From the NCBI RefSeq assembly GCF_030908245.1, contig NZ_JAVFJJ010000003.1, positions 186,001 through 250,000 on the forward strand: a stretch of DNA of 64,000 nt. The letters are read 5' to 3'. Below the pieces are notes generated by a model that made no database searches, was not told where the DNA came from, and saw nothing but the letters and a program-made list of their open reading frames with translations. Shown here in pieces: positions 1 through 64,000 of the stretch. Numbering within the stretch: the stretch's first letter is position 1; each line of letters begins with the position of its first letter. The translations under genes were made by a program, and so were the position numbers. This stretch comes from Sinomonas sp. ASV322 (lineage in GTDB: Bacteria > Actinomycetota > Actinomycetes > Actinomycetales > Micrococcaceae).

Positions 1-501
1 GGGCACGCCAAGGTCGCCATCCTCTCCTGGGCGCCTGCCGAGTACGCCCGCCAGCGCCAGGACGGGATCACCTCCGCGCTCAAGGCCGCCGCGCCCGGCG
101 TCGAGATCGTCGCGACACAGGACGCGCTCTCCTCAACGGACGGGCTCGCGAAGGTCTCGACGATCCTCCAGGCGCACCCCGACCTCAACATGGTGCTCGC
201 GGTCGAGGACGCCGCCGGGCAGGGCGGCTACCAGGCCTTCCTCAACGCTGGGCACGCCGGCAACGACCCGAAGGTCTTCGTCGGCGGCATCGACGGTGCC
301 CAGGACGAGCTCAAGCTCGTCCAGCAGGGAACGATGTACCGCGCGACGTCGGCCTTCAACCAGCAGCTGCTCGGCGAGGGATTCGTGACGCTCCCAGACG
401 CTCTCCTGCACGGCGAGACCAAGAGCTACTACACGCCCGTCGAACTCGTGGAGAACGGAAACCCGGACATCACGAAGCTCCTCGGGTACTACGGCGGATG
501 A
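1..501 (+). CDS. Sugar-type ABC transporter substrate-binding protein (3' part)
   Basis: The reading frame is open from base 1, so only the last 166 residues are visible. They look like the C-terminal lobe of a periplasmic-binding-protein-like (LacI/RbsB fold) solute receptor: a Rossmann-type segment (KVAILSWAP), a helix ending in the LQAHPDLNMVLAVEDAAGQG turn, then a VGGIDGAQDELKLVQQG segment typical of ribose/xylose-class receptors. It would be a secreted lipoprotein delivering substrate to the downstream ATPase and permease, but signal peptide and lipobox lie outside the window. The stop overlaps the ATPase start (ATGA), so it is the first visible gene of a coupled operon. The family assignment is solid; the ligand is unknown and may not be a sugar, because the operon also encodes an amidase. 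Confidence 0.85.
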   Translation, partial: GHAKVAILSWAPAEYARQRQDGITSALKAAAPGVEIVATQDALSSTDGLAKVSTILQAHPDLNMVLAVEDAAGQGGYQAFLNAGHAGNDPKVFVGGIDGAQDELKLVQQGTMYRATSAFNQQLLGEGFVTLPDALLHGETKSYYTPVELVENGNPDITKLLGYYGG

Positions 502-2039
502 CGGCCTTGAATGCAGAGGCGGCGGCACCGGCCGCCGCCTTTGCGGTCCGCTCGCTGCACAAGTCCTACGGCGGGGTCCCCGTGCTCCAGGGAGTCGACC
601 TCGACGTGCGGCCTGGGGAGATCCACGCGCTTCTCGGCGCGAACGGCGCGGGCAAGTCGACCCTCATCAAGTGCATCGCGGGGGTCACGCAGCCAGACTC
701 CGGCGCGATCGAAATCGGCGGGTCGAGCTACGCCCAGCTCTCGCCGTCGTCGTCCCGCGCCGCGGGCGTCGCCGTCATCTACCAAGAGCTCAGCGTCGCT
801 CCGACGCTGAGCGTGACGGCGAACGTCTTCCTCGGCAACGAGCGCCGCTTCGGGCCCTTCGTCAGGCACCGTGCGCAGGCCCGCGAGGCGAAGCGGGCGC
901 TCGCCGACCTCGGCATGGACCTCGATCTCGCGCGGCCGCTCGGCTCGTACGGCGCCGCGGAATCGCAGGTCGTCGAGATCGTCAAGGCGCTCCGGAGCGA
1001 GCCTCGAGTGCTCATCCTCGACGAGCCGACGGCGTCGCTCACCCAGAAGGAGGCCGAGCAGCTCGCGGACAAGATGCGCGCCCTTCGGGCCCAGGGCGTC
1101 CCGCTCCTGTTCGTCACCCACCGCCTCGACGAGGTGTTCGCGCTCGCGGATCGCGTCTCGATCCTCCGGGCCGGGAAGATCGTGCTCTCCAAGGCAACGC
1201 GAGACTGCACGCCCCGCGAGCTCGTGACGGCGATCGTCGGGCGGGATCCCGAGACCCTCGCGCGGACGGGCGCGGCCGCGAGCACGGGCACGCCTCCGCT
1301 CCTCGCGGTCCGCGACCTCGTTGGGCCTGACCTCGGCCCGCTCGACCTCGACGTGTTCCCCGGCGAGGTGCTCGGCCTCTACGGGCTCGTCGGCTCGGGA
1401 CGCACGGAACTGCTCGAATCGCTCTTCGGGGCGCGGCTCACCGTGCGGGGGCAGATTGTGCTCGACGGCAAGGAGCTTCGCCTCTCGGGCCCGGGCGCCG
1501 CGATCGGAGTGGGCATCGCGCTCGTCCCCTCGGACCGCAAGCGCAAGGGGATCATCGGCGAGCTCTCCGCACAGGCCAACGTCATCCTCTCCTCGGGCCG
1601 CGCGCTTGGGCGCGCTGGATTCCGCCGCCGCGCGGCCGAGGGCCGCTCCTTTCGCTCCGTAGCGGCGGACCTCGACCTGCGGCCCATGAGCCCAAGGCTG
1701 GAGGGGCGCCGCTTCTCGGGCGGCAATCAACAGAAGCTCGTCGTGGGCCGATGGCTCCAGCCCGAGCTCGGATGCCGCATCTTGCTCCTCGACGAGCCGA
1801 CGCAGGGCGTCGACGTCGGCGCACGCGCAGACCTGTACCGCGCTGTCCGTGCATTCGTCGGGACGGAGCGCGCCGCGATCGTCGCCTCGTCCGAGCCGAC
1901 CGAGCTCCAGCAGCTTGCCGACCGCGTGATCGTGCTGTCGCGCGGCCGCGTCGCGACGACGCTTCCCGTGGCGGAGGCCACCGAGCACCGCCTCATCGAA
2001 CTTGCCCACCTGTCCGAAATCCCCGGAGGGACCCCATGA
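498..2039 (+). CDS. CUT2-family ABC transporter ATP-binding protein (duplicated NBD)
   Basis: 513 aa, the usual length of RbsA/MglA/XylG-type proteins with two nucleotide-binding domains. NBD1 has Walker A GANGAGKST (residues 47-55) and Walker B RVLILDEPTAS, with a degenerate signature (GAAESQVVEIVKAL). NBD2 has a degenerate Walker A (GLVGSGRTE) but an intact signature SGGNQQKLVVGRWL and Walker B ILLLDEPTQGVDVG. Such asymmetry is normal for the CUT2 class. The ATG at 498 overlaps the stop of the binding-protein gene, and the stop overlaps the permease start, so the three parts are translationally coupled. It powers import at the inner face of the membrane. Confidence 0.93.
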   Translation: MTALNAEAAAPAAAFAVRSLHKSYGGVPVLQGVDLDVRPGEIHALLGANGAGKSTLIKCIAGVTQPDSGAIEIGGSSYAQLSPSSSRAAGVAVIYQELSVAPTLSVTANVFLGNERRFGPFVRHRAQAREAKRALADLGMDLDLARPLGSYGAAESQVVEIVKALRSEPRVLILDEPTASLTQKEAEQLADKMRALRAQGVPLLFVTHRLDEVFALADRVSILRAGKIVLSKATRDCTPRELVTAIVGRDPETLARTGAAASTGTPPLLAVRDLVGPDLGPLDLDVFPGEVLGLYGLVGSGRTELLESLFGARLTVRGQIVLDGKELRLSGPGAAIGVGIALVPSDRKRKGIIGELSAQANVILSSGRALGRAGFRRRAAEGRSFRSVAADLDLRPMSPRLEGRRFSGGNQQKLVVGRWLQPELGCRILLLDEPTQGVDVGARADLYRAVRAFVGTERAAIVASSEPTELQQLADRVIVLSRGRVATTLPVAEATEHRLIELAHLSEIPGGTP

Positions 2040-3133
2040 ACCTCAGGCGCCTCACGTCAGCGCAGGGCTTCAGGCCCGAATGGATCACCAACAACGTCCT
2101 CCTCGTCGCCCTAGTGCTCCTGTGCTTGTACTTTGCAGCGCAGACGCCCTTCTTCCTCGACGCAGGCAATGCGAAGGTCGTCCTGCAGAACAACGCAACG
2201 CTCGGCATCGTCGTCGTCGCGCTCACGTTCCTCGTGATCTCGGGCGGGGTCGACCTCTCGGTGGGTTCCGCCGTCGGCCTCTCGGGCACCCTCACGGCGC
2301 TCGCGTCCGTCGAATGGGGGCTCGGGGACGTCCAAGCGGCCAGCATCGGCATCCTCGCGGGCGTCGGGGTGGGCCTCGTCAACGGCATCCTGTGCGGCCT
2401 CCTCGAGTTCAACCCTGTGATCGTGACACTCGGCATGCTCGGCGCCGTCCGCGGCCTCACGCTGCTCATCCACCACGACCAGGTTTTCGGTCTCAACGGC
2501 AGCCTCCCCGCGCTCGCCTCGGCCCAGATCGCCGGGATCCCGGTCATCGCCGTGATCGCGCTTGCCGCGTTCGCGGTGGGGGCCATCTTCCTCCGCACGA
2601 CCATATGGGGCCCGTACCTCTTTGCAATCGGGACAAACCGTGAGGCCGCATTCCTCGCGGGGCTCCCTGTTCGGGCCCTCCCGTTCGCCCTGTATCTCCT
2701 CTCCGGAACAACCGCAGGCATCGCGGGGGTCCTTCTTGCGGCCCGCCTCAACGGGGCCGCTCCGGGCCAGCAGGGCATCAACCTCGAACTCCAGGCGCTC
2801 ACGGTGGTCCTGCTCGGCGGAGTGGCGTTCTCCGGCGGCCGCGGTCGGCTCCTCGGCGTTTTCACAGGGTGGATCTTCCTCGGCGTGCTCGAGAACGGCC
2901 TCACGCTCACGAATGTCACGCCCTTCGTCGAGACGCTCGTCGAGGGGCTCGCGCTCGTGTTCGCTGCCGGCCTCGAGGCCCTCAGCACGGTGCTCGCGAC
3001 GCGCCTTGCGGATCGCCGCAAAGCCGTGGCGCGCCTATCCGCGGGCCCTGATGCGAGCCCGATGGCGCGCGATGGCGACGCGGCCGACGGCGAGACCGCC
3101 GATGGCGAGACGGCCGTGGCGGCGGGCCTGTGA
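2036..3133 (+). CDS. CUT2-family ABC transporter permease (RbsC-like)
   Basis: 365 aa from ATG 2036, which overlaps the ATPase stop. About nine or ten hydrophobic segments. It carries the family motifs ISGGVDLSVGSAVGLSG near the N-terminus and TVVLLGGVAFSGGRGRLLGVFTG toward the C-terminus, both hallmarks of the RbsC/BPD_transp_2 family. The C-terminal ~40 residues are hydrophilic and contain the short repeats DGETADGETA. It should form a homodimeric channel with the upstream ATPase. An earlier in-frame start would lie inside the ATPase gene and is rejected because of the clean ATGA coupling. Confidence 0.92.
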   Translation: MNLRRLTSAQGFRPEWITNNVLLVALVLLCLYFAAQTPFFLDAGNAKVVLQNNATLGIVVVALTFLVISGGVDLSVGSAVGLSGTLTALASVEWGLGDVQAASIGILAGVGVGLVNGILCGLLEFNPVIVTLGMLGAVRGLTLLIHHDQVFGLNGSLPALASAQIAGIPVIAVIALAAFAVGAIFLRTTIWGPYLFAIGTNREAAFLAGLPVRALPFALYLLSGTTAGIAGVLLAARLNGAAPGQQGINLELQALTVVLLGGVAFSGGRGRLLGVFTGWIFLGVLENGLTLTNVTPFVETLVEGLALVFAAGLEALSTVLATRLADRRKAVARLSAGPDASPMARDGDAADGETADGETAVAAGL

Positions 3134-3363
3134 CGGGCGCGCCGGGCGGGGCCGCGCACGAGCCGCCCACCGGGCCGCGGCCGGTGACGGGCGCGACGGT
3201 TCGCGCGGCGGCGTCGCTCGTCGGCCTGCCGCTCTCGGACGCCGAGTGCGAGGCGCTCGTTCCACGGGTGGCCGACTACGTGCGGATGGGCCTCCTCATT
3301 GCGCGCGCGGCAGACAGTGACGTGCTCCCGACCGACGACCCGAGGTGGTTCTTCCGTGACTGA
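3130..3363 (+). CDS. Small AtzG/GatC-like (DUF4089-type) amidase partner
   Basis: 77 aa; start overlaps the permease stop and end overlaps the amidase start, so it is embedded in a coupled operon. The core VRAAASLVGLPLSDAECEAL, followed by a helix and an acidic turn (VLPTDDPRWFF), resembles the small helical AtzG/DUF4089 proteins that wrap an amidase subunit the way GatC wraps GatA. I recognise this by pattern only; the similarity is short. Inference: it is a structural or activating subunit for the next gene product. It could instead be a lineage-specific peptide without that role. Confidence 0.6.
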   Translation: MTGAPGGAAHEPPTGPRPVTGATVRAAASLVGLPLSDAECEALVPRVADYVRMGLLIARAADSDVLPTDDPRWFFRD

Positions 3364-4735
3364 TCCAGCCGACCTGACCCTCAGCGAGGCGAGCGCCCTC
3401 GTAGCGGCACGCGAGCTCTCCTCGGCCGAGCTTGTGCAGGCGACCCTGCGCCGCCTCGACGCCACCGAGCCCAGGGTGCACGCGTACGCCCACCGCTTCG
3501 ACGAGGCGGCCCTCGCGGCCGCGCGGGACGCGGATTCCACTCCTCGGCGCGGGCCGCTCCACGGCCTTCCGTTTGCCGTCAAAGACACACTGTCCACGCA
3601 CGGGACGCCGACCGAGGCCGGTTCGCGCTCGCTCGCGGGGAGGATCGGCACGTTCGATGCGACCGCCGTCGCCCGTCTCCGCGCGGCGGGCGCGATCATG
3701 CTCGGCAAGCATGTCACGCACGAGTTCGCACAGGGCCAGGAAGAGGCGGTGACGCGCAACCCGTGGGCGCCGGAGCGTTTCGCGGGCGGCTCGAGCGCCG
3801 GGAGCGGGGCATCCGTCGCGGTCGGCTCGTCGATGCTCTCGGTGGCGACCGATGCGGGTGGATCCACGCGGATGCCCGCTGCGCTCACGGGAGTCGTGGG
3901 ACTCAAGCCCACGTACGGCCGGATCAGCACGTACGGCACGGTGCCCGGTGCGGCCGTCGCGGGCGCCGAGCACATCGGCCTCGTGACCCGTTCGGTTGCG
4001 GACCTCGACCTTGTGCTCCCCGTCGTCTCGGGCGCAGATCCCCACGACGCGCGCACGGCGGACCAGCCTGTCTATCGGCCTTCGCTCGCGCGCGGTGCCG
4101 CGGGACGCCGCATCGGGGTCATCCGCCGCGTGCGGGCCGGCCAGCGGGTCGAAAGTGCCGTTGACGAGGGGTTCGAGCGTGCGCTCAGCGCTCTGCAGGG
4201 CCTCGGCGCGACACTCGTCGAGCTCGACCTTGACCTAGCCCTCGCGTCCCCGGCGGCCGCGCTCCTCGTTGGCGCCGCGGCGTCGGCCCCGCATCTCGGG
4301 ACCCTCCAGCAGGGCGGGGACGGGATCCGCCACGAGGTCAGGCTGCACCTTGCGGCGGGCCTCCTCATCCCCGCGCAATTCGTCCACGCCGCCCGCAGCG
4401 TGCGAACGCTCCTCCGCCGTCAGGTGGGCGAGGCGTTCGCGACGCACCGGCTCGACGCCCTCGCAACTCCCACCCTCCCGTCCGTGCCGCCGCTCCTCGC
4501 GGACTTCGACCCGGCCACGGACATGGGCGCGCTCACCGACTTCGTCTCGCCGTGGAACCTCACGGGCCAGCCTGCGATCAGCGTCCCGGCCGGCCTCTCG
4601 CCGGGAGGCCTTCCGCTCGCGGTCCAGTTCGTCGGGGTGCCGTTCGGCGAAGCGGACCTCGTGGCGCTCGCGGTGGCCTTCGAGGCCGTCATGACGCAGT
4701 CACGGCCCGCGCCCCTCGCGGAGCGCGTGCCGTGA
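3356..4735 (+). CDS. Amidase-signature hydrolase (AtzE/GatA-like)
   Basis: 459 aa from GTG 3356 (VTDPADLTLSEAS), overlapping the small gene by 8 bases. It has the complete amidase-signature Ser-cisSer-Lys triad: Lys in PFAVKDTLST, the Gly/Ser loop GGSSAGSGASVAVGSS, and nucleophile Ser in TDAGGSTRMPAAL, followed by VGLKPTYGRIS. Cytoplasmic hydrolase of a C-N amide bond. With the upstream importer and AtzG-like partner the simplest model is uptake then hydrolysis of an amide or ureide compound. The gene is not gatA of the transamidosome: there is no gatB or gatC neighbour. The longer in-frame start at 3299 would cut deep into the preceding gene and is disfavoured. Confidence 0.85.
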   Translation: MTDPADLTLSEASALVAARELSSAELVQATLRRLDATEPRVHAYAHRFDEAALAAARDADSTPRRGPLHGLPFAVKDTLSTHGTPTEAGSRSLAGRIGTFDATAVARLRAAGAIMLGKHVTHEFAQGQEEAVTRNPWAPERFAGGSSAGSGASVAVGSSMLSVATDAGGSTRMPAALTGVVGLKPTYGRISTYGTVPGAAVAGAEHIGLVTRSVADLDLVLPVVSGADPHDARTADQPVYRPSLARGAAGRRIGVIRRVRAGQRVESAVDEGFERALSALQGLGATLVELDLDLALASPAAALLVGAAASAPHLGTLQQGGDGIRHEVRLHLAAGLLIPAQFVHAARSVRTLLRRQVGEAFATHRLDALATPTLPSVPPLLADFDPATDMGALTDFVSPWNLTGQPAISVPAGLSPGGLPLAVQFVGVPFGEADLVALAVAFEAVMTQSRPAPLAERVP

Positions 4736-4752
4736 CTGGCGTTCCCCCTTCC

Positions 4753-5055
4753 CTACGCGGTCGGGGCTCCCGGGCCCTGCGAGCCCGGGCCGGCCGAATC
4801 GCCGCGGCCGGATCGCGGGCCACCGAGCAGGTTCTCGAGGATGATCGAGCCGTTCTGGTCCGGGATGAGCGCCCACCCCACGAGATACGCGAAGACCGCG
4901 GGCCCGGGGAGGAAGCACAGGACGACGAAGATGATCCGGAGGAAGGCGACATCGACGTCGAGCCGGTCGGCGAGTCCGCCGAGCACGCCGCCGACGATGC
5001 GCCGCGGCCCCCGGCGGAGTCCGCCAGAGCGGAGGGCGTTGAAGAACGAGTCCAT
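4753..5055 (-). CDS. Small PspC-domain membrane protein
   Basis: 100 aa from ATG 5055 (MDSFFNALRSGG), chosen because GAAGGAG lies about seven bases upstream; a TTG 15 bases further out would fall inside that ribosome-binding site. The whole protein is one PspC domain: basic turn LRRGPRRIVGGVLGGLADRL, then a hydrophobic hairpin ending in AYLVGWALIPDQNG. The tail is Gly/Ser/Pro-rich. PspC domains sense or transmit envelope stress in actinobacteria and in E. coli. It lies downstream of two further membrane proteins on the same strand. Confidence 0.85.
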   Translation of the reverse strand: MDSFFNALRSGGLRRGPRRIVGGVLGGLADRLDVDVAFLRIIFVVLCFLPGPAVFAYLVGWALIPDQNGSIILENLLGGPRSGRGDSAGPGSQGPGAPTA

Positions 5056-5112
5056 GGTGATCTCCTTCAAGCTGCTGATTCGGGGTGGTCGTGGGTCGGG
5101 ACAGGCGGCGCG

Positions 5113-5466
5113 TCAGAGCGCGTCGGACGGACCGCTCTCGTACGGGTTGGAGCGGGGCGCCTCGCCGCCCGTGTCGTCTCCGGCCGGGTCAGCGGACGAC
5201 GGCGAGTGGTCACCGGGGCTTCCCAGCGCACCCGGGTACGCGGCGCCGTCGACCGCCTTCCGGCGGCGCGCCCCCGCAAGGGTCCCCCCGACGACGAGGC
5301 CCACGCCCGCGATGACCAGGAGCGAGACCGCGGCCACGCCCGGATCTACGGCGAACCAGCCGAGCCGGCTCGCGAGGAGCAGACCTGCTATTGCCACGAC
5401 CACAACCCCCCAGACCATCGTGCCCACGCTCGGGCCCCGCGTTGCGTCCTGCTCGGGAATGCTCAT
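5113..5466 (-). CDS. Two-TM membrane protein of the PspC cluster
   Basis: 117 aa with a short polar N-terminus, two adjacent hydrophobic segments (VWGVVVVAIAGLLLASRLGW and VAAVSLLVIAGVGLVVGGTL), a basic ARRRKA stop-transfer and a disordered acidic/Pro C-terminus. No enzymatic motif. Only one base separates it from the stop of the large PspC protein, and 57 bases separate it from the small PspC protein, so the three are probably one transcript read leftward. Function unknown; likely an accessory of the envelope-stress module. Confidence 0.75.
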   Translation of the reverse strand: MSIPEQDATRGPSVGTMVWGVVVVAIAGLLLASRLGWFAVDPGVAAVSLLVIAGVGLVVGGTLAGARRRKAVDGAAYPGALGSPGDHSPSSADPAGDDTGGEAPRSNPYESGPSDAL

Positions 5467-5467
5467 G

Positions 5468-7036
5468 TCACCGCTCCTGCTCGATCGTGATGTTGCTCAT
5501 GGTGGCGTCCAGCTTCAGGACGAGCGTTCGGCCCGCCGCGGACGTGTTGTAGCTTTGCGAGTCCTGGGTGTTGAAGCCCGAGATCGATCTGCTGCCGAAC
5601 TGGACGCTGCTCATCGTCGCGTCCGCCTGGACCGTCACGGGGATGTCCTTGGGGATCTCGATGGCGAGCTGGCTCATCGTCGCGTCGACCGGAATCGTGG
5701 CGTCGGACGTGAGCGGGCCGGAAGAGTCGAGCTGCCGCAGATCGAGCTTTCCGGCTGATCCCGTGACGTGATACCCGGTGACGGCCTGCTGAACCGAGGT
5801 CGGTGCGAAGTTGACCGTTCCACGGGGGCGGCCGAACTGGGAGACCGGCTGAGTCACGGCCGCTGCAATGAGCGCGATGATGGCGAAGAGGGACAGGAGT
5901 CCGCTCGTGCGGCCCAGCAGGCCGGCGACGATGATGCCGAGGCCGATGATCCCCGCGCCGATTGCCCACAATGCGCCGGTCGAGGGCGCGACGAGCGTGG
6001 TTCCGGCGACGTTGAGGGCCATGAGCGTTCCCGCGACGAGCACGGCGAGGCCGAGGACGACGGCGGTGTAAGGCCCTCCCGGGCCACGTCGCCGAGGCTT
6101 GAGGGCAGTCTGCTGGCGGGCCCACTGGGCCGAGGTCCCGTGGTGCCTCCTCGCGGGCCCCCCGTAGGGGCCGCCGTACGGCGAGCCTCCGTACGGCGAG
6201 CCGGCGTACGGGCCTCCATAGGGGGCTCCGTAGGATTGGCCGCCGGACGCAGCCGGGTCGTAGGCCTGCGAATGGTAGGTCTCAGCGCCGTAACGTCCCT
6301 GGCCGTAATTTCCCTGGCCATAGCCCCCTTGGCCATAGGGCGCGGGGCCATAGCCTCCCTGGCCGTAGGACGCGGGGCCATAGGGATCCTGTCCGGGAGA
6401 GGCCTGCGGGCCTTCCGCGGCGGTCGGTTCCGTGGAGGCCTCAAACCGTGGCGACCCCGACCGGCGTGCCCGGCGCGACCGGGCGATGCTGAAGAAGACG
6501 AGGCCCACGATTCCGATCCAGAACAGAGCCCACAGCGGTTCGGTCCCGCGCATCTCTCCGAACCAGAAGCCGGCGCGGGCACCGCCGAGGCCCAGGATGG
6601 TTGCGACGAGGCCGCCCGTCATCCCAGCGGTCCAGCGGCCTCGCATCGCCTCTTGCAGGTGGATCCTGCCGTCTGGCTCGGGGAGCAGGAGCCACAGGAC
6701 GCCGTAGGCGAGGACGCCGATCCCCAGGAAGATCGCCGCGACGATGAAGAGTCCGCGCACAATGACGGGGTCGATGCCCCAGCGGTGCGCGAGGCCGCTC
6801 GCGACGCCGCCAGCCCAGCGATCGGGGCCGCGGGTCACACCGAGTCCTCGGATCCAGCTGAAGAAGTCGCCGCCGGTCTTGCCGGGGTGCCCAGCGCCGG
6901 GGTGTTGCCCCGAGCCGGGGTGTCCAGCGCCGGGGTCTCCGGAGCCGGTGCGTCCGGTGCCAGGGCCGCCAGTGGGCTGGCCCGGCGTGCCGGGGAGTGG
7001 GGAGTCGGAGCTCCCAGGGGTCTGTTCGGTGCTCAT
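5468..7036 (-). CDS. Large PspC-domain protein with LiaF-like C-terminus
   Basis: 522 aa from ATG 7036 (MSTEQTPGSS); AAGGA lies seven bases upstream. Order: Pro/Gly/Thr-rich N-terminus, PspC domain at about residues 57-130 (GVTRGPDRWAGGVASGLAHR ... LLLPEPDG), one further TM region, a Tyr/Gly/Gln low-complexity linker (repeats of YGQGGYG type, about 6160-6400), three hydrophobic segments, then a beta-rich C-terminus in which DATMS occurs three times at regular spacing. The C-terminus resembles the repeat-type beta domain seen in LiaF/DUF4097-like proteins. It is divergent from the PspC-kinase gene and probably acts as its membrane partner or inhibitor by analogy with LiaFSR; that role is inference. 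Confidence 0.82.
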   Translation of the reverse strand: MSTEQTPGSSDSPLPGTPGQPTGGPGTGRTGSGDPGAGHPGSGQHPGAGHPGKTGGDFFSWIRGLGVTRGPDRWAGGVASGLAHRWGIDPVIVRGLFIVAAIFLGIGVLAYGVLWLLLPEPDGRIHLQEAMRGRWTAGMTGGLVATILGLGGARAGFWFGEMRGTEPLWALFWIGIVGLVFFSIARSRRARRSGSPRFEASTEPTAAEGPQASPGQDPYGPASYGQGGYGPAPYGQGGYGQGNYGQGRYGAETYHSQAYDPAASGGQSYGAPYGGPYAGSPYGGSPYGGPYGGPARRHHGTSAQWARQQTALKPRRRGPGGPYTAVVLGLAVLVAGTLMALNVAGTTLVAPSTGALWAIGAGIIGLGIIVAGLLGRTSGLLSLFAIIALIAAAVTQPVSQFGRPRGTVNFAPTSVQQAVTGYHVTGSAGKLDLRQLDSSGPLTSDATIPVDATMSQLAIEIPKDIPVTVQADATMSSVQFGSRSISGFNTQDSQSYNTSAAGRTLVLKLDATMSNITIEQER

Positions 7037-7162
7037 GCCTCCATCCTTCCCGGCCGCATCCCGCCGGGCCCATGGGGTGAACCCCTGATCCGACCCTGAT
7101 TTGGCCCCGGGTTCCCCGGATCTACGCCCCTGAGCGGGCTGAAGCGTGCTTGGATTGATGGC

Positions 7163-8470
7163 ATGAGCATTGCCCACGCCAGGCCACCCCTTGTGCGGTC
7201 AGAGGACCGCCTGGTCGCGGGCGTCTGCTCGGGCCTCGCCCGACATCTCGGGCTGCGCACCGACGTCGTCCGGTGGGCGATGGTCTTCGCGACGCTCCTC
7301 GGCGGCGCGGGAATCGTGTTCTACGGCTGGCTGTGGATCATGGTTCCCACGGCGGCGGAGGCGGCTCGGCGCGGCGCTCGCCGTCCGGCGTCGTCCATTG
7401 CCCCCGCCGTGAGCGAGCCGGCCGGGCAGGCGCGGACGACGGCGCCGCCCGCCTTCCCGGGCGCGCCCGAGCGCCCGCTGCGGCTCGGCGGGCACGGCCG
7501 GGAAATCCTGCTCGGGACGGTCCTGCTGCTCGGGGCGCTGGCCGTCGGAACGGGGCTCCTCGGGCTCACGGTGCCGCTCGGCGTCGTGGTTCCCGTTGCG
7601 GCGATCCTCGGCGGCGCCGCCCTCGCGTGGCTCCAGCTCGACGAATCGCGGCGCACGCAGCTTGTGCGCGGCGCGGGTGCTGGCCGGTGGGTCGGCTGGC
7701 TGCGGCTCGGGGCGGGGCTCGCCCTCGTCGTCGCCGGTGTGACTCTCGCCATCTCGGGCAGCCAGTGGAACGTGCTCGGCCTTGCACTGCTCGCGTCGCT
7801 CGCGGTCCTCGCGGGGGTGGCGCTCGTCCTGTTGCCGTGGGGCCTCAAGTTCTGGCGCGATTTCGGGGCCGAGCGGGCCGCACGAGTGCGCGAGGCGGAG
7901 AGGGCCGAGATCGCGGCGCACCTCCACGATTCCGTCCTCCAGACGCTCGCCCTCATCCAGCGGCGCGCCGGGAGCGAAGCGGACGTGACGCGGCTTGCGC
8001 GTGCCCAGGAACGCGAGCTGCGCGAGTGGCTGTACCGCGACGAGCGGCGCTCCGGGGGAGCGTTCGCAGACCGGCTCAAGGCGCTCGCCGCCGAGGTCGA
8101 GGACGCGCATGGGCACGCGGTCGACGTCGTCTGCGTCGGCGACGCGTCGCTCCTCGAAGGGCAGCGAGAGCAGCGCGAGCGCATCGAGGCACTCTTGCAG
8201 GCCGCGCGAGAGGCCATGTTGAACGCCGTCCGGCACGCCGGAGGGCCCGTGTCCGTCTATGCGGAGGCCTCGCGCGATGCGATCGACGTGTTCGTGAAGG
8301 ATCGCGGACCGGGGTTCGAGCTCGATGCGGTGCCCGAGGACAGGCTCGGAGTGCGCGAATCGATCGTGGGGCGCATGCGCCGCCACGGCGGCGAGGCGAC
8401 CATCGTCTCGGGGCCGGACGGCACCGAGGTGCGCTTGCGGCTCGCAGGCATCGGAACGGAGGAGTCATGA
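7163..8470 (+). CDS. PspC-domain sensor histidine kinase (NarL/LiaS type)
   Basis: 435 aa. Residues 1-65 form a PspC domain (RSEDRLVAGVCSGLARHLGL ... GWLWIMVP), followed by about four further hydrophobic segments, then a HisKA_3 dimerisation helix with HLHDSVLQTLALIQRR (phospho-acceptor His at about residue 255) and a HATPase domain: N-box EAMLNAVRHA, G1 VKDRGPGFE, G2 RLGVRESIVGRM. It would autophosphorylate at the membrane and pass phosphate to the LuxR-type regulator whose ATG overlaps its stop. The input domain is the same fold as in two neighbouring proteins encoded divergently, which implies shared envelope sensing. Confidence 0.9.
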   Translation: MSIAHARPPLVRSEDRLVAGVCSGLARHLGLRTDVVRWAMVFATLLGGAGIVFYGWLWIMVPTAAEAARRGARRPASSIAPAVSEPAGQARTTAPPAFPGAPERPLRLGGHGREILLGTVLLLGALAVGTGLLGLTVPLGVVVPVAAILGGAALAWLQLDESRRTQLVRGAGAGRWVGWLRLGAGLALVVAGVTLAISGSQWNVLGLALLASLAVLAGVALVLLPWGLKFWRDFGAERAARVREAERAEIAAHLHDSVLQTLALIQRRAGSEADVTRLARAQERELREWLYRDERRSGGAFADRLKALAAEVEDAHGHAVDVVCVGDASLLEGQREQRERIEALLQAAREAMLNAVRHAGGPVSVYAEASRDAIDVFVKDRGPGFELDAVPEDRLGVRESIVGRMRRHGGEATIVSGPDGTEVRLRLAGIGTEES

Positions 8471-9120
8471 GCGAACCGGTCAGCGTCGTCATTGTCGACG
8501 ACCACACGATCTTCCGGTCGGGGCTCAAGGCAGATCTCGACGAGCGCGTGCGCGTCGTGGGGGAGGCCGGGACCGTCGAGGAGGCCGTCGCGGTCATCGA
8601 GCAGGTCGAGCCTCAGGTGGTACTCCTCGATGTGCACCTTCCGGGCGGGCTCGGCGGGGGAGGACGCGAGGTTCTCACACGGTCGACGGCGTTGCTTCCC
8701 CGGGTGCGCTTCCTCGCCCTGAGCGTCTCCGACGCAGCCGAGGACGTCGTGTCCGTGATCCGCGCGGGGGCCCGCGGCTATGTGACCAAGACGGCGTCGG
8801 GTCCCGAGATCACGGAGGCCGTCCTGCGGGTCGCCGAGGGCGATGCCGTGTTCTCCCCGCGGCTCGCGGGCTTCGTCCTCGACGCGTTCGGCACCGCAGC
8901 CGTCTCGGACGTCGCCGACGACGAGCTCGACCGCCTCTCCGCCCGCGAGCTCGAGGTCATGCGGCTCATCGCGCGGGGGTACTCGTACAAAGAGGTCGCG
9001 AAGGAGCTGTTCATCTCGGTCAAGACGGTCGAGACCCATGTCTCCGCGGTGCTCCGCAAGCTCCAGCTGACGAATCGCCACGAGCTGAGCCGCTGGGCCG
9101 CCGACCGCCGCATCTGGTAG
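8467..9120 (+). CDS. LuxR/NarL-family response regulator
   Basis: 217 aa. Receiver domain with acidic pair D11/D12, phospho-acceptor D55 (VVLLDVHLPGG), conserved Ser/Thr region and K108 (GYVTKTAS); C-terminal helix-turn-helix with LSARELEVMRLIARGYSYKE and VKTVETHVSAVLRKL, the classical GerE signature. Coupled to the kinase by an ATGA overlap, so it is its cognate regulator. A plausible target is the divergent PspC operon immediately upstream of the kinase gene, but no binding site can be proved here. Confidence 0.93.
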   Translation: MSEPVSVVIVDDHTIFRSGLKADLDERVRVVGEAGTVEEAVAVIEQVEPQVVLLDVHLPGGLGGGGREVLTRSTALLPRVRFLALSVSDAAEDVVSVIRAGARGYVTKTASGPEITEAVLRVAEGDAVFSPRLAGFVLDAFGTAAVSDVADDELDRLSARELEVMRLIARGYSYKEVAKELFISVKTVETHVSAVLRKLQLTNRHELSRWAADRRIW

Positions 9121-9136
9121 CCCGCCCACGCCACCA

Positions 9137-9159
9137 CCCCCGTCGCGTGGCCACGGGGG
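9137..9159. terminator. Hairpin between convergent genes
   Basis: Inverted repeat CCCCCGT (9137-9143) and ACGGGGG (9153-9159) with a 9-base loop, between the converging response-regulator and kinase-like genes. There is no T-tract; bidirectional use is plausible. Confidence 0.5.
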
Positions 9160-9164
9160 CGTGC

Positions 9165-10073
9165 CTAGGGGGAGATGAGCCGCAATGCCCCCGGCCGGAT
9201 CGCGACGTGGACGGGGAGCGCTCCTGCTCCGTCGCCGTCGACGCACAAGGGCACGGGCCGATCCGCGGAGATGGTGATGCTGCGCCCCGTGAACCGCCGG
9301 ACTCCCGGCTCGGTCACGTGGGAGCCTGTCGCGGCGAGTCTCATGAACCGGGCCACGTGCCGCTTGGGGATCTCGGCGCCGGCAACGAGCACGTGGACGA
9401 GCCCGTCGTCGAGCACGGCGTCCGGGACGATGTCGAGGCCGTGTCCGTAGCGTCCCGAGTTGGCCATGACCACGAGGTGTGCGAGGAGGGAGTGGTGAGA
9501 GCCGTCGATGTCCAGTTCGAAGCGTGCGGGCTTCCACCGCACGATGGCGATGACGGGCGCCACGCGGTAGGCGACGGCAGACGGGATGCGCGAGTCGTTC
9601 ATCATGAGGTTTGCGATGGCATCGAGCCCTGAGTAGGCGTTGCCCGGCGCGAGCCGGCCGCCGACGTCGAGCAGGTCCACCGCACGCTCTCGGCCCGAAA
9701 GGAGTACCCGCGCGATCGCCGAGGGCTCGCGCGGCATGCCGAGCTTGCCGGCGAAGCCGTTGCCGCGGCCGGCCGCGACGAGCGCAAACAGGCCGTCCGC
9801 CTGGGCTACGGCCTCTGCGACATCCCGCGCGATCCCATCGCCGCCCACGGCGACCACGACGTCGCCGTGTGCAGCAGCCGCTGAAGCCAGCCGCGCGCCG
9901 TCGTCCGCCGAGCGCGTCGTCTCGGTCCGCACGCGCGCCCCCGCAGCCTCGAGCAGGCCGGCGACGGGAGCCCACACCGAGGGGGCGCGCCCGCCGCCCG
10001 CAACGGGATTCACGACGGCGGTGAACGAACGACGGCCGGCGGAATCCTCCGCCGGCCGATCGATGTCGGTCAT
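9165..10073 (-). CDS. Diacylglycerol/lipid kinase family protein
   Basis: 302 aa with the DAGK catalytic fold: FTAVVNPVAGGGRAP at the N-terminus, the nucleotide loop VVVAVGGDGIARDVAEAV (family GGDG signature, followed by Ile rather than the usual Thr), LVAAGRGNGFAGKLGMP (family consensus PxGTxNDFAR, here AGRGNGFA), and a beta-rich C-terminal half with VDGDGAGALPVHVAI. Likely phosphorylates a membrane lipid or related substrate using ATP. It lies five bases after the aminotransferase stop on the same strand, so the two are probably cotranscribed. The GGDGI and RGNGFA substitutions leave the exact substrate open. Confidence 0.8.
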   Translation of the reverse strand: MTDIDRPAEDSAGRRSFTAVVNPVAGGGRAPSVWAPVAGLLEAAGARVRTETTRSADDGARLASAAAAHGDVVVAVGGDGIARDVAEAVAQADGLFALVAAGRGNGFAGKLGMPREPSAIARVLLSGRERAVDLLDVGGRLAPGNAYSGLDAIANLMMNDSRIPSAVAYRVAPVIAIVRWKPARFELDIDGSHHSLLAHLVVMANSGRYGHGLDIVPDAVLDDGLVHVLVAGAEIPKRHVARFMRLAATGSHVTEPGVRRFTGRSITISADRPVPLCVDGDGAGALPVHVAIRPGALRLISP

Positions 10074-10078
10074 TCCGC

Positions 10079-11284
10079 TCAGCGCGCGGTGCCGAGGAAT
10101 TCCTGGATGCGGCTGACGCCCTCTGCGAGGTCGTCGTCGCCGAGGGCGTAGGAAAGACGCACGAAGCCGCTCGGGCCGAACGCTTCACCGGGCACGATGG
10201 CGACCTCGACCTTGTCGAGGATGAGGGCCGCGAGCTCGGCCGACGTGGCCGGGCGGACTCCGGCGACCTCCTTCCCGAGGAGGCCGCGCACGTCGGGGTA
10301 CGCGTAGAACGCGCCGTGCGGCGTCGGGCAGTCGACGCCCGGGATCGCGGAGAGCCCTGCGACCATCGCCTTGCGCCGCCGGTCGAACGCGACCTTCATC
10401 TCCGCGACGGCGTCGAGCGGGCCGGCGACGGCGGCGAGCGCGGCCATCTGGGAGACGTTCGAGACGTTCGACGTCGCGTGGGACTGGAGGTTGGTCGCCG
10501 CCTTGATGACATCGGCGGGGCCGATCATCCAGCCGACCCGCCAACCGGTCATGGCGTAGGTCTTCGCGACTCCGTTGAGGATGACGACCTTGTCGGCAAG
10601 CGCGGGCGCGGCCGTGGCGATCGACGTGAACGGCACTCCGTCATACGTGAGGTGCTCATAGATCTCGTCCGTGACGACCCAGAGGCCCTTCGCCGCGGCC
10701 CAGTCGCCGATCTCCTTGACCTGCTCGGGAGAGTAGACCGCGCCGGTCGGGTTCGAGGGCGAGACGAAGAGCAGGATCTTCGTGCGCTCGGTGAGCGCGG
10801 CGTCGAGCTGGTCGACCGTCACAAGGTAGCCCTGTTCCGGCCCTGCGAACACCTCGACTGGGACTCCGCCCGCGAGACGGATCGCCTCCGGGTAGGTGGT
10901 CCAGTACGGCGTGGGCATGAGCACCTCGTCGCCCGGATCCAGGAGCGTCGCAAAGGTGTTGTAGACCGCCTGCTTGCCGCCGTTCGTCACGAGGACCTGG
11001 GACGCCGATGCCTCGTACCCGGAATCGCGCAGCGTCTTCTCGGCGATCGCCTGCTTGAGCTCGGGGAGTCCGCCGGCCGGGGAGTAGCGGTGGAAGCGGG
11101 GCTGGCGGGCCGCCGCGATGGCGGCCTCGACGATGTAGTCCGGCGTCGGGAAGTCCGGTTCGCCCGCGCCGAAGCCGATCACGGGCCGCCCGGCGGCCTT
11201 GAGTGCCTTGGCCTTCGCGTCGACGGCCAGAGTCGCGGATTCTGCGATGGATCCGATGCGCTGGGAGACACGGGCGGAGGTCAT
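10079..11284 (-). CDS. aspC: PLP-dependent aminotransferase, aspartate aminotransferase type
   Basis: 401 aa, standard length for class I/II aminotransferases of subgroup I-gamma. Motifs: [14 protein letters not shown] at the N-terminus, [22 protein letters not shown] and the Schiff-base lysine K241 in [17 protein letters not shown]. Transfers the amino group of aspartate to 2-oxoglutarate, linking nitrogen assimilation with the TCA cycle; related enzymes accept prephenate or other substrates, so the name is by family. ATG 11284 opens the divergent region shared with tRNA-Trp. Confidence 0.88.
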
Positions 11285-11601
11285 GGGCTGTCCTGACTTT
11301 CGGTCGGCGGGAAGGGGCGCAGGCGCGGGGCCGTCCCCGCACGTCTAACTCTAGGCGCTTCGGGCGCGGCCACTTCGGTGTGACGCCCGGCGCGACGAAG
11401 CCGTTCCGCCCCGCACCGCCCGTCAGTTCGACGCGGGCCGGGAATATGCGTAGACTAGACCACCGGTATCAGAAACCGACCCCCAACCATTTAGGGACCC
11501 CATTCAAGGATGCTGTTGGGCCGTGCCTCGGCGCGGTGCAAGGCTTTCGAGAATTGCGGGAGCGATTCCTTGATAAGCTGGGAACTCGGTGTTCTGACCG
11601 A
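11285..11601. other. Divergent region between aspC and tRNA-Trp
   Basis: 317 bases without a gene. The left part should hold the aspC promoter; a leftward TAGAGT (complement of 11348-11353) is a possible -10 but lacks a good -35. The right part holds the tRNA/secE promoter listed separately. No further structure seen. Confidence 0.5.
11427..11456 (+). promoter_or_regulatory. Candidate promoter of tRNA-Trp/secE
   Basis: -35 like TTCGAC (11427-11432) and -10 TAGACT (11451-11456), 18-base spacer. The same TAGACT box recurs upstream of tuf, secY and truA in this window. Confidence 0.45.
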
Positions 11602-11674
11602 AGGGTAGTGGCGCAATTGGTAGCGCAGCGGTCTCCAAAACCGCAGGTTGCAGGTTCGAGTCCTGTCTGCCCTG
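11602..11674 (+). tRNA. tRNA-Trp (anticodon CCA)
   Basis: 73-base cloverleaf: acceptor arms AGGGTAG (11602-11608) and CTGCCCT (11667-11673) with one G-T pair, anticodon stem GCGGT/ACCGC with loop CTCCAAA (anticodon CCA at 11635-11637), T-arm with GGTTCGAGTCC, discriminator G11674. CCA is not encoded. tRNA-Trp directly upstream of secE is a conserved actinobacterial arrangement. Confidence 0.96.
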
Positions 11675-11770
11675 CGCACGGCGTGCTGCGGATGAAACCG
11701 GGCGTTCCAGTGCCCACAGAGCGGAACCGGCGGGGAAGTCCTGCGGGTACACAGGATGAGCGAGGAATAG

Positions 11771-12037
11771 GTGACCGAAACAGCTGCAAGCAGCTCTCAG
11801 GGCCGCCCAGCCAAGCAGGCGAAGAAGCTCGGATTCTTCGGCCGCATCGCTCTCTTCCTCCGTCAGGTGATCGGAGAGCTTCGCAAGGTCGTCACGCCGA
11901 CCCGCCAGGAACTCCTCAACATGACGTTCGTGGTGCTGGCGTTCGTGGTGGTCATGATGGTGGTCGTCTTCGTCCTCGACTTCCTCTTCGGGCTCGGCGT
12001 CGGCTGGGTCTTCGACGGGTCGTCGCAGGGCAAGTAG
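11771..12037 (+). CDS. secE: Preprotein translocase subunit SecE
   Basis: 88 aa from GTG 11771 with GAGGAATAG just upstream. Polar N-terminus, amphipathic helix FFGRIALFLRQVIGELRKVV with the conserved ELRKVVTPTRQE motif, then one membrane segment (VVLAFVVVMMVVVFVLDFLF) and a short tail. One-TM SecE is normal for actinobacteria. It clamps SecY in the translocon; secY is at 49772 in this window. Followed 98 bases later by nusG. Confidence 0.96.
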   Translation: MTETAASSSQGRPAKQAKKLGFFGRIALFLRQVIGELRKVVTPTRQELLNMTFVVLAFVVVMMVVVFVLDFLFGLGVGWVFDGSSQGK

Positions 12038-12135
12038 GGCCAGTCTCCGCAGACCGCGTCCGATCCGGGAAAATGGGTCCTGGGGCGCGGTGTGCGGATT
12101 CGTATTTAAGTCGCAAGAGGAGAGCAGGAGACTAA

Positions 12136-12993
12136 GTGTCTGAGCACGAGCTCGAGAGCGAGACCGAGCGCGAGGCCACGGCCCCCGAGGCCGCGGTCTT
12201 CAGTGACGCTGCCCCGGTGCCGGCGGCGCCGTCCGCGTCAGACGTCGAGCCCGCGTTCGACGACGAAGCCTCCTCGGAGGGCGACGCGGAGGAATTCGAG
12301 GCCGAGGAATTCGAGGCGGAGGCCGCCGAGGAAGAGCCTCACGAGGCCGAGGCTCACGTCGATCCGGTCGAGGCTGCGGCGAAGGCCGCCGAGGAGTTCA
12401 AGGCGAAGCTGCGCCGCCAGCCGGGCGACTGGTACGTCATCCACTCCTACGCCGGCTACGAGAACCGCGTGAAGGCGAATCTCGAGACCCGCATCCAGAC
12501 CCTGGACATGGAAGACTTCATCTACGAGATCCAGGTCCCGATGGAGGAAGTCGTCGAGATCAAGAACGCGCAGCGCAAGATCGTCAAGCGCGTTCGCATC
12601 CCCGGCTACGTGCTCGTCCGCATGGACCTCACCGACGCATCGTGGGGCGCCGTTCGGCACACGCCGGGAGTCACGGGCTTCGTGGGCAACGCCCACAACC
12701 CGGTCCCGCTGCGCCTCGACGAGGTCTTCACGATGCTCGCCCCCGTGTTCGAGCAGGAGCAGCAGGCCGAGGCCAAGGCCGCCGGCAGGGCCGGCGTGCG
12801 CCAGCCGAGCGCTCCCGTCACCATCGACTTCGAGATCGGCGAGTCGGTCATCGTCAAGGAGGGCCCGTTCGAGACCCTTCCGGCCACGATCTCGGAGATC
12901 AAGCCCGAGTCGCAGACGCTCGTCGTGCTCGTCTCGATCTTCGAACGCGAGACGCCTGTCACGCTCGCGTTCAACCAGGTCTCCAAGATCTGA
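12136..12993 (+). CDS. nusG: Transcription termination/antitermination protein NusG
   Basis: 285 aa from GTG 12136. The first ~100 residues are an acidic Glu/Ala-rich extension common in actinobacteria; the NGN domain begins around [20 protein letters not shown] and contains [20 protein letters not shown]; a KOW domain ([20 protein letters not shown]) ends the protein. It binds RNA polymerase beta-prime and modulates pausing and Rho-dependent termination. A GAGGAGA-type site precedes the start. Confidence 0.96.
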
Positions 12994-13011
12994 TTCGACA
13001 ATTGAAGATTT

Positions 13012-13048
13012 CGCCCCGGGGTCGGCCCGCTTTGCCGGCCCCGGGGCG
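13012..13048 (+). terminator. Hairpin between nusG and rplK
   Basis: CGCCCCGGGG (13012-13021) pairs with CCCCGGGGCG (13039-13048), extended inward by TCGGC/GCCGG to about 15 pairs. No T-tract follows, so it may be a partial terminator or an mRNA processing/stability structure rather than a full stop. Confidence 0.5.
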
Positions 13049-13127
13049 GCCGACTGTCTAGCCAGGGCAGTCACCACCTGGACGGCGCTCCTGCTGCCCA
13101 GGAAGCAAAGGAAGAAAAGGATCCTCA

Positions 13128-13559
13128 ATGGCTCCCAAGAAGAAGGTCACCGGCCTCATCAAGCTGCAGATCCAGGCAGGCGCCGCCAACCCGGCCCCGC
13201 CGATCGGCCCTGCGCTTGGTCAGCACGGTGTCAACATCATGGAATTCTGCAAGGCGTACAACGCCGCGACGGAATCCCAGCGCGGCAACGTCATCCCCGT
13301 GGAGATCACGGTCTACGAAGACCGCTCCTTCACGTTCATCACGAAGACCCCGCCGGCCGCCGAGCTCATCAAGAAGGCTGCGGGCGTCCAGAAGGGCTCC
13401 GCGACCCCGCACACGGTCAAGGTCGCCAAGCTAACCGACGCTCAGGTCGAGGAGATCGCCAAGACCAAGCTCGAGGACCTCAACGCGAACGACGTCGACG
13501 CCGCGAAGAAGATCATCGCGGGAACGGCTCGCAGCATGGGTATCACCGTCGAGGGCTGA
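13128..13559 (+). CDS. rplK: 50S ribosomal protein L11
   Basis: 143 aa, normal length. N-terminal domain with [20 protein letters not shown] and [14 protein letters not shown]-terminal RNA-binding domain ending [13 protein letters not shown]. It binds the GTPase-associated region of 23S rRNA. The P-rich loop that interacts with thiostrepton is intact ([14 protein letters not shown]). RBS AGGAAAAGGAT-like region precedes ATG 13128. First gene of the rplK-rplA pair. Confidence 0.97.
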
Positions 13560-13570
13560 GACCCTCATCC

Positions 13571-13638
13571 GGTGCGGTTGGGGCAGCCTCCAACGCACCA
13601 CCTGAAGTAAACGACGCACGGCGATCCCCGCCGTCGTC
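13571..13638 (+). promoter_or_regulatory. Two hairpins in the rplK-rplA spacer
   Basis: First hairpin: GGTGCG plus TTGG (13571-13580, one bulge) with CCAACGCACC (about 13590-13599). Second: GACGCACGGCG (13613-13623, one bulge) with CGCCGTCGTC (13629-13638), loop ATCCC. The second uses the same arm sequence as many terminators in this window. They could regulate rplA or process the mRNA; function is inference. Confidence 0.4.
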
Positions 13639-13698
13639 CGTGGCAGGGCCCGGCGCGGCCCATTGAGACCACAACTGCACAAGGAGAATCAGAGCAGC

Positions 13699-14406
13699 AT
13701 GGCAAAGCGCAGCAAAGCATACGAGGCAGCGGCCGCGAAGATCGAGGACGGCAAGCTGTACGCTCCGGCCGAGGGCATCGCCCTGGCCAAGGAGATCAAC
13801 CCGTCGAAGACGGACGCGACGGTCGAGGTCGCGTTCCGCCTCGGCGTCGACCCGCGCAAGGCGGACCAGATGGTCCGCGGCACGGTCAACCTCCCGCACG
13901 GCACGGGCAAGACGGCCCGCGTCGTCGTCTTCGCGACGGGCGACAAGGCCGCGGCCGCCGAGGCCGCCGGTGCCGACGTGGTCGGTTCGGATGACCTCAT
14001 CGAGCGCATCCAGGGCGGGTGGACGGACTTCGACGCCGCCGTCGCGACCCCGGAGCTCATGGGCAAGGTTGGCCGCCTCGGCAAGATCCTCGGCCCCCGC
14101 AACCTCATGCCGAACCCCAAGACCGGCACGGTGACCCCGGACGTCGCGAAGGCGGTCACGGACATCAAGGGCGGCAAGATCGACTTCCGCGTCGACAAGC
14201 ACTCGAACCTGCACTTCATCATCGGCCGGACCTCGTTCGAGGCCCGCGCCCTGGCCGAGAACTACGCGGCCGCGCTCGATGAGGTGCTCCGCCTCAAGCC
14301 GTCCGCGTCGAAGGGCCGCTACATCCAGAAGGCGACCGTCACGACGACGTTCGGCCCGGGCATCCCGGTCGACCCGAACGTGACCCGCGTTCTCCTCGAG
14401 GGCTGA
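13699..14406 (+). CDS. rplA: 50S ribosomal protein L1
   Basis: 235 aa from ATG 13699 ([15 protein letters not shown]) preceded by AAGGAG; an in-frame GTG/ATG-like start 36 bases earlier would add an unconserved stretch. Contains the L1 core [20 protein letters not shown] and [18 protein letters not shown]. It forms the mobile L1 stalk on 23S rRNA and in many bacteria represses its own operon. The gene is closed by a strong hairpin. Confidence 0.97.
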
Positions 14407-14517
14407 GGAACGCACGGAGGGTGAGTGCCGAAGTATGAGGTGCTCGCCCGCAGTAAGTCCCGGAAGCCCGAGAAGATCGGGCACCGAGGGCTGACCTTCC
14501 GGCGAACCCACCGTTGC

Positions 14518-14558
14518 AGCGCCCCCTCCCGTCCGCGGGAGGGGGCGCTGTTCTTTGC
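14518..14558 (+). terminator. Terminator after rplA
   Basis: AGCGCCCCCTCCC (14518-14530) pairs with GGGAGGGGGCGCT (14537-14549), 6-base loop, followed by GTTCTTT. Thirteen perfect pairs. Confidence 0.85.
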
Positions 14559-14595
14559 ATTGCACTTTGCTTGCACCGTCCGTGAAACTGGGCCC

Positions 14596-15681
14596 ATGAC
14601 CGCCCAGTACCGCGTGCAGCGTCTCCGCCTGCCGTCCTCGGTGCAGGGCGACGACGCGCGGGAGTTCCGCGAGTTTTCCGACCTCACCGACGCAGTCGAG
14701 CGGCAGATCTGGGGCCACGACGATCGATGCTCGCCCGCGGACTTCCGGCTCGGAGTGTGGCGGGATACGCGGTACGAGCTCACCTCGCTGTTCTTTGTCC
14801 GCGACGGCGAGCGCATGGTCGGCCGCGCGTGGTGCCAGCTCCCGCTCAAGGAGGACCTCACGCGGGCAACGGTCCGGGCCGAGGTCCTCGATGCGTACGC
14901 GGGCCGCGGAATCGGCCGGCTCCTGCTCGCCGCGGCGACAGAGGAGGCCACGCGCCATGGTCGGAGCGTCCTCAGTTCGTTCACCGAGCATCCGGCGGGC
15001 TTCGACGCCGGGGCGCCGGACGCCGTCGTCCCTTCAACGGGGACGGGTGCCCTTCCCGCGGCGGCCCGCTCGGTCGCGTTTGCGCTTGCCGCGGGCTTCC
15101 AGCTGAGCCAGGTCGAACGCTTCAGCGAGCTCCTTCTCGCGGAGCACGACGCCGGCTGGCCGGCCCTCGAGGCGGCTGCGGCCGCGGCGGGAGCGGACTA
15201 TGAGGTGCTCGTGTGGGAGGGGGTGCCGCGCGAGGGCCGCGAGGAGATGGCGGGACTGCTCAGCCGCATGTCGACGGACATACCGTACGGAGTCGATCGC
15301 TACGAGGCCGCGACGTGGGACGCCACGCGGGTCGAGGCGCTCGAGGAGCAACTCGCGGACGCGGGCACGCTGCCGCTGTACGCGGTCGCACGCCATCGCG
15401 CGAGCGGCCGCCTCGTGGCCTACACCGCCCTGTGGATCCGGGCGGCCAAGGCAGAGATCGCGGACCAGGACGACACGCTAGTCGTCGCCGAACATCGTGG
15501 CCATTCGCTCGGCATGCTCATCAAGCTCGCGAATCTCCGGGCCTATCGCGAGCGGTTCCCGGAGGCACGCAAGGTCATCACGTTCAACGCCGAGGAGAAC
15601 CGTCACATGCTCGCCATCAACGAGGCCTTGGGCTTCCGTCCGGCGGGGTACGACGGCGAGTGGTACAGGAGGCTTGCATGA
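14596..15681 (+). CDS. Tandem GNAT-family N-acetyltransferase
   Basis: 361 aa from ATG 14596, just past the rplA terminator; a longer frame starting at 14425 would run through that hairpin and is rejected. Two GNAT-like halves: the first with LDAYAGRGIGRLLLAAATEEA (acetyl-CoA loop RGIGRLL), the second with DDTLVVAEHRGHSLGMLIKL (RGHSLG) and a C-terminal NRHMLAINEALGFRPAG motif. The double layout and the latter motif resemble MshD-like and related actinobacterial transferases. It does not have to be mycothiol synthase; the substrate is unknown. The stop overlaps the next start (ATGA). Confidence 0.8.
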   Translation: MTAQYRVQRLRLPSSVQGDDAREFREFSDLTDAVERQIWGHDDRCSPADFRLGVWRDTRYELTSLFFVRDGERMVGRAWCQLPLKEDLTRATVRAEVLDAYAGRGIGRLLLAAATEEATRHGRSVLSSFTEHPAGFDAGAPDAVVPSTGTGALPAAARSVAFALAAGFQLSQVERFSELLLAEHDAGWPALEAAAAAAGADYEVLVWEGVPREGREEMAGLLSRMSTDIPYGVDRYEAATWDATRVEALEEQLADAGTLPLYAVARHRASGRLVAYTALWIRAAKAEIADQDDTLVVAEHRGHSLGMLIKLANLRAYRERFPEARKVITFNAEENRHMLAINEALGFRPAGYDGEWYRRLA

Positions 15682-16871
15682 CCACCGAGCGGCGTCCGGT
15701 CGCCGTCGAGGGCGGGCGGGCGAGGCGGCCCGAACGGCGGGCGACGCGCGGGGACTCGCCTCCCGGGTCCGTCCCGCCGACGTCGGCCGTCCGCACGGAG
15801 GCCAGGGCCCCGCAGGTGGCGGGCCTCGCCGTCGTCGTGAGCTTCGTCGTCGCCTTCTTCGCCTTCTCGGGGCGGCGCCCCGCGCTTTCGGGCGACTACG
15901 GTGTGGGGGACGTAGCGGCGATCGTCGGGGGCGTCGTCGCCGTACTCGTCCTCCCGGTCGCGTATCGGCACACGTACGACCACCCGCAGCATCACTGGCT
16001 CGCCGAGCGGCCCGCGTGGCGCCGATATCTCGGCGTCGTCGCTCTCGCCGCCGCTCACGGGGCGATCGCCTACATGGCCACGTGGGCCGGGTTCCGCATC
16101 TTCCAGGGGACGTTCAAGGGGCTCACTCTCGATGCCTTCGCCGGCGGTCTCGCGACGGCCGTCGTGGGCGGGCTCGCCGCGTATGCGACGTACCAGTCGG
16201 GCGCCCGCATGAACAGCTACCTGCTGTCGAACTTCCTCGCGACGTACCTCGCCGCCGGCGTCCTGACATCGATGGTCACGACCATGAACACGAATTGGTG
16301 GGAGGTCAACTTCAGCGTCCTGGGGGCGCGGGACAGTGGGATGGCCTCGTGGACCTTCAACATGACGCTCATCACGTCGGGGATCGTCATTACGATGCTC
16401 GCCGAGTACGTCACGCGCGACATCCAGGCCCTCGCGGCGTATCGCGAGGACTGCCCGGCCGAAGAGCGGAAGGGCTCGGCCGCGATCGTGCGGACGAGGC
16501 CGATTCTCGTGTGCCTTGTACTCATCGGGATCTTCTTCGCGGGCACGGGGCTTGTTCCCGTTGACTTCTACATGCCCGCGCACAATTCGATGGCGACGGC
16601 GATGACCGGCGCCTACACGCTCCTCGTCCTGTGCCTCCCGTGGTGGCTGCCCGGGCTGAGCCGAACGTTCCACGTGACGGGATTCGCGATGCTCGGCGGG
16701 GCGATTCTCGCCGTCTTCCTGTGGTTCCCGTTCGGCTACTACAACATGACGGCCATGGAGTTCTTCGTGGCCGGCGTGATTCTTGCGTGGCTCGTGCTGT
16801 TGATCCGGAACGTCGCCGCCGCGCTCGAGGACGCGCGTCGGGAGGCGCTCGGGAGGCTTCTGCGGGAGTGA
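15678..16871 (+). CDS. Polytopic membrane protein of unknown function
   Basis: 397 aa from ATG 15678, coupled to the GNAT gene by ATGA. A ~45-residue Arg/Pro-rich cytoplasmic N-terminus is followed by about nine hydrophobic segments. A conserved-looking polar stretch YDHPQHHWLAERPAWRRYL follows the second segment, and a loop TMNTNWWEVNFSVLGARDSG sits mid-protein. I do not recognise a transporter or enzyme signature. Coupling suggests it works with, or displays the product of, the acetyltransferase. Confidence 0.7.
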   Translation: MTTERRPVAVEGGRARRPERRATRGDSPPGSVPPTSAVRTEARAPQVAGLAVVVSFVVAFFAFSGRRPALSGDYGVGDVAAIVGGVVAVLVLPVAYRHTYDHPQHHWLAERPAWRRYLGVVALAAAHGAIAYMATWAGFRIFQGTFKGLTLDAFAGGLATAVVGGLAAYATYQSGARMNSYLLSNFLATYLAAGVLTSMVTTMNTNWWEVNFSVLGARDSGMASWTFNMTLITSGIVITMLAEYVTRDIQALAAYREDCPAEERKGSAAIVRTRPILVCLVLIGIFFAGTGLVPVDFYMPAHNSMATAMTGAYTLLVLCLPWWLPGLSRTFHVTGFAMLGGAILAVFLWFPFGYYNMTAMEFFVAGVILAWLVLLIRNVAAALEDARREALGRLLRE

Positions 16872-16887
16872 AGCGTGCGGCCGCGAT

Positions 16888-16917
16888 TTGGCGGAAGCGG
16901 GCCCCGTCCCCTAGTCT
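16888..16917 (+). promoter_or_regulatory. Candidate promoter of rplJL
   Basis: -35 like TTGGCG (16888-16893) and -10 TAGTCT (16912-16917) with an 18-base spacer, placed immediately upstream of the L10 leader. Confidence 0.5.
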
Positions 16918-16923
16918 GGAAAA

Positions 16924-17080
16924 ACCAAAGACCGCCGGTCGCTGCTGTCGTGCGCTCAGCACGCTTCAGCTTAAGGTCCCCGAAGGGGGCGGCCTGCGCA
17001 GGTGAACGAGCGAAAGCTCCGACTGGGTTTCAGCCCGTCGGCCTCCACGCCCCGTGCATCTGCGCGGGGCGTTCGTATTT
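16924..17080 (+). ncRNA. Ribosomal protein L10 leader with attenuator hairpin
   Basis: The stretch contains AAAGACCGCCGGT, a downstream TTAAGGTCCCC and GCCTGCGCAGGTG, the arrangement I associate with the Rfam L10 leader in actinobacteria. It ends with a terminator-like hairpin ACGCCCCG (17047-17054) / CGGGGCGT (17065-17072), extended inside by GC/GC, followed by TCGTATTT. Known role of the family: excess L10-L12 complex binds the leader and lowers rplJL expression. Here the terminal hairpin suggests attenuation. Confidence 0.68.
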
Positions 17081-17121
17081 CCGGGACCGCGTATCGGCCT
17101 AGTTTCCCCGGAAGGAGGGTT

Positions 17122-17727
17122 ATGGCAACGCCTGCCAAGGTCTCAGCTGTTGCGGAGATCACCAAGGACTTCGAGGAGTCGGCTGCTGCTGTCCTGACCG
17201 AATACCGTGGGCTCTCCGTCGCCCAGCTCAAGAAGCTGCGTCGTGCGCTCGGCACCGAGAACAAGTTCTCGGTCGTCAAGAACTCCCTGACCGCCATCGC
17301 CGCGAAGGAGGCCGGCGTCGACGCGTTCGACGGCCAGCTCGCCGGACCGACCGCGATCGCGTTCATCAAGGGTGACGCCGTTGCGGCCGCCAAGAGCCTG
17401 ACCGACTTTGCCAAGGAGAACAAGCAGCTGGTCATCAAGACCGGCTACTTCGAGGGCAAGGCGCTCGACGCGAACGAGGTGGCCGCCCTGGCCGCCCTGG
17501 AGTCCCGCGAACTGCAGCTCGCGAAGGTTGCCGGCGTCCTCAAGGCGCCCATGGCTGCCGCCGCGCGCATCATCGACGCTCTGCGCCTCAAGCTCGAGGA
17601 GGAGGGCGGCGCTCCGGCTGCTGCCGCTTCCGAGGCCGAGGCCCCCGCAGAGGCCGAGGCCCCTGCCGAGGCTCCTGTTGAGTCGGCTCCCGCCGACGCT
17701 GCCGAAGCCGCCGCCGAAGAGAACTGA
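17122..17727 (+). CDS. rplJ: 50S ribosomal protein L10
   Basis: 201 aa from ATG 17122 with GAAGGAGGG 5-8 bases upstream; the in-frame GTG at 17002 lies inside the leader and is rejected. Core motifs: AAAVLTEYRGLSVAQLKKLR and KNSLTAIAAKEAGVDAF. The last ~35 residues are an Ala/Glu/Pro extension absent from E. coli L10. It anchors the L7/L12 stalk to 23S rRNA and, as the complex, feeds back on the leader. Confidence 0.97.
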   Translation: MATPAKVSAVAEITKDFEESAAAVLTEYRGLSVAQLKKLRRALGTENKFSVVKNSLTAIAAKEAGVDAFDGQLAGPTAIAFIKGDAVAAAKSLTDFAKENKQLVIKTGYFEGKALDANEVAALAALESRELQLAKVAGVLKAPMAAAARIIDALRLKLEEEGGAPAAAASEAEAPAEAEAPAEAPVESAPADAAEAAAEEN

Positions 17728-17802
17728 TCTCTTCCCCACCCCACACACTCGGCGCACTGAGGGACTGCCTCGGAAGCGCCACTGAATGAAAGGACGCCAA
17801 TC

Positions 17803-18180
17803 ATGGCGAAGCTCACCCAGGACGAGCTGATCGAGGCCTTCAAGGAGCTCACCATCATCGAGCTCTCCGAGTTCGTGAAGAAGTTCGAGGAGGTCTTCGA
17901 GGTCACCGCTGCTGCCGTTGCCGTTGCCGGCCCGGCTGGCGGTGCCGAGGCCGCTGTCGAGGAGGAGAAGACCTCGTTCGACGTCGTCCTCGAGGCCGCT
18001 GGCGACAAGAAGATCGCGGTCATCAAGGAGGTCCGCGCCCTCACGTCGCTCGGCCTCAAGGAGGCCAAGGACCTCGTCGACTCCGCTCCCAAGGCCGTCC
18101 TCGAGGGCGCCACCAAGGAGGCGGCGGACAAGGCCAAGGAGGTCCTCGAGGCCGCTGGCGCCACCGTCACCCTCAAGTAA
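17803..18180 (+). CDS. rplL: 50S ribosomal protein L7/L12
   Basis: 125 aa. N-terminal dimerisation helices ([22 protein letters not shown]), Ala-rich hinge, and C-terminal factor-binding domain with [20 protein letters not shown]. Present in several copies per ribosome and recruits translational GTPases such as the EF-G and EF-Tu encoded further on. Seventy-five bases after rplJ; closed by a strong terminator. Confidence 0.98.
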
Positions 18181-18217
18181 GCTCCCGCTTGCTCGGGCAG
18201 GCCTCGCGCCTGCAGCA

Positions 18218-18256
18218 GGGCCCCCGGTTCCCATGTGGAACCGGGGGCCCTTCCCA
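18218..18256 (+). terminator. Terminator after rplL
   Basis: GGGCCCCCGGTTCC (18218-18231) pairs perfectly with GGAACCGGGGGCCC (18237-18250); loop CATGT, then TTCCC. Fourteen pairs, almost the same arm as the hairpin after rplQ. Confidence 0.85.
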
Positions 18257-18281
18257 TGCCCGACGCGTGGCCAAGCGTCGG

Positions 18282-18785
18282 TCAGAGCGGATCGCTGATA
18301 TCCGCCACGGTCGCGTCGAGGGAGCGGAACAGCTCGGCGGAGTCCACGAACGCGCTCCGGCCGTGCTGCCCGGCCCCCACGGAGATGCGCCCCGCGATGG
18401 TCTCGTCCGCGACCACTGGCCACGGGGTCGTCGAGCCAAGCGGCGTGATCGTGCCCCGCTCGAAGCCGGTTGCCTCGAGCGCGACGTCCGCGGCCGGGAG
18501 CGAGAGCCGGTTGACTCCGAGGAGCTTCCGGAGCTTCGGCCACGAGATCTGCCGATCTCCCGGGATGAGGGCGAAGACGAAGCTCCCGTCCGGTCGCCGC
18601 ACGACGAGGGACTTCACGATCTCGCGCGGCTCGATCCCGAGAATCGCCGCAGCCTCCTCGAGGCTCCGTGCGCGCCCGCGCTCGACGACTTCGACCCGCA
18701 GGCCGCGCGCGGCGGCGTCGTCGAGGAAGCGCGCGTGCCCGCCGTCGTCCGGCTCGGTCTCACTCATCGGCTCAGTCACACGCAT
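18282..18785 (-). CDS. YbaK/EbsC-type aminoacyl-tRNA deacylase
   Basis: 167 aa from ATG 18785 (MRVTEPMSETEP), five bases after the thiolase stop; ATG 18767 gives 161 aa and is equally possible. YbaK fold motifs: EIVKSLVVRRPDGSFVFALIPGD, with the substrate-binding Lys, then LRKLLGVNRLSLPAADVA, GFERGTITPLG, and GAGQHGRSAFVD. Members hydrolyse mischarged Cys- or Ala-tRNA(Pro); C-terminal GAGQHG-type variants are common in actinobacteria. Cotranscribed with the thiolase. Confidence 0.83.
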   Translation of the reverse strand: MRVTEPMSETEPDDGGHARFLDDAAARGLRVEVVERGRARSLEEAAAILGIEPREIVKSLVVRRPDGSFVFALIPGDRQISWPKLRKLLGVNRLSLPAADVALEATGFERGTITPLGSTTPWPVVADETIAGRISVGAGQHGRSAFVDSAELFRSLDATVADISDPL

Positions 18786-18789
18786 CGCC

Positions 18790-19983
18790 TCAGTCCCGGT
18801 AGAGCAGGAGTGCCTCGCCCTGCCCGCCGCCTCCGCACAGCGAGACGGCCGCCCGGCCAGAGCCACGCCGCGCGAGCTCGTGCGCCGCATGCCCCGCGAG
18901 GCGGGCCCCCGAGGCTCCGATCGGGTGGCCGAGGGCAATGGCGCCGCCGTGGATATTGGTCTTCTCGAGCGGGTACTTGAGTTCCTTGAGCGACTGGACG
19001 GCCACGGAGCCGAAAGCCTCGTTGATCTCGATGAAGTCGAGGTCCTCTGTCGTCCACCCCGCCCGTGAGAGTGCCTGTGCGATCGCGTTGGCCGGCTGGG
19101 AATGGAGCGAATTGTCGGGTCCCGCGACCTGCCCGGGCTTGCCGACGACGGCGAGCCAGGAGAGGCCGTGATCCTCGGCGTACGCGCGGCTCGTCACCAC
19201 GAGGGCCGCCGCACCGTCCGAGAGCGGGGACGAATTCCCTGCGGTGATCGTGCCGTCCGACGCGAACGCCGGCTTGAGCGGGGCGAGCGTCTCAAGGGTT
19301 GTGTTGAGCCGGATGCCCTCGTCGGAGGTGACCACGAGGGGATCGCCCTTGCGCTGCTTGACGCTCACGGGCACGATCTCGTCGTCGAACACGCCGTCCT
19401 TCTGGGCCGTCGCGGCCCGTTGATGCGACGCCACGGCAACCTCGTCCTGGGACTTGCGGTCGATCCCGAGAGTGAGGTTCCGGGTCTCGGTCGACAGGCC
19501 CATCGACTGGCCGTCGAACGCGTCCGTGAGCCCGTCGTGGGCGGCGACATCGAGGGCACCCACCGTTCCGTACAGCCATCCCTGACGCGATCCCGGGAGG
19601 ACATGCGGGGCGCGGCTCATGGACTCCTGCCCGCCGGCGACGACGACGGTCGCGTCGTCGGCGCGGATCATGCGGGCGGCGTCGATCACCGCCGTGAGGC
19701 CGGAGAGGCACACCTTGTTGATCGTCACGCAGGGGATGTTCCAGCCGAGTCCTGCCGCGATGGCTGCCTGCCTGGCAGGGTTCTGCCCCGCCCCCGCCTG
19801 GAGCACCTGTCCCATGATGACGGCGTCGACCTCGCTCGCCTCGACGCCGCCCCTCGCGAGTGCCGCCCGGATGGCCTGGGCACCGAGCTCAGCGGCCGTG
19901 AAGGTCACCAATTGGCCGTTGAGGCGGCCGAACGGAGTCCGTGCGGCCGAGAGGATGACAACTTCGTCGATGCCGTTGCTCAT
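18790..19983 (-). CDS. Acetyl-CoA C-acetyltransferase (thiolase)
   Basis: 397 aa from ATG 19983 ([20 protein letters not shown]); a longer frame to 20088 adds no conserved sequence. Catalytic Cys92 in [11 protein letters not shown], the active-site His in [16 protein letters not shown], and the second Cys in [14 protein letters not shown] are all present, plus the [10 protein letters not shown] motif. Condenses or cleaves acyl-CoA/acetoacetyl-CoA. Divergent from rpoB; probably unrelated to it. Confidence 0.93.
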
Positions 19984-20209
19984 GGCGTCTCCTGTCACGT
20001 CGTCGTGAGGGCTCTGTGAACCGGTCGGCTCAAGGAGCCAATGGCCGCGGGTCCGCGGCCCTCGTGTGTTCAGGCTACCGCCGTTCACGCCCGGCGGCTT
20101 TTGCCAATCTCGTGGCGGCCTTCGACGTTCGCGCGGGGTGTACAGTGTTTGCGACGCGTCGCTGCGGGGGCCCCGGACGGGGCCACTTGACCGTGGCCGA
20201 GATGTGCGC
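19984..20209. promoter_or_regulatory. Thiolase-rpoB divergent region with two strong dyads
   Basis: Contains a perfect inverted repeat GGCCGCGG / CCGCGGCC (20043-20060, 2-base centre) and a hairpin CCGCCG (20078-20083) / CGGCGG (20092-20097) followed by CTTTT. The second would terminate rightward transcription ahead of the rpoB promoter, insulating or attenuating rpoBC. No coding sequence seen. Confidence 0.45.
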
Positions 20210-20238
20210 TAGACACGCGCGCCTAAAGCAGCTATGCT
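20210..20238 (+). promoter_or_regulatory. Candidate rpoB promoter
   Basis: -35 TAGACA (20210-20215) and -10 TATGCT (20233-20238), 17-base spacer, 147 bases before the rpoB start. This is the best sigma70-like match in the region. Confidence 0.6.
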
Positions 20239-20385
20239 GGATCTTTGCGTTCTCCCTTTCTGACCTCCAGCCTTCATATAGCGGTGGGCTCGTGGGCGGT
20301 CGCCCTTTTAACAGAACAGTTGCTGGGCGACTGCACGGTTGGGGGAGGGTGCGGACAATCCTGAAGGTCTGTGGAAGGATCCCTC

Positions 20386-23886
<3,501 letters not shown>

Positions 23887-23941
23887 TCCTTCACGTATCG
23901 GCGTTACGAACGACTTAGAGAACGAGAGAACAGGGACCATA

Positions 23942-27844
<3,903 letters not shown>

Positions 27845-27850
27845 CGGTCC

Positions 27851-27939
27851 CGCCGTCGTCGTCCTCTCCTGAGACGGACGACGACGGCGCTCGCCCACTC
27901 CGCGCGGCCGGTACCCCCTCGGGGGTGCCGGCCGCGCGG
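27851..27939 (+). terminator. Tandem hairpins after rpoC
   Basis: First: CGCCGTCGTCGTCC (27851-27864) with GGACGACGACGGCG (27876-27889), 14 pairs. Second: 27900-27918 with 27921-27939, about 19 pairs around CTCG, arms rich in CCGCGCGGCCGG. Neither is followed by a T-tract. Together they should block rpoC read-through. Confidence 0.7.
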
Positions 27940-27941
27940 CC

Positions 27942-28069
27942 GTGTGGGGGTCACCTTCGGGGGGTGGTGGGGCGTTTGGGGGTCACCTTCGGTGGGTGGT
28001 GGGGCGTTTGGGGGTCACCTTCGGTGGGTGGTGGGGCGTTTGGGGGTCACCTTCGGTGGGTGCCGAGCA
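27942..28069 (+). repeat. Array 1: four copies of a G-rich 32-bp direct repeat
   Basis: Copies start at 27942, 27974, 28006 and 28038 with exact 32-base phasing. Each contains GGGGGTCACCTTCGG followed by a G-rich tail (GTGGGTGGTGGGGC); copy 1 differs at three bases and copy 4 decays after GGTGGGT. The core GGGGTCACC is the reverse complement of the core of array 2. G-tracts of 3-5 per unit make quadruplex formation on the + strand possible. No gene spans it convincingly. Confidence 0.93.
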
Positions 28070-28071
28070 AT

Positions 28072-28115
28072 GGGCGACGACGCCTGCCGCCCGGGCGAGC
28101 TGCGCCGTCGTCCCC
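28072..28115. repeat. Inverted repeat between the two arrays
   Basis: GACGACG (28076-28082) pairs with CGTCGTC (28106-28112), extended by GGG/CCC around a bulged C. It contains one copy of the CGCCGTCGTC arm (28103-28112) seen in many terminators of this window and sits exactly between array 1 and array 2. Confidence 0.55.
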
Positions 28116-28128
28116 TGAGGCGGCGGCC

Positions 28129-28448
28129 ACCCGCGGGTGGTGACCCTTGAACGGCCGCGCACCCGCGGGAGGTGACCCCTGGGCGGGCGCGGACCCGCGG
28201 GAGGTGACCCTTGAACGGGCGCGGACCCGCGGGTGGTGACCCTTGAACGGGCGCGGACCCGCGGGTGGTGACCCCTGGGCGGGCGCGGACCCGCGGGTGG
28301 TGACCCCTGGGCGGGCGCGGACCCGCGGGTGGTGACCCCTGGGCGGGCGCGGACCCGCGGGAGGTGACCCCTGGGCGGGCGCGGACCCGCGGGTGGTGAC
28401 CCTTGAACGGGCGCGGACCCGCGGGTGGTGACCCTTGGATGGGCGGGG
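28129..28448 (+). repeat. Array 2: ten copies of a 32-bp direct repeat
   Basis: Ten contiguous units of exactly 32 bases start at 28129, 28161, 28193, 28225, 28257, 28289, 28321, 28353, 28385 and 28417. Each begins ACCCGCGGG(T/A)GGTGACCC and ends in GGGCGCGG. Two sub-variants alternate at unit positions 19-23: TTGAA (units 1, 3, 4, 9) and CTGGG (units 2, 5-8); unit 10 is a hybrid ending. Position 10 is A in units 2, 3 and 8. Each unit holds the dyads ACCCGCGGGT and GGTGACC. Thirty-two is not a multiple of three, so long open frames through it are by-products, not genes. Confidence 0.96.
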
Positions 28449-28471
28449 GTGGGGCCCGTTTAGGGGGAGTC

Positions 28472-28632
28472 CTGACCCGCGTGCTACCATTTCTACGATT
28501 GTTTCTGTGTGGCAGAGGATGATGGCCGCTCGCGCGAGAGCGCGGATGGAGCCTGTTTCCGGGTTGCGGGTTTGATGCGCGACAAATGCCACACTTTCGC
28601 ACGCCTACGGTCGAACACCGCAGCGAAGTGTG
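28472..28632 (+). promoter_or_regulatory. Candidate rpsL promoter and leader stem-loop
   Basis: -35 like CTGACC (28472-28477) and -10 TACGAT (28494-28499), 16-base spacer, give a leader of about 215 bases. Within it CACACTTTCGC (28590-28600) pairs with GCGAAGTGTG (28623-28632) with one bulge. This may be a regulatory or processing structure for rpsL-rpsG. The rest of the leader shows nothing. Confidence 0.42.
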
Positions 28633-28719
28633 AATCGACCGTCAATGCTCGTCGCGGCACGCCCGGCCTTTGGGTGAGCCTGCCCGGGCGAAGTTCAACG
28701 AAGTACGGAGAACACGAAA

Positions 28720-29094
28720 GTGCCTACTATTCAGCAGCTGGTCCGCAAGGGCCGCACGCCGAAGGTCTCCAAGACCAAGGCTCCTGCCCTCAAGGGCAGC
28801 CCCATGCGCCGCGGCGTGTGCACCCGCGTGTACACGACCACGCCGAAGAAGCCGAACTCGGCCCTCCGCAAGGTGGCCCGTGTCCGCCTCAACGGCGGCG
28901 TCGAGGTCACCGCGTACATCCCGGGTGTCGGCCACAACCTGCAGGAGCACTCGATCGTGCTCGTCCGCGGCGGCCGCGTGAAGGACCTCCCCGGTGTCCG
29001 CTACAAGATTGTCCGCGGTGCACTCGACACGCAGGGCGTCAAGAACCGTCAGCAGGCCCGCAGCCGCTACGGCGCGAAGAAGGAGAAGAAGTAA
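28720..29094 (+). CDS. rpsL: 30S ribosomal protein S12
   Basis: 124 aa from GTG 28720 ([15 protein letters not shown]). Conserved [19 protein letters not shown] and [28 protein letters not shown]. Lys43 and Lys88, the residues whose substitution gives streptomycin resistance in other bacteria, are both wild type. Sits in the decoding centre. Its TAA overlaps the rpsG ATG (TAATG). First gene of the str cluster, after the repeat-filled gap. Confidence 0.98.
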
Positions 29095-29564
29095 TGCCTC
29101 GCAAGGGTCCTGCCCCGAAGCGCCCGCTCGTCGTCGACCCCGTCTACGGCTCGCCGCTCGTCACGCAGCTCATCAACAAGGTCCTCGTGGACGGCAAGAA
29201 GTCCACGGCCGAGCGCATCGTCTACGGCGCCCTTGAGGGTGCACGCCAGAAGACCGGCGCCGACCCCGTCGCCGCGCTCAAGAAGGCCATGGACAACGTC
29301 CGCCCGACCCTCGAGGTCAAGTCCCGCCGCGTCGGCGGCGCGACCTACCAGGTTCCGGTCGAGGTCAAGCCGGGCCGCGCGACGGCGCTGGCCCTCCGCT
29401 GGCTCGTGGGCTACTCGAAGGCCCGCCGCGAGAAGACGATGACCGAGCGCCTCCAGAACGAGATCCTGGACGCCTCGAACGGCCTCGGTGCCGCGGTCAA
29501 GCGCCGCGAAGACACGCACAAGATGGCCGAGTCGAACAAGGCCTTCGCTCACTACCGCTGGTAA
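29094..29564 (+). CDS. rpsG: 30S ribosomal protein S7
   Basis: 156 aa from ATG 29094, overlapping the rpsL stop by one base; any longer frame would lie within rpsL. Motifs [41 protein letters not shown] and the C-terminal [18 protein letters not shown]. Primary 16S rRNA-binding protein that nucleates the 30S head. In E. coli S7 represses its own operon; no matching site was identified here. Confidence 0.98.
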
Positions 29565-29654
29565 TCGCTTCATTCGCCGCCGGCCCCACGAGGGCCGGCG
29601 GCGAATGCGCAGCCTACAACGGACAACCCTGCACGGGACAACATAGGAGACACC

Positions 29655-31769
29655 GTGGCACTCGACGTGCTTACCGACCTCAGCAAGGTCCGCAACATCG
29701 GCATCATGGCGCACATCGATGCCGGCAAGACCACCACGACCGAGCGCATCCTCTTCTACACGGGCGTGAACCACAAGATCGGCGAGACGCACGACGGTGC
29801 TTCGACGACCGACTGGATGGAGCAGGAGAAGGAGCGCGGCATCACCATCACGTCTGCCGCCGTGACCTGCTTCTGGAACCAGAACCAGATCAACATCATC
29901 GACACCCCCGGCCACGTGGACTTCACGGTCGAGGTTGAGCGCTCGCTGCGCGTGCTCGACGGTGCCGTTGCGGTCTTCGACGGCAAGGAGGGCGTTGAGC
30001 CCCAGTCGGAGACGGTGTGGCGCCAGGCGGACAAGTACGACGTGCCGCGCATTTGCTTCGTCAACAAGATGGACAAGCTCGGCGCCGACTTCTACTTCAC
30101 GGTCGACACGATCGTGAAGCGCCTCGGCGCGAAGCCGCTCGTCATGCAGCTTCCGATCGGTGCCGAGAACGACTTCGTCGGTGTCGTCGACCTGCTCACC
30201 ATGAAGGCCCTTGTGTGGCCCGGCGACGCCAAGGGCGACGTGACCATGGGTGCTGCCTATGAGGTCCAGGAGGTCCCCGCGGACCTCCAGGAGAAGGCCG
30301 AGGAGTACCGCCACCAGCTCGTCGAGACGGTTGCTGAGGCCACCGAGGAGCTCATGGAGAAGTACCTCGAGGGCGAAGAGCTCACCGTCGAGGAGCTCAA
30401 GGCGGGCGTCCGCAAGCTCACGGTCAACTCCGAGATCTACCCGGTGTTCTGCGGTTCCGCGTTCAAGAACCGCGGTGTCCAGCCGATGCTCGACGCGGTC
30501 ATCGACTACCTGCCCGCCCCCCTCGACGTGCCCGCGATGATCGGCCACGACCCGAAGGACGAGTCGATCGAGCTGACCCGCAAGCCGAGCGAGTCCGAGC
30601 CGTTCTCGGCCCTCGCGTTCAAGATTGCGGCGCACCCGTTCTTCGGCCAGCTCAACTTCATCCGTGTTTACTCGGGGAAGGCGACGTCGGGCCTCCAGGT
30701 GCTCAACTCCACGAAGGGCAAGAAGGAGCGCCTCGGCAAGCTCTTCCAGATGCACGCCAACAAGGAGAACCCCGTCGAGGAGCTCCACGCTGGCCACATC
30801 TACGCCGTGATCGGCCTCAAGGACACCACGACGGGCGACACGCTGTGCGACGTCAACGCCCCGATCGTCCTCGAGTCGATGACGTTCCCGGAGCCGGTCA
30901 TCTTCGTGGCCATCGAGCCGAAGACGAAGGGTGACCAGGAGAAGCTCTCGACGGCCATCCAGAAGCTGTCCGCCGAGGATCCGACGTTCACCGTCACGCA
31001 GAACGAGGAGACCGGCCAGACCGAGATCGGCGGCATGGGCGAGCTCCACCTCGACATCCTCGTGGACCGCATGCGCCGCGAGTTCAAGGTCGAGGCCAAT
31101 GTGGGCAAGCCGCAGGTCGCGTACCGCGAGACCATCAAGAAGAAGGTCGAGAAGGTCGACTACACGCACAAGAAGCAGACTGGCGGTTCCGGCCAGTTTG
31201 CCAAGGTGCAGGTCACGTTCGAGCCGCTCGACACGGCCGAGGGCACGTTCTACGAGTTCGTGAACGCCGTCACGGGTGGTCGCGTCCCGCGCGAGTACAT
31301 CCCGTCGGTCGACGCCGGCATCCAGGACGCCATGCAGTTCGGCATCCTCGCCGGCTACCCGATGGTCGGCGTGAAGGCGTCGCTCACCGACGGTGCCTAC
31401 CACGACGTCGACTCCTCGGAAATGGCGTTCAAGATCGCCGGCTCGCAGGTGTTCAAGGAGGGTGCGCGCCGCGCCAACCCGGTGCTCCTCGAGCCGCTCA
31501 TGGCGGTCGAGGTCCGTACTCCCGAGGACTACATGGGCGACGTCATCGGCGACCTCAACTCGCGCCGTGGCCAGATCCAGTCCATGGAGGACGCGGTCGG
31601 CGTGAAGGTCATCCGCGCGCTCGTCCCGCTGTCCGAGATGTTCGGCTACATCGGCGACCTCCGTTCGAAGACTCAGGGCCGCGCTGTCTACTCGATGCAG
31701 TTCGACAGCTACTCCGAGGTCCCGAAGGCCGTTGCCGACGAGATCATCCAGAAGTCGCGCGGCGAGTAG
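29655..31769 (+). CDS. fusA: Elongation factor G
   Basis: 704 aa from GTG 29655 behind ATAGGAGAC. GTPase motifs: G1 [20 protein letters not shown]3 DTPGHVDF, G4 [10 protein letters not shown], effector region with [14 protein letters not shown]. Domains II-V follow, including [15 protein letters not shown] (domain IV) and the C-terminal [20 protein letters not shown]. Drives translocation and ribosome recycling. A compound hairpin lies between it and tuf. Confidence 0.98.
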
Positions 31770-31785
31770 TTCTGGAAGGCGGTGA

Positions 31786-31837
31786 GCCCGCCGTCGACCT
31801 TTCGGGATATTCGCCCCGAAAGCGGACGACGGCGGGC
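31786..31837 (+). terminator. Compound hairpin between fusA and tuf
   Basis: Outer stem GCCCGCCGTCG (31786-31796) with CGACGGCGGGC (31827-31837); inner stem CTTTCGGG (31799-31806) with CCCGAAAG (31815-31822). Strong but without a T-tract. It shares the GACGGCG arm of other hairpins here. Confidence 0.6.
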
Positions 31838-31873
31838 CCCCGCCGCCCGTGTGGGGCCGGTAGCCCCGCGAAT

Positions 31874-31902
31874 TTCATGAAAGATACAGCCCCAAGTAGA
31901 CT
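31874..31902 (+). promoter_or_regulatory. Candidate tuf promoter
   Basis: -10 TAGACT (31897-31902) with a weak -35 TTCATG (31874-31879), 17-base spacer. A separate tuf promoter downstream of fusA is plausible given the hairpin and 200-base gap. Confidence 0.35.
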
Positions 31903-31970
31903 TGCAAGAGTTTCAGTTGCGACAAGCGCGGCTGGAGGCAGTCTTCTTAAGAACCTTCTAGGAGGAACCA

Positions 31971-33161
<1,191 letters not shown>

Positions 33162-33201
33162 GACCTTGACGATCCGCCGGCGCTGAGCCGGTTCACGGAA
33201 G

Positions 33202-33236
33202 CCCCGCCGCAATCAATTGCGGCGGGGTTTTCTTTT
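33202..33236 (+). terminator. Intrinsic terminator after tuf
   Basis: CCCCGCCGCAA (33202-33212) pairs with TTGCGGCGGGG (33217-33227), loop TCAA, followed by TTTTCTTTT. Textbook Rho-independent terminator. Confidence 0.95.
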
Positions 33237-33269
33237 GACCTATTATTCCAACAAGTGGATTTAATCCAC
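33235..33269 (+). promoter_or_regulatory. Promoter with overlapping dyad upstream of the 1403-aa membrane protein
   Basis: -35 TTGACC (33235-33240) abuts the tuf terminator tract; -10 candidates are GATTTA (33258-33263, spacer 17) or TTTAAT (33260-33265, spacer 19). A perfect inverted repeat GTGGAT-TTA-ATCCAC (33255-33269) covers the -10, which is the position expected for a repressor operator. Confidence 0.5.
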
Positions 33270-33312
33270 CGCGCTGTGTCGAGCGCGGGGTCGCGCACAC
33301 GGGGGAGAAAGC

Positions 33313-36300
33313 ATGGACGGACGTACGCCCGAGGCCGAGGACGCCTACCGCGAGGGATTCGACGCGGGTCGCCTTGCCGGCTATCGCGAGGGCCATCGAG
33401 CTGGCTACTTCGACGGCCACCGGGCCGGCTGGGAGCAGGGCGTCCACGACTCCGGTCCAAGAAGGGGAGGGCCCGCGGGCGCTGCGACGGTCCCCCCGCC
33501 AGCGGCGCTCTCGGGCGCGTCTGGAGCGGTGTCGGCTGCCGTTGCCGGAGCTGCACTGGCTGGCCGGCCCGCTCAAGCCCCGGGGCCTATCCCCGAGCAG
33601 GTGCCTACGGACGGCTCTCCCGCTGTGGCACCGGCCGTGTTCGGCCCTGGGTCGACAGCCCCACGGCCCGTGCAGGGGAGCGTTCCCGCGGGCCCGCCCG
33701 TCTTCCGTTCGGCGTCGATGCGCGCTTCCGCGGCGGAGGAGGACCGCCGTCGCCGGCGCCGCGGCGTCCAGAACGCGAACCTCGCGCTCTACGCCGCATC
33801 ACTGCTGATCGTTGCCGCCGCTGCCCTGTTCCTTGCGAGCGCCACGGCGGCGCCGGTGCGCCTTGCCGGGCTTGGCGCACTCACGGCCCTCTTCTATGGC
33901 GCCGGACTCGCCGTCCATGCGCGTGTTCCGCGACTGCGTCCCGCAGCTGTCGCGTTCACGGGAACGGGGCTCGCCCTTGTCCCCGTCGTCGGGCTCGCGG
34001 TCGACGTCATCCTTGTGCACAGCCCCGCCATGACGTGGCTCGTGACCAGCGTGGCGGGTTTCGCCGCGTTCGCCGTTGCTGCCGTCCGTCTCGCGAGTCG
34101 CGTGCTCGTCTACCTTTCGCTCACGTTTGTCTTCTCCGCGGCATGGTCCGGTGCATCGGTTCTGAGCGGCGCTTTGGCCGCTGACTTCGCCGCGGTGCTT
34201 GCGGTGGCAGTCGTCCTCGGGCTCGCGACGGTTCTCCGCCCCCGCTGGATTCCGCCCATCATGCTGCGTTCCGTCGTACGCCTGCATCCGTTCATCGCCC
34301 CCGCGACGTTCTGCGCTGCCACGCTGGCCGCAGCGAATCTCGAACGGTGGCAGTACCCTGGACTCGTCGCCGCCATGTCTGGCTACTTCGTGGTCGCGGC
34401 TGTGATTCGCGGTCCCCGCTTCGTGCGGCGGGGATCGTGGTGGGCGGCGAGGACGACGGCGATCGTCGCCGCCGGCACAGGGTTCGCCCAGGCCGCGGAT
34501 GCTGGGTTCCTCGGGCCCGACGCTCGTGCCTTCGAAGCGGGGGCCCTCGCCGCGAGCGCGATGTCGGCCGTTCTGATCGTCGCGGCCGGTCTTGTGGAGC
34601 GACGCCTCGTCGCGGCGCTCCGCGTCTCTCCGCGGGCCGTCGTCGCCGAACAGCTCATGGCCTCCGGGGTGCAGCTCGTCATCGCAATCTTCGTGATGGC
34701 GGAGGAGACACTTCGCGGATCCGGTGCTGCGGGTGCGGCGTTCGCCGCGACGGTCCTGCTGGTGCTCTCCGCCCAGTTCATCGCGTGGTGGCACGGCCGT
34801 GCTGGAGAGTTCGCCGCGATCGCCGCCTTCGCGTTCGCGGTGGTCGCGCGGGGCACCGAAACGCCTGCCCATTATGCCGTCCTCACCGGGTGGGGGATGC
34901 TGTTTTGGCTCATGCGTGCTGGATGGTCCGATCCGCGGTCCGCGGCCCGTTCGTCGTGGAGGCCTGCCCAGCTCCTCGCGGCGGCGAGGTTGGCGTCGAT
35001 CGTCGCGGTGCCCGCCGTCGTCGACGTCGTCCTCCCTTCCGCGATGCCGACGGGGGAGCGGTCGGCTGTGATCTCCGGCGCCGTCGCGGGGACGGCCGCA
35101 CTTCAGCTCATCGGGAGCGCGGTTGCCGGTTTGCGTGGCCGCACAGAGTTCGCGCGAACCGCGGTGGTATCCGCCCTGGCGTCCGTGTGCGCGGTGGCGA
35201 ATCTCGTGCTGGGCCTCCACCCGGGGCGCTGGGCCGACGCCGTGGATGCCGTCGTCGTCGTGCTCGCGTGCCTCGCGGGCGCGGCCCTCTCGGCGGGCCT
35301 CTTCCCCACCCGCGAGCTGCGCGCAGCCTCGGCGCGCATCCAGCCGGGAGTCGGGGAGATCGCGGCGCCGCTGCTCCTCGCGGCGGTCGCCGGCGGCGCG
35401 CTGGTGACCGGCCGATGGGCCGCCGGAGACACCGTCCTCGGCGTGCTGGCCGGGGTGCTCGCTGCGTGTGCCTTCCGGTCTGCGCCGCGCATGCGGCGCT
35501 GGGTGTATGCGTGGGGCGCGCGGGCCGCCGCGACGCTGCTCGCCCTCACCCTGTTCCACACGGTCGAGCGGGACGGCTGGGTCCTTGTCGTGTTCGGGGA
35601 GTCCCTGACCGCATGGCACGTCCTCGCCGCCGTGCTCCTCGCCCAGCTCGCCGTCCCGCTCGTGGCCGAGCACCGAGGCCTCCGCCGTCGTTCGCCCTTT
35701 CCGTGGAACCTCGCGGACGCGTCGGCTCTGCTCTCCCTCGCCGCCGCGGCGCTTGCCGCCCTGCGCCTCGCGGTTGCCGGCACGCCCGGCCCGGCGACCG
35801 CGACGCTCGTGGTGGCGTTGGCCGCGGGAACCGCTCTCGTGGGGATCGTGCTGACGCGACGCCCCGCGTCGATGGCCTCGGCGCCTTTCGGACTGGCCGC
35901 GGGGACCGTTCTTTCCGTCGGGAGCGTCCGGACCCTCGAGGTCCTCGCCGGGCTCTTCGCCGTCTACTCCGCCGTGATGGTCTACCTCGCCGCGGGCCGC
36001 ACGGCGAAGGGAGCCCATCTCGTTGCCGCGCGGGCCCTTCCGCTTGTCCTCGCCGTTCTCGTCGCGCACGACGCGACCGCCTCGCCGACTGTCGTGAGCC
36101 TGGTCCTCGCGTTCGGACTCGCCGCCCAGCACGGGGTGCGGAGGCTCCTGAAACGAACGACGTCGGGACTTCCGTTCATCGAGGCCGCGTACTGGAGCGG
36201 ACTGGTCGCCCAGCTTGCTCTTCCGATCGCCTACGCCGTCACCGCGCGCGGCGAGGCTGGCGGCGGGCGATGGGTGCTCATCGTCGAGTCCCTTCTCGCA

Positions 36301-37524
36301 CTCGTGAGCGTCCTCGCGACCGTCCGGGAGCGTCCCCGCGCTGGATTCGTCGGAGTCGGTGCGGCCCTTCTCGTGCTCGTGTGGCTCGGACCCGCCGCGG
36401 CCTTCCCCACGGGCCAGCTTCTCGCGGCGCCCGTGCTGAGCGGGACCGGTCTCGCGCTCGTTCTTGCGGTCGGTGGCGCCGCCCACGCCGTCGGCATGCT
36501 GCGGTGGGAGCGGCGCAAGGCGGGGCTTCCTTGGCCGTGGACGGCCGGGGCCGCGGCGTTCGCACTGGTTTCGGCGGCCGCGGGCCTCGCTGAGGCGCCG
36601 TGGGTCCTGGGGGTTGGGCTTGCGTCCTGCTCGCTGGTGCTCCTCGTCGCAAGCTGGACGTGGGTGCGCGCACCCGGAGTCACCTACGCGACGTTTCCCC
36701 TGGGACTCCTCGCAGCGGTCGGGGCGGGCATCTGGATCGGGCGCAGCGTCTTCGCGGACCAGGCGGCCCCGTGGGACGGCCTCATGCCGGTGCTCGTGGG
36801 CGGTGCCATCCCCGCAGGCATCGGGATCGCTCTGCGCTGGGCCGTGGTGTGGGCTCGCGAGGACGCGGCCCGTCTGGGCCCGCTCGTCGCGCTCGCGTCG
36901 GACCCCGTGCGTCGCGGGGCCCTCGCCGTGACGGGTGTCCTCATCCTCGCCGCAGCGGCCCGCATCGCGTGGGAGCCGCCCGCCGTCGTCGTGCTTCCCG
37001 GGCTCGCACTCGCGGTGGGTGCCGTCGTTGTGCCCGAGCTTCCCCGCTCGACGCGGCGGCTCGGGGCCGAGCTGGGCTCGGTCCTTGGCGTGGCCGCGAT
37101 CCAACGGGCGATCTTCGCGGGCGACGACACGGCGAGCTTCTTCTGGCTCGCCCAATGGTACGTGGTGCTCGGATACATTCTAGCCCTGCTGCGCTATTAC
37201 GCCCGGAGCCGGCGTCCGGGGCGGTGGTGGCTTGCCGGCGCGGCCGGAGCCGGCAGCCTCACGGCCCTGTGGATCGCGTTTGACGCGGAAAGCGACTCGG
37301 CCCAGCAGGTGTGGCTCCTCGTGGTATTCGCCGTGCTCGTCGCGGCGGGAGTCGTGACGACGGAACGCCGCTTCACGGCGTGGGGTGCCCTAGGCGTCCT
37401 CGCGTGCGTCCTCTGGGCCGCGCGCGCCTACCCGTACGTGCTTCTCGGGGTCCTAGGGCTCGCCCTCATCGGCGCAGTGGTCTGGTGGCTCGTACGCTCG
37501 CCCCGAGGCACCCTGCTACCGTAG
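33313..37524 (+). CDS. Giant polytopic membrane protein with N-terminal GX3 repeat
   Basis: 1403 aa from ATG 33313, preceded by GGGGGAGAAAGC. Residues 15-43 have glycine at every fourth position (G15 to G43, eight glycines; e.g. GYREGHRAGYFDGHRAG), a run like the deca-GX3 motif of Yae1/Lto1-type helical hairpins. A Pro/Ala-rich linker and a basic EEDRRRRRRGVQ turn lead into roughly thirty or more hydrophobic segments that fill the rest. No transport, glycosyltransferase or catalytic motif was seen. Large proteins of this type in actinobacteria (SCO7613-like) are uncharacterised; that resemblance is by architecture only. Encoded alone between tuf and a small membrane peptide. Confidence 0.75.
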   Translation: MDGRTPEAEDAYREGFDAGRLAGYREGHRAGYFDGHRAGWEQGVHDSGPRRGGPAGAATVPPPAALSGASGAVSAAVAGAALAGRPAQAPGPIPEQVPTDGSPAVAPAVFGPGSTAPRPVQGSVPAGPPVFRSASMRASAAEEDRRRRRRGVQNANLALYAASLLIVAAAALFLASATAAPVRLAGLGALTALFYGAGLAVHARVPRLRPAAVAFTGTGLALVPVVGLAVDVILVHSPAMTWLVTSVAGFAAFAVAAVRLASRVLVYLSLTFVFSAAWSGASVLSGALAADFAAVLAVAVVLGLATVLRPRWIPPIMLRSVVRLHPFIAPATFCAATLAAANLERWQYPGLVAAMSGYFVVAAVIRGPRFVRRGSWWAARTTAIVAAGTGFAQAADAGFLGPDARAFEAGALAASAMSAVLIVAAGLVERRLVAALRVSPRAVVAEQLMASGVQLVIAIFVMAEETLRGSGAAGAAFAATVLLVLSAQFIAWWHGRAGEFAAIAAFAFAVVARGTETPAHYAVLTGWGMLFWLMRAGWSDPRSAARSSWRPAQLLAAARLASIVAVPAVVDVVLPSAMPTGERSAVISGAVAGTAALQLIGSAVAGLRGRTEFARTAVVSALASVCAVANLVLGLHPGRWADAVDAVVVVLACLAGAALSAGLFPTRELRAASARIQPGVGEIAAPLLLAAVAGGALVTGRWAAGDTVLGVLAGVLAACAFRSAPRMRRWVYAWGARAAATLLALTLFHTVERDGWVLVVFGESLTAWHVLAAVLLAQLAVPLVAEHRGLRRRSPFPWNLADASALLSLAAAALAALRLAVAGTPGPATATLVVALAAGTALVGIVLTRRPASMASAPFGLAAGTVLSVGSVRTLEVLAGLFAVYSAVMVYLAAGRTAKGAHLVAARALPLVLAVLVAHDATASPTVVSLVLAFGLAAQHGVRRLLKRTTSGLPFIEAAYWSGLVAQLALPIAYAVTARGEAGGGRWVLIVESLLALVSVLATVRERPRAGFVGVGAALLVLVWLGPAAAFPTGQLLAAPVLSGTGLALVLAVGGAAHAVGMLRWERRKAGLPWPWTAGAAAFALVSAAAGLAEAPWVLGVGLASCSLVLLVASWTWVRAPGVTYATFPLGLLAAVGAGIWIGRSVFADQAAPWDGLMPVLVGGAIPAGIGIALRWAVVWAREDAARLGPLVALASDPVRRGALAVTGVLILAAAARIAWEPPAVVVLPGLALAVGAVVVPELPRSTRRLGAELGSVLGVAAIQRAIFAGDDTASFFWLAQWYVVLGYILALLRYYARSRRPGRWWLAGAAGAGSLTALWIAFDAESDSAQQVWLLVVFAVLVAAGVVTTERRFTAWGALGVLACVLWAARAYPYVLLGVLGLALIGAVVWWLVRSPRGTLLP

Positions 37525-37558
37525 GAGGCCACAGCACCTCATCTCCGCGGAGGACCTC

Positions 37559-37684
37559 GTGGCCTGGATCATCGTCATCGCGCTCATCGTCGTACTCGTC
37601 GCCGGCTACTTTACGGTGCGGAAGAACTTCAAGAACGAGATCGAGCGCTTCAAGCGGATTCGTCGCGCCAACCGCGACGAATAG
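37559..37684 (+). CDS. 41-aa single-TM peptide
   Basis: Starts at GTG 37559 with GGAGG five bases upstream and ends at TAG 37684. An N-terminal membrane helix (WIIVIALIVVLVAGYFTV) is followed by a strongly basic amphipathic tail (KNFKNEIERFKRIRRANR). It lies 34 bases after the giant membrane protein on the same strand, so it may be cotranscribed and act as a small partner. The RBS and the clean topology support it; no family recognised. Confidence 0.68.
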   Translation: MAWIIVIALIVVLVAGYFTVRKNFKNEIERFKRIRRANRDE

Positions 37685-37690
37685 CCGGCG

Positions 37691-39121
37691 TCAGCGGCGC
37701 GCCGCGTTGAGCCGCCGCAGCCATTCGAAGGATGCCTTCGGCGTTCGCTCGAGCGTCTCGAAATCGACGTGCACGAGCCCGAAGCGCTGCGAATAGCCCG
37801 CGGCCCACTCGAAGTTGTCCAGGAGCGTCCACACGAACCAGCCCATGAGGCGCACGCCTTCCGCCGGTCCGCCGGGACGCACCGCGAGGAGCGCCGATTC
37901 CAGGTGCGAGGCGAGATAGCCGATGCGGAGGCCGTCGTCGATCGGGCCCTCCGCGCGGTCGGGCTCGGGGAAGCTCGCGCCGTTCTCGGTCACGACGATC
38001 GGCGGCAGCATACGACCGTAACGGCGCCGCAGCTCGGCGAGCTGGATCGCGATATGCCCGGGCGCGATCGGCCAGCCGAAGCCCGTTCGGGGGAACTCCG
38101 GGAATTCGGCGAGGTGGAACGGGACGCGCTTGAGGGTGGGCAGATGGGAGTGGTGGCCCGCCGAGGCCGCGCTGCCGGGGCCGCTGCCCGCCGCGATCCG
38201 CAGGGGGTAGTAGTAGTTGAGGCCGTAGAAGTCGAGCGGCTGGCGGATGATGCGCAGATCGCCGGGGCGGATGGCCGAAGCGAGGGGGCGGAAGTCCCGG
38301 CGCGTGAGCCAGGGTATGCGCGGGTAGCGTCCGAGCAGCACGGGGTCCGCGTAGAGCCGATTGAAGATGAGGTCGAAGACCCCCGCGTGCAGGCGGTCGA
38401 GGGGGTGGCGCGAATCGGGAAACACGGGCGCGTGCAGGTTCGTGATGCCGACGCCGCCAACGACGCCGGCCGCGCGGAGCGCCTGGGCGGCGAGCCCATG
38501 GGCCAGCAGCTGGTGGTGGACGCACGGCAGTGCCCCGAACAGGAGCTCGCGACCGGGTGCGTGGATGCCGAGCCCGTAGCCGTTGAGGGTGACGGTGACG
38601 GGTTCGTTGACGGTGACCCATTGCGAGACCCTGTCTCCGAACCGGCGTCCCGCCTCGGCCGCGTACTCGGCAAAGCGTTCCGCGGTCGCCCGGGCGAGCC
38701 AGCCGCCGTCGTGCTCTAACGGCAGGGGAGTGTCCCAATGGTAGAGCGTCACGACCGGCCGAATTCCCGCCGCCAGGAGGCGATCCAGGATGCGATCGTA
38801 GAACGCCCAGCCCTTCTCGTTCCACGGTCCGCGACCGTCCGGCTGGACGCGTGGCCACGAGATCGAGAGGCGATACGCGTCGACGCCGAGGCGCTCGACG
38901 AGGGCGAGGTCCTCCTCCATGCGGTGATAGTGGTCGGCGGCGACGGCGGGGGAGGCGCCGCCCGCGATGACGCCGGGCCGATGCGCGAACTCGTCCCAGC
39001 CGGACGGTCCGCGGCCATCGTCGTCGACCGCCCCCTCGATCTGGAACGCCGCCGTCGCGACGCCGAGCGAGAAGTCCTGTGGGAGCAGGGCTGCCAAGCG
39101 GTCGACGGCGGTGGGCGGCAT
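37691..39121 (-). CDS. Family GH1 beta-glucosidase
   Basis: 476 aa from ATG 39121 (MPPTAVDRLAALLPQDFSLG). Family 1 landmarks: FSLGVATAAFQIEGAVDDDG at the N-terminus, acid/base Glu173 in WVTVNEPVTVTLNG, nucleophile Glu379 in PPIVVTENGASFPE, and C-terminal GWFVWTLLDNFEWAAGYSQRFG. No signal peptide, so it cleaves imported beta-glucosides or related disaccharides in the cytoplasm. It converges with the 41-aa peptide gene six bases away. No sugar transporter adjoins it. Confidence 0.92.
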   Translation of the reverse strand: MPPTAVDRLAALLPQDFSLGVATAAFQIEGAVDDDGRGPSGWDEFAHRPGVIAGGASPAVAADHYHRMEEDLALVERLGVDAYRLSISWPRVQPDGRGPWNEKGWAFYDRILDRLLAAGIRPVVTLYHWDTPLPLEHDGGWLARATAERFAEYAAEAGRRFGDRVSQWVTVNEPVTVTLNGYGLGIHAPGRELLFGALPCVHHQLLAHGLAAQALRAAGVVGGVGITNLHAPVFPDSRHPLDRLHAGVFDLIFNRLYADPVLLGRYPRIPWLTRRDFRPLASAIRPGDLRIIRQPLDFYGLNYYYPLRIAAGSGPGSAASAGHHSHLPTLKRVPFHLAEFPEFPRTGFGWPIAPGHIAIQLAELRRRYGRMLPPIVVTENGASFPEPDRAEGPIDDGLRIGYLASHLESALLAVRPGGPAEGVRLMGWFVWTLLDNFEWAAGYSQRFGLVHVDFETLERTPKASFEWLRRLNAARR

Positions 39122-39551
39122 GGGCCTATCATCGCGCCGCCCGCGGCGGAGGGCCACCGTTGGAGGTTGACGATCGCGAAGGCGGGGGCGGGAGGCCGGG
39201 GCGGGGTCCGTGCCGCGAGGATGGGGCGTGCGGCGTCGATTGGTCTTCTCGATGGATCTCTGGCACACTAGATGAGTTGTTCAAGCGCTCCTTCGCGTCC
39301 CGATCCGGATAATGCCGGGTGCAGGGTCCAGGCTGGAGCCCAAATATGACCCACCTCCGCAATGAGCTACGGATACGTGCGTGCGAAAATCGCGACACGC
39401 CCGACCGCGGGGGTCGGATGGTCGGCTGGTTGAGGAACCCGGAGACTCCGGATTCAGCCAGTGCGGCCTGTGGTGGTTACGACCTTGAATGCCTCGGCAG
39501 CCACGGATAGCTGAAACCGAACAGTGCACCGACTGAATGCGAGTTGAGGAT
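39122..39551. other. Non-coding region upstream of the S10 cluster
   Basis: 430 bases without a convincing gene. It must hold the S10-operon promoter; GATAAT at 39308-39313 is a possible -10 but has no good -35 at 16-18 bases. The last ~130 bases form a leader with a stem-loop: GGCTG (39424-39428) / CAGCC (39455-39459) enclosing CCGGA-GAC-TCCGG (39439-39451). In E. coli L4 controls the S10 operon through its leader, but this structure is not recognisably the same. Confidence 0.45.
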
Positions 39552-39860
39552 ATGGCGGGACAGAAGATCCGCATCCGGCTGAAGTCGTATGACCACGAGG
39601 TCATCGATACTTCGGCCCGGAAGATCGTTGAGACGGTCACGCGCGCAGGCGCAACGGTGGTCGGCCCCGTGCCGCTGCCCACGGAGAAGAACGTGTACTG
39701 CGTGATCCGCTCTCCGCACAAGTACAAGGACAGCCGCGAGCACTTCGAGATGCGCACGCACAAGCGGCTGATCGACATCATCGACCCGACGCCCAAGGCC
39801 GTCGACTCGCTCATGCGTCTCGACCTGCCGGCCGACGTCAACATCGAGATCAAGCTCTAG
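39552..39860 (+). CDS. rpsJ: 30S ribosomal protein S10
   Basis: 102 aa from ATG 39552 ([19 protein letters not shown]) with GAGGA directly upstream; a GTG-type start 15 bases earlier is unlikely. Contains [20 protein letters not shown] and the C-terminal [19 protein letters not shown]. Assembles in the 30S head and pairs with NusB in antitermination. Leads the S10 cluster. Confidence 0.98.
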
Positions 39861-39881
39861 TAGGGAGGTGCTGAGAGAACT

Positions 39882-40532
39882 ATGACCGCAACCCGCAACG
39901 TCAAGGGCCTGCTGGGCACGAAGCTCGGCATGACCCAGGTCTGGGACGAGAACAACAACGTCATCCCCGTCACTGTCGTCAAGGCTGACACGAACGTCGT
40001 GACCCAGCTCCGCAACGCTGAGACCGACGGCTACACGGCCGTTCAGATCGGCTACGGCCAGATCGATCCCCGCAAGGTCACCAAGCCGCTCGCCGGCCAC
40101 TTCGAGAAGGCTGGCGTGACCCCGCGCCGCCACGTCGTCGAGGTCCGCACCGCGGACGCCGAGACCTACTCGCTCGGCCAGGAGCTCTCCGTCGAGCAGT
40201 TCGCCGCCGGTCAGAAGATCGACGTCGTCGGCACGACCAAGGGCAAGGGCTTCGCTGGTGTCATGAAGCGCCACGGCTTCGCCGGTGTCTCCGCCTCGCA
40301 CGGTGCCCACAAGAACCACCGCAAGCCCGGTTCCATCGGTGCTTGCGCCACCCCGGGCCGCGTCTTCAAGGGGCTCCGCATGGCTGGCCGCATGGGCAAC
40401 GAGCGTCAGACGACGCTCAACCTCACGGTCCACGCCGTCGACGCCGAGAACTCGCTGCTCCTCATCAAGGGTGCCCTCCCCGGCGCCCGCGGCTCGGTCG
40501 TCCTCGTCCGCACCGCTGTGAAGGGAGCCTGA
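39882..40532 (+). CDS. rplC: 50S ribosomal protein L3
   Basis: 216 aa. N-terminal [20 protein letters not shown] and the central loop [20 protein letters not shown] and [20 protein letters not shown] that reaches toward the peptidyl-transferase centre. GGGAGG lies upstream of ATG 39882. Early 23S assembly protein; linezolid- or pleuromutilin-linked loop positions were not assessed in detail. Confidence 0.97.
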
Positions 40533-40536
40533 ACTC

Positions 40537-41160
40537 ATGGCTAACGCAACTGTGAAGGTCGATCTCCCCGCCGAGATCTTCGACGTCCAGACCAACGTCC
40601 CGCTTCTGCACCAGGTCGTCGTCGCCCAGCTGGCCGCTGCACGCCAGGGCACGCACAAGGTGAAGAACCGCGGCGAGGTCGCCGGCGCCGGCCGCAAGCC
40701 GTTCAAGCAGAAGGGCACCGGCCGCGCCCGCCAGGGTTCGGTGCGCGCCCCGCACATGACCGGCGGTGGCGTTGTCCACGGCCCGACCCCGCGTGACTAC
40801 TCGCAGCGGACCCCCAAGAAGATGAAGGCCGCCGCTCTCCGTGGCGCCCTCTCGGATCGCGCCCGCAACGGCCGCATCCACGTCGTGGAGTCGCTCGCCG
40901 GTGGCGAGAAGCCGAGCACCAAGGGTGCTATGGCCATCCTGAAGTCCATCACCGACCGCAAGAACATCCTTGTCGTCCTCGAGCGCGCCGAGGAGCACGC
41001 GGCCCTCTCGGTCCGCAACCTCACCGAGGTCCACGCTCTCTACGCCGACCAGCTCAACACGTACGACGTGCTGGTCTCCGACGATGTGGTGTTCACCAAG
41101 GCGGCCTTCGACGCGTTCGTCGCCGATCGGGCGCCCAAGAACGAGGAGACCTCCAAGTGA
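40537..41160 (+). CDS. rplD: 50S ribosomal protein L4
   Basis: 207 aa, four bases after rplC. Contains the extended exit-tunnel loop with [20 protein letters not shown] and [20 protein letters not shown], the segment affected in macrolide-resistant mutants elsewhere. In gamma-proteobacteria it is the autoregulator of the S10 operon. The stop overlaps the rplW GTG (GTGA). Confidence 0.97.
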
Positions 41161-41465
41161 CTGCATCGAGCTACAAGGACCCGCGCGACGTCATCATCGC
41201 TCCGGTTGTCTCCGAGAAGAGCTACGGGCTGATCGACGAGGGCCAGTACACCTTCCTGGTGGACCCGCGCTCCAACAAGTCCGAGATCAAGAACGCGGTC
41301 GAGCAGATCTTCTCGGTCAAGGTCGACTCGGTCAACACGCTCAACCGGGCGGGCAAGCGCAAGCGCACCAAGTTCGGCTGGGGGCAGCGCAAGAGCACCA
41401 AGCGTGCGATCGTCACTCTCAAGGACGGCGCCACAATCGACATCTTCGGCGGTCCGCTCGCCTGA
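41157..41465 (+). CDS. rplW: 50S ribosomal protein L23
   Basis: 102 aa from GTG 41157, overlapping the rplD stop. [20 protein letters not shown], then [20 protein letters not shown] and the [20 protein letters not shown] loop. It sits at the tunnel exit and docks trigger factor, SRP and the translocon. Normal length. Confidence 0.96.
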
Positions 41466-41495
41466 GCGGAGACCACTTTAACGAGGAACAGGTAA

Positions 41496-42335
<840 letters not shown>

Positions 42336-42347
42336 GAGCCTGGACAC

Positions 42348-42629
42348 ATGCCACGCAGCCTGAAGAAGGGTCCTTTCGTTGACCAGCACCTCTTTGTGAA
42401 GGTCGCCCGGGAAAACGATAAGGGCACCAAGAACGTCATCAAGACCTGGTCCCGCCGCTCGATGATCATCCCCGACATGCTCGGGCACACGATCGCCGTG
42501 CACGACGGCCGGAAGCACGTCCCGGTCTTCATCACCGAGTCGATGGTCGGGCACAAGCTCGGCGAATTCGCCCCGACGCGGACTTTCCGCGGCCACGTGA
42601 AGGACGACAAGAAGGGCAAGCGCCGCTGA
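42348..42629 (+). CDS. rpsS: 30S ribosomal protein S19
   Basis: 93 aa, twelve bases after rpl[40 protein letters not shown] and [20 protein letters not shown]. It forms a head complex with S13 (encoded at 60425). RBS AGGAG lies upstream. Confidence 0.97.
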
Positions 42630-42686
42630 CCCTGCCTCACGGCAGAGTGAAGCAGTGCTTGTACTTCGAGAAAGAGAAGGAAAGCA

Positions 42687-43052
42687 ATGGAAGCCAAGGC
42701 AATTGCGCGCCACATCCGCGTAACGCCGATGAAGGCCCGGCGCGTCGTCAACCTTGTTCGTGGCAAGCAGGCGAATGAGGCTCTGGCGATCCTGAAGTTC
42801 GCCCAGCAGGCGGCTTCGGAGCCGGTCTACAAGGTGGTCGCGTCCGCGATGGCCAACGCGCGCGTTCTGGCCGACCGCGACGGTCTGCCCTTCGACGAGA
42901 GCGACCTCTACATCAGCGAGGCGTTCGTCGACGAGGGTCCGACCATGAAGCGGTTCCAGCCGCGTGCCCAGGGCCGCGCCTACCGCATCAAGAAGCGCAC
43001 CAGCCACATCACTGTGGTCGTGGCGACCCCGGAGAACGAGGAGGCCCGCTAA
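42687..43052 (+). CDS. rplV: 50S ribosomal protein L22
   Basis: 121 aa from ATG 42687. [35 protein letters not shown], and the tunnel beta-hairpin ending [20 protein letters not shown]. Its stop TAA is immediately followed by the rpsC ATG with no spacer. Confidence 0.97.
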
Positions 43053-43886
43053 ATGGGACAGAAGGTCAACCCGCACGGGTTCCGACTCGGCATCACCACC
43101 GACCACGTCTCGCACTGGTTTGCCGACAGCAACAAGCCCGGCCAGCGCTACAAGGATTTCGTCCGCGAGGACGTCCAGATCCGCAAGCTCATGACCAACG
43201 GCATGGAGCGCGCCGGCATCGCCCGCGTCGAGATCGAGCGTACCCGTGACCGCGTCCGCGTGGACATCCACACGGCCCGCCCGGGCATCGTCATCGGCCG
43301 CCGCGGCGCCGAGGCCGACCGCATCCGCGGCGAGCTCGAGAAGCTCACCGGCAAGCAGGTCCAGCTGAACATCCTCGAGGTCAAGAACCCCGAGATCGAG
43401 GCTCAGCTCGTGGCCCAGGGCATTGCGGAGCAGCTCTCGAGCCGCGTCGCGTTCCGCCGCGCCATGAAGAAGGCCATGCAGTCGGCGCAGCGCGCCGGCG
43501 CCAAGGGCATCCGCGTGGCCTGCTCCGGCCGCCTCGGCGGCGCGGAAATGTCGCGCTCGGAGTTCTACCGCGAGGGCCGTGTGCCGCTGCACACGCTTCG
43601 CGCGAACATCGACTACGGCTTCTACGAGGCCAAGACGACGTTCGGCCGCATCGGCGTGAAGGTCTGGATCTACAAGGGCGACGTGACGTCCAAGGAGCTT
43701 GCGGCCCAGGCTGCCGCCGCTCCGTCGTCGCGCGGCCCCCGTGGTGACCGGGGCGACCGCCCGGGCCGCCCCGGTGGCGAGCGCCGTCGTCGTCCGCAGG
43801 GCGACCGCCCGGCCCAGGCTGCTGACGCGGCTGAGGCCCCGGCCGCCGAGGCTGCCTCCCCGGCAGCGGAAGGAGGAGAGGCTTAA
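43053..43886 (+). CDS. rpsC: 30S ribosomal protein S3
   Basis: 277 aa; starts on the base after the rplV stop. KH domain with [20 protein letters not shown], and C-terminal domain with [20 protein letters not shown] and [20 protein letters not shown]. The last ~55 residues are an Arg/Gly/Asp then Ala/Glu-rich extension not found in E. coli S3. Helicase-active mRNA entry protein. Confidence 0.97.
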
Positions 43887-44303
43887 ATGCTTATTCCCCG
43901 TCGTGTGAAGCACCGCAAGCAGCACCACCCCGGCCGTTCGGGCGCTGCGACTGGCGGCACGAAGGTCAGCTTCGGCGAGTACGGCATCCAGGCCCTCTCG
44001 CCGGCGTACGTGACCAACCGCCAGATCGAGGCGGCCCGTATCGCGATGACCCGCTACATCAAGCGTGGCGGCAAGGTCTGGATCAACATCTACCCGGACC
44101 GTCCGCTCACGAAGAAGCCCGCCGAAACCCGCATGGGTTCCGGTAAGGGTTCGCCCGAGTGGTGGGTCGCCAACATCAAGCCGGGCCGGGTTCTTTTCGA
44201 GCTCGCCGGTGTGTCTGATGAGGTGGCTCGCGAGGCGCTTCGCCTCGCCATCCACAAGCTCCCGTTGAAGGCGCGCATCGTGCGTCGCGAAGGTGGTGAA
44301 TGA
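43887..44303 (+). CDS. rplP: 50S ribosomal protein L16
   Basis: 138 aa, again starting directly after the preceding stop. [60 protein letters not shown]. It lines the A-site tRNA elbow. Its stop overlaps an ATGA at 44300 that may or may not start rpmC. Confidence 0.97.
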
Positions 44304-44305
44304 GA

Positions 44306-44653
44306 ATGGCAGTCGGATCCAAGGAACTGACCGCTGAGAAGCTCGACCAGCTGGACAGCGAGCACCTCCTCGAGGAGCTCAAGAAGGCGAAGGAAGAGCT
44401 GTTCAACCTGCGCTTCCAGTCCGCCACTGGCCAGCTCGAGAGCCACGGGCGTCTTCGCTCTGTGAAGAAGGACATCGCGCGCATCTACACGATCCTTCGC
44501 GAGCGCGAGCTCGGCATCCGCGTCGAGCCCGTCTCGGTCGTCGAAGAGCCGAAGGCTGCGAAGAAGTCCAAGAAGGCCGACGCGGCCGCTGAGGCAAAGC
44601 CAGCCGCGGCGGAAGCTACTGAGGCTGAGGCCACTGAGGAGGCCGCCAAGTGA
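44306..44653 (+). CDS. rpmC: 50S ribosomal protein L29
   Basis: 115 aa from ATG 44306 ([14 protein letters not shown]), the start that matches relatives; ATG 44300 overlaps the rplP stop and would add two residues. Core [20 protein letters not shown] and [20 protein letters not shown]. Beyond residue ~78 lies an Ala/Lys/Glu extension, making it much longer than the ~65-aa E. coli protein. Tunnel-exit protein near L23. Confidence 0.95.
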
Positions 44654-44952
44654 GCGAGCAGGAGAACAACGTGACGGAAAGCGCCGCCACGGCAGCAGAC
44701 GAGCGCGGTCACCGCAAGACGGCCCGCGGCTACGTCGTGTCCGACAAGATGGAGAAGACCATCGTCGTCGAGGTCGAGGACCGCGTGAAGCACTCGCTCT
44801 ACGGCAAGGTCATCCGCCGCACCTCCAAGCGCAAGGCCCACGACGAGAACAACACCGCCGGCATCGGCGACCTCGTTCTCATCGCGGAGACCCGCCCGCT
44901 GTCCGCCACCAAGCGGTGGCGTCTCGTGGAGATCCTCGAGAAGGCCAAGTAG
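44650..44952 (+). CDS. rpsQ: 30S ribosomal protein S17
   Basis: 100 aa from GTG 44650, overlapping the rpmC stop. After a ~20-residue polar leader comes the conserved [40 protein letters not shown] and [20 protein letters not shown]. Early 16S assembly protein. The S10 transcript probably ends after it at a strong hairpin. Confidence 0.97.
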
Positions 44953-44975
44953 GCCTTCCGGCTCTCCCGTTCACG

Positions 44976-45015
44976 ACGAGCGGCCCGTCCCTTCTCGAAG
45001 GGGCGGGCCGCTCGC
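44976..45015 (+). terminator. Hairpin terminator after rpsQ
   Basis: GAGCGGCCCGTCCC plus TT (44978-44993) pairs with AA plus GGGGCGGGCCGCTC (44998-45013), loop CTCG, about 16 pairs with one G-T. No T-tract, but strong enough to separate the S10 and spc transcripts. Confidence 0.7.
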
Positions 45016-45367
45016 GTGTTCGGACAGGCGGGTTCGGGCGGGCGGCGTCGGGCGCGCAGCCCGTTCCGTGGTACGATATTGAGCTTGTACGGCTGCATTC
45101 GGCGTGCCCTCTGAAGTCCTCGCGACTTCGGCGTGTCCGGCGAGAGCGGACGTGCAGTACCTCGTGAACCATCGTGCCACTGCATAATGCCCTTCAGTGT
45201 GCCCCCATGCGGGCGCTGCGGAAGGGGTCGATTGCCTCTGGCACGGTGATTCAGGCCCGTTCTGGCCACATCCAGGCGGGTCGAGAGACACCCCGACAAT
45301 CCGTTCCGCAAGGCTCGGCGCAGGCTTCAGGCGCGGTCCGAGAACCAGCGTGACGTAAGGAGTAGAA
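45016..45367 (+). promoter_or_regulatory. Spc promoter region and long rplN leader
   Basis: About 350 bases without a gene. TACGAT (45072-45077) is a likely -10 though no good -35 was seen; this would give an untranslated leader near 285 bases before rplN. The leader is rich in short complementary stretches. In E. coli S8 represses spc at the rplE start; that site was not found here. Its length suggests regulation. Confidence 0.4.
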
Positions 45368-45736
45368 GTGATTCAGCAGGAGTCGCGGCTCAAGGTCGCC
45401 GACAACACGGGTGCGAAGGAAATCCTGACCATCCGCGTTCTCGGTGGTTCGGGCCGCCGCTACGCAGGCATCGGCGACGTCATCGTCGCCACCGTCAAGG
45501 ACGCGATCCCTGGCGGCAACGTGAAGAAGGGCGACGTCGTCAAGGCGGTTGTCGTCCGCACCAAGAAGGAGCGCCGCCGCGCGGACGGCTCCTACATCCG
45601 CTTCGACGAGAACGCGGCAGTCATCCTCAAGAACGACGGCGACCCCCGTGGCACGCGCATCTTCGGCCCGGTCGGCCGCGAGCTGCGCGACAAGAAGTTC
45701 ATGAAGATCGTCTCGCTGGCTCCGGAGGTGCTCTGA
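45368..45736 (+). CDS. rplN: 50S ribosomal protein L14
   Basis: 122 aa from GTG 45368 with AAGGAG upstream. [40 protein letters not shown] and the C-terminal [20 protein letters not shown]. Normal length. Subunit-interface protein and docking site of RsfS. First gene of the spc cluster. Confidence 0.98.
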
Positions 45737-45739
45737 CTT

Positions 45740-46102
45740 ATGGGCGCAAAGATCAAGAAGGGCGACCTGGTCCAGGTCATCACCGGCACCAAGCAGGAAA
45801 AGGGCGGTGACAAGGGCAAGCAGGGCAAGGTCCTGAAGGTGTTCCCCGAGACGGGCCGCGTGCTCGTCGAGGGCATCAACCGCGTCACCAAGCACACGAA
45901 GGTCGGCCAGTCGCAGCGCGGCACGAAGACCGGCGGCATCGAGCAGGTCGAGGCTCCGATCCACGTTTCGAACGTGGCCCTCGTTGACCCCGAGACCAAG
46001 AAGCCCACGAAGGTTGGCTTCCGCGTCGAGACCGTGGAGAAGGACGGCGCCCAGAAGACGGTGCGCATCCGCTACTCCAAGGCCACTGGGAAGGACATCT
46101 GA
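45740..46102 (+). CDS. rplX: 50S ribosomal protein L24
   Basis: 120 aa, three bases after rplN. KOW motif [20 protein letters not shown], then [20 protein letters not shown] and [20 protein letters not shown]. Assembly initiator on 23S rRNA. One-base overlap with rplE. Confidence 0.97.
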
Positions 46103-46680
46103 TGACTGAGACTGTCGAGACTCCGGTCAAGATCGTGCCCCGTCTCAAGGCGAAGTACGCGGAGACCATCAAGGGCTCCCTCCAGGACGAGTTCAAGTAC
46201 GCCAACGTCAACCAGGTCCCGCGCCTGGTGAAGGTCGTTGTCAACATGGGCGTCGGCGACGCCGCGAAGGACTCGAAGCTCATCGAAGGCGCTGTGCGCG
46301 ACCTGACCCTCATCACGGGCCAGAAGCCGCAGGTCACGAAGGCCCGCAAGTCGATCGCCCAGTTCAAGCTCCGTGAGGGCATGCCGATCGGCGCCTTCAC
46401 GACGCTTCGCGGCGACCGCATGTGGGAGTTCGTGGACCGCCTCGTGACCCTCGCGCTGCCCCGTATCCGCGACTTCCGCGGCCTCAGCGGCAAGCAGTTC
46501 GACGGCAACGGCAACTACACGTTCGGCCTCACCGAGCAGGTGATGTTCCACGAGATCGACCAGGACAAGATCGATCGCCTCCGTGGCATGGACATCACGG
46601 TTGTCACGACCGCCAAGACCGACGACGAGGGTCGCGCGCTGCTCAAGGCGCTGGGCTTCCCGTTCAAGACCGAAGACTGA
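46102..46680 (+). CDS. rplE: 50S ribosomal protein L5
   Basis: 192 aa from ATG 46102. [60 protein letters not shown] and [20 protein letters not shown]. Binds 5S rRNA with L18. The next gene is rpsH after 87 non-coding bases; the rpsN/rpsZ gene usual at this point in many actinobacteria is absent. Confidence 0.98.
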
Positions 46681-46767
46681 ATCACTACGTGAAAGGTCCG
46701 CGCTGCGCTCAAGGGCGCACGGCCAGGTGCCGAGCGGAAACCAGCACGAGGAAGGGCACGAGCCCAC

Positions 46768-47166
46768 ATGACTATGACTGATCCCGTCGCAGACATGCTT
46801 ACCCGTCTGCGCAACGCCAACTCGGCCTACCACGACGAGGTTTCCATGCCGTCGTCGAAGCTCAAGGTCCGTCTGGCCGACATCCTCAAGGCCGAAGGCT
46901 TCATCGCCGGCTGGAAGGAAGAGGACGCCGAGGTCGGCAAGAAGCTGACCCTTACGCTCAAGTTCGGTGAGAACCGCGAGCGTTCGATCGCGGGTGTCCG
47001 CCGCATCTCCAAGCCGGGCCTCCGCGTGTACGCGAAGTCCACGAACCTCCCGCACGTGCTGGGCGGCCTCGGCATCGCCATCCTGTCTACCTCTTCTGGG
47101 CTCCTGACTGACCGTCAGGCCGCCAAGAAGGGCGTGGGCGGCGAAGTCCTCGCGTACGTCTGGTAA
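46768..47166 (+). CDS. rpsH: 30S ribosomal protein S8
   Basis: 132 aa. [20 protein letters not shown], then [20 protein letters not shown] and the C-terminal [20 protein letters not shown]. Central-domain 16S binder and, in E. coli, spc autoregulator. ATG 46774 is a second possible start two codons in. Confidence 0.98.
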
Positions 47167-47185
47167 GGGAAGGAAGGAAGAAGAT

Positions 47186-47722
47186 ATGTCCCGCATTGGA
47201 CGTCTCCCCATCACCGTCCCCGCTGGCGTCGAGGTCAAGATCGATGGCACCGTCGTCACCGTCAAGGGCGGCAAGGGCGAGCTTGTGCACACCGTGGCGA
47301 GCCCGATCGAGGTCAACCTCGAGGACAGCACGCTCTCGGTGACGCGCCCGAACGACGAGCGCCTCTCGCGTTCGCTGCACGGCCTCACCCGTACGCTCCT
47401 CGCCAACATGATCGAGGGCGTCACGAAGGGCTACGAGAAGAAGCTCGAGATCGTCGGCACCGGTTACCGCGTGCAGGCGAAGGGCTCGGACCTCGAGTTC
47501 GCGCTCGGCTTCTCGCACCCCGTCACCGTGTCTGCCCCCGAGGGCATCGCGTTCACCGTCGAAGGCCCCACGAAGTTCACCGTGTCCGGCATCGACAAGC
47601 AGCGGGTCGGCGAGGTTGCGGCCAACATCCGCAAGCTCCGCAAGCCTGACCCGTACAAGGGCAAGGGCATCCGTTACGCCGGCGAAGTTGTCCGCCGCAA
47701 GGTCGGAAAGGCTGGTAAGTAA
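47186..47722 (+). CDS. rplF: 50S ribosomal protein L6
   Basis: 178 aa with GGAAGGAAG upstream. [20 protein letters not shown], duplicated beta-sheet domains, [20 protein letters not shown] and the C-terminal [20 protein letters not shown]. Lies near the sarcin-ricin loop. Two bases before rplR. Confidence 0.98.
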
Positions 47723-47724
47723 CC

Positions 47725-48108
47725 ATGGGTCTGAGCATCAACAAGAAGCGCCCGGCCAAGTCGCGCGCAGCGTCCCGTTCGCGTCGTCACATCCGCCTGC
47801 GCAAGCGCGTTGTCGGTTCCGCCGAGCGTCCGCGCCTCGTCGTGACGCGTTCGGCGCGCCACGTGTTCGTCCAGGTTGTCGACGACAGCAAGGGCGTCAC
47901 GGTCGCGTCCGCCTCGACGCTCGAGGCTGACCTCCGCGCGTTCGACGGCGACAAGACGGCCAAGGCCAAGCGCGTCGGCGAGCTCGTGGCCGAGCGTGCC
48001 AAGGCTGCTGGCGTCGACGCGGTCGTGTTCGACCGTGGCGGCAACAAGTACCACGGCCGCGTTGCTGCGATTGCAGACGGCGCCCGGGAAGGCGGGTTGG
48101 CACTGTGA
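47725..48108 (+). CDS. rplR: 50S ribosomal protein L18
   Basis: 127 aa. [40 protein letters not shown] and [20 protein letters not shown]. Binds 5S rRNA together with L5. The stop overlaps the rpsE GTG (GTGA). Confidence 0.97.
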
Positions 48109-48797
48109 CCGTCGAGAACAACGAGAAGGACAACGTGTCTGAGAATGTGACCGAGGGCGCCGCCGAGGCCGCCGCTCCCGCGAGCGAGGACCGCCGCGGC
48201 GGTCGTCGCGGCGAGGGCCGCGGTCGTGGCGACCGTGGTGGCCGTGGTGGCCGCGACGGTGGCCGTGACGCCGAGAAGAGCCAGTTCGTCGAGCGCGTCG
48301 TGACGATCAACCGCGTTGCCAAGGTCGTCAAGGGCGGCCGCCGCTTCAGCTTCACCGCCCTCGTGGTGGTTGGCGACGGCAACGGCACCGTGGGCGTCGG
48401 CTACGGCAAGGCCAAGGAAGTTCCCGCGGCCATCGCCAAGGGCGTCGAGGAGGCCAAGAAGTCCTTCTTCCGCGTCCCGCGCATCGGCACGACCGTTCCG
48501 CACCGCGTTCAGGGTGAGGCCGCCGCTGGCGTCGTCATGCTGCGCCCGGCTGCTCCGGGTACCGGCGTTATCGCCGGCGGCCCGGTGCGCGCCGTGCTCG
48601 AGTGCGCCGGCATCCACGACGTGCTGTCGAAGTCCCTCGGGTCCTCCAACGCGATCAACATCGTCCACGCGACGATCGAGGCGCTCAAGGGCCTTGAGGA
48701 GCCGCAGGCTGTGGCCGCCCGTCGTGGCCTGCCTCTCGACGAGATTGCGCCGGCTGCGATGGTGCGCAACATCGAGAACCAGAAGGCAGGTGCATGA
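48105..48797 (+). CDS. rpsE: 30S ribosomal protein S5
   Basis: 230 aa from GTG 48105. The first ~65 residues are an acidic then RGG-like arginine/glycine-rich extension ([14 protein letters not shown]). The conserved part starts [20 protein letters not shown], with [20 protein letters not shown] and [20 protein letters not shown]. Affects decoding fidelity; the RGG-like stretch is unusual relative to E. coli. Three bases before rpmD. Confidence 0.96.
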
Positions 48798-48800
48798 GTC

Positions 48801-49007
48801 ATGGCTAAGAACCTGGCTCCCTCCGACGCGACGTTGGAGATCACCCAGATCAAGGGCGTCGTCGGCGCCAAGCAGAACCAGCGCGAGACCCTGCGTTCCC
48901 TCGGCCTCAAGCGCATCGGCCACACCGTCGTCCGCAAGGCCGACGCTGTGACGGTGGGCATGATCAACACGGTTCCGCACCTCGTGAAGGTTGAGGAGGC
49001 GAAGTAA
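48801..49007 (+). CDS. rpmD: 50S ribosomal protein L30
   Basis: 68 aa. [54 protein letters not shown]. Compact alpha/beta protein of normal length. The last base of its stop is the first base of the rplO ATG (TAATG). Confidence 0.96.
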
Positions 49008-49477
49008 TGGCTGAGAACGAAACTGAGAAGAAGAGCACCGCTCTTAAGGTCCACCACCTGCGTCCCGCCGCCGGCGCCAAGACCGCGAAGACCCGCGTGG
49101 GTCGCGGTGAGGGCTCCAAGGGCAAGACCGCGGGCCGCGGTACCAAGGGTACGAAGGCTCGCTACCAGGTTCGCGCGGGCTTCGCGGGCGGGCAGCTGCC
49201 GCTGCACATGCGCCTGCCGAAGCTCCGCGGCTTCAAGAACCCGTTCCGGGTCGAGTACTCGATCGTCAACCTCGAGCGGCTCGTCGAGCTGTTCCCCGAG
49301 GGTGGCACCGTGGGCGTCGACGAGCTCATCGCGAAGGGCGCGGTCCGCAAGAACCAGCCCGTCAAGGTGCTCGGCAACGGCGACATCGAAGTGAAGTTCG
49401 ACGTCACCGCGCACGCGTTCTCGGCCTCCGCGGCCGAGAAGATCGCCGCGGCCGGCGGCTCCACGACCGTCCTCTGA
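49007..49477 (+). CDS. rplO: 50S ribosomal protein L15
   Basis: 156 aa. [60 protein letters not shown], and the C-terminal [20 protein letters not shown]. Late 23S assembly protein. Followed by a hairpin-rich spacer before secY. Confidence 0.97.
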
Positions 49478-49509
49478 CGTTCCCGGAGCGCTTCAACGCT
49501 GTGACCTGA

Positions 49510-49619
49510 AGGCCTCGGCCGCCGTCGTGAGTTAAAACCACGACGGCGGCCGGGGCCTCTCGCTTTCGGCGCGAGCAGTCTTCGGAGGGAAAACACAGCC
49601 CACGACGGCGGCCGGGGCC
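49510..49619 (+). terminator. Hairpin after rplO with a duplicated 3' arm
   Basis: About 20 pairs between 49510-49529 (GGCCTCGGCCGCCGTCGTG) and 49539-49558 (CACGACGGCGGCCGGGGCC), loop AGTTAAAAC. A second copy of the right arm, CACGACGGCGGCCGGGGCC, follows at 49601-49619, so the left arm can pair with either. No T-tract. The spacer to secY (294 bases) holds nothing else but the promoter. Confidence 0.7.
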
Positions 49620-49662
49620 CTTCGCGTTAAGCCGCGCCCGCAACTCCGCCGCAACCCCGGGA

Positions 49663-49693
49663 TTATCGGCTGAGCCGTGGGTGCCGTTAGACT
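49663..49693 (+). promoter_or_regulatory. Candidate secY promoter
   Basis: -10 TAGACT (49688-49693); best -35 is TTATCG (49663-49668) at a long 19-base spacer. About 79 bases before the secY start. Confidence 0.38.
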
Positions 49694-49771
49694 CGGTAGC
49701 TGGACCTTGCTCGCGCCGCATCCTCTGCGCGGGCCATACCCTACGCTCCTGAAGGATCGGGGAGGAGAAGC

Positions 49772-51091
49772 GTGCTTTCTGCCATCGGCCGGGCATTCCG
49801 TACGCCGGACCTGCGGCGCAAGCTGCTATTCACGCTGGGGATCATCTCCATCTTCCGTCTCGGCGCATTCATCCCTGCGCCGGGCGTGAACTACAGCAAC
49901 GTCAAGACGTGCCTTTCGCCGCTGGTGACGGGACAGGATCAGCCGGGCATCTACCAGCTCATGAACCTGTTCAGCGGAGGCGCGCTCCTGCAGGTTTCGG
50001 TGTTCGCGCTGGGGATCATGCCCTACATCACGTCGAGCATCATCGTGCAGCTTCTCCGCGTGGTGATCCCGCGCTTCCAAGAGCTCTACGAGGAGGGCCA
50101 GGCGGGGCAGACGAAGCTCACGCAGTACACCCGCTACCTCACGATCGCGCTCGGCCTGCTCAACGCGACGACGCTCGTGTCGCTCGTGCGCTCCGGCCAG
50201 CTCTTCCCGAACTGCAACCTGCAGATCATCCCGGACCAGAGCATCATCGCGACGATCCTCATCATCATCACGCTCACCGCGGGCACGGGCCTCATCATGT
50301 GGATGGGCGAGCTCGTGACGGAGAAGGGCATCGGCAACGGCATGTCGCTGCTCATCTTCACGTCGATCGCCGCGAACTTCCCTGCGTCGCTCGGCGCGAT
50401 CTGGACGTCGAAGGGCCCAGGCACGTTCTTCATCGTGCTCGCGATCGGCCTCGTGACGATGGCCCTGGTGGTCTTCGTCGAGCAGTCGCAGCGGCGCATT
50501 CCGGTGCAGTACGCGAAGCGCATGATCGGCCGGCGCACGGTCGGCGGCACGACGACGTACATCCCGGTCAAGGTCAACATGGCCGGTGTCATCCCGGTCA
50601 TCTTCGCGTCGTCGATGCTGTACCTTCCCGCCCTCGTCGCGCAGTTCAACACCCCGCGTGACGGTTCCCAGATCCAGCCGTGGGTTGAGTGGATCAACAA
50701 CAATCTGACCAAGGGCGACCACCCGGTCTACATGGTGATCTACTTCCTGCTGATCATCTTCTTCACATACTTCTACGTCGCGATCACCTTCAACCCCGAA
50801 GAAGTCGCCGACAACATGAAGAAGTACGGTGGCTTCATCCCGGGCATTCGCGCCGGCAAGCCGACTGCGGACTACCTGCAGTACGTACTTTCGCGCATCA
50901 CGTTGCCGGGCTCCCTGTACCTCGGCATCGTGGCTCTCATCCCGCTCATCGCGCTCGTGCTGGTGCAGGCCAACACGAACTTCCCGTTCGGCGGCACGTC
51001 GATCCTCATCATGGTGGGCGTGGGCCTCGAGACGGTCAAGCAGATCGATGCGCAGCTCCAACAGCGACACTACGAAGGACTACTGCGATGA
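49772..51091 (+). CDS. secY: Preprotein translocase subunit SecY
   Basis: 439 aa from GTG 49772 with GGGGAGGAG upstream. Ten membrane segments; signatures GGALLQVSVFALGIMPYITS and SIIVQLLRVVIPRFQELYEE, the cytoplasmic loop FVEQSQRRIPVQYAKRM, and the C-terminal FGGTSILIMVGVGLETVKQI. Forms the Sec channel with SecE (11771). The stop overlaps the adk ATG. Confidence 0.98.
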   Translation: MLSAIGRAFRTPDLRRKLLFTLGIISIFRLGAFIPAPGVNYSNVKTCLSPLVTGQDQPGIYQLMNLFSGGALLQVSVFALGIMPYITSSIIVQLLRVVIPRFQELYEEGQAGQTKLTQYTRYLTIALGLLNATTLVSLVRSGQLFPNCNLQIIPDQSIIATILIIITLTAGTGLIMWMGELVTEKGIGNGMSLLIFTSIAANFPASLGAIWTSKGPGTFFIVLAIGLVTMALVVFVEQSQRRIPVQYAKRMIGRRTVGGTTTYIPVKVNMAGVIPVIFASSMLYLPALVAQFNTPRDGSQIQPWVEWINNNLTKGDHPVYMVIYFLLIIFFTYFYVAITFNPEEVADNMKKYGGFIPGIRAGKPTADYLQYVLSRITLPGSLYLGIVALIPLIALVLVQANTNFPFGGTSILIMVGVGLETVKQIDAQLQQRHYEGLLR

Positions 51092-51672
51092 CGAGAATGC
51101 TTCTCATTGGCCCTCCCGGATCCGGCAAGGGCACCCAGGCCGAACGGATTTCGGACCGACTCGGCATTGTCGCCATCTCGACCGGGGATATCTTCCGCTT
51201 CAACGTCAAGGAGCAGACGCCGCTCGGCGTCGAGGCCAAGAAGTACATGGACGCCGGCGACTTCGTTCCGGACAGCGTCACGAACAGCATGGTGCGCGAC
51301 CGGCTCGCGCAGGACGACGCCCGTGAGGGCTTCCTGCTCGACGGCTACCCGCGGACGGTCGCTCAGGTCGAGTACCTCGACGGGATCCTTCACGAGAGCG
51401 GCCTCGAGCTCGACGTCGTCCTCCAGCTCACCGCCGATGACGAGGAGCTCGTTGCGCGCCTCCTGGGCCGTGCGAAGGAGACGGGACGCAGCGACGACAA
51501 CGAGGCCGTCATCCGTCACCGCCTCGAGCTTTACCACACGCAGACCGAGGCAGTCGTGGCGCGCTACGGCGAGCGCGGCATCCTGACGAAGGTCGACGGC
51601 ATCGGAGCGATCGACGAGGTCACCGAGCGCGTGCTCGCGGCCATCAAGAACGGGGCGCCGGACCTGGCCTGA
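51088..51672 (+). CDS. adk: Adenylate kinase
   Basis: 194 aa from ATG 51088, overlapping the secY stop (ATGA). P-loop LLIGPPGSGKGTQAERI, AMP-binding STGDIFRFNV and GFLLDGYPRTVAQVEYL, and the LLGRAKETGRSDDNEAVIRH region in which the zinc-type LID is replaced by a short loop, as usual in actinobacteria. Interconverts ATP, ADP and AMP. Followed by a hairpin, then map. Confidence 0.98.
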   Translation: MTRMLLIGPPGSGKGTQAERISDRLGIVAISTGDIFRFNVKEQTPLGVEAKKYMDAGDFVPDSVTNSMVRDRLAQDDAREGFLLDGYPRTVAQVEYLDGILHESGLELDVVLQLTADDEELVARLLGRAKETGRSDDNEAVIRHRLELYHTQTEAVVARYGERGILTKVDGIGAIDEVTERVLAAIKNGAPDLA

Positions 51673-51708
51673 GCCGGGTCGGCGCACACCGCGCACTAGA
51701 GGACCAAA

Positions 51709-51750
51709 GGACGACGGCGCGTGGCCCAGAGCGGGCAGGCGCCGTCGTCC
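51709..51750 (+). terminator. Hairpin between adk and map
   Basis: GGACGACGGCGC (51709-51720) pairs perfectly with GCGCCGTCGTCC (51739-51750), 18-base loop. No T-tract. Same arm as hairpins after rpoC and before ugpB. Confidence 0.65.
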
Positions 51751-51771
51751 GCTGTTAAGGGGAGGGAAGCC

Positions 51772-52599
51772 GTGATCGGCCAGCGGAAGATCGAGTACAA
51801 GAACAACGGGCAGCTTCGGATCATGGCCGAGGCGGGCCTTCTCTTGAGCCGTGCCCTCGACGCCGCAGTGGCTGCCGTCGCCCCAGGCGCGACGACCGAC
51901 GAGCTCGACGCGGTCTTCGCCGACGTCGTGGACGCGGCGGGCGCCCAGTACAACTTCCTCGGCTACTACGGCTACCCCAAGCACATCTGCGTCTCGATCA
52001 ACGACGAGGTGGTTCACGGCATCCCCGGCGCGAAGAAGCTTCGTGACGGGGACATCCTGTCGATTGACGGAGGCTGCGTCGTGCGCGGGTGGAACGCCGA
52101 TTCGGCGCGCACTGTCATCGTGGGAGACGGCAACCCCGAGGACCACCGCCTGTCCGAAGTGACACGCCAGGCCATGTGGCGCGGCATCGCGGCCTTCGCC
52201 CAGGGGACGCACGTGGGGGACATCGGCGACGCGATCGACGACTTCGTCTCCGAGCAGGACGGTGCCCCCCTCGGAATCCTCGAGGACTACGTGGGCCACG
52301 GAATCGGCTCGCAGATGCACATGGCGCCGGACGTCCTGAACTACCGCACGGGTCATCGCGGCGCCAAGATCAAGCCGGGCATGGCGCTCGCGATCGAACC
52401 CATGCTCGTGCGCGGCTCGATCGAGACCCGGGTGCTCGACGACGAGTGGACGGTCGTGACAGTCGACGGGTCCCGATCGTGCCAGTGGGAGCACTCCGTG
52501 GCGCGGCACCATGACGGCATCTGGGTGCTCACGGCCGAGGACGGCGGGGCGTCTGAGCTTGCGCCTCTCGGGGTCACGCCCGTGCCGATTCCCGCCTGA
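51772..52599 (+). CDS. map: Type I methionine aminopeptidase
   Basis: 275 aa from GTG 51772 (MIGQRKIEYKNNGQLRIM), preceded by GGGGAGGG; a frame from 51721 would start inside the terminator hairpin and is rejected. Metal ligands lie in DILSIDGGCVVRGWNADSAR (two Asp), GHGIGSQMH (His), AIEPMLVRG (Glu) and QWEHSVA (Glu). Removes N-terminal Met from nascent proteins. In many actinobacteria infA follows closely; here seven accessory genes intervene. Confidence 0.95.
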   Translation: MIGQRKIEYKNNGQLRIMAEAGLLLSRALDAAVAAVAPGATTDELDAVFADVVDAAGAQYNFLGYYGYPKHICVSINDEVVHGIPGAKKLRDGDILSIDGGCVVRGWNADSARTVIVGDGNPEDHRLSEVTRQAMWRGIAAFAQGTHVGDIGDAIDDFVSEQDGAPLGILEDYVGHGIGSQMHMAPDVLNYRTGHRGAKIKPGMALAIEPMLVRGSIETRVLDDEWTVVTVDGSRSCQWEHSVARHHDGIWVLTAEDGGASELAPLGVTPVPIPA

Positions 52600-52681
52600 C
52601 AGCCCGTGCTGAACCCGCCTGAGCGGGGGCATTTCGGCCAGCGCGGGAATTGGCACTGCGGGACGGACGTTGGCTTCCTTC

Positions 52682-53608
52682 GTGAAGGCGATGACGTATG
52701 AGAAGTTCGGCGGACCGGACGTTTTGAAGCTCAGGGACGTGCCCGAGCCGCATATCGGCCCGGACAGCGTTGTGATCAAGGTCGAGGCCGCGGCCCTGAA
52801 CCCGGTCGACTACAAGATCCGGGAAGGGCACGTGCGCCGGGTCATTGACACGGTTCTGCCGGCGGTCCCCGGTTGGGACGTCGCAGGGGTCGTGGTCAAG
52901 CCGGGGCTCGACACGCCTGAGTTCGAAGTCGGCGACGAGATCCTCGCCTACGCCCGCAAGGATGTCGTCTCCTCCGGAACCCTTGCCGAGTTCGCCTCGG
53001 TACCCGTTCGGACGGCCGCGAAGAAGCCCGCCGGGCTCAGCTTCGAGCACGCGGCGGCCCTGCCGCTCGCGGGCCTCACCGCGCTGCAGACGGTCCGCCG
53101 CGCTGGCGTCTCGCGCGGGGCGCGCGTGCTGATCCACGGGGCGGCCGGGGGCGTCGGCTCGTTCGCGACCCAGCTCGCCCTGCTCGAGGGAGCGGCAACG
53201 GTTGTCGGCACCGCGTCCGAGCACAATCACGACTATCTGCGCGCGCTCGGCGCGGTCCCCGTGCGCTACGGCGAGCATCTCGTCGACCAGGCCCGCACTG
53301 TCATGCCCGACGGCTTCGACGTCATTCTCGATTTCGCCGGCGGCTCGTCGCTTGAGACGGTTCCTGAGCTCCTGCGCGCCGGCGGCATGGTCGCCTCCGT
53401 CGCGGATCGCCGCGCGCGGGACGAGTTCGGCGGCCAGTACGTCTGGGTCCGCCCGGATCCGACGCAGCTCGCCGAGCTCGCGGGGCTGGCCGCGAGCGGA
53501 ACGCTCCGCGTCGAGATTGCGGGCGTCTATCGCCTTGAGGACGCCGCCGCGGCCTATCGCGAACTCGAGGGCGGGCACGTACGCGGGAAGCTCATCGTGC
53601 GGCCGTGA
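52682..53608 (+). CDS. NADP-dependent quinone oxidoreductase-like (MDR) protein
   Basis: 308 aa from GTG 52682 (MKAMTYEKFGGPDVLKLRDV by analogy with family starts); TTG 52670 and ATG 52691 are alternatives and no start has a strong RBS. Zinc-free medium-chain reductase pattern: VEAAALNPVDYKIREG, PAVPGWDVAGVV, LPLAGLTALQTV, and nucleotide loop VLIHGAAGGVGSFATQLA. Likely reduces quinones, enones or similar using NADPH. It is the first gene of the accessory block after map. Confidence 0.85.
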   Translation: MKAMTYEKFGGPDVLKLRDVPEPHIGPDSVVIKVEAAALNPVDYKIREGHVRRVIDTVLPAVPGWDVAGVVVKPGLDTPEFEVGDEILAYARKDVVSSGTLAEFASVPVRTAAKKPAGLSFEHAAALPLAGLTALQTVRRAGVSRGARVLIHGAAGGVGSFATQLALLEGAATVVGTASEHNHDYLRALGAVPVRYGEHLVDQARTVMPDGFDVILDFAGGSSLETVPELLRAGGMVASVADRRARDEFGGQYVWVRPDPTQLAELAGLAASGTLRVEIAGVYRLEDAAAAYRELEGGHVRGKLIVRP

Positions 53609-53679
53609 AGAACGGAGCTGTCCGAGGCCTTTCGCCTGAACTGTCGGACCGGCGGTCTAGCGTGGGTAGGGGGTCGACC

Positions 53680-53880
53680 ATGGCAGTGGCGCACGACGCC
53701 AAGCACAAGCAGTCCCGCCGCGAGAGGCAGATCGCCCCCTCGCGCCGTCCCGCGTCGGTGAGCCCGGAGGACCGCAGGGTGCAGATCGCCGCGGCCAGGG
53801 CGCGCATCGAGATCGACAAGCTGACCGGCGACGCCACCCCCGACTGGATTATCGCCCTGTCCAAGGAACAGCCCGAGTAG
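53680..53880 (+). CDS. Small basic protein of unknown function
   Basis: 66 aa from ATG 53680 (MAVAHDAKHKQSRRERQ); an in-frame ATG at 53605 overlapping the oxidoreductase stop would give 91 aa. Highly charged and Arg-rich first half, then one predicted helix (DRRVQIAAARARIEIDKLTG) and a short tail with TPDWIIALSKEQPE. No family recognised. It is closed by a perfect hairpin, which supports a real transcription unit. Confidence 0.6.
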   Translation: MAVAHDAKHKQSRRERQIAPSRRPASVSPEDRRVQIAAARARIEIDKLTGDATPDWIIALSKEQPE

Positions 53881-53912
53881 CGGGCGCCCGCTGAGTTGGC
53901 TGATCGTACACA

Positions 53913-53953
53913 GACGACGGCGCCGCCCACCTGAGGTGAGCGGCGCCGTCGTC
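53913..53953. terminator. Bidirectional hairpin between convergent genes
   Basis: GACGACGGCGCCGC (53913-53926) pairs perfectly with GCGGCGCCGTCGTC (53940-53953); inside, CACCT/AGGTG extends it. GTTCG follows. It separates the small basic protein from the leftward importer operon. Confidence 0.8.
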
Positions 53954-53989
53954 GTTCGCTGCTTTGCTTCGTGAAGCGGCCCGGAAGGG

Positions 53990-55336
53990 TCAGGCCGTGA
54001 GCTTCGGCTTGACGTCCTTCTCGTAGATGCCCTGGAGGGTCTTCTTGAGCGCGGACATCTCAGACTTGACGTCGCCCTGCTGGGTGAGGATCTTCGCCGC
54101 GGTCTTGCCCATCTCCTGATCGGCGCCCGGGAGGAACGCGCGCGCGTTGTCCTGGACACGCGTGACGGCGAGCTGGTCGATCGCCGTCTGGATCTGCGGC
54201 GTCTTGGCGAGGACGGCCGTCATATCGGCGGACTTGCGCACGGGCATGTAGCCGGTCGCGGCCGAGAACAGGGCGGCGTTCTCGGGCTCGCCGACGAACT
54301 TGATGAATGTCGCGGCCGCGAGCTGCTGCTCCTTCGAGATGCCGGACGGGATGCCCAGGCCGGCGCCGCCGGTGGGGCAGACGTTCGTCGTCGCCTTGGG
54401 GCCGCCCGGGAGGAAGCCGACACCGACGTTGAACTTGGCGTTCTTGAGGACGCCCACGAGCGAGCCCGTCGACGCGAGGGTGGCCGAGGCGATGCCCGCC
54501 GCGAAGTCGTCGGCCTGGTCCTTCGACGAGACGCCGGCCCACTTGCCCTTGTATACCGTGTCCTGGATCCACTGCATCGCGGCCACGGCGTCGTCGGAGT
54601 CGCACGTGATGTCCCAGTCCTTCGACCAGCCCGTGCCCCAGCCCCACAGGTTGTTCTGCATCGTCCACCCGGCGTAGCCCGCCATCGGACCGTACTGGAA
54701 CGCACGCTGGGCCAGCCCGGCAGCCATGAGCTTCGGGGCCCACTCGCCGAACTCGTCCCACGTCTTCGGGGCGCGGTCCGGGAGGCCCGCGGCCTTGAAG
54801 TGGTCCTTGTTGTAGTAGAACAGCGGGGTCGAGCGCGCGTACGGCATGGCCCACTGCTTGCCGCCGTACTGGTAGTCCTTCACGAGCGAGTCGCGGTAGT
54901 CGCTCACCTGAACGCCGAGCTGCTTGATGAGCGCGTCCACCGGAATGATGTTGCCGTTGATGTAGTAGCGGAACCACCACACGTCGGAGAGGACGACGAC
55001 GGCCGGGAGCCCGGACTTCGCGGCCTGGGCGGTCTGGAACTTCTGCGCGATGTCCTCGTAGGACGAGCCCGCCGTCACGAGGTTGACCGTGATGCCGGGG
55101 TTGGCCGCCTGGAACTTCTCGACGAGCTGCTTCTCGACGTCCTGCGACTTTCCGGGGTGGTTCGTCCAGAAGTCGATGCTTGCGGCCGGCTTCACGCCGC
55201 TGAAGTCGGCGTCCGCCGTCTTGGTCGCGCCCGCGCCGCCCGAGGTGTCGGGACCGCCGCACGCGGCGAGGGCGAGGGATCCGGCGCCAGCGCCGGTGAG
55301 GGCCAGGAAGTGCCGGCGGGGGAGGGGGAATGACAT
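53990..55336 (-). CDS. UgpB-like extracellular solute-binding lipoprotein
   Basis: 448 aa from ATG 55336. N-terminus has twin arginines (PRRHFLALTGAG) and a lipobox LALAAC, so it is probably a Tat-exported lipoprotein. Family 1 binding-protein motifs match the UgpB class: STPLFYYNKDHFKAAGLPDR, APKTWDEFGEWAPKLMAAG, STGSLVGVLKNAKFNVGVGF and PENAALFSAATGYMPV. Ligand could be glycerol-3-phosphate, a glycerophosphodiester or a sugar. Third gene of a leftward permease-permease-receptor operon. Confidence 0.88.
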   Translation of the reverse strand: MSFPLPRRHFLALTGAGAGSLALAACGGPDTSGGAGATKTADADFSGVKPAASIDFWTNHPGKSQDVEKQLVEKFQAANPGITVNLVTAGSSYEDIAQKFQTAQAAKSGLPAVVVLSDVWWFRYYINGNIIPVDALIKQLGVQVSDYRDSLVKDYQYGGKQWAMPYARSTPLFYYNKDHFKAAGLPDRAPKTWDEFGEWAPKLMAAGLAQRAFQYGPMAGYAGWTMQNNLWGWGTGWSKDWDITCDSDDAVAAMQWIQDTVYKGKWAGVSSKDQADDFAAGIASATLASTGSLVGVLKNAKFNVGVGFLPGGPKATTNVCPTGGAGLGIPSGISKEQQLAAATFIKFVGEPENAALFSAATGYMPVRKSADMTAVLAKTPQIQTAIDQLAVTRVQDNARAFLPGADQEMGKTAAKILTQQGDVKSEMSALKKTLQGIYEKDVKPKLTA

Positions 55337-55395
55337 GGTGCGCCTTTCAGGGTGGATGGGTGCGAAGGGGAGGGAGGGTGGGTGAGGAGGCACAG

Positions 55396-56301
55396 CTAGT
55401 TGGAGACGCTGCCCTGGGTCAGGCCCGCGACGATGTAGCGCTGGAGCATCGCGAAGATGACGAGGACGGGCAGGATGACGAGGACGGCGCCGGCCATGAG
55501 GATGCCCCAGCCCGAACCCGTGTTTCCCTCGGAGTTCTGGAGCAGCGTGAGGCCCACGGGCAGCGTCATGGTCTCGGGGCGGTCCGTGATGATGAGCGGC
55601 CAGATGTAGTCGTTCCACTCGTTGACGATCGTCACGAGCGCGACGGTGGCGATGGACGGCAGCGAGACGGGCGCGACGATCCGCCACAGCCGGCGCCAGT
55701 GCCCCGCGCCGTCGATCTCGGCGGCCTCGAGGATTGAGCTCGGGAGGGTCATGAAGTGCTGGCGGAGGAGGAACGTGCCAAACGCGGTGCCGAGGCCCGG
55801 CAGGATGATCCCCCACAGGGTGTTCTTCCCGCCGATGCCCGCGATGAGCACGTAGTTCGGCAGGATCGCGACTTGCGGCGGGACCATGAGCGCGACGAGG
55901 ATCAGGATGAAGATGACGTTCTTGAAGGGGAACCGCACGAACACGAGCGCGTAGGCCGTCAGGATCGCCAGCGTGACCTTGATGGCCGAGCCGACGAACG
56001 TGACGATCGCCGAGTTGAGGAAGAACCGCCCGAACGGCACGGTCGTCATGGCCTCCGCGTAGTTCTGGCCGTAGAGCTGCTCGGGGAGGATCTTCAAGTC
56101 CGTCGTGACGATCTCGCCGGGGGTCTTGAACGAGCTCAGCACCATCCACGCGAGCGGCAGGAACACGATGAGGGTCGCCAGGACGAGCGGGATGTACCCG
56201 CCGGCGATGGTCTTCGCGAAGTTGGCCTTCGAGAAGAGGCGGTCGCGGGCCGGAATGCGGTCGGCCGCTGGGGAGGGGGCGATGGTCGCGGGAGCGCTCA
56301 T
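55396..56301 (-). CDS. Carbohydrate ABC transporter permease (UgpE/MalG-like)
   Basis: 301 aa from ATG 56301, which overlaps the upstream permease stop (ATGA). Six membrane segments and the EAA loop EAAEIDGAGHWRRLWRIVAP that docks the ATPase; C-terminus AMLQRYIVAGLTQGSVS is typical of the UgpE/MalG class. Forms the heterodimeric channel with the next protein. Confidence 0.92.
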   Translation of the reverse strand: MSAPATIAPSPAADRIPARDRLFSKANFAKTIAGGYIPLVLATLIVFLPLAWMVLSSFKTPGEIVTTDLKILPEQLYGQNYAEAMTTVPFGRFFLNSAIVTFVGSAIKVTLAILTAYALVFVRFPFKNVIFILILVALMVPPQVAILPNYVLIAGIGGKNTLWGIILPGLGTAFGTFLLRQHFMTLPSSILEAAEIDGAGHWRRLWRIVAPVSLPSIATVALVTIVNEWNDYIWPLIITDRPETMTLPVGLTLLQNSEGNTGSGWGILMAGAVLVILPVLVIFAMLQRYIVAGLTQGSVSN

Positions 56302-57242
56302 GCGTAGTGCACCTTCTTCTCGACGAAGCGGACCTGGACCACGGTGACGATGAGCAGGATCGCGAACAGGATCACCGAGATCGACGCCGAGTATCCGGCG
56401 CGGTTGTAGGCGCCGAACGCCTGGAGGTACGCCTCGTAGATGAGCGTGCTCGTGCCGTTCCCAAGCGGGGTCATGATCCGGATGAGGTCGAAGGCCTGCA
56501 GGCTCGAGAGGATCGTCGTGATCAGGAGGAAGAACGTCGTCGGGGACAGGAGCGGGAGCGCCATGTTCCAGAACCGCCGCACCGCTCCCGCGCCGTCGAG
56601 CGCCGCGGCCTCCATGACGTCGTTCGGAAGCGACTGGAGCCCCGCGAGGTAGACGACCGCGCAATAGCCCAGGTTCTTCCACACGTAGACGATCGTGACC
56701 ATGGTGAGCGCTAGCTGCGGGTCGTTGAACCATTCGGGGCTCTTGCCCCCGAGCCCCCTCAGCATCCACGCGAGGACCCCGTATCCCGGGTCGAAGATGA
56801 ACATCCAGACGAGGCCGACGCCGACCCCCGACAGCACGTACGGGGCGAAGACCGCGGCCCGGGCGAACGTCGTGCCGCGCACCTTGGAGTTCAGCGCGAG
56901 CGCAACGAGCAGGCCCAGCACCATCGACAGGCCGACGGTGAACACGGTGAACACCGCCGTCGTGCCGAGGACGCGCGGGGCGTCGTCGCTCGTGAAGAAC
57001 GTGACGTAGTTGTCGAGCCCGACAACGCGTGCCGTCGTCGAGCCGAGCGTCCAGTCGAGCGTCGAATACTGCATGTTCGCGAAGAGCGGCCGATACGTGA
57101 AGACCGCGATGAGGATGAGGTTCGGCAACGCCATCGCGAGGAATATGAAGAAGTCCCGGCGGCTCCGCGCCGACCACCTCGGGCGGCGCGGCGGCGCCCC
57201 CTCGGCGACCGCAACAGGACGGTCAAGCTCAAGTTTGCTCAT
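56298..57242 (-). CDS. Carbohydrate ABC transporter permease (UgpA/MalF-like)
   Basis: 314 aa from ATG 57242 (MSKLELDRPVAVAEG); the longer frame to 57779 runs over the divergent gene and is rejected. Six membrane segments and EAA loop EAAALDGAGAVRRFWNMALP. First gene of the operon. No ATPase gene adjoins, so it must use a shared ATPase (MsmK/UgpC type) encoded elsewhere, which is common in actinobacteria. Confidence 0.92.
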   Translation of the reverse strand: MSKLELDRPVAVAEGAPPRRPRWSARSRRDFFIFLAMALPNLILIAVFTYRPLFANMQYSTLDWTLGSTTARVVGLDNYVTFFTSDDAPRVLGTTAVFTVFTVGLSMVLGLLVALALNSKVRGTTFARAAVFAPYVLSGVGVGLVWMFIFDPGYGVLAWMLRGLGGKSPEWFNDPQLALTMVTIVYVWKNLGYCAVVYLAGLQSLPNDVMEAAALDGAGAVRRFWNMALPLLSPTTFFLLITTILSSLQAFDLIRIMTPLGNGTSTLIYEAYLQAFGAYNRAGYSASISVILFAILLIVTVVQVRFVEKKVHYA

Positions 57243-57350
57243 GATTGATTGGTGCTCCTCACCGTGGCCCCCACCGCAGATCTCAGGCACCGCGCAGCGA
57301 CGCCGCAACGGTGGCATCCAACAGTGCAGCACAGTCCTTGGCCCCGAAAA

Positions 57351-57408
57351 TCCGAGAACTGGGATTCTCGGAAAGAGTTCCGCGGCGCGTAGCCAAGAGT
57401 TAACTCTT
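57351..57408. promoter_or_regulatory. Stacked dyads in the ugp/peptidase divergent region
   Basis: TCCGAGAA (57351-57358) and TTCTCGGA (57365-57372) form a perfect 8+6+8 inverted repeat; GGAA-AGAG-TTCC (57370-57381) overlaps its right side; AAGAGTTAACTCTT (57395-57408) is a perfect 14-base palindrome followed by a T-rich run. This is the most AT-rich patch for several kilobases. Likely operators for the importer and/or the peptidase gene. Confidence 0.55.
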
Positions 57409-57456
57409 TGTTTTTTTCGAAGACGATTCGGCTGAGACGTGCGGCACAATGTCCCC

Positions 57457-58476
57457 ATGGGATCCCTTCTTGACGTCCCCGGGATGCGGGTGGGCCACGC
57501 CCAGCGCGTCGGCGATGGCTGGCTCACAGGCGTGACAGCGGTCCTCGCGCCGCCGGGATCTGCAGGCGGCGTCGACGTGCGGGGCGGCGGGCCGGGCACC
57601 AGCGAGACGGATGCCCTCGACCCCTCGACGCTCGCCCAGAACGTCGACGGCGTTGCGCTGTGCGGGGGAAGCGCGTACGGTCTCGCGGCCGCGGCGGGGG
57701 TCCAGTTGTTCTTGGAGTCCGAAGGACAGGGCTTTGGCGTCTTCGGCGGCGTCGTGCCGATCGTTCCGGCGGCCGTCATCTTCGACCTCGGCCGGGGCGG
57801 CGATTTCTCGAAGCGGCCGGACGCGGCGATGGGCTACGAGGCCGCGGCAGCCGCCGTCTCGGCGGGGCAAGCGGACGACGGCGCCCTCCGAGGCTGCGTA
57901 GGCGCCGGCACCGGGGCGGTGCTCGCCCGGGGCCGCTTCAAGGGCGGCGTGGGGATGGCTTCCGTCGCGATTCCGGGTGGCCCGGTTCCGGGCCCGCCCG
58001 GCGGGCCCGAGGTCGTGCTGCCCGAGGGACTCGTGGTGGGCGCCCTTGCCGTCGTCAATGCCGCGGGAGCGCCGGTCTTCCCTGGCGAGTCACCCCTCGG
58101 TGAGCCGGCAGTGACGGGCGCCCCGGCGCCGTCGTCCGCCGATAGGTCTCTCAACACGACGCTGGCAGTCGTCGCGACCAATGCGGCCCTGACGCCCGCC
58201 GAGTGCAAGCGGACGGCGACGGCCGCGCATGCCGGGCTCGCCCGAGCGCTCAACCCGGCCCACACGCTCGTCGACGGCGACACCGTCTTCGCCCTCTCGA
58301 CGGGCGCCATCGGGATGGACCGGTCACGGGACGCCGAGCGGATCGCCGTCCTGATGTCCGTTCAGATCGCGGCCGCAGAGGCGGTTCGACTCGCGATCCT
58401 CGACGGGGTCCGGTCCGCAACTGCCGTCTCGACGCCGGCGGGAACCTGGGAGCCGTACCCCGCGCCACCGGCGTGA
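57457..58476 (+). CDS. P1 (DmpA/S58) family peptidase
   Basis: 339 aa from ATG 57457 (MGSLLDVPGMRVGHAQRVGD). Family landmarks: VGHAQ near the N-terminus, TAVLAPPGSAGGVDVRGGGP, LCGGSAYGLAAAAGVQ, and the autoproteolytic junction LNTTLAVVATNAALTPAECK, where the second Thr would be the new N-terminal nucleophile. Members are cytoplasmic aminopeptidases or amidases that self-cleave into alpha and beta chains. Substrate unknown. Divergent from the importer, sharing the dyad-rich region. Confidence 0.88.
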   Translation: MGSLLDVPGMRVGHAQRVGDGWLTGVTAVLAPPGSAGGVDVRGGGPGTSETDALDPSTLAQNVDGVALCGGSAYGLAAAAGVQLFLESEGQGFGVFGGVVPIVPAAVIFDLGRGGDFSKRPDAAMGYEAAAAAVSAGQADDGALRGCVGAGTGAVLARGRFKGGVGMASVAIPGGPVPGPPGGPEVVLPEGLVVGALAVVNAAGAPVFPGESPLGEPAVTGAPAPSSADRSLNTTLAVVATNAALTPAECKRTATAAHAGLARALNPAHTLVDGDTVFALSTGAIGMDRSRDAERIAVLMSVQIAAAEAVRLAILDGVRSATAVSTPAGTWEPYPAPPA

Positions 58477-58531
58477 GCCGGCGTAGGACTCTCACCACGT
58501 TCCGGCGGCCCAACGCGGTGCGCCGCGTTGA

Positions 58532-58557
58532 GACGTCGGCGAGTTGCGCCGTCGTCC
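58532..58557 (+). terminator. Hairpin after the P1 peptidase gene
   Basis: GACGTCGGCG (58532-58541) pairs with CGCCGTCGTC (58548-58557) with one T-T mismatch; loop AGTTG. It is followed by CGCCTGAG, as at some other sites with this arm. Confidence 0.5.
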
Positions 58558-58649
58558 GCCTGAGAACTGGTGAGACTCCGGCGTCGGAGTTATCCACATA
58601 GGCCCCGGGGAACGGCCCGAATGGGTCGGCTCCGCGACACGATGACGTC

Positions 58650-59504
58650 ATGGAGTCTGTGACAGCGCTTCTGCGCGACCGCGGCGGCATCGCCCGGACG
58701 CGTCAGCTCCTCGAGGCCGGCGCCCGCGAGCGCGATCTGGCTCGAGCCGTCGCGGCCGGATTGGTGGACCGGGTGCGGCCCGGAATCTACAGTGTTCCGG
58801 AGGCCGACCCCGTGCTGGTCCGCTGTGTTGCGACCAATTCACGGCTCACGTGTCTCTCCGCCGCCGAGCATTACGGCCTCTGGATGCTGCGGAAGCCGGA
58901 CAAGGTCCACGTGCTGAGGCCCGATGGCGCCTTCGCGTCCGAGCGGGCCGTGGTCCACCGGAGGAGCTGGGTGCCAGGGGAGCCGGCAGCGTGGATCGCC
59001 TCCAAAGCGGACGTTCTTCTCCATGCCCTCGGGTGCCTGCCCGAGCTGGAGGCGCTGGTTCTGGTTGAGTCGGCCTCCCGGCAGGGCTTCTCCTTGGATT
59101 TTCTCCGCGACCGGCTGCCCGGACGGAGGAACGCGGCGGCTCGCCGAGTCCTCGATCTCGTCGACGTCGGGTCCGAGTCGCTGCTCGAGACCCTCGCTCG
59201 CACCCATCTCCGCCGGGCTGGCTTCCACGTGCAGCCGCAGGTCGACGTTCGCGGGGTCGGATCGATGGATCTCCTCGTCGAGAGTTGCGTGGATGTTGAG
59301 ACCGACGGGAAGGAGCACGAGGCGCCCAGCCGTCGGTTCAAGGATTATCGGCGCGACAACGTCGCGCAGTCCCTTGGCTTTGCGGTGGCGCGCTTCGTCT
59401 ACGCCGACATCGTCCATCGACCGGAGGACTTCGTGCGGCAGGTGACCGCGGTAGTTGAAACCCGCCTTGCGCTGGGGGGACTTCCGAGGCTCGACGAGCT
59501 GTAG
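58650..59504 (+). CDS. AbiEi-like domain plus DUF559/Vsr-like nuclease-fold protein
   Basis: 284 aa. N-terminal winged-helix half (IARTRQLLEAGARERDLARA and DRVRPGIYSVPEAD) resembles the AbiEi antitoxin N-terminal domain. The C-terminal half has a PD-(D/E)xK arrangement: SESLLETLARTHLRRAGFHV, then MDLLVES and VDVETDGKEHE, then RFKDYRRDNVAQSLG, as in DUF559/Vsr-like proteins. Such fusions are frequent and often multicopy in Micrococcales. No AbiEii nucleotidyltransferase toxin gene is adjacent. Nuclease activity and defence role are inference. Confidence 0.75.
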   Translation: MESVTALLRDRGGIARTRQLLEAGARERDLARAVAAGLVDRVRPGIYSVPEADPVLVRCVATNSRLTCLSAAEHYGLWMLRKPDKVHVLRPDGAFASERAVVHRRSWVPGEPAAWIASKADVLLHALGCLPELEALVLVESASRQGFSLDFLRDRLPGRRNAAARRVLDLVDVGSESLLETLARTHLRRAGFHVQPQVDVRGVGSMDLLVESCVDVETDGKEHEAPSRRFKDYRRDNVAQSLGFAVARFVYADIVHRPEDFVRQVTAVVETRLALGGLPRLDEL

Positions 59505-59525
59505 GAGTCCCACCAGCTCTCAGCG

Positions 59526-59551
59526 CACGACGGCGGTGCTCCGCCGGCGTG
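59526..59551 (+). terminator. Hairpin after the AbiEi/DUF559 gene
   Basis: CACGACGGCGG (59526-59536) pairs with CCGCCGGCGTG (59541-59551) around TGCT, with one A-G mismatch. Member of the ACGACGGCG hairpin set. Confidence 0.5.
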
Positions 59552-59698
59552 GCGGCCGAACTCGCCGACGCCGGGCTGCTGAAAGTGGTGAAGGTCCGAC
59601 GGCGGCCGCGCCGGGAGCAGGCCGTGTACGAGAGGTCGACTGGCGTCGCGGTGTACGAGAGGTCGACTGGCGTCGCCGTGTACCATAGGCGGATTTAA
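59549..59698 (+). pseudogene. Possible remnant of a small regulator ORF with in-frame 27-bp repeat
   Basis: A GTG-to-TAA frame of 49 codons. Its start ([20 protein letters not shown]) resembles the wing region of an ArsR/TrmB-type regulator, after which the 9-residue unit VYERSTGVA is repeated and the frame stops. No RBS. It may be a decayed gene fragment extended by tandem duplication, or not coding at all. Confidence 0.25.
59624..59683 (+). repeat. 27-bp tandem repeat upstream of infA
   Basis: Units begin at 59624, 59651 and 59678 (GTGTAC), 27 bases apart. Copies one and two are identical over 26 bases (GTGTACGAGAGGTCGACTGG then CGTCGC); the third is truncated after six bases. It ends about ten bases before the candidate infA -35. 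The rest of the 336-base gap shows only the hairpin and promoter listed. Confidence 0.85.
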
Positions 59699-59723
59699 CT
59701 TCCCGGCCGAGGTGGCGTACAGT
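59695..59723 (+). promoter_or_regulatory. Candidate infA promoter
   Basis: -35 TTAACT (59695-59700) and -10 TACAGT (59718-59723) with a 17-base spacer, 117 bases before infA. Confidence 0.5.
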
Positions 59724-59840
59724 TGTGTGTTGGCTGTCGGCCCAGTCGTGCCCTTTTCGGGGTGGCTGCCGCCGGCCGAATCAATCAATGAAGACCACGG
59801 GGCGCACGTGTGCCCGGTGGCACGACAGATAGCGGAGGCT

Positions 59841-60062
59841 ATGGCCAAGAAGGACGGTGTCATCGAGATCGAGGGCGTCGTGACTGAAGCGCTGCCCAAC
59901 GCGATGTTCCGCGTTGAGCTGACGAACAAGCACGTCGTGCTCGCACACATCTCCGGGAAGATGCGTCAGCACTACATCCGAATCCTCCCCGAGGACCGCG
60001 TGGTGGTGGAGCTCAGCCCTTACGACCTGACCCGCGGCCGGATCGTCTACCGCTACAAGTAA
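59841..60062 (+). CDS. infA: Translation initiation factor IF-1
   Basis: 73 aa from ATG 59841 with GGAGG three to seven bases upstream; the in-frame extension to 59712 is not conserved. [40 protein letters not shown], and [13 protein letters not shown]. Blocks the A site during initiation. Heads the infA-rpmJ-rpsM-rpsK-rpoA-rplQ cluster. Confidence 0.98.
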
Positions 60063-60126
60063 GCAGCGCGGCCGGGGGCACCCGGCCGTCTTTGCTGACC
60101 ACCTGCAGAACACGCAAAGGAAAGCC

Positions 60127-60240
60127 ATGAAGGTCAAGCCGAGCGTCAAGCAGATCTGCGACAAGTGCAAGGTGATCCGCCGTAACGGCCGGGTCATGGT
60201 GATCTGCGAGAACCCGCGCCACAAGCAGCGCCAGGGCTGA
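60127..60240 (+). CDS. rpmJ: 50S ribosomal protein L36
   Basis: 37 aa (ATG 60127, TGA 60240), short enough to be missed by length cut-offs. [20 protein letters not shown] with the zinc-ribbon ligands C11, C14, C27 and H32 retained, so this is the zinc-binding (C+) form. RBS AAAGGAAAG upstream. Confidence 0.97.
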
Positions 60241-60424
60241 TTTCCCTTCGGGGAAGCAGTCAGGGCGGGCGCCCACGCAATAACTAGATAGAAGGCAGCA
60301 CAAGCTGCGCTGGGACGAAATTGAGAGCCCGGACAGCTAACCCCCGGCCCGGAGGCTGGGGCCGCACAGCACAGTGCGGGTGTACTGCCTACGACCTCCG
60401 GACAACACAAGGAGAACCGCCACT

Positions 60425-60802
60425 ATGGCTCGTCTCGCTGGCGTTGACATTCCCCGCGAAAAGCGGCTGGAAATCGCGCTTACTTACATCTACGGCGTGG
60501 GTCGCACCCGTGCGAAGGAGACGCTCGCTGCTACCGGCATCAGCCCTGACGTCCGCGTGAAGGACCTCACGGACGCCGAGCTGGTCCAGCTGCGTGACTA
60601 CATCGAGGGCAACTACAAGGTTGAGGGTGACCTTCGCCGCGAAGTGGCCGCCGACATCCGCCGCAAGGTCGAGATCGGCAGCTACGAGGGCCTGCGTCAC
60701 CGCAAGGGCCTTCCGGTGCGCGGCCAGCGCACCAAGACCAACGCCCGTACCCGCAAGGGTCCGAAGCGGACCGTCGCCGGCAAGAAGAAGGCCGGCCGCT
60801 GA
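60425..60802 (+). CDS. rpsM: 30S ribosomal protein S13
   Basis: 125 aa from ATG 60425 ([20 protein letters not shown]) with AAGGAG upstream. Contains [40 protein letters not shown] and [15 protein letters not shown]. Contacts P-site tRNA and L5. The 184-base spacer after rpmJ includes small G/C hairpins that could be regulatory. Confidence 0.98.
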
Positions 60803-60836
60803 TAGCGGCTAGCGTCACCAAGAAGTAGGAGACCTC

Positions 60837-61241
60837 ATGCCCCCGAAGACTCGTGCGACCTCGGTCCGCAAGCCGCGTCGCAAGGACAAGAAGAACATCG
60901 CGCTCGGCCAGGCGCACATCAAGAGCACGTTCAACAACACGATCGTCTCGATCACCGACCCCTCGGGCGCCGTGATCTCGTGGGCCTCGGCCGGCGAGGT
61001 CGGCTTCAAGGGCTCGCGCAAGTCCACGCCGTACGCGGCACAGCAGGCCGCGGAGTCGGCCGCGAAGCGTGCGCAGGAGCACGGCCTCCGCAAGGTCGAC
61101 GTGTTCGTGAAGGGCCCGGGCTCGGGCCGCGAGACCGCGATCCGCGCGCTCCAGGCCGCCGGCCTCGAGGTTGGCTCCATCCAGGACGTCACCCCGAGCG
61201 CCCACAACGGCTGCCGCCCGCCGAAGCGCCGCCGCGTCTAA
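60837..61241 (+). CDS. rpsK: 30S ribosomal protein S11
   Basis: 134 aa. [60 protein letters not shown] and [18 protein letters not shown]. Platform protein. The rpsD gene that many actinobacteria carry between rpsK and rpoA is absent. Confidence 0.98.
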
Positions 61242-61258
61242 CTGGTTGTCGATGGGCC

Positions 61259-61289
61259 TGGCCGGCCGTGGGGGAACCGCGGCCGGCCA
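61259..61289 (+). terminator. Hairpin between rpsK and rpoA
   Basis: TGGCCGGCCG (61259-61268) pairs with CGGCCGGCCA (61280-61289), 11-base loop, no T-tract. Probably a partial terminator or processing site at the point where rpsD is missing. Confidence 0.5.
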
Positions 61290-61368
61290 CCGGTCCGTTA
61301 CTTAGTCAGACCGTTTTCCATCCATCTGTGTTGCGTCATATAGCGGATGCTCGCTGAAAGGAAACTCC

Positions 61369-62379
61369 GTGCTTATTGCACAGCGCCCCACACTGTCTGA
61401 AGAAGTGGTGTCCGACAACCGCAGCCGATTCGTGATCGAGCCGCTCGAGCCCGGCTTCGGCTACACGCTCGGCAACTCGCTGCGTCGTACTCTGCTCTCC
61501 TCTATCCCGGGTGCCTCGGTCACGAGCGTCCGGATTGACGGTGTGCTGCACGAATTCACCACGGTTCCCGGGGTCAAGGAAGATGTCACCGAGATCATCC
61601 TGAACCTCAAGAGCCTGTCCATCTCCTCGGACCAGGACGAGCCGGTCGTCGCCTACCTGCGCAAGCAGGGCCCGGGCGTCGTCACGGCTGCGGACATCGC
61701 TCCGCCGGCCGGCGTGGAGATCCACAACCCGGATCTCCACATCGCGACGCTCAACTCCAAGGGCAAGTTCGAGCTCGAGCTCACGATCGAGCGCGGCCGC
61801 GGTTACGTCTCCGCGGCGCAGAACAAGTCCGCGGACGCCGAGATCGGCCGCATTCCGGTCGACTCGATCTACTCGCCGGTGCTGAAGGTCACCTTCCGCG
61901 TCGAGGCGACCCGCGTTGAGCAGCGCACCGACTTCGACCGCCTGATCGTGGACGTCGAGACGAAGCCGGCCATCAAGCCGCGCGACGCCGTCGCCTCCGC
62001 CGGCACGACGCTCGTTGAGCTCTTCGGCCTCGCCCGCGAGCTCAACACGGCGGCTGAAGGCATCGAGATCGGCCCCTCGCCGACGGATGCTGCCCTGGCG
62101 GCGGACATGGCTCTGCCGATCGAGGACCTGGACCTCACCGTGCGCTCGTACAACTGCCTCAAGCGCGAGGGCATCCACACCGTGGGTGAGCTCGTGGCGC
62201 GCTCCGAGGCTGACCTGATGGACATCCGGAACTTCGGTGCCAAGTCCATCGACGAGGTCAAGGCCAAGCTCACCGAGCTGGGCCTCTCGCTCAAGGACTC
62301 GCCTCCCGGATTCGACCTCGCCGCGCGCGCTGCCGCGATCGACGAGGACGAGGCCCCGTTCGGCGACGACGACCTCTAA
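61369..62379 (+). CDS. rpoA: RNA polymerase alpha subunit
   Basis: 336 aa from GTG 61369 with AAAGGAAAC upstream. N-terminal dimerisation domain with [20 protein letters not shown] and [21 protein letters not shown]-terminal DNA-binding domain with [20 protein letters not shown] and [20 protein letters not shown]. Acidic tail. Completes the polymerase subunits found in this window with rpoB and rpoC. Confidence 0.99.
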
Positions 62380-62443
62380 GCCACCACAGTATTGACCGCT
62401 GCCGGGCCTCCCCCGGCAGCGGCCCACCCGAGGAGAAACTACT

Positions 62444-63046
62444 ATGCCTGCACCCGCCAAGGGTCCGCGCCTGGGCGGCGGCCCGGCGCACGAGCGCCTC
62501 ATGCTCAACAACCTTGCCGCCGCACTGTTCGAGCACAAGCGCATCACCACCACGGTGACGAAGGCCAAGCGCCTCCGCCCCGTGGCCGAGCGCCTCATCA
62601 CGTTCGCGAAGCGTGGCGACCTCGCCTCGCGCCGCCGTGTCCAGGCCGCCATCTCGGCCCGTACCGCCACCAACAAGGGCATCGTGCACGAGCTCTTCAC
62701 CGAGATCGCGCCGCAGATGGCCAACCGCGAGGGCGGCTACACCCGCATCACCAAGATCGGCAACCGCAAGGGCGACAACGCCCCCATGGCCGTGATCGAG
62801 CTCGTGCTCGAGCCGGTTTCGCCGAAGCAGGCCGTCGTGGCCGAGGCGACGAAGGCCGCGGCGCGCGCCGCCGCCCCGACTGCCGAGCCGATCGTCGAGG
62901 CTGAGGTTGTTGCCGAGGAGGTCGTCGAGGAGACTGCCGCTGCCGAGGCTCCGGCCGAGGCCGAGGCTGAGGTCGAGGAGACGGCTGCTGCCGAGGCTGA
63001 GGCTCCCGCTGAGGAGACCGAGTCCAAGGACGACGACGCGAAGTAA
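62444..63046 (+). CDS. rplQ: 50S ribosomal protein L17
   Basis: 200 aa. Conserved part [40 protein letters not shown] and [20 protein letters not shown]. Residues after ~128 form an Ala/Glu/Val extension with repeated EETAAAEA-type units, giving a protein well above the ~125 aa of E. coli L17. Last gene of the alpha cluster. Confidence 0.97.
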
Positions 63047-63102
63047 GCCCCGCCGTCGAGCGCCACTCGACTGGGCCGGCTCACGAGACTGTGCCGACTC
63101 AC

Positions 63103-63108
63103 TAGACT
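63103..63108 (+). promoter_or_regulatory. Candidate -10 box for a leaderless truA transcript
   Basis: TAGACT ends eight bases before ATG 63116, so transcription could start on the A of the ATG. No clear -35. Confidence 0.4.
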
Positions 63109-63115
63109 GGGGCGC

Positions 63116-64000
63116 ATGACTGCAGCGAAGGCCCCCGTTCCGGAACCAGGGAACGGGGGCCTTTCCGCATCTGGCCACCCTTCGTCGCCGGGTGGGGCAG
63201 CGGGCGGCGGTCGGGTCCGCGTGCGTCTCGACATCGCGTACGACGGCGGCCCGTTCAGCGGGTGGGCCGTGCAGCCGGGTCTGCGCACGGTGCAGGGCTC
63301 GCTCGAGGAGGCTCTTGAGCTCATCCTCCGTCGCCCGGTACGTGTCGTCGTCGCGGGCCGCACCGATGCGGGCGTCCACGCGCGCGGCCAAGTGGTCCAT
63401 CTCGACCTCGGCGCCGACGAGTGGGAGTCGCTGCCGCGCCGCTCCGACGACGCGCCCGAGGAGGTCCTCGCGCGGCGCCTCCGCGGGGCGCTGAGCCGAG
63501 TCCTCGCCGAGGAGACGGGCGCGCTCGAGGTGCGTCGCGCCGTCGTCCCTCCCGAGGGGTTCGACGCGCGCTTTTCGGCGCTGTGGCGCCGCTACTCGTA
63601 CCGGATCGCCGACCGTGCCGAGCACTGGGACCCGACGCTCCGCGGGATCACGCTGTGGCACAAGGCGGCCCTCGACGTCGGCCGCATGAACGGCGCGGCC
63701 GCCCAGCTGCTGGGCCTCCGAGACTTCCTCGCGTTCTGCAAGCCGCGCGAAGGGTCCACGACGGTCCGCGAGCTTCAGGAATTCACGTTCGAGCGCAGCC
63801 ACGAGGGCGTGGTCGTGGCCCACGTGAAGGCCGACGCGTTCTGCCACAACATGGTGCGGGCCCTTGTCGGCTCGGCGCTGCGCGTCGGCGAAGGGCTCGA
63901 GCGGCCCGAATGGCTCCACGAGCGCATGCTTGCTCGGATCAGGGACGCCAAGACGCGTCTCGCGCCGGCCCATCCGCTCGTCCTCGAGGCGGTCGGCTAC
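63116..64000 (+). CDS. truA: tRNA pseudouridine(38-40) synthase TruA (5' part)
   Basis: 295 codons visible; runs off the window. Core motifs: VRLDIAYDGGPFSGWAVQPG, VVVAGRTDAGVHARGQVVHL with the catalytic Asp in RTDAGVHA, RRYSYRIADR and FCHNMVRALVGSALRVGEG. Converts U38-40 in tRNA anticodon arms. Start is uncertain: ATG 63116 gives a Pro/Gly-rich extension whose codons encode a strong hairpin, whereas GTG 63221 begins at the conserved core. ATG is listed because of the TAGACT box just upstream. Confidence 0.85.
   Translation, partial: MTAAKAPVPEPGNGGLSASGHPSSPGGAAGGGRVRVRLDIAYDGGPFSGWAVQPGLRTVQGSLEEALELILRRPVRVVVAGRTDAGVHARGQVVHLDLGADEWESLPRRSDDAPEEVLARRLRGALSRVLAEETGALEVRRAVVPPEGFDARFSALWRRYSYRIADRAEHWDPTLRGITLWHKAALDVGRMNGAAAQLLGLRDFLAFCKPREGSTTVRELQEFTFERSHEGVVVAHVKADAFCHNMVRALVGSALRVGEGLERPEWLHERMLARIRDAKTRLAPAHPLVLEAVGY
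63128..63163 (+). terminator. Terminator-like hairpin overlapping the truA start
   Basis: AAGGCCCCCGTTCC (63128-63141) pairs perfectly with GGAACGGGGGCCTT (63150-63163), 8-base loop, then TCC. It is nearly identical in design to the rplL terminator. It lies 82 bases after rplQ but inside codons 5-16 of truA if ATG 63116 is used. Confidence 0.75.

Follow-up and report, generated by a model that had tools for sequence, protein, structure and literature searches.

The two facing repeat arrays between rpoC and rpsL of Sinomonas sp. ASV322 are one copy of a dispersed element that sits at the 3' ends of genes in Sinomonas. With a probability of about 0.52, the element is best explained as a family of REP-like 3'-end hairpins whose arms have been amplified into arrays and which would act as bidirectional terminators. 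The window is the whole stretch of 64,000 nucleotides that was analysed, from a draft assembly of 4.34 Mb in 33 contigs, and the parts of the locus within it are as follows.

23942 to 27844, plus strand: rpoC, the upstream gene, an ORF named from its product sequence (start at 23969 in our own gene caller).
27900 to 27939, plus strand: G+C-rich hairpin 3' of rpoC and apart from the arrays, with 19-nt arms that are 95% complementary.
27941 to 28062, plus strand: F array, four units of 32 bp, with GGTCACC cores at 27949, 27981, 28013 and 28045.
28072 to 28113, no strand: imperfect inverted repeat in the stretch between the arrays, from an inverted-repeat search.
28129 to 28445, minus strand: R array, ten units of 32 bp, the F-array element on the minus strand.
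28480 to 28719, plus strand: rpsL leader with the stretch ..CGATTGTTTCTGTGTGGCA..CCTGTTTCCGGGTTGCGGG.., seen in 15 of 15 Sinomonas.
28720 to 29094, plus strand: rpsL, the downstream gene, from ORF and gene caller.

A sequence-only reading of this DNA had described four and ten facing units at an exact 32-bp period in the rpoC-rpsL gap, and the positions of the exact cores agree with Tandem Repeats Finder on this point. The R array has ten exact GGTGACC cores stepping by 32 from a first start at 28139 to a last start at 28427. Tandem Repeats Finder returned period 32 for both the F array (27941-28062, 3.8 copies, 97% matches, score 230) and the R array (28129-28445, 9.9 copies, 92% matches, score 494), the two highest scores in the window. 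The two arrays also share a core in opposite orientation as described, GGTCACC in the first and GGTGACC in the second, and unit 1 of the F array deviates from units 2-4 in its first bases and in one base of the body. The dyad ACCCGCGGGT, ascribed to every unit of the R array, was found in seven of the ten, units 2, 3 and 8 ending in A and not in T. The spacer carries the inverted repeat that had been noted in it, but its length is 66 bases (28063-28128) and not 60; a similar inverted repeat was seen by eye at the equivalent place in S. humi (G006). The hairpin at 27900-27939 is probably the rpoC terminator, and hairpins like it were seen by eye in most congeners. The rpsL leader starts just downstream of the array end, and its conserved stretch is possibly a regulatory leader of the str operon; the leader had no Rfam match at gathering score, and at that score the whole window gave only one match, a tRNA. 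Three contigs (C14, C4 and C10; stretches L037, L048 and L050) start inside or beside GGTCACC arrays, and arrays probably break the assembly. Since the assembly is a draft and three of its contigs start at arrays, the true unit numbers could differ.

The 507-bp rpoC-rpsL query had 77 matches in its own genome. Clusters with two same-orientation units 31-33 bp apart numbered 40 in the 644 kb that were read of the 4.34 Mb, mostly stretches picked for matching the element, and the initial impression that the arrays were unique and had a special role in the rpoBC-str region is thereby left without support. Under a loose rule of at least two units, 46 clusters were counted in 34 stretches (the window and 33 selected by match), and 36 of them had both orientations. 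The order of units was strictly F then R in 30 of these 36; we read the R-before-F calls in the remaining six as loose one-mismatch hits. GGTCACC pairs at a 32-bp step occurred 42+69 times in the own genome, where the reversed-pattern control gave 0+0, and 14+9 times in S. humi; each of the other 13 Sinomonas had 0 or 1.

Each unit consists of a conserved core of about 25 bp and a 7-bp linker that varies among arrays. In 82 arrays, represented by one unit each, the conserved span runs from -8 to +16 with the consensus CGTYCAGG GGTCACC TCCCGYG GGT, and positions +18 to +22 are almost free (0.20-0.34 bits). At +3, in the core and at +14 part of this conservation is built in, because the selection rule admitted only units with C at +3, with a core that was exact or nearly so, and with two or three of the GGT letters at +14. 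Among 109 pairs chosen by two exact cores alone, which as tandem copies are non-independent, all had both GGT at +14 and G at +11, and 107 had C at +9. Between units in the same orientation there were 123 distances of 70 bp or less, and 109 of these were 32 bp. The 82 arrays carry a partial CGTC tag at positions -8 to -5 (C 71, G 62, T 72, T 46 or C 35), and GTAG is absent from their unit consensus. The stretch TCACCTCC may resemble the 16S rRNA tail. The linkers comprise 39 distinct modal sequences in 43 arrays of at least three units, and the linker sequence mostly repeats inside an array; a CRISPR array was rejected on these grounds, the linkers being 7 bp and mostly repeated and not unique spacers. 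A G-quadruplex, raised earlier for the F array, is no family trait, the pattern being met on the GGTCACC strand in only 16 of 62 arrays. Covariation within the unit was rejected as a sign of base pairing, its strong column links looking like subfamily linkage, and replichore polarity was dropped, as the gene count was rough and depended on an origin whose position had been guessed from this very motif.

The placement of the arrays relative to genes was assessed with a gene caller of our own that uses codon usage, and 36 array clusters had a called gene on either side. Of these, 23 lay in convergent, 13 in co-directional and none in divergent gaps; the 205 gaps without an array (minimum length 60 bp, from 21 stretches) divided into 35, 124 and 46, respectively. 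Fisher p was 2.7e-8 for the convergent excess and 3.6e-4 for the absence of divergent gaps. In 30 of the 36 clusters a same-sense stop codon lay 5-30 nt from a sense-oriented unit. The exceptions are the window cluster, which is 104 nt from the stop codon and behind the rpoC hairpin; L053 2655, also at 104 nt; L054, with F units and both neighbours on the minus strand; L062, with distances of 45 and 39 nt; L065, with R units between plus genes; and L068, which overlaps with a called gene end. No array was found inside a called gene (0/32 and 0/36). An ordinary minisatellite had been expected to show the same units in many unrelated loci with no fixed phasing. The many loci were found, but spacing and gene orientation are fixed, and a minisatellite without fixed gene orientation was rejected given the sense unit near the stop codon and the 0 of 36 in divergent gaps.

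All 7-mers found within 60 non-coding nt downstream of a stop codon were also ranked, and GTCACCT was first in G000, second in G013 and first in G004 (samples of 464, 400 and 400 kb, respectively). In this zone the ratio of sense to antisense GGTCACC was 17:2, 11:2 and 16:12 in the same three genomes. In the ranking, tandem copies enter more than once. Genes with a hit within 60 nt after the stop numbered 15/404, 12/353 and 14/346, some of the hits being chance words. The samples from G013 and G004 (L254-L273 and L274-L293) also show an enrichment of GTTTCGG / TCGGGTA behind stop codons; this second group of words is perhaps another 3'-end repeat.

Other periods were found in relatives. A core step of 14 bp accounts for 9 spacings in G013 and 12 in G004, and a less frequent step of 21 bp for 3 and 5, respectively. 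The 32-bp and 14-bp forms would be homologous, because the 32-bp unit retains the GGT that opens the next 14-bp copy. The rpoC-rpsL gap was read in all 15 Sinomonas. The own genome has four F and ten R units at step 32; S. humi has two F units at 32, about one R unit and the similar central hairpin; G004 has facing arrays of about three units per side at step 21; and G008 has an F array at step 21 (one step of 20). Facing arrays at step 21 (one of 23) also occupy the gap in G011 (L242), built on the unrelated core CGAGATGGGG / CCCATCTCG. A single R-like unit was found in G013 and one GTCACGTC hairpin each in G009 and G010, and no recognisable array was seen by eye in this gap in seven of the 15 (G001, G002, G003, G005, G007, G012 and G014). 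Likewise, the orthologs of two array-bearing genes had no GGTCACC array in 14 and 13 congeners within at most the first 330 nt, and some of them carry unrelated hairpins instead. As it is missing at two orthologous gene ends and in 7 of 15 rpoC gaps, the element is dispensable. Two side observations come from the same reading. Two copies of a different repeat, GCTGGTTGAGCGGAGTCGAAACC, differing in one base, lie 3' of a glmM-like gene in G002 (L328), where the own genome has GGTCACC arrays. A leader-like stretch similar to CTCACATCGTGAGACCTTCTGAAGGTCTCACA lies between a ferredoxin-reductase-like gene and the next gene in L335, L336, L337 and L339 (G005, G008, G011 and G013).

Outside the genus, Arthrobacter alkaliphilus and A. 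bambusae have their own 32-bp arrays with GGTCACCT, which are look-alikes of the element; because the query that found them itself specified a step of 32 bp, their period does not count as independent support. Their sense unit faces a same-sense gene end in 25 of 31 clusters from 21 stretches, and within 100 nt in 18, a cluster whose neighbour was cut off by the end of the stretch being scored as a miss. The 32-bp-step scan covered at least 100 stretches, the placement coming from the 21 of Arthrobacter; 7 were from S. humi and 72 were others, including a number of 8- or 16-bp repeats. When GGTCACC pairs were counted irrespective of spacing, the counts were far above the control in many Sinomonas (G004 74+109 vs 1+2; G011 75+87 vs 0+1) and low elsewhere in Micrococcaceae. 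The low counts outside Sinomonas are probably in part coding Val-Thr, and any-spacing counts therefore fail to separate the element there.

Regions with both F and R arrays fold better than shuffles (mean z -6.35; z < -2 in 30 of 34 loci), which results directly from the inverted arrangement; for F arrays by themselves the effect is modest (mean z -2.05; z < -2 in 20 of 43 stretches). Complementarity of F and R arms was 0.654 within the same locus and 0.672 between different loci (p = 0.98), and that of junction units was 0.644 in both comparisons. As F and R arms do not coevolve, selection on pairing itself is unsupported. Strict stems of at least 12 were found in 29 of 66 element-free convergent gaps and 4 of 127 divergent ones, three species pooled, and in 7 of 19 element-holding gaps (G000 2/7, G013 2/5, G004 3/7); the low rate in the latter would be due to imperfect arms or long loops. 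A further hairpin of at least 12 lies outside the units at 9 of 36 array loci, the window included.

A single gene end, marked in G004 by a GTCACC hairpin, was compared across ten clear Sinomonas orthologs with 79-100% identity, the own genome being without a clear ortholog of that gene. A hairpin-forming stretch lies just downstream in 10 of 10, and at least four unrelated sequences are used: a GTCACC type in G004 and G012 with a variant in G002, a separate one in G003, one common to G005, G008 and G013, and another common to G006, G009 and G010. By a strict rule (at most one mismatch, loop at most 15) the stem was at least 12 in six of the ten (G002, G003, G004, G005, G008 and G013), the maximum in 30 shuffles per ortholog being 13. 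A loose rule applied without control (at most three mismatches, loop at most 40) gave stems of 12 to 32 in all ten. The next gene was called convergent at seven of the ten sites. The comparison suggests that at this site the predicted hairpin, and not its sequence, is what is kept.

Taken with the folding, the place and the orientation, these unrelated hairpins make a bidirectional 3'-end hairpin the likeliest function of the element. It would be an inverted repeat, with one or more F arms presenting GGTCACC in sense after the stop codon, followed by one or more reversed R arms. In G013 and G004 an arm would comprise one to several 14-bp steps around GTCACCT, and in the own genome and S. humi an arm of about 25 bp with its 7-bp linker, repeated at 32 bp; the arrays would thus have grown from hairpin arms. 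In RNA made from either side, pairing between F and R arms could give one long, G+C-rich hairpin. This hairpin would terminate or obstruct transcription and protect the 3' end, amounting to a two-way terminator or insulator. The rpoC-rpsL arrays may then form a second barrier behind the rpoC hairpin and ahead of the rpsL leader. Of the roles first proposed, an insulator or an RNA structure separating transcription units agrees with the link of the arrays to the 3' ends of genes and with their inverted repeats. The terminator reading explains least well that F and R arms do not coevolve, that the spacing is strict and that the steps are 21 and 32 bp, and these three observations keep a protein-binding array alive.

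A DNA-binding protein might recognise the core of about 25 bp, and its cooperative binding to evenly spaced tandem sites might obstruct RNA polymerase (or replication) in one direction at the ends of genes; we regard this as possible but rather doubtful. It would account for the absence of arm coevolution, for the near invariance of GGT at +14, G at +11 and C at +9 in the exact-core pairs and for a linker that is free in sequence and fixed in length. In the rpoC gap, a step of 21 is common to the arrays of G004, G008 and G011, the last with its unrelated core, and 21 and 32 bp are about two and three helical turns. The helical phasing proposed at the outset would be compatible with these arrays, near whole turns, but not with the 14-bp arrays of G013 (9 spacings) and G004 (12), which do not keep one DNA face; the unrelated hairpins at the orthologous site also speak against a protein, suggesting that the hairpin is kept and not the sequence. 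That facing arrays of fixed spacing bind a Sinomonas/Arthrobacter protein at the 25-bp core and serve as polar barriers to RNA polymerase (or forks), much as convergent insulator sites do, we consider quite improbable. On this reading the free 7-bp linker would keep phase only; sister species have facing 21-bp arrays, one of them with an unrelated core, in the rpoC-rpsL gap. It is unlikely that the arrays are a minisatellite or selfish repeat of largely neutral effect, spread by local duplication and gene conversion and tolerated nowhere but at the 3' ends of genes. Homogenisation inside arrays (identity 0.828) with divergence between loci (0.670) is what such a repeat would give, as are copy number and presence that vary among species at one gap and the absence of arrays at two orthologous gene ends, but tolerance alone fails to predict either the sense unit near the stop codon (30/36) or the F-before-R order (30 of 36 two-orientation clusters).

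Among known systems, REPs are described as dispersed extragenic units of 20-40 bp in inverted pairs, by convergent or co-directional 3' ends (PMC3733652, PMC2817692), conv-REPs lying mostly less than 20 bp from both 3' ends and uni-REPs near the upstream 3' end (PMC3733652). The Sinomonas element is similarly dispersed, extragenic and at 3' ends, with 0 of 36 in divergent gaps. This shared placement (PMC3733652) favours a putative REP/BIME-like nucleoid or gyrase site that would relieve supercoils between convergent units, or a protector of mRNA 3' ends, but both are very improbable: F-then-R blocks in 30 of the 36 two-orientation clusters replace the alternating units of BIMEs, and the own genome has no match to the Y1 (RAYT) transposase PF01797, which matched in 5 of 14 control genomes. 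Mobilisation by RAYT was rejected on the latter result; CGTC repeats are also without a reported transposase in PMC3733652, the main text of which does not contain the word actinobacteria. The element further differs from REP/BIME in that units of one orientation follow each other at an exact period, with linkers peculiar to each array, and in a single unit that folds only modestly and would not be a clear palindrome. Many units begin with CGTC or CGTT, but no 8-9 bp stem was seen beside the tag.

Intrinsic bidirectional terminators share with the element the G+C-rich inverted repeats after stop codons and the use of unrelated hairpins at an orthologous site. They differ from it in that no terminator-like site with a U-tract was found within 27700-28800, in that the Sinomonas arms are built of repeats, and in that one sequence family recurs across many loci. 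Transcript ending in high-G+C actinobacteria, often without U-tracts, is poorly settled. The MIRU/VNTR of mycobacteria are actinobacterial intergenic tandem repeats oriented with the upstream gene, but their units are longer and reach the stop codon as well as the start codon, whereas the Sinomonas element consists of facing 32-bp arrays. No description of the element was found in the open-licence literature of PubMed Central.

The family thus offers natural elements in which hairpins with array-grown arms seem to do the 3'-end job, while sister species bear shorter or unrelated hairpins at the corresponding gene end. The rpoC-rpsL gap is a highly conserved chromosomal neighbourhood, and within it these repeats turn over between species of one genus.
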